Below, piece after piece: positions 1 to 39,653 of a stretch of DNA of 39,653 bases. The position numbers were made by a program, and so were the translations under genes. The stretch's first letter is position 1. Every line of letters begins with the position of its first letter. Source of the DNA: Nitrosotalea sp. (lineage in GTDB: Archaea; Thermoproteota; Nitrososphaeria; Nitrososphaerales; Nitrosopumilaceae); contig JAHEYZ010000006.1 in assembly GCA_023251295.1 (NCBI GenBank), positions 1,655-41,307 on the forward strand, read 5' to 3'. The notes beneath the pieces are model-generated. The model saw nothing but the letters and a program-made list of their open reading frames with translations, was not told where the DNA came from and made no database searches.

Positions 1-1123
1 TATAAGTCTCGTCAACACCCAAGTCGATAGTTTTGTTTTTCATACACAGCAAAAGATATGGAAAATAAAAAGTTGCAAAACTACTTGTTGACACATGCAT
101 TCTTTTTGCAAGTGTTGATGTAAATCTCCTAATTGCTTTGCCATCCCATCTTAATCTGTTAAGAACAGGCCAGGTTAGATTAAACTGTGAATATCTTGCG
201 GCGGTACCTTCTTTGTATAAACCAAGTAATACAGAATCTAGATATCTTAAGAGTCGCCACTCTTGAGTTTTCATTATTTTTCCATAGATCAAATCCGCTT
301 CGGAGATAACTTGCAGCATTTTTTGCATATCGTCTGTTGATAGGTCACTTGTAATGATACTAGAGTAAAAGGCTTGAATTTTTTCTCGTGGATCAATTCT
401 TAATGAATACAATATAGATCGTGCTTCACCCATAGATTTAGCTTTGAAAAAGGCATTTACTGATTCCTCTACATCCCCATCTTGAAATGATTTCTCAGTT
501 TGTGGTTCAAATCCTGTAACAAGAGCTTGTGCTGAATTAATCATTGATCTGATGTCCCCTTTTGATGTTATTATCAGCCTTAGAAGAGCACCCGGATTTA
601 TTGATGTACCTTCTCTTTTTAGAATTGATCCTAGGTATAATCTGAGTAATCTTGGCGGTATAGGTTTGAGTATGATTGTTTTGGTCGCTTTTTTTATACT
701 CTTCATTTTTTCTGATTTGTCAGAATTTGCAGCTAAAACTATTGGTATGGTGGGTTCTTTTAGAATATCAATAAGAGCTTCAACACCTCCAAAATCAGAT
801 CTGCCATGAATGCCATCTACCTCATCTACAAAAATCATTGGTTTCCCAAGAAGGCTTGAATTTCCAAGGATTGGAGTGAGCAACTCTTGAATTCTTTGTT
901 TGTTTCTTATGTCACTCGCATTGAGTCCAATAAGATCATATCCAAATTGTTTTGCACAAAGCGTTGCAAGCGTAGTTTTTCCTGTACCCGGAGGACCTAC
1001 CAACAATATTGGTTTTACTCCCTTTATCCACTTTACAAACCATTCCACAGTTGAAACTTTGGCTTCCTCATTTCCAATTAGATCAAGTAGATTTTTTGGC
1101 CTGTATTTTTCTGACCACATCAT
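1..1123 (-). CDS. rfcL: Replication factor C large subunit (partial, C-terminus beyond window)
   Basis: Large subunit of the archaeal clamp loader, an AAA+ ATPase that opens the PCNA ring and loads it at primer ends. I translated this frame by hand because it has no stop in the window and is missing from the ORF track. The protein starts MMWSEKYRPK, then shows a Walker A (GPPGTGKTTLA), a Walker B (IFVDEVDG) and the sensor-1 region (VLAANS). About 374 residues are visible and the end lies beyond base 1. The ATG at 1123 lies 5 nt after the stop of the upstream gene. An in-frame GTG at 1132 is an alternative start, but the MMWSEKYRP opening matches the family (RfcS here has MMWVEKYRP). The short spacing suggests an operon with the upstream unknown gene. 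Confidence 0.95.
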   Translation of the reverse strand, partial: MMWSEKYRPKNLLDLIGNEEAKVSTVEWFVKWIKGVKPILLVGPPGTGKTTLATLCAKQFGYDLIGLNASDIRNKQRIQELLTPILGNSSLLGKPMIFVDEVDGIHGRSDFGGVEALIDILKEPTIPIVLAANSDKSEKMKSIKKATKTIILKPIPPRLLRLYLGSILKREGTSINPGALLRLIITSKGDIRSMINSAQALVTGFEPQTEKSFQDGDVEESVNAFFKAKSMGEARSILYSLRIDPREKIQAFYSSIITSDLSTDDMQKMLQVISEADLIYGKIMKTQEWRLLRYLDSVLLGLYKEGTAARYSQFNLTWPVLNRLRWDGKAIRRFTSTLAKRMHVSTSSFATFYFPYLLLCMKNKTIDLGVDETY

Positions 1124-1128
1124 GTTTA

Positions 1129-2247
1129 TCACTTTGGAAGATTGGCAGAAAATTCTGACCAAAGATTTTCTTTTTGTAATTGATTGAACCAAAAGAGGTT
1201 GTAATGTTCAACTGTCAGAAATAAAAACTCTAGAAAGTTTTTGTATGAAAAGTCTTCTGGCAATAATTCAAGTGCAAGTCTAGCCTCATTTAGATACAGA
1301 TTACTTTTTTCTATCGTAAGAACAAAGCCTTTTTTTACATCGCCAGAAAGGAGACTGTAGTAGAGAGGCCATGATGGAATCTTTACAAACTTATTCTTTA
1401 TGGAATCTTCGATCTCATTTCCACATCCTACTGATTCAGATGCTTTTGCCATTCCTAGATAGAATATCTCACCAAGTGGTTTTCGGTTTAGAGCCATGTT
1501 TCGTCCTGCAGTTCCCATAACCGCTCTGTATTTTTTGTAACATTGCATCATTTCTTCCTCAGAAACGCTAGCAGGTTTTGTCTTTAGTTTAAAATCTAAA
1601 TATTGACCAATTCTTGCATCCTTAAATCCATGCTCAAATTCTTCAAGAACCTCCTTACCTCCCTTTGCTATTTTGTCTCTTGCAAGCTTGAGCAGATATG
1701 GATTCATTAGTTTGTAGTCATCGAGATATTCCAGATCTTCATCGTTGTCCATGATTCTGTCCATTGGTTCACTCAGATCGATTGCAATAATATGGCCATC
1801 AATCATACAAGTTCTCAATTCTGAATCTTGTTTATCACCAAAATATTCTGAAGACGCATCATATAATGCGCTAAATACCGGTAATGTCATCTTTACAAAA
1901 TTGGAATTTAAAATTCTTGAAACTCTATCTGACAGTGTTTCATGATCTTCAAGTTTGGTTTTTACTGTAGACATTAGTGATGGGTTTAGAATTAATTCGT
2001 TAGAACCTATCTCTTCCGCAAATTTTTGTTGTGTCACGTTAGGCGACGAATCAGATTTAATTTCTTTTAACAAATCACTAGTGAATCGTTTTACAAAGTT
2101 TGGAAATCCTTCTTCTGCTTCTTTTTTGTATTTGTCAAATTGTCTGTATCCCTTACTTTTGAAAAGAGCTTGTTTTACAATTTCTTTGCCAGGTTTTGTG
2201 CCTAAAAGTGCGTCCTTGCTAAAAATTGATTCGTCCTTGCTACTCAC
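1129..2247 (-). CDS. Unknown 372-aa protein in operon with rfcL
   Basis: I do not recognise this family. The product is a charged, probably soluble and mostly helical protein with no signal peptide or membrane segment and no zinc-binding cysteine pattern. The N-terminal third is lysine-rich (for example KKEAEEG); the C-terminal third is aromatic and leucine-rich. The start is a GTG at 2247 (MSSKDESIF). The overlapping ATG just upstream is out of frame and hits a stop at once. A TATA-like element (ATAAATAATA on the minus strand, about 2265-2275) lies about 23 nt upstream, fitting a leaderless transcript. Only 5 nt separate its stop from the rfcL ATG, so the two are probably co-transcribed. That context suggests, but does not show, a link to replication. 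Confidence 0.8.
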   Translation of the reverse strand: MSSKDESIFSKDALLGTKPGKEIVKQALFKSKGYRQFDKYKKEAEEGFPNFVKRFTSDLLKEIKSDSSPNVTQQKFAEEIGSNELILNPSLMSTVKTKLEDHETLSDRVSRILNSNFVKMTLPVFSALYDASSEYFGDKQDSELRTCMIDGHIIAIDLSEPMDRIMDNDEDLEYLDDYKLMNPYLLKLARDKIAKGGKEVLEEFEHGFKDARIGQYLDFKLKTKPASVSEEEMMQCYKKYRAVMGTAGRNMALNRKPLGEIFYLGMAKASESVGCGNEIEDSIKNKFVKIPSWPLYYSLLSGDVKKGFVLTIEKSNLYLNEARLALELLPEDFSYKNFLEFLFLTVEHYNLFWFNQLQKENLWSEFSANLPK

Positions 2248-2321
2248 ACCATGGCAAATCTTGTTTTATTATTTATGCATTGAGTTACTTTAGAGTTATT
2301 TGGAATAAATTAGGATATAAG

Positions 2322-3140
2322 ATGAGAAAAAATATGGAAATTATTAAAGTGTTACTAGAAGCATCAAAACGAGTTTATGATAATGTAAAACATATGCCTG
2401 GCACAAAAGAGTCTGGAGGAGATTTTGGTAGGGGAGCAGGTGGAGACATATCAAGAAGAATAGACATCGTAGCAGAAAAAACAATTCTCGATTATCTTAA
2501 GGAGATAAATTTTGATTGTGTAGTTCTTGGTGAGGAATGTGGTAAGGTGGAACTTTCAAAAAACCCAAAAGGTTTCATCATAATGGATGCGGTAGATGGC
2601 TCTACAAATGCGGTAAGAGGATTACCATTTTTTTGTTGTTCACTTGCATTTGCCACAAACAATAGGCTTAGTTCTGTTACAGATGGAGTTGTGATAGACC
2701 TTTCAAGAGGAGATAGGTACTATGCAACAAAAGGGAAAGGTGCTTTCCTGAATGGAAAGAGAATTTCTGTCAATAATGATAAAAATCCAATCTATTTTGT
2801 TGTAGGTCTTGATATATCCGGAATATCACCAAAGGTTCTTGGAAGATTATCACCAATAATTGCGTCATCAAACCACATTAGACATTTTGGGGCAAACGCA
2901 CTAGAATTTGGGATGTTTTCTAAAGGACTTATTGACGTATTTATTGATTTAAGAGATAAAATACGGGTTACTGATATAGCTGCTGGCCTTTTAATTGCGT
3001 TAGAAGCTGGAGGACTTGTTGTTGATAAAAATGGAAAACCTCTTGATTCTGATTTAGGTTATGATAATAAGCTATCTTTTATTGCAGCTTCAAATAAAAA
3101 AGCTCTTGACGATATAATGGATAAGCTAAATCACATTTAA
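2322..3140 (+). CDS. Inositol monophosphatase / fructose-1,6-bisphosphatase family protein
   Basis: Metal-dependent sugar phosphatase of the IMPase/FBPase (SuhB-like) superfamily; archaeal members often dephosphorylate both myo-inositol-1-phosphate and fructose-1,6-bisphosphate. Motifs visible are the first metal-ligand glutamates (VVLGEECG), the DPIDGT-type metal site written here as DAVDGSTN, and the C-terminal DIAAGLLIALEAGG stretch matching the family WDxAAG...EAGG signature. The track ORF begins at 2226, inside the divergent neighbour's upstream region. I place the start at the ATG at 2322 (272 aa) or the ATG at 2334, giving a normal family length. Substrate cannot be settled from sequence; gluconeogenic FBPase is plausible but other archaeal FBPase types exist. 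Confidence 0.88.
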   Translation: MRKNMEIIKVLLEASKRVYDNVKHMPGTKESGGDFGRGAGGDISRRIDIVAEKTILDYLKEINFDCVVLGEECGKVELSKNPKGFIIMDAVDGSTNAVRGLPFFCCSLAFATNNRLSSVTDGVVIDLSRGDRYYATKGKGAFLNGKRISVNNDKNPIYFVVGLDISGISPKVLGRLSPIIASSNHIRHFGANALEFGMFSKGLIDVFIDLRDKIRVTDIAAGLLIALEAGGLVVDKNGKPLDSDLGYDNKLSFIAASNKKALDDIMDKLNHI

Positions 3141-3189
3141 TTATAAAAAAGGAATGTGTTTTTATTTTTAGTTTGTAATTAAAGTAAAA

Positions 3190-3298
3190 TGGCGCCCTTG
3201 GCGGGATTTGAACACGCGTCGAGGCCGTGACAGGGCCCCATTCTAGACCGGGTTTTACGAGAGATGGATTTCTCCAAGCCTCACTATACTACAAGGGC
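3190..3298 (-). tRNA. tRNA-Asp(GTC) with a 33-nt insertion in the D arm, CCA encoded
   Basis: The acceptor stem GCCCTTG/CAAGGGC is perfect. The anticodon arm is GGGCC-CTGTCAC-GGCCT with anticodon GTC; the variable loop is 4 nt, and G73 plus CCA is encoded. The gene is 33 nt too long for a 76-nt tRNA. The excess (about 3250-3282) lies between the start of the D arm and GGTCTAGA, so it looks like a non-canonical D-loop intron. I could not fold a clean bulge-helix-bulge, so the exact splice sites are uncertain. Two further oddities are a U-C mismatch in the T stem (GCGTG/CCCGC) and an A-A mismatch in the D stem after removing the insert. Confidence 0.85.
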
Positions 3299-3397
3299 GT
3301 CGGAGTAAGCTGGACAAAAATCTGAGTTTAAAGGTTTCTATTAAATCAAAAAATTTTGTAAAAGACTAAATTATACACAACTATCAGACTTCGCATT

Positions 3398-3474
3398 GGG
3401 TTCGTAGCTCAGCCAGGTAGAGTACCGGACTTTTAATCCGGCTGTCCGGGGTCCGAATCCCCGCGAACCCGCCA
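3398..3474 (+). tRNA. tRNA-Lys(TTT), CCA encoded
   Basis: Complete cloverleaf: acceptor GGGTTCG/CGAACCC, anticodon stem CCGGA/TCCGG around loop CTTTTAA (anticodon TTT), T arm with GTCCGAAT, and G73 followed by an encoded CCA. No intron. A short T-rich run follows the 3' end and may serve as terminator. Confidence 0.96.
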
Positions 3475-3691
3475 AACCTTTTATTACAAATAAAGAATTG
3501 GTAGTACGGATTTTTTCAAACGAACTATTATTGTGGAAGTAACATATGTATGATTTTCGTTATAGCATCTTACATTTACTAATAGTATCGTAACAGTTTA
3601 ACTGTGGCTTTAGTATTAGTATCACTTGTATTGTGAGTAATACCAATGAGTTCCAGGCATGGTTATTTCCAAAAATAAAAAAGAGGACTAA
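3475..3691. other. Intergenic region (217 nt) with a palindrome and a hairpin, no gene found
   Basis: This is the longest gene-free stretch in the window. It contains a 13-nt palindrome, ACAGTTTAACTGT (3593-3605). It also contains a 10-bp imperfect hairpin at 3613-3643, in which GTATTA and TCAC pair with GTGA and TAATAC across a 7-nt loop. No C/D-box motif pair or ORF of useful length was seen. A small RNA is possible but unsupported. Confidence 0.5.
3670..3682 (-). terminator. T-rich terminator of the small minus-strand gene
   Basis: Read on the minus strand this is a TTTTTTATTTTT run about 10 nt after the stop of the gene at 3692-3901. Archaeal terminators are typically such T-rich tracts. 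Inferred from composition only. Confidence 0.45.
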
Positions 3692-3901
3692 CTAACTTAG
3701 GTTCAGTTCTGGGAATTCTGCTTGTTTAACTCCCAAATCATGTTCGAGCGTTCTAATTTTTTTAGCGTATTCAGTCATTTTTGTGGTATCAGACTGCACT
3801 TTGGCAATCTTATAGCCTCGCCACGCTTTCTTTAGGGCTCCCCATGTTTGACCCGTAGTGTAGTTAGTTTTTTCGGATTGCGGTTGTACGAATTGAAACA
3901 T
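3692..3901 (-). CDS. Small conserved-looking protein of unknown function (69 aa)
   Basis: Not recognised. The product is small and basic, MFQFVQPQSEK at the start, with a lysine- and arginine-rich helical middle (LKKAWRGYKIAK) and no cysteines, signal peptide or membrane segment. The track start is a GTG at 3910, but the ATG at 3901 is preceded by an AGGTG ribosome-binding-like element 8 nt upstream. A TATA-like AT-rich block (TAAAAAATTTTA on the minus strand, near 3922-3933) lies about 26 nt before it, so I use 3901. The clear promoter, start and T-rich end support a real gene. It stands alone between tRNA-Lys and argH. Confidence 0.65.
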   Translation of the reverse strand: MFQFVQPQSEKTNYTTGQTWGALKKAWRGYKIAKVQSDTTKMTEYAKKIRTLEHDLGVKQAEFPELNLS

Positions 3902-4042
3902 ACTGTACACCTCATTACTAAAATTTTTTATCTAGAGGTATGTGAATCAAAATCAATGGAAAAGTCAAGATTACTACATCAGAATCTAGCCTTTATAGTA
4001 AGAGTTTTGGAAGAAAATTTAGATTAACTGTGTATTCATAAA

Positions 4043-5503
4043 TTATTTTGACATTGTTCTTGTCTTAGCGGCAAGATTTTCAAAGGCCGCTTTAATTTCA
4101 TTTGTTCTTTTAACAGTTCCAATCACATATGCTTGAATCTTTTTTTTTCTGTCCAAAATCATTCTTTTCTGTTCTGATCTACCTGAAGAGCCATGAGATG
4201 TCCTTTGTTCAAGCAATGAATACGCGTTCATCGATTGTATTATTCCATACAATTCTTTTGGTTCCATTTTATACTTACCAAGAGATTTTCTGATTTCAGA
4301 AGGTGAGAGCGATGAGAGTGGCTTTTTCAAGTTTGCAGCAGATTGAACTAGTTTACCAATAATCATGTGAGCCGTCCTAAATGGTACTCCTTTTTTAACA
4401 AGTCGTTCTGCAATGTCTAATGAGATAGAATAACCCGAATCTATTGCTTTTTTCATTTTATGCTTGTTAACCTTCATGGATTTCAACATTGCGTTGTTCA
4501 CTAAAAGGGCAGATATTGCAATTTTCGAGGATGGCCAAATCAATGTTTTAATCTGTTGTAAATCTCTGGCATATCCTGTTGGCAAACCTTTGAGGTTTGA
4601 AAGAATTGCCATTTGATATCCGATTACTTGTGCGGTCTTTCCTCGTGTAAGCTCTAGTATGTCTGGGTTCTTTTTTTGCGGCATGACACTTGATGTTGAT
4701 GCAAACTTATCTGAAAGTTCTATGAATGAAAATTCAGATGTAGACCAAATGATAAAGTCTTCCGCAAGTCGGCTCAGGTTTGTCATAAGAATTGCGATCT
4801 GTCCAACATATTCTGCCACAAAGTCTCTAGTGCTAGTTGCATCAATAGAATTTTCAATTAGGCCCTTAAATCCAAGCATCTTTGCAGTGCTTTGCCTATC
4901 AATCTGTAGACTTGTCCCTCCTACAGGTCCAGCACCAAGTGGAGATTCATTTACTCTACCATAAGTTCCGTAGAATCGATCTAAATCCCTAAACAGTGCA
5001 TCAGCATATGCAAGTAGATAATGTGAAAAAAATCCTATTTGAGCTTGTTGAAGATGAGTGTAGAGTGGCATTATAGCATTGCCATTTTTTTCAGCTAAAG
5101 ACACAAGAGTCTCTATCATGTCTAAAAGACATGAACATATTGTGTTAATATCGTCTCTAATTCTCATTCTGATATCAAGTGAGACTTGATCATTTCGTGA
5201 TCGTGCAGTATGCATTTTACCACCAGCTTGCTTTCCTGCTTTTTTTATGATTAGAGACTCAATTAATTCATGAATGTCTTCAGAATCTGATTTGATTGAT
5301 AGGTTTTCTTTTTTTAGTTTTTCCAGAGACGACAAAATTTTTCTTGCTTCTTTTTTTGTAATTATTTTATTTTCATAAAGCATTATGGTATGAGCTTGGC
5401 TGCCCAAAATGTCATATAGTACAATTTCTTTATCGTCTGAAATTGATGAAAGATAGTCAAGAGTATGTTCATCCAAATTTTCCGTAAATCTAGATCGATA
5501 CAT
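4043..5503 (-). CDS. argH: Argininosuccinate lyase
   Basis: Last step of arginine synthesis: argininosuccinate to arginine and fumarate, in the cytoplasm. The product is a 486-aa member of the aspartase/fumarase superfamily with the family signature loop SSVMPQKKNPD (the usual form is GSSxMPxKKNPD), the TARSRNDQV motif of the first conserved region, and the THLQQAQ region carrying the conserved TH pair. The track start at 5572 runs into the divergent gene; the ATG at 5503 (MYRSRFTENLDE) gives normal length and lies about 25 nt from the shared TATA box at 5524-5532. No other arginine gene is next to it, so it seems to be its own transcription unit. Confidence 0.95.
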   Translation of the reverse strand: MYRSRFTENLDEHTLDYLSSISDDKEIVLYDILGSQAHTIMLYENKIITKKEARKILSSLEKLKKENLSIKSDSEDIHELIESLIIKKAGKQAGGKMHTARSRNDQVSLDIRMRIRDDINTICSCLLDMIETLVSLAEKNGNAIMPLYTHLQQAQIGFFSHYLLAYADALFRDLDRFYGTYGRVNESPLGAGPVGGTSLQIDRQSTAKMLGFKGLIENSIDATSTRDFVAEYVGQIAILMTNLSRLAEDFIIWSTSEFSFIELSDKFASTSSVMPQKKNPDILELTRGKTAQVIGYQMAILSNLKGLPTGYARDLQQIKTLIWPSSKIAISALLVNNAMLKSMKVNKHKMKKAIDSGYSISLDIAERLVKKGVPFRTAHMIIGKLVQSAANLKKPLSSLSPSEIRKSLGKYKMEPKELYGIIQSMNAYSLLEQRTSHGSSGRSEQKRMILDRKKKIQAYVIGTVKRTNEIKAAFENLAAKTRTMSK

Positions 5504-5523
5504 CAATTTAGAAATTAGAATGG

Positions 5524-5532
5524 TTATATATA
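5524..5532. promoter_or_regulatory. Shared symmetric TATA box for argH and the DUF59 gene
   Basis: The sequence TTATATATA sits in the 48-nt gap between two divergent genes. Its centre is about 24 nt from the ATG at 5552 and about 25 nt from the ATG at 5503. That is the expected TATA-to-start distance for leaderless archaeal genes in both directions. No second TATA-like element is visible in the gap. Confidence 0.6.
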
Positions 5533-5551
5533 GCATAAACGGTTTTTTATT

Positions 5552-5872
5552 ATGGCACAAGAAAGTCAGCAATTAAGAAGAATGATTTTTGATGAATTAA
5601 CAAAAATTGTAGATCCTGAAATAAACGTCTCCATAATGGAACTTGAACTTATAGACAACATCGACATTAATGGTTCAGATGTAAAGATAGATTTACACTT
5701 AACAAGTCCCTTTTGCCCAGCCATATTTGGTTTTAAAATAGCTCAAGATGTACACGATAATTTGTTAAAGATTGATGGCATCGATGACGTCAAGTTGAAT
5801 GTTTCAAATCATTTCATGGCAGAAGCCATAAACAACCAAGTAAACGCAAGCAAGAATCCAAAAAAACATTAG
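5552..5872 (+). CDS. DUF59 / MIP18-family iron-sulfur assembly protein
   Basis: A 106-aa single-domain protein of the MIP18 (DUF59, SufT/PaaD-like) family, thought to help build or insert iron-sulfur clusters. It has the typical opening (LTKIVDPEINVSIMELELI) and a conserved cysteine in SPFCPAIF, where most members have a T/S-x2-C-P motif, followed by the usual alternating beta-alpha pattern. The ATG is leaderless relative to the shared TATA box. Its stop is immediately followed by the stop of sdhB on the other strand. The window has several cluster-containing proteins (SdhB, two ferredoxins) that could be clients, but that is inference. Confidence 0.85.
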   Translation: MAQESQQLRRMIFDELTKIVDPEINVSIMELELIDNIDINGSDVKIDLHLTSPFCPAIFGFKIAQDVHDNLLKIDGIDDVKLNVSNHFMAEAINNQVNASKNPKKH

Positions 5873-6643
5873 TTATTTTCTAAATCCTAACAAATATCCT
5901 CGGAGCAATTGTATTCCCATGGCAGGATCAACCCCTTTTGGACAGACTTGGCTACAGGAACCAGCAAAATGACATCGCCATATTCCGTGTGAATCATCTA
6001 TTATTTTCAGTCGATCTTTTTTACCAGCGTCCCTGTTATCTGCAACATAACGATAAGCTTGGGCTAATGCTTGTGGTCCAATAAATGATGAATCTGTAGC
6101 CATGGTGGGACACGCGGAATTACATAATCCGCATTTTATACAGTATGAAAACTGTAGGTATTCCTCAACTTCTTTTGGAGTTTGTAGGAGTTCTTTTGTC
6201 TCTTCAGATATTTCTGAATCATCTCTAATGATGTACGGTCTAACTTTTTTATGGGTTGAAAAGAATTGTGTAAAGTCTACTGCCAGATCTCGAAGAATGG
6301 GAAAATTGTTCATGGGTTCTACTGTTATTACACTTGAATTAAGTTCTGAAATTTTTGTATAACATGCAAGAGCTGGCTTTCCGTTTATTTTCATTCCACA
6401 AGAACCGCATGATGCTTGTCTGCAGGAATATCTTACTGCAATTGAAGGGTCTAGGTGTTGTTTTACAGATAAAATGACATCTAAAACTGTTGTCCACTTT
6501 TGAACCGGAACCTTAAACTCTTCAATTGATGAAGATGAGTCGGTTTTTGGATTGAATTTTGAAATCCTCAAAGTGACTGAACTAGTAGGAGAAACTATTG
6601 TAGAAGGTAATTCGTCAGAAAGTTTTGGAGTTATCGCTGCCAT
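5873..6643 (-). CDS. sdhB: Succinate dehydrogenase iron-sulfur subunit
   Basis: Electron-transfer subunit of complex II, carrying electrons from the SdhA flavin to quinone. The 2Fe-2S domain shows YSCRQASCGSCG with the fourth cysteine in ALACYT. The C-terminal domain has CIKCGLCNSACP and CHFAGSCSQVCPKG for the 4Fe-4S and 3Fe-4S clusters. It has an N-terminal extension of about 40 residues before the ferredoxin fold. The track start at 6655 is a TTG inside the upstream gene; the ATG at 6643 lies 1 nt after that gene's stop (TAAtATG) and gives 256 aa. It is the last gene of the sdhA-C-D-B operon. Its stop abuts the stop of the convergent DUF59 gene with no spacer. Confidence 0.95.
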   Translation of the reverse strand: MAAITPKLSDELPSTIVSPTSSVTLRISKFNPKTDSSSSIEEFKVPVQKWTTVLDVILSVKQHLDPSIAVRYSCRQASCGSCGMKINGKPALACYTKISELNSSVITVEPMNNFPILRDLAVDFTQFFSTHKKVRPYIIRDDSEISEETKELLQTPKEVEEYLQFSYCIKCGLCNSACPTMATDSSFIGPQALAQAYRYVADNRDAGKKDRLKIIDDSHGIWRCHFAGSCSQVCPKGVDPAMGIQLLRGYLLGFRK

Positions 6644-6644
6644 A

Positions 6645-6986
6645 TTACATTCCAAATCCTGCCATCAATATAGTTCTAGATCCATAGGCCACAAGTATTG
6701 CAATAGCTGCAATACAACCATAATTAACTGCTTTTTCATATCCTACACCTTGTTTTAATTCTAACAGAATTACTCTTAATCCATTAAATCCATGAATTGA
6801 AAGCAAAACTAGTATTAGTTCTAGCATAATTGCATATGGTAAAAACTGATAATTGACTATCACACTTTCAAATTGTAAAGATTCAGAAAAGTTCTGGGTC
6901 ATTCTAAATAGAATATGTATAGCTACAAGTACTACTGCCCCAAGGGCTGTCCCATAATGTATTTTCATAATTACGCTTTCTTGCAA
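6645..6986 (-). CDS. sdhD: Succinate dehydrogenase membrane anchor subunit (SdhD-like)
   Basis: Second hydrophobic anchor of complex II, expected to hold the quinone site and possibly a haem with SdhC. It has three membrane segments, near residues 10-30, 50-70 and 90-110, and a conserved-looking IHGFNGLRVILLE segment matching SdhC/D families. The start is uncertain: the track uses TTG at 6998, a TTG at 6986 follows a GGTGA element at 5-nt spacing and comes 1 nt after the sdhC stop, and an ATG lies at 6968 (MKIHYG). I choose 6986 because its arrangement mirrors the sdhD-sdhB junction. It lies between sdhC and sdhB. Confidence 0.85.
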   Translation of the reverse strand: MQESVIMKIHYGTALGAVVLVAIHILFRMTQNFSESLQFESVIVNYQFLPYAIMLELILVLLSIHGFNGLRVILLELKQGVGYEKAVNYGCIAAIAILVAYGSRTILMAGFGM

Positions 6987-6987
6987 T

Positions 6988-7419
6988 TTAATCACCAAAC
7001 AAAACTGCCAAGCCGTACATCATTGCCAACGCTGCAAGTCCAATTGAGGCTAAGATACAGAGTTTGTGTCTTGAGTTTAAGGACGCTGGTTTGTATGGAT
7101 AATCTGGTCTGCCTGGTTTGCCGACCCCCACACCTCCATGACCAAGCATTACTCTTATTCCGTTTGCGGTGTGAAAGACGCACATTCCTATTACTATAGT
7201 AAGTATGATGTGGCCTTCCGTTGTCTGAGTAAGCTCTAACATTTTTTGCCATGCTTCCTTACCATTAACTATTGAACTTGTTTCAAAGACATGAGCTATA
7301 AAATACAAAAGTAATCCCAGTCCAGTAAGCCGCATAAGCCAGTATGCGATTCGTTCTAATCCATATCTGCCTGGATTTAACCAACCTTTTATTCCCTCAC
7401 GATTAGATTGTCTCTCCAT
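6988..7419 (-). CDS. sdhC: Succinate dehydrogenase cytochrome b-type anchor subunit
   Basis: First membrane anchor of complex II. The 143-aa protein has an N-terminal cytoplasmic stretch (LNPGRYGLERIAYW), then a membrane helix LTGLGLLLYFIAHV, a second with VFHTANGIRVML, and a third near the C-terminus. The H in FIAH and the H in FHTANG are candidate haem ligands, by analogy with SdhC families. Its ATG overlaps the sdhA stop by one base (TAATG), implying translational coupling. The ORF at 6992-7252 on the same strand is an out-of-frame shadow. Confidence 0.9.
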   Translation of the reverse strand: MERQSNREGIKGWLNPGRYGLERIAYWLMRLTGLGLLLYFIAHVFETSSIVNGKEAWQKMLELTQTTEGHIILTIVIGMCVFHTANGIRVMLGHGGVGVGKPGRPDYPYKPASLNSRHKLCILASIGLAALAMMYGLAVLFGD

Positions 7420-9128
7420 TAGTATTTTCTCTCCACCGGCTGGTATTTAGTAATAGTGACAGGACTTTCTTTCAGTATTGGTTCTTTGATATCATAATAA
7501 GCAAGGGTATGGTGTAAAAAGTTTTTATCGTCTCTAGCTGGGTAATCAATTCTTGAATGGGCACCCCTAGATTCTTTTCTCTTTATTGCTCCTACTAATA
7601 TTACTTCAGCAATACGAAATATAGAATCAAGTTCCATAACATTTGTAAAATTAGTATTGTATTCGCTTGCTTTATCGTCAACATGCTTCCAAGTTTTTTC
7701 TTTCAATTCACGTACTTTCCGTAACCCATCAACCAAATCTTTTTCATTTCTAAACACGTATGCCTTTTCATTCATTAAATCCGTAACTTGTTGTTTTACT
7801 TCGTATGGATTAGCATCTCCATGACCGCGGAATATTCCATCATAGATTCTTTTTTCTTCTAAAGATATAAGATGTAAGGGAAATGGTGATGTTTTTGCAT
7901 CTAAAACATATCTTGCCGCAAGTTCTCCTGTGATTTTTCCCCAAACTATACATTCGCTTGTAGAGTTGGCACCCAATCTATTTGCTCCATGCGTACTGTT
8001 ACATGCAGCTTCTCCAGCAGCCCATATTCCTTGAATTTCTGTTGCCCCATCAATATCAGTATGAACTCCACCCATCATGTAATGACATACTGGTCTTACA
8101 TCGATCGGTTCTTTACTAGGATCGACTCCTGAGAATTTCATCGATATTTCTCTGATAGCAGCAAGTTTTTCTTTTATAATATTATCACCCAAGTGTCGGA
8201 GATCTAGTTTAAGACAATCAACCCCTGTTTCATTTTTGAAACCACGACCTTCAAGCATCTCTGTCATCATGGAACGAGAAACTATGTCTCGCGGCGCAAG
8301 TTCCATCAATCCTGGAGCATAACTTTTCATGAATCTTTCGCCATCCTTGTTGATGAGATATCCACCTTCTCCTCTAGCCCCTTCAGTTATTAGTATTCCC
8401 GACGGTAGTATTCCCGTTGGATGGAATTGAACAAATTCCATGTCTTTTAGGGCAAGTCCTGCCCTGTATGCCATGTCAAGACCATCAGGTGTTGAAGAAA
8501 GGGCGTAGGTTGAATAACTGTAAACTCTTCCTGCACCACCAGTTGCAATTATTAGTGCTTTGGCTTTTATTGTGTAAAAAGTTCCTGATGAGATCTCGAT
8601 TGCGGTTATCCCACAAAATCTTTGACCATCGTGAATTATCGATGTTACAAACCATTCGTTGAAAAATTCAATATTATCAAATTTTTGGCAGGTATCATAC
8701 AAAGTCTGCATTTCATAAAATCCAACTTTATCTTGAGCATATGTTGCCCGTGGAAAACTATAACCACCAAAATTTCTTTGACCAATTCTTCCATCTTCTC
8801 TGCGTGACCAAGGCATACCCCAATGTTCAAGCTGATAAATTTCAGATGGCATTTCATGTACTAGTCTTTCCACGACATCCTGATCCGCAAGAAAGTCACT
8901 TCCTTTTACTGTGTCATATACATGTGATTCTAAACTATCTCCCTCTTCAGGAAAAAGAACAGCTGCAGTTCCGCCTTCTGCGGAAACAGAATGTGAACGC
9001 ATAACTTGTAGTTTTGAAATTACCGCAATCCTGATTTTTGAGCTTGTCTTTGCAGCTTGGATTGCAGCTCTTAAACCAGCAAGACCCGAGCCGACAATTA
9101 GCAGATCCTTTTCAATCGTGTCGGTCAT
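7419..9128 (-). CDS. sdhA: Succinate dehydrogenase flavoprotein subunit
   Basis: Catalytic subunit that oxidises succinate to fumarate. The 569-aa protein has an N-terminal FAD-binding GSGLAGLRAA, and RSHSVSAEGGTAA containing the histidine expected to bind FAD covalently. It also has the substrate-site segments FVQFHPTG and GARGEGGYLIN, and the C-terminal HYMMGGVHTD and GANRLGANS motifs. The ATG at 9128 has a GAGGT element 9 nt upstream and an AT-rich TATA-like block near 9155-9165. It is first gene of the operon and divergent from the PadR gene, so both read out of the same 105-nt region. Confidence 0.96.
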   Translation of the reverse strand: MTDTIEKDLLIVGSGLAGLRAAIQAAKTSSKIRIAVISKLQVMRSHSVSAEGGTAAVLFPEEGDSLESHVYDTVKGSDFLADQDVVERLVHEMPSEIYQLEHWGMPWSRREDGRIGQRNFGGYSFPRATYAQDKVGFYEMQTLYDTCQKFDNIEFFNEWFVTSIIHDGQRFCGITAIEISSGTFYTIKAKALIIATGGAGRVYSYSTYALSSTPDGLDMAYRAGLALKDMEFVQFHPTGILPSGILITEGARGEGGYLINKDGERFMKSYAPGLMELAPRDIVSRSMMTEMLEGRGFKNETGVDCLKLDLRHLGDNIIKEKLAAIREISMKFSGVDPSKEPIDVRPVCHYMMGGVHTDIDGATEIQGIWAAGEAACNSTHGANRLGANSTSECIVWGKITGELAARYVLDAKTSPFPLHLISLEEKRIYDGIFRGHGDANPYEVKQQVTDLMNEKAYVFRNEKDLVDGLRKVRELKEKTWKHVDDKASEYNTNFTNVMELDSIFRIAEVILVGAIKRKESRGAHSRIDYPARDDKNFLHHTLAYYDIKEPILKESPVTITKYQPVERKY

Positions 9129-9200
9129 ATGTTTAGACCTCTACCTTTTCAAATTAGATAAATATGTCTTATGAAGTCTACGCGAAAATTTTAATCGAAC

Positions 9201-9235
9201 CATTAATATATATCGCTAGTGATATCGCTAGTGAT
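9201..9235 (+). promoter_or_regulatory. PadR gene promoter with tandem near-palindromic operator
   Basis: A TATA-like run (ATTAATATATA) is followed at once by two tandem copies of a 12-mer, TATCGCTAGTGA, at 9211-9222 and 9223-9234. Read one base later, each copy is a near-perfect inverted repeat, ATCGCTAGTGAT, symmetric about CTAG except for one pair of positions. With the TATA centre near 9208, transcription would start at about the ATG at 9234, so bound protein would cover the start site. Autoregulation by PadR is the natural reading; the site could also affect sdhA. Confidence 0.6.
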
Positions 9236-9743
9236 GTTATCACAGTGGATACAACGAGTTGGAAGTGTAGTTCCCCGAGGGTTTTCAAGATATTTCATAC
9301 TTGAAACTCTAAAGAAACAACCCTGTACTGGTAAAGAAATAATCGATTTTGCAATGAAACAAAGTGATGGGAAATGGAAACCATCCCCTGGATTGATCTA
9401 TCCATTACTTGGTAGACTTTTGGATGATGGACTTGCTGAAGAAACAAAAGATGGTAAGTATCAGATAACAAGGAAAGGTAGAATCATGACTGATGATCTT
9501 GAAACGTTAAATACCATAGTTAAAAATCAGATCGACGTGATGCTCAGAGTGGGAAACATAGGAAAATTTGTCGCCATGGATCTTCTTGAACGTATAACAA
9601 GCATTGGAAACTCACTTAGCTCTAATGTAGCAAATATGACAAAAGAAGAAACAGCAAGATATAAGAGATTCCTAGAATCTGAGCTTCGCAAGTTACAATC
9701 ATCTGAAAAAAAATCTCATGGTAAAGAGATCAGAATTAATTAA
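9234..9743 (+). CDS. PadR-family transcriptional regulator
   Basis: DNA-binding repressor type with a winged-helix domain over roughly residues 15-90 (FSRYFILETLKKQPCTGKEI, then SPGLIYPLLGRLLDDGL, the classic PadR recognition-helix segment) and an amphipathic C-terminal dimerisation helix. Starts at GTG 9219, GTG 9231 or ATG 9234 are possible. I choose the ATG because it fits a leaderless transcript from the TATA near 9208. The tandem near-palindrome directly upstream is a likely autoregulatory operator. It is divergent from the sdh operon, a possible second target. Ligand unknown. Confidence 0.9.
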   Translation: MLSQWIQRVGSVVPRGFSRYFILETLKKQPCTGKEIIDFAMKQSDGKWKPSPGLIYPLLGRLLDDGLAEETKDGKYQITRKGRIMTDDLETLNTIVKNQIDVMLRVGNIGKFVAMDLLERITSIGNSLSSNVANMTKEETARYKRFLESELRKLQSSEKKSHGKEIRIN

Positions 9744-9773
9744 ACCATAAATAACTGTCGCTGAAATTATCAA

Positions 9774-10640
9774 TTGTTGCCAACACTTAGGAAATTACTG
9801 TATGATGAATCTGAACCGTTGGTTGTTCCTGGGGTATTTGATGCCATTGGAGCTAAAATTGCTCAAAAAGTAGGTTTTGAAGCCATGTTTCAGACTGGAT
9901 ATGGTACTTCAGCTACACTTCTTGGAATGCCAGACTATGGATTTGTTGGTGCTACAGAAACTGTAGAAAATGCTCGTAGAATTTGTGCTGCAGTATCTAT
10001 TCCCGTAATCGTAGATGCAGATACTGGATATGGTAACCCTCTTAGTGTTTGGAAGGTAGTAAAAGAATTAGAGTCTGCAGGTGCTTCTGGAATCTTTCTT
10101 GAGGATCAAAAATGGCCAAAAAGATGCGGACATATGATGGGAAAGGAAGTAATTCCAAAAGAAGAATATGAAGTGAAATTAAAAGCTGCATTAGATGCAA
10201 GAAAAAATAAAGATTTCATAATCGTAGCAAGGACGGATGCAAGGGCACCTGAGGGACTTGATGCAGCAATAGATCGTGGTTTACAATACAAAAAGATTGG
10301 AGCTGATGCAATCTTTGTAGAAGCCCCCAAGTCTATTGCTGAGATGAAAAAAATTGGAAAATCTATTGACGCGCCATTAGTTGCAAATATGATTGAAGGC
10401 GGAGCAACACCTCTTGTTTCTACCAAAATACTTTACAAAATGGGATTTAAATTAATTTTATATCCTTTGTCAATTCTTTATGCAAATACATTTGCGTCTT
10501 TGCAAATTCTACATGAACTTAAAAGATCAGGTACAACCTCTAAACTCAAAAAGAATCTTGTGGCATTTGAACAATTCAATGATATTGTAGACTTGCCAAA
10601 GTATAGAAAACTGGAAAATAAGTACGGCCATAAATTTTAA
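9774..10640 (+). CDS. Isocitrate lyase / PEP mutase superfamily enzyme
   Basis: A 288-aa TIM-barrel lyase of the isocitrate lyase/2-methylisocitrate lyase/phosphonopyruvate family. Key motifs are the metal-binding DADTGYGN and the active-site loop KRCGH (the KKCGH signature of lyases with a catalytic cysteine), then ARTDAR and VEAPKS. The length matches the short 2-methylisocitrate lyase or oxaloacetate decarboxylase-like branch rather than long bacterial isocitrate lyases. The start is TTG (9774 or 9777), with a CCATAAATAAC TATA-like element about 25 nt upstream, so leaderless. No malate synthase or methylcitrate gene is nearby, so the substrate is open. It lies 30 nt after the PadR gene but has its own promoter. 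Confidence 0.85.
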   Translation: MLPTLRKLLYDESEPLVVPGVFDAIGAKIAQKVGFEAMFQTGYGTSATLLGMPDYGFVGATETVENARRICAAVSIPVIVDADTGYGNPLSVWKVVKELESAGASGIFLEDQKWPKRCGHMMGKEVIPKEEYEVKLKAALDARKNKDFIIVARTDARAPEGLDAAIDRGLQYKKIGADAIFVEAPKSIAEMKKIGKSIDAPLVANMIEGGATPLVSTKILYKMGFKLILYPLSILYANTFASLQILHELKRSGTTSKLKKNLVAFEQFNDIVDLPKYRKLENKYGHKF

Positions 10641-10654
10641 AACAACAAAAAGAA

Positions 10655-10680
10655 AGGAAAAATCCTCTCAAGGTTTTCCT
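10655..10680. terminator. Hairpin between convergent gene ends
   Basis: AGGAAAA (10655-10661) pairs with TTTTCCT (10674-10680), with an inner CCT/AGG pairing around a 4-nt loop and a 2-nt bulge. It fills the 38-nt gap between the lyase stop and the alba stop and touches the latter. It is a plausible two-way transcription end signal or 3' RNA structure. Confidence 0.4.
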
Positions 10681-10963
10681 ACGAAGTGTTTCTTTTCACT
10701 TCAATTTCTATGGTGGAAACGTTTCTTGGTCGTCCATCTTGTGATTGGAGTTGTTCTGAACCGATCTTGATGTCTCCGATAGAATAGCCAGCATTTTCGG
10801 TTTTTCGCGCAACTATCTGTGCTACATCAACTGCGCGTCCAATGCTAAGCCCTCTTGCCTTGATAGATATTTTTGGTTGGTTTGCCAGCTGTATTAGCGT
10901 AGACGTAACATACGCCATCAGTGGTTTTTTTCCTATAAAGATAGTCTCTCTTGATTCGGACAT
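10679..10963 (-). CDS. albA: DNA/RNA-binding protein Alba
   Basis: Chromatin protein of the Alba (Sac10b) family, which coats DNA and RNA as a dimer. The 94-aa product has the typical opening IFIGKKPLMAYVTS, including the lysine at the DNA contact and acetylation position, the GLSIGRAVDVAQ helix, and the C-terminal beta hairpin ending STIEIEVKR. The ATG at 10963 has an AT-rich TATA-like element (TTTAAATTATCC on the minus strand) about 25 nt upstream. It is divergent from a secreted-protein gene across a 40-nt promoter region. Confidence 0.95.
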   Translation of the reverse strand: MSESRETIFIGKKPLMAYVTSTLIQLANQPKISIKARGLSIGRAVDVAQIVARKTENAGYSIGDIKIGSEQLQSQDGRPRNVSTIEIEVKRNTS

Positions 10964-11003
10964 GTTAACTCTTAATATCAGAGGATAATTTAAATCTAAG
11001 AAT

Positions 11004-11423
11004 ATGAAAAATGGTCAGATGAAGTTTTTTATTTATTTTTTAGTTTTTTTTAGCGTAAGTTTTAGCTATGCCTACGGATATGAAGAAATAATCACATCAG
11101 ATTTTAAAGTTGTCAACACATTGGGTGAGGAAATAAAATCACCTTTGGTAGAACAACAGCTCAACCTACAAACTTCTCTTACAAATGTAAGTGACAGAGA
11201 AATAGATTGGGCATATATTGTGCAGGTTATTGATTCAGAGGGCGCCATAGCGGATCTTAATTTCTCTACAGGTTCACTTGTTAAAAATCAAACTCTAACA
11301 CCGGCCCTTTTTTGGACTCCACACAAAGATGGAATTTATAAAATTGAAATTTTTGTTTGGGATAATTTGCGAAATATAAGTGCTTTATCCCCTAAATCTA
11401 CTTTTACTATAACTGTAACATAA
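11004..11423 (+). CDS. Secreted protein of unknown function (beta-rich)
   Basis: The 139-aa product begins with a signal peptide (MKFFIYFLVFFSVSFSYAYG region) and continues as a beta-rich domain (LNLQTSLTNVSDREIDWAYIVQV) resembling Ig-like or CARDB extracellular domains, ending STFTITVT. It has no cysteines and no anchor. The first ATG at 11004 or the internal ATG at 11019 (MKFF) could be used. Such short exported domains are frequent in ammonia-oxidising archaea, but I cannot assign a role. Confidence 0.75.
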   Translation: MKNGQMKFFIYFLVFFSVSFSYAYGYEEIITSDFKVVNTLGEEIKSPLVEQQLNLQTSLTNVSDREIDWAYIVQVIDSEGAIADLNFSTGSLVKNQTLTPALFWTPHKDGIYKIEIFVWDNLRNISALSPKSTFTITVT

Positions 11424-11479
11424 GCAGTAAAACAAAATTCAATTGTTTAATATCAAAAATTTAGTAAAAAACTAGAAGA

Positions 11480-11553
11480 TGGACCGGGTGGGATTTGAAC
11501 CCACGATCTCACCCATGCCAAGGGCGTATCCTACCAGACTAGACGACCGGCCC
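11480..11553 (-). tRNA. tRNA-Ala(GGC), no encoded CCA
   Basis: Acceptor GGGCCGG/CCGGTCC contains the G3-U70 wobble that marks alanine tRNAs. The anticodon stem CGCCC/GGGTG encloses loop TTGGCAT (anticodon GGC), the T arm is GTGGG-TTCAAAT-CCCAC, and the discriminator is A. CCA is not encoded. Confidence 0.95.
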
Positions 11554-11690
11554 AAATTTTTTTAATCAGCACATTGTTCTGATTTGCATTAACTTTTTTT
11601 GAGCGGTTATTAACGTTTAGCTGTGTTTAGAAAATTATCTTTTCCCAAAACAGCATAAGATATTTAACTATCAATCATGACAAATTTTGC

Positions 11691-12530
11691 GTGGTCGTCG
11701 ATAATAAAGCGACTTTGACATATATTCAAGTCCAAAAAGAAGATCTTGCAATTTTTAGAATTGTACCAGCTGATGGACCAGTTCCAGAATACAAAGCCGG
11801 CCAATTCATTACAATAGGTATGCATGTACCAAGTGAAAACAAGGTTATACGGAGAGCATATTCTATCGCATCAAATCCAGAAAACAAAAAATATGTTGAA
11901 TTATACGTAAGATGGGTAAGAAAACCTTTGCCCGGACGTCTTACTACTCAGCTTTTTGGTGCTAAAGAAGGAGATGAAATAGTCTGGATAAAACCAACTG
12001 GTGCGTTCGTACTTGATGATAAAAAGTCTGATGGTACAGAGGATGATAGAAGAATCGTTTGTTTAGGTGGAGGTACTGGTTTAGCTCCATTTGTTAGTCT
12101 AGCTCAATCTCTACATGCTTCTGGAAGCAAACGAGAATTGGTAGTGTTACATGGAGCAAGTTATGTTGATGAACTTGGTTACAAAGAACTTTTGGTTGAT
12201 TTAGAAAATGAGAGTCTAGATCGTGGAAAAGACAAATGGAATTTCAGATATAGAGCAACAATTAGCAGACCTCAAGAATGGTTTAACAGATCTTGGAGCG
12301 GACAAGTTGGCAGAGTAGAAACTTTCCTTAGGTCAAAGGATGGAGAACAATCACCACTCGAAAAAGTAGTTGGTGAAAAAATTACAAAAGAAAACACAGT
12401 ATTTTTCATTTGTGGTTGGCAGGGAACCATAGATGGTTGTATGGATTATCTAGGACCAAAAGGTTTTGTCACTGAACGAAATAAACGACCAGATAAGAGC
12501 TTTGAAATCAAGTACGAATCTTACGGATAG
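11691..12530 (+). CDS. Ferredoxin-NAD(P) reductase-like FAD/NAD(P) oxidoreductase
   Basis: A 279-aa flavoprotein of the ferredoxin-NADP reductase superfamily. An N-terminal FAD-binding beta barrel contains IRRAYSIAS (the RxYS flavin motif), and the C-terminal NAD(P) domain shows CLGGGTGLAPFVS and FICGWQGTIDG, where most members have CGPxxM. It probably moves electrons between NAD(P)H and ferredoxin; two ferredoxins are encoded at 25618-26649. The start is GTG at 11691, with GATATTTAAC about 27 nt upstream as the TATA-like element, so leaderless. It stands alone between tRNA-Ala and tRNA-Pro. Confidence 0.88.
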   Translation: MVVDNKATLTYIQVQKEDLAIFRIVPADGPVPEYKAGQFITIGMHVPSENKVIRRAYSIASNPENKKYVELYVRWVRKPLPGRLTTQLFGAKEGDEIVWIKPTGAFVLDDKKSDGTEDDRRIVCLGGGTGLAPFVSLAQSLHASGSKRELVVLHGASYVDELGYKELLVDLENESLDRGKDKWNFRYRATISRPQEWFNRSWSGQVGRVETFLRSKDGEQSPLEKVVGEKITKENTVFFICGWQGTIDGCMDYLGPKGFVTERNKRPDKSFEIKYESYG

Positions 12531-12581
12531 AACGAAATTTCTTTTGAAAAGCTAATATTGTATAGTCAGAGGCTGATCTAC

Positions 12582-12655
12582 GGGGACGTAGGTCAGCTTG
12601 GTAGACTGCCAGCCTCGGGCGCTGGATGTCGTGGGTTCAAGTCCCATCGTCCCCA
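12582..12655 (+). tRNA. tRNA-Pro(CGG), no encoded CCA
   Basis: Acceptor GGGGACG/CGTCCCC, anticodon stem CCAGC/GCTGG around loop CTCGGGC (anticodon CGG), T arm GTGGG-TTCAAGT-CCCAT, discriminator A. A TATA-like TAATATTGTATA lies about 25 nt upstream. The ORF listed at 12558-12743 is a shadow of this tRNA. Confidence 0.95.
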
Positions 12656-12667
12656 GATTAAAATAAA

Positions 12668-13279
12668 TTATTTAGTTATTGAGATAGTGTCTGTTTCTAC
12701 ACAGGCACTTCTTAGACTTGGAGTACCGACGTATGAACCATAGACACAAAGTTTTCCTTCCTCTGCGTCAGCTGATATCCAAATCTGATGTGAACCTCTC
12801 ATTGCGGACTCTCGTTTGGCGTTATTACCAGTATATTTTGGATCTTTTAGGCTAAGAGTCTTGCCAACAAAATGCACGCTTGTTGCATCAGAATCTCCGC
12901 CATACGGATTTCCTTTTCCACTAACTAGATTAACTGCTTTCCAACTTCCAACAAGTTCTCTGCTACCAATAGAAATGTAATATTTGCCCCAAGCAGAAAT
13001 CATGTGTTGATCTGGAGCATATTCCCCATGACCAGATATTGTAACAGTTCCACGTTTTGTCTTTATCGTGGTATCGTCAATTTGGAAAAAGTATGGGTTT
13101 AAAATATCTGTTTTTCCCATATGTCTCATTTTTTCTATGCTAGGATCTACTGGTATATTTTTTTTCACCGATGATTTATCCTTCACATACATATGTTCAC
13201 CAGACATTGCATAACTAGAAACAACAGGAATTAAGAGTAAAGGAACTACCAATAATATTAAGAGTACTTTTGAATTCAT
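12668..13279 (-). CDS. Secreted protein of unknown function
   Basis: The 203-aa product carries a signal peptide (MNSKVLLILLVVPLLLIPVVSSYAM) followed by a mature domain with a glycine- and charge-rich beta pattern (GTVTISGHGEYAPDQHMISA, GKLCVYGSYVG). It has two cysteines near the C-terminus (LCVYG and SACVE) that could form a disulphide. The track start at 13324 adds 15 polar residues. I use the ATG at 13279 because a TATA-like CTAATAAATTAC element sits about 29 nt upstream and the signal peptide then begins at once. The function is unknown to me. It is divergent from the nucleotidyltransferase-like gene. Confidence 0.8.
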   Translation of the reverse strand: MNSKVLLILLVVPLLLIPVVSSYAMSGEHMYVKDKSSVKKNIPVDPSIEKMRHMGKTDILNPYFFQIDDTTIKTKRGTVTISGHGEYAPDQHMISAWGKYYISIGSRELVGSWKAVNLVSGKGNPYGGDSDATSVHFVGKTLSLKDPKYTGNNAKRESAMRGSHQIWISADAEEGKLCVYGSYVGTPSLRSACVETDTISITK

Positions 13280-13437
13280 TTTCTGTAGACAATCGCTACA
13301 TTGTAATTTATTAGTCTTGTGCACAAATTATTCGTTATTACAAACCATCTTTAAAACGGGATGAAGAATCACTAAATTCAGTTTTTTTATAAAATAATTG
13401 CATTAAGCATTGAAATATACGGGAATTCCAGTATGAA

Positions 13438-14040
13438 GTGCAATTGACAGTTGCTATTTATCTTGCTCACCTGAATCCAGTAACAAAAGCACATGTAGAG
13501 ATCATAGAAGAACTTAAAAAAACAAACGAAGTCAGGGTTTCTCCTGTCATATTTATTTACAAAAGAGCCGAAATTAACAGTAGAAGTTTTCCTTTCAATT
13601 TTGAATTACGAAAAAAAATGCTTCAGTCTATTTTTGGTGAATCAATCTCCGTTCTTTCAAATTATTCCTTTTCTTCACCATTCATCAAATACATGCCACC
13701 ATTGATCTCGCCATTTTCATGGAACATAAAAAAGCAGATTCTAGATGGTATTTCAGACGATTATTTCACATATACAGGCGACAAAGCCGAAGGTTTCGTA
13801 CTTAGGTTATATGGATTAAAACCAAAAATAGGTGTAAGAAAAACAGTCTCTGCATCTCTTGTAAAAGAAAAGATGTTCGATGCTGCACTTGGGAAAGAAT
13901 CTGATTGGGAAAGGTATGTACCTATAGAAGTTGTAAAAATAATACACGAAAACTGGGACATCGTTAAAAAATACTCATCTGCAGAAGATTTTACATATAG
14001 ATTACTTGGAATGAAATTTCCAAAGGATGGATTTTGGTAG
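13438..14040 (+). CDS. Nucleotidyltransferase-like protein (NMN adenylyltransferase / cytidylyltransferase fold)
   Basis: A 200-aa protein of the HIGH-motif nucleotidyltransferase superfamily, whose members transfer AMP or CMP to phosphate groups (NAD, CoA and lipid head-group synthesis). The N-terminal strand and loop are AIYLAHLNPVTKAHVEII, where KAH replaces the usual xGH, and the C-terminal signature appears as KTVSASLVKEKM, like ISxTxIRxxI. The TGDKAE segment sits where the substrate loop is expected. The start is GTG at 13438; the nearby ATG at 13433 is out of frame. A TGAAATATACGG TATA-like element lies about 22 nt upstream. With the altered motif, catalytic activity is likely but not certain. 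Confidence 0.7.
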   Translation: MQLTVAIYLAHLNPVTKAHVEIIEELKKTNEVRVSPVIFIYKRAEINSRSFPFNFELRKKMLQSIFGESISVLSNYSFSSPFIKYMPPLISPFSWNIKKQILDGISDDYFTYTGDKAEGFVLRLYGLKPKIGVRKTVSASLVKEKMFDAALGKESDWERYVPIEVVKIIHENWDIVKKYSSAEDFTYRLLGMKFPKDGFW

Positions 14041-14076
14041 AAATAGATTAATTATAGACTAATTTCGTTGTTTAAT

Positions 14077-14994
14077 ATGAAATCCTTTAGCACAAAACTT
14101 GTTTGGTTTGATGGTAAATTTGTGAAATCAGAGGAAGCAAAAGTTCCTGTAATGACACATGCCATTCATTATGGAACATCAGTTTTTGAAGGGTTACGTG
14201 GTTATTGGAATTCAAAAAATTTGAATATTTTTAGGTTAGATGATCACATTAAAAGATTCAGGAATTCTGGAAAAATATATTCCATTAATTTGAGATTTAC
14301 AAATAAAGAAATTTCCAATGCTATAATTCAACTCTGTAAAAGAAATAGTGTAAGACGTTCATGTTATATAAGACCATTTTATTTTGTGGGAGAATATGGA
14401 ATAAATTTGAATGTAACAGAAAAAGCTCCCACACATACTGCCATAGTAATGTTTGAGTTTGGTGATTTATTTAATAAAAATGGAATAAAGGCAGGAATTT
14501 CATCATGGAGACGAATTCATGAGATTTCAACACCTCCTCTTGCCAAGATGGGAGGCAATTATCTTAATTCAATTTTAGCGACTCAAGAAGCAAAACGGAA
14601 TGGGTATGATGAATCCATACTACTTGATCATTTAGGAAATGTAAGTGAAGCGCCAGGCGAAAATATCTTCATTCTAAGAAACGGGGAGATCATAACTCCA
14701 CCATCTAGCTCATCTGCATTAGAAGGAATAACAAGGGAGTCTGTAATAGAAATAGTTCGAAATCAAGGATATAAAATTATAGAAAGGGAAATTCTGCGCA
14801 CCGAACTTTATCTTGCAGATGAGATTTTCCTAACTGGAACTGCGGCAGAAATAACTCCAGTTACGTTCGTTGATGGAAAAAAGATCGGAAATGGAATACC
14901 AGGAAAATTAACTAAACAGATCAGATCTACTTATTCAGACATAGTAATGGGCAAGAATAAAAAGTATGCTCACTGGTTAACGGCAGTGTACTAG
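14077..14994 (+). CDS. ilvE: Branched-chain amino acid aminotransferase
   Basis: PLP fold-type IV aminotransferase that makes or breaks down valine, leucine and isoleucine with glutamate. It shows GTSVFEGLRGY near the start, the PLP lysine in PPLAKMGGNYLNS, the EAPGENIF motif, and the C-terminal FLTGTAAEITPV. The protein is 305 aa from the ATG at 14077; the track start is a TTG 9 nt earlier. A TATA-like ATTAATTATAGAC lies about 24 nt before the ATG. Two bases after its stop the next gene starts, so it leads a four-gene run with sugar genes. That neighbourhood is unusual for ilvE, and a different amino-acceptor substrate cannot be excluded. Confidence 0.9.
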   Translation: MKSFSTKLVWFDGKFVKSEEAKVPVMTHAIHYGTSVFEGLRGYWNSKNLNIFRLDDHIKRFRNSGKIYSINLRFTNKEISNAIIQLCKRNSVRRSCYIRPFYFVGEYGINLNVTEKAPTHTAIVMFEFGDLFNKNGIKAGISSWRRIHEISTPPLAKMGGNYLNSILATQEAKRNGYDESILLDHLGNVSEAPGENIFILRNGEIITPPSSSSALEGITRESVIEIVRNQGYKIIEREILRTELYLADEIFLTGTAAEITPVTFVDGKKIGNGIPGKLTKQIRSTYSDIVMGKNKKYAHWLTAVY

Positions 14995-14996
14995 AT

Positions 14997-15932
14997 GTGA
15001 AAGTAGTTCAGATAGGAGTTGGAGGGTGGGGTAAAAACCATGCACGAATTCTTTCACAGATAGGAGTTTTAACTGCCATTTGTGATGTAGATTCAAATAA
15101 AGCTAAAGAAGTTGGAACAAAATATTCAGTAAATCATTATTCATCTTTAGATTTACTTTTAGAATCAGAGAAATTTGACGCTGCAATTGTTTGTACTCCA
15201 ACTTCTACTCATTTCTCCATTGCAACGAATCTTTTACAACAAAAGAAAAATGTTTTTGTGGAAAAACCAATGACATATCTTTCTCACGAGGGGGAACATT
15301 TGAGGAATGTTGCACATAAAAATAAAGTGGTGCTAACATGTGGATATGTTGAAAGGTTCAACCCCGCGGTTGGTTTGGTAAAAGAATATGTTAAATCCAA
15401 AAGATTTGGTGAGCTCATTATGTTAGAATTTCATAGAGAAAACCGAATGCCGTTACACATAAAGGATGTTGGAATAATTTATGATACGTCAGTTCATGAT
15501 ATCGATACTGCGATGTGGCTTTTTGATGATACCCCAGAAGTTGTTTTTGCAAGATCTGGAAAAATAAGACATGATCATGAAGATTTTGCAACAATAGTTC
15601 TTGGCTTCAAAGATAATAAAATAGCAATCATTTCATCTAACTGGATAACTCCCACCAGAATAAGAAAATTTGAGGCAGTTTGTGGAGATGCAATAATATC
15701 TTCTGATTTTATTTCACAGGAAGTGAAGATTATAACAGAAAATGGAATAGAGATTCCTAAGAAGGAAATTGAAGAACCATTACTTTTAGAGATAAAGAAT
15801 TTCCTGGCGGCATGTGAAGGTAAAGAAGAACTATTGGTAAAACCAGAACAGGCAGTAAACACCACAAAAATAGCAGAAGCAGCACTTTTATCTAGTCAAA
15901 AAGGAACTCCGATTTATCTAGATCTAAAATGA
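14997..15932 (+). CDS. Gfo/Idh/MocA-family NAD(P)-dependent dehydrogenase (sugar-nucleotide type)
   Basis: A 311-aa oxidoreductase with an N-terminal Rossmann fold (VVQIGVGGWGKNHA), the family's catalytic EKP motif (FVEKPMTYLS), and HDIDTAMWLF in the C-terminal domain. Together with a hexapeptide acetyltransferase two genes on, it recalls the WlbA/WbpB (UDP-GlcNAcA 3-dehydrogenase) and WlbB/WbpD pairing used to make 2,3-diacetamido-sugars for surface glycans. The start is GTG at 14997, 2 nt after the ilvE stop. The downstream ATG overlaps this stop (ATGA), so translation is coupled. Substrate assignment is inference from context. Confidence 0.85.
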   Translation: MKVVQIGVGGWGKNHARILSQIGVLTAICDVDSNKAKEVGTKYSVNHYSSLDLLLESEKFDAAIVCTPTSTHFSIATNLLQQKKNVFVEKPMTYLSHEGEHLRNVAHKNKVVLTCGYVERFNPAVGLVKEYVKSKRFGELIMLEFHRENRMPLHIKDVGIIYDTSVHDIDTAMWLFDDTPEVVFARSGKIRHDHEDFATIVLGFKDNKIAIISSNWITPTRIRKFEAVCGDAIISSDFISQEVKIITENGIEIPKKEIEEPLLLEIKNFLAACEGKEELLVKPEQAVNTTKIAEAALLSSQKGTPIYLDLK

Positions 15933-16198
15933 ATAAAAAAATGCTAGAGATCCTTGCATGTCCAATAGACAAACATTTCCCACTTGAAATTTTTGAATCG
16001 AATTCAGAAAATGAAGTAATTTTTGAAGGAGCAATATATTGTACAAAATGTTCTAGATTTTATCCCATCATCGAGGAGATTCCCATAATGTTGCCAGATG
16101 AACTAAGAGACAAAAATAAAGACATTGAATTTTTAAAAAGAAACCAATCCTTGTTGCCAGAAAAAATAACTAAACATGCATTTCCTTGGCATTTGTGA
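15929..16198 (+). CDS. Trm112-like zinc-ribbon protein
   Basis: An 89-aa protein of the Trm112/UPF0434 family. It shows [10 protein letters not shown] at the N-terminus and [19 protein letters not shown], giving CP...CxxC cysteines and the PIxxxIPxML motif. Trm112 activates several methyltransferases acting on tRNA, rRNA and release factor in eukaryotes and archaea. Here it overlaps the Gfo/Idh gene by 4 nt and the acetyltransferase by 1 nt (TGATG), so it is embedded in a sugar-modification run with no methyltransferase beside it. It may be the general Trm112 hub or a dedicated partner of this pathway. Confidence 0.82.
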
Positions 16199-16680
16199 TG
16201 AATTTGGTAACAAATTTTATCTCAGAAAAAGCAAGGGTGGGAAAGAATGTTCGCATATGGCACTTTGCATATGTTGGTGATAATACTGAGATAGGTGATA
16301 ATGTAAAAATTGGTTCACTTGCACATATTGATTATAATGTAAAGATAGGAGAAAACACTATGATTGAAGGATTAGTTTACATCCCGCCTCTTTCTCGAAT
16401 AGGAAAAAATGTCTTCATTGGACCAGCCGCAGCTTTAACGAATGATCCTTATCCTACAAGCAAAAAACTCATAGGTATTACAATTGAAGACGATGTCATC
16501 ATCGGTTCACGAGCCGTTATTAAAGCAGGCTTAACTATTGGAAAAAACAGCGTAATAGCAATGGGGGCAGTTGTTACAAAAGATGTTCCTCCCAATATGG
16601 TAGTAGTTGGCGTACCTGCGAAAATTAAATACACACGCCAAGAGTATGAAAAGAAAAAGAAGAGATGGGAAAACAGTTAG
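16198..16680 (+). CDS. Left-handed beta-helix (hexapeptide) acetyltransferase
   Basis: A 160-aa acyltransferase with repeated hexapeptide turns ([39 protein letters not shown]) and the C-terminal VVGVPAKI closing typical of WbpD/WlbB-type UDP-amino-sugar N-acetyltransferases. The TNDPYP loop also fits that subgroup. The start is the ATG at 16198, overlapping the previous stop by one base; the track start is an upstream TTG. With the Gfo/Idh dehydrogenase it would form two steps of a diacetamido-uronic acid pathway, though a dedicated DegT-type aminotransferase is not in the window. Its stop overlaps the stop of a convergent membrane protein gene. Confidence 0.87.
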
Positions 16681-16919
16681 GTTTTTATTTTTTTATAAAA
16701 TATCCAGTTCTTTATCTTTGTGAGGATATAAATCCATATAATTATTAAAATTATTGCAATCACGGCTTTAGCAATAGAAGCATAATACAGTTCTAAAAAA
16801 CCAATTTTAACATATCCCTCTAGTGATATCATGGATGTGAGTACAACTAAGAACCCACCACCAATTATGATTAAAATCCACATTATAAGAATAAATGAGA
16901 AGATAGTGTAGTTCATCAT
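16677..16919 (-). CDS. Small membrane protein, two predicted helices
   Basis: Unrecognised 80-aa hydrophobic protein. It has two membrane segments ([20 protein letters not shown] and [18 protein letters not shown]) and a basic tail (FYKKIKT). Its ATG overlaps the stop of the glycan transferase gene by 4 nt (ATGA), so it is the last gene of the gins23 run and probably translated from it. It may be an accessory of the transferase, but no homology is apparent. Its stop overlaps the stop of the convergent acetyltransferase gene. Confidence 0.7.
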
Positions 16920-17905
16920 ATTTTAATTCCCATCATAAATGCAGTGATAATTGCAAGTAATGCAGAAAAAAATGCCATTTTGAAAATAACGGATACAATT
17001 TGTTTTTCAGTCATTGGACCTGTTGCAAGTATCAGTCGTAGAAGTGTGATTGGCGCATCTTTATCTTCGGTAGCCATAAGTTTAAAATCAGAAGTAACAA
17101 TAGTAGGGTTTTTTATCTGTCTGTGCTCTACTATGCGTTTAACACTAGATAAAAATAAAAAAGAATTCATCACAGCTGGCAAAAGTGCAATGGCTGCAAC
17201 AATTTCTACATGACCAAGTATTGCTATAACACCATACATTGCACCAAGTGTCAAGGCGCCTGAATCCCCTGGAAATATCCTACTAGGAAATTTATGATAT
17301 TTGTAAAAAGCTAATGAAACAAATCCAAGTGGAAGGCTTGCTATTGCAATTTCGTAATTTTGCATAACGAAGAGAGATGCACTTAATGAAAAACTTGCAA
17401 TAGCCATGAAACCACTTACAACCCCATTTAAGACATCAATTGAGTTGATAGTGTTACCAGTTATTGGAATTATGAATATGATTAATGCAAGATAAAGTGC
17501 GGGGATTTTAAATGAACCAAAAAGTGGAAACGCTAGATTTGTATCATATGAGCCTAACAAGATAATTGGAATGGCAGAGGCAGCAAGGGCTATAGGTTTG
17601 AACCATCCCCCAAGAGCCTTTCTGTCATCAATTATTCCCACCACAAAAGCCAGTGAAGTAGTAACGATAATCGTAATTATTGCAGTAGTTGGAAAGAATG
17701 CGAATAATGTAACCTCTGAAGCGATGATCCCAATTAAGATAGATGGACCACCAGGCCTTGGTATCATATCTCCCCCCTTTCTGTGATAGTCTTTTACCGT
17801 GAGATTCCTTTTTTCTAGTGCATGTATCAAGAATGGAGTTATTGCATAAACTGAAAAAAATGACACAATTGAAACCAGTATTGCTGGAACTATTAGATCA
17901 AACAT
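16916..17905 (-). CDS. MraY/WecA/Alg7-type polyprenyl-phosphate sugar-1-phosphate transferase
   Basis: A 329-aa integral membrane enzyme (about 10 helices) that transfers a HexNAc-1-phosphate from a UDP-sugar to a polyprenyl or dolichol phosphate, the first step in building lipid-linked glycans. Motifs visible are the first-loop MIPRPGGPSI, the Mg-binding GIIDDRKA, NSIDVLNG and FPGDSGALTLG, all classic for the family. In archaea this role belongs to AglH-like proteins that start N-glycans. Its ATG overlaps the hel308 stop by one base (TAATG). The convergent gene cluster encodes sugar-nucleotide enzymes that could supply its donor or extend its product. Confidence 0.92.
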   Translation of the reverse strand: MFDLIVPAILVSIVSFFSVYAITPFLIHALEKRNLTVKDYHRKGGDMIPRPGGPSILIGIIASEVTLFAFFPTTAIITIIVTTSLAFVVGIIDDRKALGGWFKPIALAASAIPIILLGSYDTNLAFPLFGSFKIPALYLALIIFIIPITGNTINSIDVLNGVVSGFMAIASFSLSASLFVMQNYEIAIASLPLGFVSLAFYKYHKFPSRIFPGDSGALTLGAMYGVIAILGHVEIVAAIALLPAVMNSFLFLSSVKRIVEHRQIKNPTIVTSDFKLMATEDKDAPITLLRLILATGPMTEKQIVSVIFKMAFFSALLAIITAFMMGIKI

Positions 17906-20031
17906 TAAGATACCTTTTGTAGTTGATCTTTGATATTTTCTGCTAGAGTTGAACCTATCTTGTCTATTTTCGCCAAGTCTTTAATTGGAATTTTTGATAG
18001 GTCTTGAAGGTTTTTGATTCCATTCTTGTATAATATACGTGATCGTATCCTACCTATACCGCGTATCTTAACCAAATCGATGAGCTCTTCTTTTATTCCG
18101 TAAGAAATCCTTTGCCTAAGAACATTCAATTCGTCTAGAATATCAGCTCGTGATTCAAGTTTAGCAAGTTCATATAATGAATATACAAGCCAATCACAAG
18201 TTTCTGCCATTCTATGCATATCACCTGATTCTATTCCCAGATTATCTGAAAGGAAAATCTCGCTTGATTCATTTATCCATGCATGCATTGCCAAAAGACT
18301 CCTTGAACATTCATACTCTGAGATCAGTTCGATTAATTCGGATAGATTATTTTCAAGCAATGTACCTATGGTTTGATAATCTTTGTTACGTAAAGAAAAT
18401 TTTGGAAAAAAATCTTCACAATTTGTAATAAGATGAAGAAATCCAAAAGTGTGATTTTTATGCTTTGAAATTTTTTGTAAAGATTTCCTGAAAGAAACTG
18501 CTGTGAGCGGATCAATGTAAAGCATTGAAGTTTTTTTACCAAATTCAGTTGCTACAAACCTACCTCCCTTTTCTTTTATTAGATCTTCCAATTCAAGATA
18601 ATCTAAGGTAATTTGTATCTTGAATTTTATTGTAGGTTTTCTTATTTGAGAGCCTGCAAGAGTTTCTGCAAAAAAATTGAGCATTTCATCTTTTTTGATA
18701 CCAGGACTAGAGGATATTAAACTCAAAACATGTGTTCTTAGTGCTCTGTCATCAGTAAGTTTTGATAATATAGGCTCTGGGGTTCCATTTACATAATAAT
18801 CAAGTAGATCATCACTATTAGAATTTCCAATAATTATCGCTTCTCCAAATTTATCATACTGCGGTCTTCCTGCTCTACCACAAAGCTGTTTGTATTCAAG
18901 GACACTAATGGGTTTGTTTACACCAATCTTTGCATCATATCTATTAATATTCGATATAATCACACGACGTGCAGGTAGATTTACTCCTGCTGCAAGAGTT
19001 GGGGTAGATGCTAGTAACTTTATTTTTCCATTTCTAAATTCGGATTCTACTGTTTCACGACATTTCTGATTAAGACCTGCGTGATGAAATGCTACTCCTT
19101 TTTTAACAAGTGTGGCAAGATTTTTGACAAGTTCGGTTTGTTCATTGAGGTTGAGTATTTCTTGTGATATTTTGTTTAGTTCATTTTTTTCATGTTCGTT
19201 AAGATTTTTACTTATAACATCTGCTGCTTTACCTGCAAGTGTTACTGAGCGCGCCCTTGTTTCAGCAAATAGAATTGTCTGGCCTCCGTTTTTTATAGAA
19301 TCTATTCCAAGATCTACCGAAGGTCCTCTCATGCTGGTCTCGACTTCAAATTTTTCCCCATTCTGCATTCTAACTATACCACCATCATAGACACCTTCCC
19401 ATAATGGAACTGGTCTCCAGTTGTTTTCGACCAAATCACATCCTATCCAGGATGAGATCTCTGCTGCATTTGTGACAGTAGCACTTAATGCGAGAATCTG
19501 AGGTTTCTGCTGCATTAATTTTAGTTTAGTTAGAATGATTTCAAGAGTTGGACCTCTATCTTGATCACCAAGAAGATGTACTTCATCAACAATAACAAGG
19601 CTTATGTCATCAATCCATTCTGCCCCATGTCTAATGAGTGAATCCATTTTCTCGTTTGTAAGTACAATTATGTCATTTTTTTCAAGATTTTTATCAGTAT
19701 TATCTAATTCACCTGTTGATATTTGGATCCTTATTTTTCTTCCAAAATCTACGGATTCTAATTTTCGAAATTCTGAAAACTTTTCTGCAGATAATGCACG
19801 AAGTGGATTAAGATACACTATTTTTCCTTTTTTCTTAAAAAGATGATTAATCATTGCAAGCATTGCGATTAGCGTTTTTCCACTTGCGGTAGGTGCAGAT
19901 ACTAGTAAGCTTTTTCCTTCTAGAATACCTGCCTTTACACTATCCTCCTGAGTCGGATAAAGTTCTCCATATCCAATTTGGTGTAAAAATTCAATTGCTG
20001 GTTTTGGTAAGTTGAGTTCTGATACTTTCAT
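17905..20031 (-). CDS. hel308: Hel308-type Ski2-like DNA helicase
   Basis: A 708-aa ATP-dependent 3'-5' helicase of the Hel308 (HelQ-like) family, thought to remodel stalled forks and help recombination repair. It has the Q-like LYPTQEDS, Walker A APTASGKT, motif II DEVHLLGD, motif III SATV, motif IV and V elements (AFHHAGLN, STPTLAAGVNLPA) and motif VI QLCGRAGRPQYD. A winged-helix and ratchet domain follow, and a C-terminal helix-hairpin-helix ends the protein (IRGIGRIRSRILYKNG). The start overlaps the mcm stop by 4 nt, linking it to the replicative helicase genes. Confidence 0.95.
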   Translation of the reverse strand: MKVSELNLPKPAIEFLHQIGYGELYPTQEDSVKAGILEGKSLLVSAPTASGKTLIAMLAMINHLFKKKGKIVYLNPLRALSAEKFSEFRKLESVDFGRKIRIQISTGELDNTDKNLEKNDIIVLTNEKMDSLIRHGAEWIDDISLVIVDEVHLLGDQDRGPTLEIILTKLKLMQQKPQILALSATVTNAAEISSWIGCDLVENNWRPVPLWEGVYDGGIVRMQNGEKFEVETSMRGPSVDLGIDSIKNGGQTILFAETRARSVTLAGKAADVISKNLNEHEKNELNKISQEILNLNEQTELVKNLATLVKKGVAFHHAGLNQKCRETVESEFRNGKIKLLASTPTLAAGVNLPARRVIISNINRYDAKIGVNKPISVLEYKQLCGRAGRPQYDKFGEAIIIGNSNSDDLLDYYVNGTPEPILSKLTDDRALRTHVLSLISSSPGIKKDEMLNFFAETLAGSQIRKPTIKFKIQITLDYLELEDLIKEKGGRFVATEFGKKTSMLYIDPLTAVSFRKSLQKISKHKNHTFGFLHLITNCEDFFPKFSLRNKDYQTIGTLLENNLSELIELISEYECSRSLLAMHAWINESSEIFLSDNLGIESGDMHRMAETCDWLVYSLYELAKLESRADILDELNVLRQRISYGIKEELIDLVKIRGIGRIRSRILYKNGIKNLQDLSKIPIKDLAKIDKIGSTLAENIKDQLQKVS

Positions 20032-22112
20032 ACCCGGTTATAATGACCGGGTTTTGATTCATAAATAGCTGACTCACGTTGAAGTTTTTTAATATATTTA
20101 CGTGCTTCCTCTTCTGTAAATTTACCTGTTTTGACTAGTTCCTTAACAAATGTTTTTTCTTCAACTGGTCTTTTTTCGTCACCTTCAAGTGATTTCATAA
20201 CATCCATGAATAGCTGCATTTTAGAAATTTCACTGTGGGGTTTTCCTTGTAGTACTCCTAAATCAACCTGACCAGTGTTAACATCTACTCCAGCATCTTG
20301 TAACATACTTTCTATTAGAAAAATAGCACGTTCTGCGTCTTCAGCATCTACCTGATCTTTCATAAGCAACCTTGCCCTAGCAGTAGACAATCTAATCAAT
20401 CCCTCAAGCTGTCTTGGGGTCACAGTTATCATTCCTTCAGATTCAACATTTCTCATTTTCATGTAATATTCTAGAATTTTATCCTCAGCTTCTTTTGTTA
20501 AAACAGGTTCTATTTTTTTGGCATAAGATAGATATTTTGTAAGTATGTCTACATCAATTAGTGATTTAGTATCAGTGGGTGAGCTTCGATGAAGATTTAA
20601 TATGTGTTTTGCTATTCTGGTGTCCTTTTCTTTGGATGGAACGTCTCTAACTACAAAAATAAGATCAAATCTTGTAAGCAATGGAATTGGCAGGTTTACG
20701 TTTTCTGTAATATTTTTGAACGGATCATATTTTCCATACATAGGGTTAGCTGCTGCCAAAATTGATGTTCTTGCATTTAGTGTAGCTACAATACCTCCTT
20801 TTGCAATGCTTGCAGATTGCTGTTCCATTACTTCGTGTAATGCGCTTCTGTCTTCAGGTTTCATTTTATCAAATTCATCAATACAAACTAAACCTTGATC
20901 TCCAAGAACAACGGCCCCCGCTTCTAACATCATTATACCTATTTTGTCTCGAACTACAGCTGCAGTAAGTCCTGCTGCTGTAGAACCTCTACCAGATGTA
21001 TACAGTCCTCTGGGTGCAATTCGTGCACAAAATTTTAACATCTCACTTTTTGCAGTACCAGGATCTCCAACAAGGAATATGTTGATATCACCACGAATTT
21101 TTGCACCATCTGCAAGGATTCTCTGTGTCGAACCCACAATCAAAAGTAAAATTGCTTCTTTTATGATGTCCTGTCCGCTAATATGGGGAGCAAATGATGA
21201 AATTAATCTGTCATAAATATCAGCATTCTTTCCAAGTGATTTGATAATTTTTTCTTCTTCGGGAGATATTTCTTCTCGTTCTATACTTCTAGAAGTTTTT
21301 GGTCCTCTGCCACCAAGGAATTCAATGTTGTTCCCTTGAATTCTTAATCTGTAAATTCCACTTTTGCCACGCATGGATGGTATGTGTTCTTGTTCAATTC
21401 GTACTATACCTGTAAGTATTACACGGTCACCTGGTCTTGCATTATCAACTAAGTCCTGTAACACTGTAACATCAACATAGTGCGGTAGTTGACCTGGAGG
21501 CAAGTCTTCTGGCAATTCCTGTAGTCTAACCATTTGAAAATCAATGAATCTACTTTCTTCTGGACTAAGTTCTAAATCTTTATGAGTACACTTTCCATTA
21601 TCACATTTTAATGGCTCGTTAAATTCCAGTCCTTTTTCTTGTACTTTCTTTGTTCTATGACCTTCAGGACAAATATAGACAAGCTCTTTTGCTAGCGGTT
21701 TTATTTCAGATGATCTGACTACCATTCCGGATACGCTTGTCATCTTTCCGATGATTTCTGCGTTTATCTCACGCAAACTGCGTTGAGCAGGATAGTTTGC
21801 TATTCTTACTCTGATTTCATGTTGAATCTTTTCTGCATACTGTGGGAATCTCTCTTTAAGAATGTCTTTTATTGCGCTTGCAAATACATTTAGCATTTCA
21901 TCTGGTTTTGTGTTAAAAATGGATTCTATTTCAGGATAAGATACCAAATCATTATAATCAACAACGAGATATTGTACCTTCTTCGCCATCATCTGATCTA
22001 TTTCTTCTACATATTTGTAAGCACCTGATTTATCCTTGAATTGATTCAAAAATTCTTTTATTTGATCCAGACGTCTTCCTTCAGATGATACCGATTCTGA
22101 AACTAGCGTCAT
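20028..22112 (-). CDS. mcm: Replicative DNA helicase MCM
   Basis: A 694-aa homohexameric replicative helicase. Its N-terminal domain carries a zinc-binding region (YICPEGH ... KCDNGKCTH; three cysteines and a histidine candidate) and an OB fold. The AAA+ core has Walker A GDPGTAKSEM, Walker B VCIDEFDKM and the arginine-finger segment LTRFDLIFV. A C-terminal winged-helix tail ends the protein. No intein is present. Its start overlaps the gins23 stop by 4 nt, and its stop overlaps the hel308 start. The gins23-mcm pairing is also known from Sulfolobus. Confidence 0.97.
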   Translation of the reverse strand: MTLVSESVSSEGRRLDQIKEFLNQFKDKSGAYKYVEEIDQMMAKKVQYLVVDYNDLVSYPEIESIFNTKPDEMLNVFASAIKDILKERFPQYAEKIQHEIRVRIANYPAQRSLREINAEIIGKMTSVSGMVVRSSEIKPLAKELVYICPEGHRTKKVQEKGLEFNEPLKCDNGKCTHKDLELSPEESRFIDFQMVRLQELPEDLPPGQLPHYVDVTVLQDLVDNARPGDRVILTGIVRIEQEHIPSMRGKSGIYRLRIQGNNIEFLGGRGPKTSRSIEREEISPEEEKIIKSLGKNADIYDRLISSFAPHISGQDIIKEAILLLIVGSTQRILADGAKIRGDINIFLVGDPGTAKSEMLKFCARIAPRGLYTSGRGSTAAGLTAAVVRDKIGIMMLEAGAVVLGDQGLVCIDEFDKMKPEDRSALHEVMEQQSASIAKGGIVATLNARTSILAAANPMYGKYDPFKNITENVNLPIPLLTRFDLIFVVRDVPSKEKDTRIAKHILNLHRSSPTDTKSLIDVDILTKYLSYAKKIEPVLTKEAEDKILEYYMKMRNVESEGMITVTPRQLEGLIRLSTARARLLMKDQVDAEDAERAIFLIESMLQDAGVDVNTGQVDLGVLQGKPHSEISKMQLFMDVMKSLEGDEKRPVEEKTFVKELVKTGKFTEEEARKYIKKLQRESAIYESKPGHYNRV

Positions 22113-22624
22113 TTCTTGTCACCTAAGATCTGTTTTTGAAAATCTACACTTTGTGTGTGTATTGAGTTAAATAGTGTTCGTTCTTCTATGGACAATTTTT
22201 TCGCAAGATCTGAGGTCATTTTTGATGAGTTGGCCAATCCGATTATTTTTCCCTGTCTTTTTCTCATGAGCGTGTTTAACATACTCTGTACCTTATCTCT
22301 ATCTTGTTGCGCTAGTCTTTTCATGTATTCTCTTACTTTTATGTAAAAATCAATTTCCACAGTAGAAAGATCAAAGTCACCTTGCACATTTTCCTTTACT
22401 AGTGCTTGCTTTAGGGCCACAATCATATCAGTATCCTGTACATCTACAAGTTTCTCAGATGCCAGTATATCAGCTACCCAACGAGGTATACTGATAATTT
22501 CTCCATGTTTGGCATCAATAGAAACCTCTGACGCATCAACCTTGATATCATGATTGAAGGTAACTTTGACATCTTGTAATCCATATCCTAAAGTATGTAC
22601 TTGGATAAGTTCTGATATCTCCAT
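22109..22624 (-). CDS. gins23: GINS complex subunit, Gins23 type
   Basis: Part of the GINS component of the archaeal CMG-like replicative helicase. The 171-aa protein has a small beta-rich domain first (about residues 1-60, ending ISIPRWVADIL) and a helical domain after it (VREYMKRLAQQDRDKVQSML). This B-then-A order is that of the Sld5-unlike Gins23 proteins; Gins51 has the reverse. It is directly upstream of mcm with a 4-nt overlap, as in Sulfolobus. The ATG at 22624 has a TTAAAT element (22648-22655) about 27 nt upstream. The call rests on domain order and context more than on strong motifs. Confidence 0.8.
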   Translation of the reverse strand: MEISELIQVHTLGYGLQDVKVTFNHDIKVDASEVSIDAKHGEIISIPRWVADILASEKLVDVQDTDMIVALKQALVKENVQGDFDLSTVEIDFYIKVREYMKRLAQQDRDKVQSMLNTLMRKRQGKIIGLANSSKMTSDLAKKLSIEERTLFNSIHTQSVDFQKQILGDKK

Positions 22625-22656
22625 TGTGCAAGAAACTCTATCCTAGGATTTAATGG

Positions 22657-22702
22657 GATCGATCGATCAATTCCGTTAACAACTAGCTTTGATCATTTGA
22701 TC
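22657..22702. promoter_or_regulatory. GATC-rich element in the divergent gins23/rfcS promoter region
   Basis: The block holds a perfect palindrome of three GATC units (GATCGATCGATC, 22657-22668) and two TTTGATC repeats (22688-22694 and 22696-22702). It lies between the TATA-like elements of gins23 (22648-22655) and rfcS (22711-22720). It may be an operator shared by replication genes; there is no direct evidence of binding. Confidence 0.35.
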
Positions 22703-22743
22703 TTAGACGTAATTTTATTAGTGAGAGAGAAAGGTAACAGCGT

Positions 22744-23697
22744 ATGACTGAGACTATGATGTGGGTAGAAAAATATCGCCCTGCGAAGCTTTCTTCAATA
22801 ATAAATCAAAAAGAGGTCATAGGTAGTCTAAAAGGCCTTTTAAAAAATACCTCGGAAATACCACATCTAATGTTTTCTGGCTCAGCTGGAGTTGGAAAAA
22901 CTACAGCTGCCATGTGTCTTGCACATGAAATCCTAGGAGAGCATTGGAAAGACCATACTCTTGAACTTAATGCGTCTGATGAACGTGGTATAAACATGGT
23001 AAGGGAAAGGGTCAAGAAATTTGCGCGATTTTCAGGATTGGATATAAAAATTCCATTTAAAATAATAATTTTAGATGAAGCTGATGAGATGACTTCTGAT
23101 GCCCAAACAGCCTTACGTAGAATTATAGAAGACACAGCAAAATATTGTAGATTTGTTTTAATTGCAAACAATATATCCAAGATAATAGAACCGCTACAGA
23201 GCAGATGTGCCATATTCAAGTTCACACGGATTTCAGAAGATGAAGTGATTTCGTATCTTGAAGAAATCTGCAAAAAAGAAAAAGTAAAGTTCGAACAAAA
23301 AGGACTTGAAACAATTTATAGTTATTCAGAGGGCGATATGCGTCACGCCATAAACATACTTCAGGCAGTAGCAAGTCTTGGAATAGTAAATGAATCCAAT
23401 GTAAAAATATCAGCTGGTCTTTCAAGAGTAAGTGATGTTGGTGGTATTCTTAAACTAGCGATCGCAGGGAAATTATCTGAAGCCAGAAACAAGATGATAG
23501 AGATGATTAAAGTATATGGCATGTCAGAATCAGACTTTCTAAAATATTTAACTGAAGAATCTTACAAGATAAAGGCTGGAAAATTGGATGAGATTTTAGA
23601 GACAATTGCAAAATATGATTACAGGTTAATTATTGGTGCAAATCCCGAAATACAGCTCTCTGCGCTTTTAGCAGAACTTGGGCGAATAGGAAAATAA
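22744..23697 (+). CDS. rfcS: Replication factor C small subunit
   Basis: Small AAA+ subunit of the clamp loader, four copies of which join one RfcL (also in this window). The 317-aa protein opens MMWVEKYRPAKL after four extra residues, and has Walker A SGSAGVGKTT, Walker B ILDEADEM and the RFC-specific SRC arginine-finger motif (QSRCAIFKF). No intein. The ATG at 22744 follows an AAAGGT ribosome-binding-like element and an AATTTTATTA TATA-like element about 29 nt upstream. It is divergent from gins23, and its stop is 3 nt from the 3' end of the convergent tRNA-Ser. Confidence 0.96.
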   Translation: MTETMMWVEKYRPAKLSSIINQKEVIGSLKGLLKNTSEIPHLMFSGSAGVGKTTAAMCLAHEILGEHWKDHTLELNASDERGINMVRERVKKFARFSGLDIKIPFKIIILDEADEMTSDAQTALRRIIEDTAKYCRFVLIANNISKIIEPLQSRCAIFKFTRISEDEVISYLEEICKKEKVKFEQKGLETIYSYSEGDMRHAINILQAVASLGIVNESNVKISAGLSRVSDVGGILKLAIAGKLSEARNKMIEMIKVYGMSESDFLKYLTEESYKIKAGKLDEILETIAKYDYRLIIGANPEIQLSALLAELGRIGK

Positions 23698-23700
23698 TAA

Positions 23701-23784
23701 CGCAGAGAGAGGGATTTGAACCCCCGCGTGCTTGCGCACATAGGCTCTCAAGGCCCACGCCATGCCGGGCTAGGCGACCTCTGC
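23701..23784 (-). tRNA. tRNA-Ser(TGA), no encoded CCA
   Basis: Class II tRNA with acceptor GCAGAGG/TCTCTGC (one G-U at the seventh pair) and anticodon loop CTTGAGA (anticodon TGA). The long variable arm has GTGC-GCAA-GCAC pairing, the T arm is GGGGG-TTCAAAT-CCCTC, and the discriminator is G, as expected for serine. No CCA follows. Confidence 0.95.
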
Positions 23785-23867
23785 GAATTTGATTCATAAA
23801 AACTAGTTAAAATTTGTTTAAGATTTTGGTTTTTTTTGCAGAGAGGAATTTATAGAGAAACCAGAAT

Positions 23868-24692
23868 TCAAGTACTTATTATACCAACTTCTACTAGGTA
23901 TTGAATTCCGTTCGCAAAAGTCTTATCATCAATTTCACCATTAGACCACCATTTTGCGTTGTTCTTGATCCATTCAGGAATTCTAACATCTTTGTTTGTT
24001 TCTTTCTTTTCTGTTGTTGGAATTTTGATGATTCCTTCTTTGATCATAAATTGAATGCCGCTCGCAAAAGACTTATCATCAATTTCGCCATCAGACCACC
24101 ATTTTGCGTTGTTTCGGACCCAAAGTGGAATGTCTATTTCGTCATGGATTTGTTGCTGTTCACCTATGTGAATTTGTTTATTGAAAACGATCTCTTTATC
24201 AATAAATTGTGCTGGTGAATCAATCGATATTACGGTAGCTTCTAGATCATACGATCCATTTTCTAAAACATTCTGTCTAGCAGTAATTTTACTGCCGAAT
24301 TCACTCATATATCCTCCTAGGTATGTTTCTTGAGGAGCTTGAACTACTATTCTTGGTTTATCAAATGATTGATATTTGAAATCAATTTCGATTTGACCAC
24401 CTTTGTCATAAAAGAGGGAATTTATGAGGGGAGTTTTAGTATCATTTCGTATAGCCAGTTTTATTGTCACATGTTGAAAATTTTTCTTAGTGGTTTCATC
24501 ATATAGTATCATTTTTAAAGTGAAATCTTGTTTTTCATCGATTTTTTCTGGCAGAATAAAATTCATCACTGGTTTTCTATCTCCAAGTGTGGCCGGATGA
24601 ACATGAACATCTTTATTTTCCATTTGTGCAAATGAAGGTACCAAAGTTCCAGAAATTAATAGTATTGACAAAAAGAATACAACTTTTTTCAA
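23868..24692 (-). CDS. Secreted protein with two C-terminal NNAKWWS repeats
   Basis: The product has a signal peptide (KKVVFFLSILLISGTLVPSFAQ), a beta-rich domain of about 150 residues, and two near-identical C-terminal repeats of about 37 residues beginning IPxWxxNNAKWWS and ending in a GII motif. Such repeats recur in exported proteins of ammonia-oxidising archaea, but their role is not established; a cell-surface attachment or sorting role is a guess. The track start is GTG at 24707, only 13 nt from the AATAAATAAT element. A TTG at 24692 fits leaderless spacing (about 28 nt) and begins the signal peptide as MKKVV, so I prefer it. Confidence 0.8.
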   Translation of the reverse strand: MKKVVFFLSILLISGTLVPSFAQMENKDVHVHPATLGDRKPVMNFILPEKIDEKQDFTLKMILYDETTKKNFQHVTIKLAIRNDTKTPLINSLFYDKGGQIEIDFKYQSFDKPRIVVQAPQETYLGGYMSEFGSKITARQNVLENGSYDLEATVISIDSPAQFIDKEIVFNKQIHIGEQQQIHDEIDIPLWVRNNAKWWSDGEIDDKSFASGIQFMIKEGIIKIPTTEKKETNKDVRIPEWIKNNAKWWSNGEIDDKTFANGIQYLVEVGIIST

Positions 24693-24742
24693 TGCGAGAG
24701 ATGACACAACTATGATTATTTATTGGTTTTCAGACCACTAAT

Positions 24743-24752
24743 GTTTATATCA
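24743..24752 (+). promoter_or_regulatory. TATA box of the orphan gene pair
   Basis: The sequence TTTATATCAT is centred about 23 nt before the GTG at 24770. This fits a leaderless archaeal transcript. Confidence 0.5.
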
Positions 24753-24769
24753 TTAAAATGGAAATTTAG

Positions 24770-25045
24770 GTGGTGTCTGAAAAAAAAATCAGATCAATTT
24801 CGGTGTTTATACCAGAAGAAGTAGTGTGTGCAAGCTTGGAAAAAATCGGATTTGTGCAAATGGATGATGTAATTACTTCAAGTGATGGCAAGTTTTGGAA
24901 GAAGATGCTCTATGTTAAGGATGAGGAAGTGGTTTCAGTATCAGAGGAGCTTGGGGATTATTGGCCAAAGGATCCTGTAATCTCAATATGCTGTTTACCA
25001 CGTACGATTAAGACTATTTTAGGAGACTTGGATGCCTTCGTTTGA
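24770..25045 (+). CDS. Unknown protein (91 aa), first of an orphan pair
   Basis: Not recognised. Mixed alpha/beta composition, no signal peptide or membrane segment; a central KFWKKMLYVKDEEVVSV and a C-terminal ICCLPRTIKTILGDL with adjacent cysteines. Start is GTG at 24770 or 24773 (GTGGTG) at leaderless distance from a TATA box. The earlier ATG at 24758 ends after three codons. It overlaps the next gene by 14 nt in another frame, which suggests co-expression. A nucleic-acid or regulatory role cannot be inferred from the sequence. Confidence 0.65.
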   Translation: MVSEKKIRSISVFIPEEVVCASLEKIGFVQMDDVITSSDGKFWKKMLYVKDEEVVSVSEELGDYWPKDPVISICCLPRTIKTILGDLDAFV

Positions 25046-25589
25046 GTGCAATGAAACTCAGTTTATAGAAAACATTAGTCGTCTTTTAGATTCTGAATCC
25101 AGATTCGTGGTAAACAGAAGGGTCCAGATTTATGATGATAGGAAATATGGTCCATCAGGAATGCCTGATGAGGTATTCATGCAATTTTCTTCAATTCTTG
25201 CAAGAAAAGGTCAGAGATCATCAGTATATGCTAAGACGCATTTTCTTGATGATTATCATCACAAAGTCTATTTTTTACAAGACTTACTTCATTCTTCTTC
25301 TAAGATGAAATATCCGATTTTACATATTCCATATTTCAAAGTTGAGTATTCTTTTAGAATTTTTGGAAATTCATATTATCATAGCTTTGACGTGCTGTTC
25401 AAACCCAAAATTTCTATCGAACAAAAAAAAATTACAAAGAAAATGAATCCACGAATTGAAGAAGAATCCTCAATACTAATTCATGTTCTACAGTTTGAAC
25501 TGCCACAAGAAAAAATGCTTACAATAAATCTACCAAAAAAGGTGCTCATATTAGATTTTAAAAAGGCAAATAACCCGCTAGAGAATTGA
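25032..25589 (+). CDS. Unknown protein (185 aa), second of an orphan pair
   Basis: Not recognised. Basic, aromatic-rich soluble protein (for example HIPYFKVEYSFRIFG, YYHSFDVLF), with a dense run of basic and acidic residues near EQKKITKKMNPRIEEE and no cysteine pair or membrane segment. The ATG at 25032 lies inside the end of the preceding gene, a 14-nt overlap. It ends 28 nt before the end of the convergent ferredoxin gene. I found no catalytic motif. Confidence 0.65.
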   Translation: MPSFECNETQFIENISRLLDSESRFVVNRRVQIYDDRKYGPSGMPDEVFMQFSSILARKGQRSSVYAKTHFLDDYHHKVYFLQDLLHSSSKMKYPILHIPYFKVEYSFRIFGNSYYHSFDVLFKPKISIEQKKITKKMNPRIEEESSILIHVLQFELPQEKMLTINLPKKVLILDFKKANNPLEN

Positions 25590-25617
25590 ATTAAAAATAA
25601 AGAAAATAAGAAGAGTT

Positions 25618-26157
<540 letters not shown>

Positions 26158-26202
26158 TTATCACATAATATGTTATTTAAACTTAGACAAAGTTAGTTCA
26201 GA

Positions 26203-26649
26203 CTAATTAAAACTGGCGATCTCTTTTTCATGAATTTCTACATTTGCCTGATCTACTTTGATTGCTTTGGTAGGACAAACTTCAACACATGCCATGCACC
26301 AAATGCAATCAGCTTCTTTAACTGGATTTGCTTTATCAGTATAATCTGCACGATCTCTTCTTAACACCTTCCCAGGGTTTTTGTACCATTCAAATACCTT
26401 AACAGGGCAGCTCATAAGACAAATACCATCTGCAATGCAGGAATCCCAGTCCACTGCAACAAAAGTCCCATGAATTCCCATGGGTTTGATTTCCTCGTTT
26501 CTTGCGACATAGTCCGCTTTTACATTTTCATCAAAAGCAGCTTCTGCTAACTTTCCAGGACCCCAGATGATATGATAATTATCGCTTAGTGGATCCTTGG
26601 ATTTACCTATTACAGCATGATTTTTTGGAAAGTCTGGATCTATTGGCAT
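26203..26649 (-). CDS. Zinc-type 7Fe ferredoxin, paralogue 2
   Basis: Tandem paralogue of the preceding gene (148 aa), clearly alignable along its length (MPIxxDFPK at the start, WGPG, VAVDWD). Cluster I is CIADGICLMSCPV with the aspartate of [3Fe-4S] sites; cluster II is [12 protein letters not shown]. It keeps the third zinc-site histidine (GIHGT) but has asparagine (DKANPVKE) where paralogue 1 has aspartate, and has fewer N-terminal histidines. The ATG at 26649 is preceded by an AAGGTGA ribosome-binding element, so unlike paralogue 1 it has a short leader. Both genes have their own promoters. Possible partners are the FNR-like reductase at 11691 and ferredoxin-dependent carbon metabolism. 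Confidence 0.9.
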   Translation of the reverse strand: MPIDPDFPKNHAVIGKSKDPLSDNYHIIWGPGKLAEAAFDENVKADYVARNEEIKPMGIHGTFVAVDWDSCIADGICLMSCPVKVFEWYKNPGKVLRRDRADYTDKANPVKEADCIWCMACVEVCPTKAIKVDQANVEIHEKEIASFN

Positions 26650-26726
26650 TTGTAATTCACCTTTTAGTTGATCAATTAATGTGTATTTAAGATAAATTCA
26701 TATCTTCACCGTCTTTGTTTTATTTA

Positions 26727-27398
26727 ATGGGGATTTTCAAATATGATATTTATCGGAGTCCTAACATAGGAATTTACAGCAAAGCTAACGATAGTTTTGT
26801 CTTTATTCCAAACGGTTTTGCAACAACAAAGGCAAAAAATCTTGCTGAGTTTCTCAAAACAGATTATATTTTCACTTCTGTTGCAAACACAAGATTACTC
26901 GGACCCCTTATGGTAATTAACAACAATGGAATAATGTTGCCGCGTACCGCCCTTGACGAAGAAGTTTCATATTTAAAAAAATCTACTGGACTTAATGTTG
27001 GCATTTTAGATACAAAACATAATGCACTTGGAAATTTGATATGCGTTAATGACAAAGGAGGAATAATGTCACCTATGATCCCGACTGAATTTGTAAAAAA
27101 AATCGAAGATGTGTTGGGAATAGAGATAGTGCAGAGAAGAATAGCCAAATACCATCAAGCAGGGGCAATGGCAGTTGCTACGTCACATGGTGGGATCGTT
27201 CATCCCGATACAGAAGAGAATGACATTAAAATAATGTCAGAAGTTTTAGGGGTAGAACTTGAAGCTGCAACAATAAATGGAGGGATACCATTTGTTGCAT
27301 CTGGGATTTTGGCAAACAACAAATCTCTTGTAGTAGGCACGTTAACAAATGGACCAGAGTTTGTTATGCTAACTAGAGCATTTAAAATTGAAGATTAG
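26727..27398 (+). CDS. eif6: Translation initiation factor aIF6
   Basis: Ribosome anti-association factor that binds the large subunit. The 223-aa protein has the pentein-fold repeats typical of aIF6 (MGIFKYDIYRSPNIGIY, then NRLLGPLMV-like NTRLLGPLMV, HNALGNLI and NGPEFVMLT). The track start at 26715 is a TTG; the ATG at 26727 gives the usual MGIFKYD start. The 3' end overlaps the convergent hisS by 17 nt. Confidence 0.95.
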   Translation: MGIFKYDIYRSPNIGIYSKANDSFVFIPNGFATTKAKNLAEFLKTDYIFTSVANTRLLGPLMVINNNGIMLPRTALDEEVSYLKKSTGLNVGILDTKHNALGNLICVNDKGGIMSPMIPTEFVKKIEDVLGIEIVQRRIAKYHQAGAMAVATSHGGIVHPDTEENDIKIMSEVLGVELEAATINGGIPFVASGILANNKSLVVGTLTNGPEFVMLTRAFKIED

Positions 27399-28662
27399 AG
27401 AGTGGATCATTTAATAAAGATTCAAGAAGAATTTGTTTTTCTGTTCCATTTTTCATGTTTCGAAGCAGTACAGATTTTAAGGAATATTCTTTTGGAGCAA
27501 TGATAATCGTGAATTGCGAGTTTGAAGCCATTTCCATCTGTTTTTTTAAGGGTTTGCTACTAAGATCAGTTTCAACGCGTATTCCTTTCTGCCTTAGTTT
27601 AGAAACCACATTTAATGCGATTTTTTGCATTTCATCATTAACAAATGCAACCCAAATTTGCAGTGGTTTTTTGCCAATGTCTATACCTTGTTTTTCTAAA
27701 GAAAATGCAATTCGTTCTACACCACCAGCAACCCCAGTTGCACCAAGATCAGATCGTCCCAAGGCCTTGGTAAGAGCATCGTATCTTCCACCACCTGCAA
27801 GTGCTCCAAGATCAGAACCACTATCAAAGACTTCAAAAACAATACCAGAATAATAATCAAGGCCTCTTACAATTCCAAAGTTTATTCTTACATTTTCAAT
27901 TTGTCTATTTTTTATCGAGGTAAATAATTGACATAGCTTATCCCAGTTTTTTAGTTGTTTTACGTCAATTTTTTTTTCTATTTCTTCTGGTGTCCCCTTA
28001 ATTTGAGAAAACTCTAGTATTTTTTCTAAATTTGAAGAAGAATAGCCTTTTTCCTCGTATTCTCTCATGATTTCTTGTTTTTTCTTTTTTTGAATTTTAT
28101 CCACTGCTCTTAGTATATCACCTACAAGTTCAGGTGAGCTAGATTTGAAAACTTGTTGTACATATGTTTCGATAAGCCCACGATCACAAATATCTATGAT
28201 AATATTTTGTAATTGCAGGTTGGAGAAAAATTTTGATGTGAATTCAATTATTTCAGCATCAAACTCTAAGTTAGTTTGACCATAAATCTCCATATCCCAC
28301 TGATGAAAGAATCTGTATCTTCCTTTTTGTGGTTCGTCATATCTCCATACACCTCCAAATGATGCTAATTTTACAGGTAGTCTCATAGATTTTTGCGATA
28401 CCGCGTATCTAGTTAAACCAATTGTAAAATCAAATCTGAGTGCGACTTCACGATCTCCTTTGTCTTTAAAATAATAAATTTCGTTTTTTATTGATGGGCC
28501 ACTTTTTGTTTCAATTACTGAAAGTAATTCTATTGGGGAAGGTTCCATGAATCGAAACCCAAAAAGATTCGAGGTTTCAACAAATTTCTGTCTGATGTAT
28601 TCTATTTTTGAGGCCTCATCAAATTCAATATCTCTCATTCCACGTGGTAGTTCCAAATTCAA
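27382..28662 (-). CDS. hisS: Histidyl-tRNA synthetase
   Basis: Class II aminoacyl-tRNA synthetase charging tRNA-His. The 426-aa protein has motif 1 near LPRGMRDIEFDEAS, motif 2 around GRYRFFHQWDMEIYG, the histidine-binding GLDYYSGIVFEVF, motif 3 within GGGRYDALTKALG...GVAGGVERI, and a C-terminal anticodon-binding domain. The start is TTG at 28662 (MNLELPRGMRD), since the conserved PRGMRD would be lost with the internal ATG at 28638. A TCTAAATGC element lies about 24 nt upstream. The 3' end overlaps aIF6 by 17 nt. Confidence 0.95.
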   Translation of the reverse strand: MNLELPRGMRDIEFDEASKIEYIRQKFVETSNLFGFRFMEPSPIELLSVIETKSGPSIKNEIYYFKDKGDREVALRFDFTIGLTRYAVSQKSMRLPVKLASFGGVWRYDEPQKGRYRFFHQWDMEIYGQTNLEFDAEIIEFTSKFFSNLQLQNIIIDICDRGLIETYVQQVFKSSSPELVGDILRAVDKIQKKKKQEIMREYEEKGYSSSNLEKILEFSQIKGTPEEIEKKIDVKQLKNWDKLCQLFTSIKNRQIENVRINFGIVRGLDYYSGIVFEVFDSGSDLGALAGGGRYDALTKALGRSDLGATGVAGGVERIAFSLEKQGIDIGKKPLQIWVAFVNDEMQKIALNVVSKLRQKGIRVETDLSSKPLKKQMEMASNSQFTIIIAPKEYSLKSVLLRNMKNGTEKQILLESLLNDPLSNLQF

Positions 28663-28772
28663 AAATCACTCTAGCTCCAATGCATTTAGACCTTACTATC
28701 TTCACAGTTATTGATACTTCCATATGAAATAATTTACAATGAATTAATAAAAGATGATTTTACATCAATTCA

Positions 28773-29189
28773 ATGGCATACCGATATCTTGAACATATGA
28801 CAGATGCGTTCATTGAAGTTACAGCAAACACTCTTGAAGAAGCTTTTGAGAATGCAGGCATTTCAGTCGTAGATACAATTCTTGATATCAGATCAGTCGA
28901 AGAAAAGATTGAAAAGAAAATAGAAGTAAGTGGAAAAGATCTGAATAATTTACTTTATAGTTGGCTTGAAGAAGTAATCATAATTACAATAACAGAAGGC
29001 TTTGTAACAAAGAGGTTTTTTGTTAATTTGGAAAAAAATAATGGTTACAAACTGGTCGCAATATTAAAGGGCGAAGAAATTGATGTTGAAAAACATCATT
29101 TTAAGGTGGAGATCAAGGCACCAACATTCCATCTTATGGAAATAAAACAAGGTAAACAGGTAATAATGAGATTCCTGCTTGATTTATAA
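28773..29189 (+). CDS. Archease
   Basis: Cofactor protein that helps the RNA ligase RtcB (tRNA splicing and repair) reach its active guanylylated state. The 138-aa product has the family's LEHMTDAFIEVTA (HTAD-like acidic metal site), the central SWLEEVIIITI, the HHFKVEIKAPTFH segment and the C-terminal FLLDL ending with the conserved aspartate. The ATG at 28773 has a GAATTAATAAAAG TATA-like element about 26 nt upstream. Its presence fits a genome with intron-bearing tRNAs such as the tRNA-Asp here; RtcB itself is not in the window. Confidence 0.92.
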   Translation: MAYRYLEHMTDAFIEVTANTLEEAFENAGISVVDTILDIRSVEEKIEKKIEVSGKDLNNLLYSWLEEVIIITITEGFVTKRFFVNLEKNNGYKLVAILKGEEIDVEKHHFKVEIKAPTFHLMEIKQGKQVIMRFLLDL

Positions 29190-29231
29190 CTAAATTATTA
29201 AATATGAATTATATCTACACTTTATCTCCGC

Positions 29232-29612
29232 ATGGAAGATAAAGAAATTGATGATATAATGAAAAAGAAATTGTCAGAAATGACTAGCCATAATGAATCA
29301 GAAATTCAGGAGTTAACAGATGTAAATTTTGATGATATGGTTTATGGCGATACACCAATCCTAGTAGATTTTTGGGCAACCTGGTGTGGACCATGTCAGT
29401 TTATGCTTCCAATATTTAGTAGACTAGCAAAGAAATACAAAACTATCAAATTCGCTCGTGTAAATGTTGATGATGCTCAAAGTATTGCTGCAAGATATGG
29501 AGTTTATGCAATACCTACATTTCTCATGTTCAAAAATGGTCAGGTAATAGATAAGGCCGTAGGGGCAGTTGGCGAACCAGGTCTAAATATGCTTGTCCAG
29601 AAATATTCCTAG
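29232..29612 (+). CDS. trxA: Thioredoxin
   Basis: A 126-aa dithiol-disulphide carrier with the WCGPC redox site (DFWATWCGPCQFM), the cis-proline YAIPTFLMF and the FKNGQ turn. An acidic N-terminal extension of about 30 residues precedes the fold and is not typical of the shortest thioredoxins. The ATG at 29232 is preceded by AT-rich promoter sequence. Its stop overlaps the stop of infB on the other strand. Confidence 0.93.
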   Translation: MEDKEIDDIMKKKLSEMTSHNESEIQELTDVNFDDMVYGDTPILVDFWATWCGPCQFMLPIFSRLAKKYKTIKFARVNVDDAQSIAARYGVYAIPTFLMFKNGQVIDKAVGAVGEPGLNMLVQKYS

Positions 29613-31390
29613 TAGCCGTACATCGGGTTTAGTTTTCTTTGTATTGTTGTTATTTCTTGTAACACTTGGAATTCTTCGGAACTTAGTTTATGTGAAAATC
29701 TTTTGAGAAGAAGTTTTGCTTCAGGTGCAGGTGGAAAAGAATACAAAATTTCCTCTTCTGAAATTTGTCTACCAATTGTTATGTTTTGAATCGAAATAGC
29801 TACCTCCTGATCTTTTTTTGCAATATTGACACTTTTCCCATTATCTTGAATTTGATGTAATATTCCAATTTTTTTACCTTCTGCATTCATTATAGGAACT
29901 TTTTGTCTTAATGTACCAACATTAATTTTGACTCCAAAAACCGCAGGGTTATTTTTTCTAAATACATAACCCTTTAGAAATGTAAACTTACAAACAGGTG
30001 TTAGCTCTTCAAGAATTGCGTTCTCTTCGTTTGCTGTGTCTTCTTCTACCCACTGCGTATAATTATCAACCAAACTGTAAATGACTTGATCATGAAAAAT
30101 TCTTACATGGTTTGTATCAGCTTCTTCCTGTGCATCGTCAAGGATTTTGACATTAAAGGAGATGACAATACCAAGATGTCTGTCTTTTTCTTTAATAGCG
30201 AGAGCTTCAACAACGTCACGCCGTGTAACAGAACCGATGTCAGCCATTGCAATAGGAATGTTTTGACGTTTTAGCATGTCAGTTAATGCTTCAAGCGAGC
30301 CTATAGTATCACATTTAAGAATTACCCCTTTTGTGTCGTTTTTGATAAACACTGATTTCATCTCAGACTCGATCATTTTTTTGAGATCTTCAATTTCAGT
30401 TTCATTAGTTGTTGCATATACTGGGCTACCGGGTAAAACCCCATCAAGATCAGGGGACACGATTTTGATGCCAGCTGCAGCAATTACCTCATTAACAGGT
30501 CTGAATTTGTCTCGTGGATCTCGCATCTCGTCAAGGGGTTTTGGTAAAAGCAAGGCCTTGGCTTTAGTAGTTATTACTGAGTCGCGTTTGGCAACCACTA
30601 TGGTATCTCCTTTTTTGAGCATACCGTCAATTAGGATGATGTTTGCAGTTACTCCTAATCCAACCTCATCTTTTACTTCAAGTACTATGCCACGAGTTGA
30701 TTTCTCTTTTTGTTCAAGTTTTTTTTGCATGTATTGTTGAGTCAAACCAACTAATACTGCAAGTAATTCTGGAATCCCTTCTCCACTTCTGGCACTTACT
30801 GGAACTATTGATATTTCTTTTGTAAAATCTTTTACCCTGTAAAACGCTTCCGAGTTATAACCAAGTATGGAGAGAGTTCCTACGACATTGTATAGCAGTT
30901 CGTCAAGGGCGGTTTGTACGTATGGATCTTGTTCTTTTATTGATTGTGACGCAAACAATGTTTTTGGTTTCTTCCAACCTTTTATCATGTCTATCTTGTT
31001 TAATGCTATTACAAATGGAACTTTTCTACTCTGTAATATTTTCAAACTTTCATTTGTCTGAGGTTGAAATCCTCGATTTACATCCACCACCAAAATTGCA
31101 ATGTCAGCTGCTGAACCACCACGTGCTCTAAGATTTGTAAATATCTCGTGACCTGGCGTATCAATTACTAGTAGACCTGGAATCTCACTTTGTTCTCCAA
31201 TTAGTTTTGAAAAAAGTGGTCCACAGACATTTTTGATTGTGTCTGATGGGAGAAAGCTTGCACCTATGTGCTGTGTTATTCCACCAGCTTCCCTACCTTG
31301 AACTCCAGTTCCACGTATTTTGTCAAGTAGTGAAGTCTTACCAGAATCCACATGTCCTAGAACTGCTACAATTGGTTGTCGTATTTGCAA
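29609..31390 (-). CDS. infB: Translation initiation factor aIF5B (IF-2 type)
   Basis: GTPase that helps join ribosomal subunits and place initiator tRNA. The 593-aa protein has G1 GHVDSGKTSLLD, G3 DTPGHEIF, G4 NKID and the later beta-barrel domains of aIF5B. The start is TTG at 31390, with GTGAAAAAGG upstream, giving the usual RQPIVAVLGHVD opening. It is the last gene of the L7Ae operon, 6 nt after ndk. Confidence 0.95.
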   Translation of the reverse strand: MQIRQPIVAVLGHVDSGKTSLLDKIRGTGVQGREAGGITQHIGASFLPSDTIKNVCGPLFSKLIGEQSEIPGLLVIDTPGHEIFTNLRARGGSAADIAILVVDVNRGFQPQTNESLKILQSRKVPFVIALNKIDMIKGWKKPKTLFASQSIKEQDPYVQTALDELLYNVVGTLSILGYNSEAFYRVKDFTKEISIVPVSARSGEGIPELLAVLVGLTQQYMQKKLEQKEKSTRGIVLEVKDEVGLGVTANIILIDGMLKKGDTIVVAKRDSVITTKAKALLLPKPLDEMRDPRDKFRPVNEVIAAAGIKIVSPDLDGVLPGSPVYATTNETEIEDLKKMIESEMKSVFIKNDTKGVILKCDTIGSLEALTDMLKRQNIPIAMADIGSVTRRDVVEALAIKEKDRHLGIVISFNVKILDDAQEEADTNHVRIFHDQVIYSLVDNYTQWVEEDTANEENAILEELTPVCKFTFLKGYVFRKNNPAVFGVKINVGTLRQKVPIMNAEGKKIGILHQIQDNGKSVNIAKKDQEVAISIQNITIGRQISEEEILYSFPPAPEAKLLLKRFSHKLSSEEFQVLQEITTIQRKLNPMYGY

Positions 31391-31396
31391 CCTTTT

Positions 31397-31798
31397 TCAC
31401 TTGAATACTACAGCTACTTCCTTTTCAAAACTTTCCTTAGAATCTGATGCATGGATTATGTTATCAGTAAGCCCAAGGCCGAAGTCTCCTCGTATAGATC
31501 CAGGAATTGCTTCAAAGGATTTGGTGGAACCAATCATTAATCGTGTGGTCGCTACAGCATTTGTACCTTCAATAACAGCAGCTACAACCCTTCCAGATGT
31601 TATGAAAGATACGAGTTCTTTAAAAAATGGCCTTGAATTGTGTACAGAATAAAATTCTTCTGCCATTTCTTTAGTGAATGTAAACATCTTTAATTTGACT
31701 AGCTTGAACCCTTTATTCTCAAATCTAGTTAAAATCTGACCAATTAGTTTTCTCTCTACACCATCAGGCTTTACTATGAAAAGCGATTGCTCCGTCAT
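31397..31798 (-). CDS. ndk: Nucleoside diphosphate kinase
   Basis: Transfers the terminal phosphate between nucleoside triphosphates and diphosphates via a phosphohistidine. The 133-aa protein shows the active-site NIIHASDS with the catalytic histidine, the [10 protein letters not shown] start and the PGSIRGDFG loop. It lies between rpl24e (1-nt gap) and infB (6-nt gap), an order found widely in archaea. Confidence 0.96.
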
Positions 31799-31799
31799 T

Positions 31800-32003
31800 T
31801 TACTTTTTGACCTTTATTCCGCCTTTAACGTATTTGTTTGTCCACTTGAGCCTTCTTGGATCACGTTTGAGTACAAGCATGTTTTTTTTGCATTTGGAAG
31901 AACAAAACCAGAAAACAGTTCCATCATTTTTGACCAGCATTGTACCCGAGCCTTTTGCTACTGGACGATTACAAAAACTGCATGGCTTTACTAATACGCT
32001 CAA
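31800..32003 (-). CDS. rpl24e: 50S ribosomal protein L24e
   Basis: A 67-aa zinc-ribbon ribosomal protein with two CxxC/CxxxC-type pairs (CSFCNRP and FCSSKCKKN) and a basic tail. It is third gene of the L7Ae operon, 7 nt after rps28e and 1 nt before ndk. Confidence 0.95.
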
Positions 32004-32010
32004 TCTATAA

Positions 32011-32220
32011 TCACTTTATTTTTCTTGCTTCTCGTTCTGTTTCTCTTAACATCAAGATATCAGACATTCTTACAGAACCTTTTACATTTCTCGTTAGAAT
32101 TCTTCCTTTGTCTTTTCCATCCATAATTTTCACTCTTACTTGAATTACTTCTCCTGCGATCCCAGTTCTACCTACAATTTGAATAACTTCTGCGGGAATT
32201 ACTATTTCACGAGTACTCAT
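32011..32220 (-). CDS. rps28e: 30S ribosomal protein S28e
   Basis: A 69-aa OB-fold protein. It has the family pattern [33 protein letters not shown] and the near-universal [10 protein letters not shown] tail. The ATG overlaps the rpl7ae stop by 4 nt (ATGA), so translation is coupled. Confidence 0.96.
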
Positions 32221-32603
32221 TTGCTAGCTTTACCGCCTTTAAGGTCTGAAAGTGATGCTATTATTTGGTCAACGATGTGTTGTGCATCCCCCGCATCCAA
32301 TATTGCAGCTGCTGCAGAAGTTACGTCTATTCCAAGTGCTTTGCCTAGCTCTTGTCTACTTGGTACAAATGCATATGCTGCACCATGTTCCTCGCATATT
32401 ATTGGAAGATGAGCAACTACTTCTGGGGGTTCCACATCCTCAGCAATTATCACAAGTTTGCTTATGCCACGTTCTATTGCCTTCGTAACTTCGTTGGTAC
32501 CTTTCTTTACTTTACCACTCTGATGAGACACTCTAAGTGCTTCATAGATTGGGCTTACCAAGTCCTCAGGTACTTGAAATTTTACATAATAGGCCTTAGC
32601 CAC
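32217..32603 (-). CDS. rpl7ae: 50S ribosomal protein L7Ae
   Basis: A 128-aa K-turn binding protein, used in the ribosome and, in archaea, in C/D and H/ACA guide RNPs and RNase P. It has the classic [27 protein letters not shown] core. The track start is GTG at 32612. The GTG at 32603 (read as MAKAYYVKF) lies 5 nt after a GGTGA element and matches the usual start, so I prefer it. It opens the rpl7ae-rps28e-rpl24e-ndk-infB operon. Confidence 0.95.
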
Positions 32604-32663
32604 ATGTATCACCCAAAGGGATCATTTCCATCCCTAGAGTGGTCCCAATTGGTTTTAAAAGTG

Positions 32664-34013
32664 TTATCTGGCAAGAATTGATTTTATTTTTTCCATATAT
32701 TTTGTAAACAAAGCCTCAAGATTTTGTTGCGAGTCGGATTCTGCATAAATTCTCACTATTGGCTCCGTTCCACTTGGTCGCACCATCACCCAATTTAATT
32801 TGTCAAATATGATTTTGATGCCATCAGTTGTGTCTTTTTTATAATTCTCTTTATTTAGCATTTGAATTATCTTTGTGGCCTCACCTTTAGTACACTCTAC
32901 TTTACCTTTTGTTGTAAAAGAAGACGGTAAAAGAGCTAGTTCATCAGATATTGATTTCTTAGAAGCTGCAAGTAAATCAAGTGCAATTGCCATAGTCATA
33001 GCACCGTCACGAACTTGATTATGTTTAGCATACATGAATCCACCGTTTTCTTCAAACCCTATCAATGCTTTTGAAAAAACCATTTCACGTGAAACTTCAA
33101 CACTGCCTACTTTTGTTCTGATCACTTTAGATTTTGTTCTTGCAGCAATATCTTCAATTCGCGATGTAGAATTCATCGTAGTTACAATTTTGGATTTTGG
33201 GTTTTTTTCTAAAAGAAATTGTGAGAGAAGTAATGCAGAACAATCCCCAGTCAAAATTTCTCCTGTGTTATCACAGAAGATGCTTCTATCCCCATCACCA
33301 TCAAATGCAACCCCAAGATCTGCTTTTGAATCAATAACAGTTTTGGAAAGGATCTGTAAGTTCTGCGGAGTTGGTTCGGAACCTCTTCCTGAAAATGAAC
33401 CATCTATATTTTCATTAACTTTTATCACTATACACCCAAGTTCTTTACATAGTCTAGGTGCTGCAACTGCTTGGGCACCGTTACCTAGATCCAACACTAT
33501 TCTGAATTTTCTTGATTTTATTTTCTGTGCATTAACTTGAGATTTTATTCCTTTAAGATATGTTTCAACTGTGTTTTCTGTCTTTTTAGTGATTCCTAAA
33601 TTTTGTGGGGTTATTTTCCATTTTTTTTTAAAGTAAATTTCCTCAACTTTTAGTTCATCATCCCTGGAGATTTCGACCCCATCTTTTGCAGTTGGTTTAA
33701 TTCCGTTGTACTGTGGAGGGTTATGCGATGCGGTGATCATTATTCCCCCTTGGTACCCAAGATTTTTTGTTGAATATTGCAAACAAGGAGTGGGAATCAA
33801 TCCTGCTATTGCACAATCAAGACCTGCTGAATTTAATGCAGAACAAACTATTTTTGAAATAATAATACTTGAATCTCGTCCATCAAATCCAACAAGGATT
33901 TGCCCCTTTCTAAAATAAGTTGCAAGAGATAGAGCGATTTCCGAAATAAAATCCAGTGTAAGGGTTTCTCCAAAAACTCCTCTAATTCCGTTAGTTCCAA
34001 ATAGTTTTGCCAT
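32664..34013 (-). CDS. glmM: Phosphoglucosamine mutase / phosphomannomutase family
   Basis: A 449-aa alpha-D-phosphohexomutase. The phosphoserine loop is MITASHNPPQYNG, the Mg site is GVAFDGDGDRSI, the sugar loop is GFEENGGFM and the phosphate loop is RPSGTEPIVRI. The start motif FGTNGIRG fits the archaeal GlmM group that makes GlcN-1-P for UDP-GlcNAc, though mannose or glucose substrates are also possible. UDP-GlcNAc would feed the glycan transferase at 16916. A TATA-like AATTTATCTAT lies about 25 nt before the ATG. It shows the same orientation as the L7Ae operon but has its own promoter. Confidence 0.9.
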   Translation of the reverse strand: MAKLFGTNGIRGVFGETLTLDFISEIALSLATYFRKGQILVGFDGRDSSIIISKIVCSALNSAGLDCAIAGLIPTPCLQYSTKNLGYQGGIMITASHNPPQYNGIKPTAKDGVEISRDDELKVEEIYFKKKWKITPQNLGITKKTENTVETYLKGIKSQVNAQKIKSRKFRIVLDLGNGAQAVAAPRLCKELGCIVIKVNENIDGSFSGRGSEPTPQNLQILSKTVIDSKADLGVAFDGDGDRSIFCDNTGEILTGDCSALLLSQFLLEKNPKSKIVTTMNSTSRIEDIAARTKSKVIRTKVGSVEVSREMVFSKALIGFEENGGFMYAKHNQVRDGAMTMAIALDLLAASKKSISDELALLPSSFTTKGKVECTKGEATKIIQMLNKENYKKDTTDGIKIIFDKLNWVMVRPSGTEPIVRIYAESDSQQNLEALFTKYMEKIKSILAR

Positions 34014-34064
34014 CTTGCTAGTCTATCAACAATAGATAAATTTGTCTTAAAAGTCATGGTGCAT

Positions 34065-34149
34065 GCGGGAGTTGCCAAGCCTGGCCAAAGGCGCAGGGCT
34101 TAGGACCCTGTCTTTTAGGAGTTCGTGGGTTCAAATCCCACCTTCCGCA
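34065..34149 (+). tRNA. tRNA-Leu(TAG), no encoded CCA
   Basis: Class II tRNA: acceptor GCGGGAG/CTTCCGC, anticodon stem CAGGG/CCCTG around loop CTTAGGA (anticodon TAG), a long variable arm, T arm GTGGG-TTCAAAT-CCCAC and discriminator A. CCA is not encoded. Confidence 0.95.
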
Positions 34150-34150
34150 C

Positions 34151-34336
34151 TTATTTTATAATGCAGAGCTGTTGTTCTTTGTGATTAGCAAAATGAATAT
34201 TGCAAAAGTCCTTTAAACATTCATAACAGTGCCAGCCTCCAATTGTGGAACATACAGAACATATCCTCACAGGATTATTATGATCATAACTATTACCTCT
34301 GTTACGATTTTTGTTTGAACCCTTTGTTCTATCCAT
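34151..34336 (-). CDS. Mini B-box-like zinc-finger protein (61 aa)
   Basis: A basic, disordered N-terminus of about 24 residues is followed by C-x2-C-x7-C-x2-C-x4-C-x2-H-x3-H (from ICSVC to HFANH), which matches the spacing of the B-box zinc finger known from TRIM proteins. The protein has no other domain. The ATG at 34336 has a GTGAGG ribosome-binding-like element and a TTTTAAACTATG TATA-like element upstream. Its stop lies 1 nt from the end of tRNA-Leu on the opposite strand. The function is unknown; protein or RNA binding is likely for such fingers. Confidence 0.7.
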   Translation of the reverse strand: MDRTKGSNKNRNRGNSYDHNNPVRICSVCSTIGGWHCYECLKDFCNIHFANHKEQQLCIIK

Positions 34337-34497
34337 TATTTTTCCTCACATAGTTTAAAATTGAAAAATTCAGATTCTTCATTCACTCACGCATTATAGG
34401 ATTTGATTGTATATTGTATACACACATTATCTAAGTACGGGGTATTCTAAATGGTTATTTAAGCATTAATAAAGTACGATCTTCAAACAAATTTAGA

Positions 34498-35355
34498 ATG
34501 AACAAAACAACAGTAGAGATTACTGTAGTAGGAAGGGATCATGAAGGAGTAGTTGCTGGTTTTACTAATTTCATATTTCAAAGGGGCGGAAACATTGAGA
34601 AAATAAACCAAAATGTGGTTAGAGGATTATTTGGAATGTATCTTGAAGCGTCCTTTATTCAAAAAATTGATATAAAAAAATTTGATCGCGAAGTGGAAGA
34701 ATTAGCAAAACGCTTGAAGATGGAAGTAAATACACATCATGAAGCTGTTCTTAGAAAAAAAGTCGCAGTATTGGTAACAAAAGAATCTCATTGTCTTGAA
34801 GCCATTTTAGATGCCAAATCAAAAAATCAATTAAGAGGTGAGGTTAGTGTCATAATAGGCACAGAAAACACCCTTTCTCCATTTGCAAGAAAATCAAAAA
34901 TTCCATTTGTGTTAGTAAATGACTTAGATCAATCAAAGGCGGAAGAAAAGATCCTTTCTATAGTAAAACGATACAATACAGACTTGATTGTTCTAGCAAG
35001 ATACATGCGTATTTTGTCTCCAAATTTTGTTTGGAGATATCCAAATAGAATTATTAACATACATCCTTCATTGTTACCAGCATTTCCAGGCGCGTTTGCA
35101 TATATGCAAGCGTATGAACGCGGTGCCAAGATAGTTGGATGCACGGCTCATTATGTTACTGAAGATTTGGATCAAGGACCAATAATCTTTCAGGACGCTT
35201 TTGCAATTGATACCAATGAGACAGTGGAATCATTAAAAAAGAAAGGTCAGAGAATTGAGGCGAAAACTTTGTTGGAAGCAGTACGGATGCATCTTGAGGG
35301 ACGACTTGAGGTGTATTGGGGAAAGGTTCACGTCAAATCTAAGCGATCTAGATGA
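34498..35355 (+). CDS. purU: Formyltetrahydrofolate deformylase
   Basis: Hydrolyses 10-formyl-tetrahydrofolate to formate and tetrahydrofolate, supplying formate (for example to PurT) or balancing one-carbon pools. The 285-aa protein has an N-terminal ACT domain (EITVVGRDHEGVVAGFT) and a C-terminal formyltransferase fold. That fold carries the active-site INIHPSLLPAFPGAFAYMQAY and the conserved GCTAHYVTEDLDQGPII with the catalytic histidine and aspartate. Its stop overlaps the next ATG by 4 nt (ATGA), coupling it to the creatininase-family gene. Confidence 0.93.
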   Translation: MNKTTVEITVVGRDHEGVVAGFTNFIFQRGGNIEKINQNVVRGLFGMYLEASFIQKIDIKKFDREVEELAKRLKMEVNTHHEAVLRKKVAVLVTKESHCLEAILDAKSKNQLRGEVSVIIGTENTLSPFARKSKIPFVLVNDLDQSKAEEKILSIVKRYNTDLIVLARYMRILSPNFVWRYPNRIINIHPSLLPAFPGAFAYMQAYERGAKIVGCTAHYVTEDLDQGPIIFQDAFAIDTNETVESLKKKGQRIEAKTLLEAVRMHLEGRLEVYWGKVHVKSKRSR

Positions 35356-36059
35356 TAGATATAGTTCATCTACAGGATCCTTATCTTAGGAAACTGATAA
35401 AAACTAAAAAACAAACTGCAATCATTCCGATAGGTTCTATTGAACAGCATGGTCCTCATTTACCAATTTCCACAGATTCTGATATAGTGTCAGAGATAGC
35501 ACGAAGAATTTCAAAAAAAACAGATTTTTTGATGCTGCCTACAATAAACTATGGAGTTTCATCTGAACATTTTCCCTTTTTTAATATTAGTGTTACAAGA
35601 ACAACACTACAAAGAATTCTTATAGAATTATGTATTTCATTATGGAAAAATAAAGTTGAGACTATAATAATTCTTAATGGACATCATGGAAACCAAAATG
35701 CTTTACACAACATTCCCAAAAAAATACATCTTCTTTCAAAAGGAAAGGTGAAGGTCTCTGTATTTTCGTACTGGCACTTTATGAAAAGAGATTTTGATCA
35801 TGCAGGATTTGTAGAGACATCACTGATGCTTGCAATATCAAAAAAAGTAAAGATGAAAAAAGCTTTGAAAGGTTTTACTACTAATGGACTCTCTAAAAAA
35901 CAAAAATTGCAAGCAAACAAACTTGCTTCAAAATCTTTCATTTCTGTAGCAAGAAATGGAGTGTGGGGAGATCCTAGAAATGCCACTGCAAAAGAAGGTA
36001 GTAAAATCTTGTCAGAAATTGTACAATCTTTTCTAAAAGAGTCAAACTTGCCTTACTGA
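35352..36059 (+). CDS. Creatininase-family amidohydrolase (ArfB-like candidate)
   Basis: A 235-aa metal-dependent amidohydrolase. It has the family metal motifs PIGSIEQHGPHLPISTDSDI and NGHHGNQNA, and the later HAGFVETSLML. Archaeal members include ArfB, which deformylates an early intermediate of riboflavin and F420 synthesis; creatininase and MftE are others. Co-translation with purU, another formate-releasing enzyme, favours a formyl-amide substrate, but that is inference. The start is the ATG at 35352, overlapping the purU stop. Confidence 0.8.
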   Translation: MIDIVHLQDPYLRKLIKTKKQTAIIPIGSIEQHGPHLPISTDSDIVSEIARRISKKTDFLMLPTINYGVSSEHFPFFNISVTRTTLQRILIELCISLWKNKVETIIILNGHHGNQNALHNIPKKIHLLSKGKVKVSVFSYWHFMKRDFDHAGFVETSLMLAISKKVKMKKALKGFTTNGLSKKQKLQANKLASKSFISVARNGVWGDPRNATAKEGSKILSEIVQSFLKESNLPY

Positions 36060-36097
36060 CAAAACCCCAAAATTACACCAATGAAATTTTAATATAT

Positions 36098-36115
36098 ACC
36101 CTCTATACAGGGGGT
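36098..36115. repeat. Inverted repeat downstream of the Sm-like gene's TATA box
   Basis: ACCCTC and GGGGGT pair across TATACA (one G-U), just after an AATATATA TATA-like element. It would fall in the start of the leader or act as an operator. Confidence 0.4.
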
Positions 36116-36129
36116 AATAAGTGAAATAA

Positions 36130-36360
36130 ATGTCAGTAGATATGGCAGTAAAAGTACTTGATGAGAGCCTCAACAAAGTCGTCCTTATCAAACTAAAGGG
36201 CGGTAAAGTAATCAGAGGTAACTTACATGGTTTTGACCAACACATGAATCTGCTACTCGACTCATCAGAAGAGATCCCTTCTGAGGGCGAAACAAAGAGT
36301 CTTGGAACCATAGTTGTCCGTGGAGACAATGTGGTAATCATATCTCCACCACCAAAGTGA
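36130..36360 (+). CDS. Sm-like archaeal protein (LSm)
   Basis: A 76-aa RNA-binding ring protein of the Sm/LSm fold. It shows Sm1 ([27 protein letters not shown]) and Sm2 ([14 protein letters not shown]). LSm followed by L37e is a common archaeal pair. The ATG at 36130 is about 34 nt from the TATA-like element at 36091-36098, so it should have a short leader with the inverted repeat. Confidence 0.95.
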
Positions 36361-36366
36361 TAGTTC

Positions 36367-36534
36367 ATGACTAAAGGCACAACTTCAATGGGTGGCTATA
36401 CAAAAAAACATCCTCATATTAGATGCAGAAGATGTGGAAAAAATTCATTCCATGCACGACATAAACGCTGTGCTAGTTGTGGGTATCCAGATTCTAGGAT
36501 TAGAAAATATACATGGATCAAATGGTATACCTAA
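36367..36534 (+). CDS. rpl37e: 50S ribosomal protein L37e (missed by ORF track)
   Basis: A 55-aa ribosomal zinc-ribbon protein, too short for the provided track. Translation gives [20 protein letters not shown] at the start, then CRRCGKN and CASCGY zinc pairs, and the family tail [10 protein letters not shown]. It starts 6 nt after the LSm stop and its own stop touches the next ATG. The track ORF at 36392-36595 is a shadow in another frame. Confidence 0.95.
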
Positions 36535-37437
36535 ATGCAAGAACTTGTACTTGTTCTTGGTTCAGTTGCAGGGGCATGTACAGCGGTTGCAATAGATAAG
36601 ATCCCCAAACGTAAAACGGATAAGTTTGTTTTAAGAGCAAACCCAATAATAAAAAATCAAATTCAGTCACTGGAGATAGAAAAGGACATTCTTACAAAAA
36701 CCATATCTAGATTATATCAAAACGAATCAGAACTTTCAAAAATTCAGCGTGATAAGCTTTTACTCAGATACCAAAACCAGCTTGGACTTGTTATAGCAAA
36801 AATTGAAAAACTTGAAGCTGCAAGTAAGCATCCTGACATTGGGCCATTAGGCGATGGTTTGGTTACATTAATGGATCAAAAGCTTTCTGAGTTAGATAAA
36901 AAATTATATGAAATATCTTCCAAAATATCAGTAGCAGCTATTTTACCTCAGATAAAGCAGCAGGAGCCAATCAAAGAAGTCATTATAGAAAAACCTGAGA
37001 TAAAGAAAATAGAAACAAAGATTGAGCCATCAAAGGAAAAGAATTATGCTACACTACCACCCGTTGAAATTCCAGTTACTGAACATCATAAATCAGTGGA
37101 GCTTATCACACTTACAGAAATTCCAAACAAGATGCCAGAATTCCCTCTAGAGTTTGTAAAATCATCTCTTATTGTTACACCAAAACAGATCAAGGAGGAA
37201 ATAATTGCAGAACGTCACATCGACATAGAAAAACCAAGAAATAGAGAAGTTGAACAAATTATAGAAATACTAAAACCTGAACCAGTTCAACCTCCTGCTG
37301 AAAAGAAGATCCAAATTCCATCAGCAGTAAAGATCCCAGAAGATGAAAAATTAGAAGATGATGACAAAGATATTGATAAGATAAAAAACGAGATAATGAA
37401 GGCCCTCTCTAAACTTGAGCAAGTAGAGGTAGAATAG
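36535..37437 (+). CDS. Membrane-anchored coiled-coil protein of unknown function
   Basis: A 300-aa protein. A hydrophobic N-terminal segment (ELVLVLGSVAGACTAVAI) may be a membrane anchor. A coiled-coil region covers about residues 40-145 (IQSLEIEKDILTKTISRLY, KLSELDKKLYEISSKIS). A long low-complexity acidic, Pro- and Lys-rich part follows (EKPEIKKIETKIEP), then a short helical acidic tail. It is not recognised. It starts directly after the L37e stop and ends directly before the rpiA start, so it lies inside a gap-free operon. Confidence 0.75.
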   Translation: MQELVLVLGSVAGACTAVAIDKIPKRKTDKFVLRANPIIKNQIQSLEIEKDILTKTISRLYQNESELSKIQRDKLLLRYQNQLGLVIAKIEKLEAASKHPDIGPLGDGLVTLMDQKLSELDKKLYEISSKISVAAILPQIKQQEPIKEVIIEKPEIKKIETKIEPSKEKNYATLPPVEIPVTEHHKSVELITLTEIPNKMPEFPLEFVKSSLIVTPKQIKEEIIAERHIDIEKPRNREVEQIIEILKPEPVQPPAEKKIQIPSAVKIPEDEKLEDDDKDIDKIKNEIMKALSKLEQVEVE

Positions 37438-38115
37438 TTGACTGTGGATGATGCCATAAAGGCATTGTCAAGTGATATACTAAAACTTGTGAATGATAAT
37501 TATGTTTTAGGACTTGGAAGCGGAAGGGCTGCAACTGCACTAGTCAGGTACCTTTCATCACATCTGAAGGAAAAAAACATCACAGTAAAAGCAGTGCCTA
37601 CTTCATTACAAATTAAATTAGAGGCTGAAAAATGCGGCATCTCCATAATTGAGGCAGATCAAATAGAGCACGTCGATATTGTTTTTGATGGAGCAGATCA
37701 AATAGATGAAAAAAGAAATATGATAAAAGGTGGCGGTGGAGCACTTTTGCGAGAAAAAATTCTCATAAACGTAGCAAAAAAAGTAGTCATTATTGCTGAT
37801 GAATCTAAATTTGTAAAAAAACTAAATCATAGCGTACCAATTGAAGTACATCCATTTGCTAGAAACATAGCTGCAAAACAGATACAAAAATGCGGCGGCA
37901 AACCTCTTCTTCGCACCATAGATCGTGGTTATCCATTTGTTACAGAAAATGGAAACATAATTTTAGACAGTGATTTTGGTGAGATATTAAACCCAGAAGA
38001 ACTAGCTGAAAAGATTATTCGAATTCCAGGAGTCATTGAAGTTGGCATCTTTACAAGAAAGCCAGACATTCTTTACAAAGTAAAAGAAAATGGCAAATTC
38101 GATGTGTTGAGCTAA
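37438..38115 (+). CDS. rpiA: Ribose-5-phosphate isomerase A
   Basis: Interconverts ribose-5-phosphate and ribulose-5-phosphate. The 225-aa protein has VLGLGSGRAATALVRYL (substrate loop), FDGADQID with the catalytic acidic residues, KGGGGALLREK and the late EVHPFA. Start is TTG at 37438, directly after the preceding stop, or GTG at 37444. Its stop overlaps the stop of the convergent amidohydrolase gene. Confidence 0.94.
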   Translation: MTVDDAIKALSSDILKLVNDNYVLGLGSGRAATALVRYLSSHLKEKNITVKAVPTSLQIKLEAEKCGISIIEADQIEHVDIVFDGADQIDEKRNMIKGGGGALLREKILINVAKKVVIIADESKFVKKLNHSVPIEVHPFARNIAAKQIQKCGGKPLLRTIDRGYPFVTENGNIILDSDFGEILNPEELAEKIIRIPGVIEVGIFTRKPDILYKVKENGKFDVLS

Positions 38116-39500
38116 ACAGATCTTGCAATAAATTTTCCATATCCTTGTTTGCCCATCACTTTGAAATCTTCTGCTACTATTTCACCTCTTACAAGTGTCT
38201 TAACAGGCCAGCCTTTTAGATTCCATCCATCATATACGGTATAATCTGAAAACCCGTCAAGAAGATCGCTTGATACCTTGTTTTCTTTTTTTAGATCCAC
38301 TAGAACAATGTCAGCATCAGAATCTTTTTGTATAATGCCCTTTTTGGGAAACATTCCAAATATCCTAGATGCCTTTAGACTAGTTAGTTCTGCTAGTTGT
38401 GATAGCGTAATTCTGCCCTTGTTTATTCCCTCACTGATCAATAAAGGCAACATGGTTCCTATGCCTGGAAAACCTGCAAGTGCTCCCCAGACATCATTTC
38501 CACCCAGCTTTAGTTTGAGTTGATTTGCAACATGATCTGTTCCTATTGAATCAATTGTTCCAGACCTGACTTCGTTCCATATTCCGTCAACATCCTTTGA
38601 ACTTCTTATAGGTGGCATTACTTTTGCAAGATATCCTTTTTGAGATTCATATGACAATGTGAGATAATGTGGACATGTTTCAACATAGATTTTTGTGCCA
38701 GTTTTTTTTTCTTCACGTATTGCGTTCATGGCTCCCTGCGATCCAATATGAACAAAGTATAGAGTGCAACCAACTTTTTTTGCTATCTTCGAAACAGTTT
38801 TTATGGCTTTTACCTCAGAGGCGACAGATCTGCTTTCAGACCAAGCACCTAGACCATCTTTGTTTTTTTCCTTGGCTTCCCTTATTCCACAAGAACACAT
38901 CTGGTAATCCTCCGCATGAACCAAAACAGGACAGGCAAGTGATGCTGCAGTTGAAACTATTTTTTCAACCATTTCAGAATTAATTTCAACTTTTTCTTCA
39001 TTTAGTGAATTTGTTCTTGGTTCCATGTCTGTGTAAACATGCCCCACATCTTCACCAAGATTCATGTAGAGTTTGAATGAAGTAATTCCTTTTTTTGTAC
39101 AGTATTCCATTTCGTTGATTTGATCTTTTTTCAGAATTGATGCATGTATCGTGTAATCGATATAATGAGATTTTGAGCTTTCGGCAAGATGCGAGTCGAG
39201 AAGTTTTTTGTAAGAACCACCTAGTCTAAGCATTCTCATCATTGTTGTAACACCGCCTATTGCTGCAACTCTTGATTCAGTCACTGCAGCTTTTTCAATA
39301 GCAGAATAAACACCATAATGTACATGCGGATCTATTACTCCAGGAATTGAGACTAATCCTCTCGCATTAATTTTTACACTGCATTGAGGAATTTCACTTG
39401 TCAGATTAACAATTTTTCCCTCGTCAATTACAATATTTTTTTCAACGATTCCTGTGGGCAGTACTACATGTGAATCAATAATAACAGTGTCAAAAGTCAC
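38112..39500 (-). CDS. Cyclic amidohydrolase (dihydroorotase/hydantoinase family)
   Basis: A 462-aa TIM-barrel hydrolase that opens cyclic amide rings. The metal ligands are in DPHVHYG, the bridging carboxylated lysine in SFKLYMNLG, further ligands in VHAED and FVHIGS, and the final aspartate in IGTDHV. Together these fit the dihydroorotase, hydantoinase and allantoinase group. The length and the KLYMN form are closer to dihydropyrimidinase/hydantoinase types than to short dihydroorotases. No pyrimidine genes are nearby. The ATG at 39500 has a CTTAAAGAATAA element about 29 nt upstream. Confidence 0.85.
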   Translation of the reverse strand: MTFDTVIIDSHVVLPTGIVEKNIVIDEGKIVNLTSEIPQCSVKINARGLVSIPGVIDPHVHYGVYSAIEKAAVTESRVAAIGGVTTMMRMLRLGGSYKKLLDSHLAESSKSHYIDYTIHASILKKDQINEMEYCTKKGITSFKLYMNLGEDVGHVYTDMEPRTNSLNEEKVEINSEMVEKIVSTAASLACPVLVHAEDYQMCSCGIREAKEKNKDGLGAWSESRSVASEVKAIKTVSKIAKKVGCTLYFVHIGSQGAMNAIREEKKTGTKIYVETCPHYLTLSYESQKGYLAKVMPPIRSSKDVDGIWNEVRSGTIDSIGTDHVANQLKLKLGGNDVWGALAGFPGIGTMLPLLISEGINKGRITLSQLAELTSLKASRIFGMFPKKGIIQKDSDADIVLVDLKKENKVSSDLLDGFSDYTVYDGWNLKGWPVKTLVRGEIVAEDFKVMGKQGYGKFIARSV

Positions 39501-39575
39501 TAGTGTTTTTCTCAGAAACCTAGTATTATTCTTTAAGTAAATGAATAAAAACAGAGAGGATTCTTGGTATGAAAA

Positions 39576-39651
39576 GGGCCAGTAGTCTAGTGGTAGTGAT
39601 GCCGCGTTCGCAACGCGGATGTCGGGGGTTCAAATCCCCCCTGGTCCACCA
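39576..39651 (+). tRNA. tRNA-Ala(CGC), CCA encoded
   Basis: Acceptor GGGCCAG/CTGGTCC has the G3-U70 alanine identity pair. The anticodon stem CCGCG/CGCGG encloses loop TTCGCAA (anticodon CGC), the T arm is GGGGG-TTCAAAT-CCCCC, and A73 is followed by an encoded CCA. Two bases remain after it in the window. Confidence 0.96.
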
Positions 39652-39653
39652 TT

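Follow-up and report, generated by a model that had tools for sequence, protein, structure and literature searches.

The window (the whole stretch of Nitrosotalea sp. DNA analysed, 39,653 nt) carries on its minus strand, from 3298 to 3193, a tRNA-Asp(GUC) gene interrupted in the D loop. G1 lies at 3298 and the discriminator G73 at 3193, directly followed by CCA (3192..3190). The acceptor stem reads GCCCUUG/CAAGGGC, the anticodon loop CUGUCAC and the T loop UUCAAAU, which confirms a preliminary description of this DNA as far as the normal acceptor and anticodon of a tRNA-Asp are concerned. ARAGORN made no call on the unspliced locus, which was also absent from the Rfam matches at gathering threshold, and a permissive Rfam search gave one misaligned 17-bit match. 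When the insert was removed, ARAGORN called the remaining sequence tRNA-Asp(gtc); removal of the intron thus restores a complete tRNA. The promoter region shared with the divergent tRNA-Lys(UUU) contains the TATA-like sequence TTTAAA (3327..3332), which precedes G1 by about 29-34 nt. On the other side, an inositol monophosphatase family gene (window 2226-3140) adjoins the tRNA-Asp gene, and a similar gene end is found beside the N. devanaterra orthologue.

Table 1. Features of the tRNA-Asp locus in window coordinates; intron, exon ends and splice-site bulges are predicted.
Feature	Position	Strand	Basis or remark
tRNA-Asp(GUC) precursor gene, 106 nt including intron	3193..3298	-	found by ARAGORN only once the intron is removed
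Exon 1, positions 1-15 (GCCCUUGUAGUAUAG)	3284..3298	-	alignment to intronless orthologues and BHB scan
31-nt intron, positions 15/16	3253..3283	-	sole splice-site pair fitting the BHB in 22/22 distinct sequences; mature tRNA of 75 nt, like orthologues
Exon 2, positions 16-73	3193..3252	-	alignment to intronless orthologues and BHB scan
Anticodon GUC	3229..3231	-	
A12, facing A23 (3242)	3287	-	family-wide
A23, facing A12	3242	-	most other families of the order that were read have U23
U52, facing C62 (3204)	3214	-	mostly U in the family, replaced by A or G in certain lineages
C62, facing U52	3204	-	
G10-U13, 5′ strand of central helix H and of the mature D stem	3286..3289	-	
Intron GUAA, 3′ strand of central helix H	3255..3258	-	some relatives have GUAU or GUAC and thus 4/4 pairs
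Intron GAGG, 5′ strand of helix h′	3279..3282	-	covariation with 3262..3259 among relatives
Intron UCUC, 3′ strand of helix h′	3259..3262	-	
5′ splice-site bulge AG^U	3283..3285	-	BHB scan
3′ splice-site bulge AA^C	3252..3254	-	BHB scan
Conserved divergent promoter region, tRNA-Asp/tRNA-Lys	3299..3397	.	seven-genome alignment
tRNA-Lys(UUU), divergent neighbour	3398..3474	+	conserved in relatives

The insert had been described as 33 nt located between positions about 16 and 18. While the D-loop insert is real, its boundaries are those of a 31-nt segment (3283..3253) between positions 15 and 16, as judged by orthologues without insert and by splice-site geometry. In the alignment, intronless orthologues read ...GUAUAG|CCCGGUCUAG..., which places the junction at 15/16. 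Independently, we tested every splice-site pair in 22 distinct pre-tRNAs of the Nitrosotalea lineage for a bulge-helix-bulge (BHB) composed of a 4-nt helix joining exon 1 to the 3′ portion of the intron by at least 3 pairs (the known orientation of the central helix, PMC4090602), bulges of 3 nt with the cut behind their second base, and an intron helix of 4 bp. An exon 1 of 15 nt with an exon 2 of 60 nt was the only placement fitting all 22 sequences (the next best fitted 13), so that alignment and scan agree on the same 15/16 pair. With shuffled inserts, the window copy taken alone formed this BHB at the 15/16 placement in 0.43% of cases. Intron length across the lineage is 31-34 nt.

In the window copy both 3-nt bulges are present and the central helix H includes three of the four standard pairs, G10 facing an A; of 46 distinct tRNA-Asp introns, 21 form all four. 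Next to the 5′ splice-site bulge, helix h′ has its four pairs in 22/22 lineage sequences. By inspection, the bases upstream of G10 are unpaired with those after C16. No outer exon helix h is evident, and the motif was classed as relaxed, HBh′-like. The earlier statement that no canonical BHB folds thus holds for the full hBHBh′ motif only, but a relaxed BHB with its two bulges is present. RNAfold of the single precursor returned the intron hairpin, with neither cloverleaf nor BHB, and was not used as evidence.

Introns at this site are not restricted to the Nitrosotalea lineage. A pattern search of 400 genomes of the order gave matches in 102 of them, and tRNA-Asp introns at 15/16 were found in several families (f2, f7 and f8). 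As in the window copy, GUAN (GUAA, GUAU or GUAC) faces G10UAU13 and the bulges are kept, whereas the hairpins are of unrelated sequence and different length, and in the mature form both the D and the T stem are paired in those families. Among the 46 distinct tRNA-Asp introns, 177 of the 184 cells of helix h′ were paired, compared to a mean of 132 and a maximum of 147 after shuffling, a comparison which overstates independence because sequences within a lineage are related. In helix H, the pairs at U11, A12 and U13 were invariant and position G10 formed G-C, G-U or a G/A mismatch, an invariance that outside the Nitrosotalea lineage comes partly from selecting the sequences with a pattern requiring GUAN.

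Matches at 15/16 in a further family, f10, considered as tRNA-Asp, proved to be tRNA-Glu(UUC). They carry an insert with GUAN before the 3′ boundary, most of them with a further D-arm insert, and their h′ pairing was within that of shuffled sequences (46 of 64 cells, with a mean of 42 and a maximum of 49). At four tRNA-Asp loci with a 15/16 intron (L282, L293, L299 and L300), the sequence departs after GTTCGAA or GTTCAAA, apparently because the T loop carries another insert.

One could imagine that the insert is retained, giving a mature tRNA-Asp with an extended D loop, since it folds as a hairpin. This is very improbable: the conserved parts of the insert are the GUAN stretch and the bases beside the splice sites and not the hairpin sequence, its length varies from 17 to 42 nt among tRNA-Asp genes while splice geometry is fixed, and sister lineages do without it.

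The preliminary description also considered that the gene is degrading and that another tRNA-Asp exists. Neither was borne out. When 61 genomes were searched with the spliced sequence, seven of them, belonging to four genera and all with the D-loop insert, shared an identical 3′ 57 nt, and other family members matched end to end, with no insert. Among 250 genomes of the family, the full interrupted gene was matched in 38, namely the genome of the window and 37 others, all of the Candidatus Nitrosotalea lineage. Family members outside this lineage whose sequence was read carry an uninterrupted 75-nt orthologue. The latter has the mature layout of the window copy and differs from it by the absence of intron and at positions 26, 27 and 42-44.

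In a Nitrosotalea-lineage draft (G231, contig C89, about 23539-23579), the 3′ part of tRNA-Asp runs straight into that of the divergent tRNA-Lys (GTGACAG|AGTACCGG), both 5′ parts being lost by deletion or assembly misjoin. The family searches found no tRNA-Asp in three drafts of intron-bearing genera (G238, G240 and G269, with a reported completeness of 96-99%), owing to either an assembly gap or an altered gene.

A similarity search in the window's own genome (69% complete) found nothing else resembling this tRNA-Asp. We then scanned the complete N. devanaterra chromosome (LN890280), as tiles rejoined to 1,805,304 bases. ARAGORN in intron mode gave 42 candidates on it and no tRNA-Asp; the orthologous locus (G010:C1:1576061-1576170) was misnamed tRNA-Trp(CCA) with a 16-nt intron, possibly an annotation error in related genomes as well. 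A custom scan of the same chromosome for GUC anticodon arms accompanied by a T arm and an acceptor returned one convincing candidate, the orthologous tRNA-Asp locus. Matches of 71-74% in intron-bearing genomes, examined as second tRNA-Asp, were tRNA-His. In a same-genus draft (G001:C17:114677-119432), a cluster of high-scoring tRNAs includes one with a bacterial-looking GUC arm and may represent contamination (5% reported).

The two stem mismatches noticed earlier, A-A in the D stem and U-C in the T stem, are present as A12/A23 and U52/C62. The alignment of relatives' tRNA-Asp proposed in the preliminary description found the insert in the 37 other lineage genomes, and A12·A23 and mostly U52·C62 in intronless family orthologues too. 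Uninterrupted orthologues read GCCCTTGTAGTATAG|CCCGGTCTAGAAT..., hence A12/A23 is present without any intron. A pattern search of the family matched 188 of 250 genomes; among the matches listed, position 23 is A in every case and position 52 mostly U, sometimes G (where the pair is present) or A. The strict pattern left about 62 genomes unmatched, including all of genus g15, and in two g15 genomes read separately both mismatches were present. In other families of the order, the tRNA-Asp genes read have U23 in most cases and a paired T stem in all. The mismatches probably arose within the family or at its base. As its intronless tRNA-Asp genes have them too, they are specific neither to the window gene nor to the insert. 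Position 52 is changeable, which points to tolerance at this site more than to strict selection.

A pseudogene whose work is done by another tRNA-Asp could account for the two mismatches and for the lack of a call by ARAGORN and default Rfam. It is nevertheless extremely unlikely in view of the 3′ 57 nt identical in four genera, the same mismatches in the intronless genes of the family, the conserved promoter region and the searches for a second tRNA-Asp, which found none in N. devanaterra nor, by similarity, in the window's genome. Splicing at slightly shifted sites (e.g. near 16/17), leaving a mature tRNA different by one or few bases, is hardly credible either, as an exon 1 of 16 or 17 nt satisfies the BHB in 13/22 and 11/22 sequences, respectively, and only 15/16 fits 22/22 and reproduces the 75-nt orthologue.

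Each of seven near-complete relatives has two genes with the tRNA_int_endo domain (PF01974); the incomplete genome of the window has one. Two genes are consistent with the heteromeric splicing endonuclease reported for Thaumarchaeota, the phylum of this organism, where the two-subunit enzyme is associated with noncanonical introns (PMC4090602). Noncanonical tRNA introns of Archaea that have a relaxed BHB (HBh′, hBH) are established (PMC4090602), and the tRNAscan-SE 2.0 paper gives a Thaumarchaeota-specific intron model and 107 such introns (PMC8450103). As these, the window intron is small, located away from 37/38 and has 3-nt bulges beside a short central helix; it differs in having three central pairs and no outer helix. 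Position 15/16 is absent from the examples given in PMC4090602 (20/21, 22/23, 25/26 and others), a list which ends with 'etc.'. Introns within the D arm, as here, are described in tRNAs of Caldiarchaeum and other archaea (PMC3293823, PMC12397907), which represent another lineage; the available passages of these two papers include neither exact positions nor tRNA-Asp examples. The paper on the N. devanaterra genome speaks of putative introns in a variety of tRNAs (PMC4836417). Our literature search for a named 15/16 intron in tRNA-Asp found none, which is weak evidence. The tRNA-Asp intron is at most a further case of a known kind of archaeal noncanonical intron.

Taken together, these results point with high confidence to a functional tRNA-Asp(GUC) gene, in which the 31-nt D-loop insert would be a noncanonical pre-tRNA intron at 15/16 removed by the splicing endonuclease. 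In the precursor, G10UAU13, the 5′ strand of the D stem, would pair with the intron GUAA while the intron closes its own hairpin. The two bulges left, AG^U and AA^C, would be cut by the two-subunit enzyme and ligation of the exons would yield a 75-nt tRNA with the layout of the intronless tRNA-Asp of the family. We infer transcription, cleavage and ligation of this precursor from the gene and its relatives. The preliminary description had proposed an unusual splicing substrate with compensating modification or editing. Its first part is supported by the conserved insert, the covarying BHB-like structure, predicted sites that coincide with the junction of intronless orthologues, and the endonuclease genes. 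Since intronless tRNA-Asp genes of the family share the mismatches, there is no need to assume a special compensation linked to splicing.

This analysis corrects a possible reading of the locus as a degrading tRNA, and explains why scanners miss or misname an essential tRNA-Asp gene. For an intron position common to several families, it also predicts the exact splice site. The question of the intron is thereby separated from an odder one, the D-stem mismatch that the whole family carries in its only tRNA-Asp. A functional reason for a fixed A12/A23 together with mostly U52/C62 or A52/C62, such as modification or editing peculiar to the lineage, or a tuning of elongation factor or amidotransferase recognition, is conceivable although rather unlikely. 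If true, the family's ammonia-oxidising archaea would depend on a single tRNA-Asp of non-standard structure.
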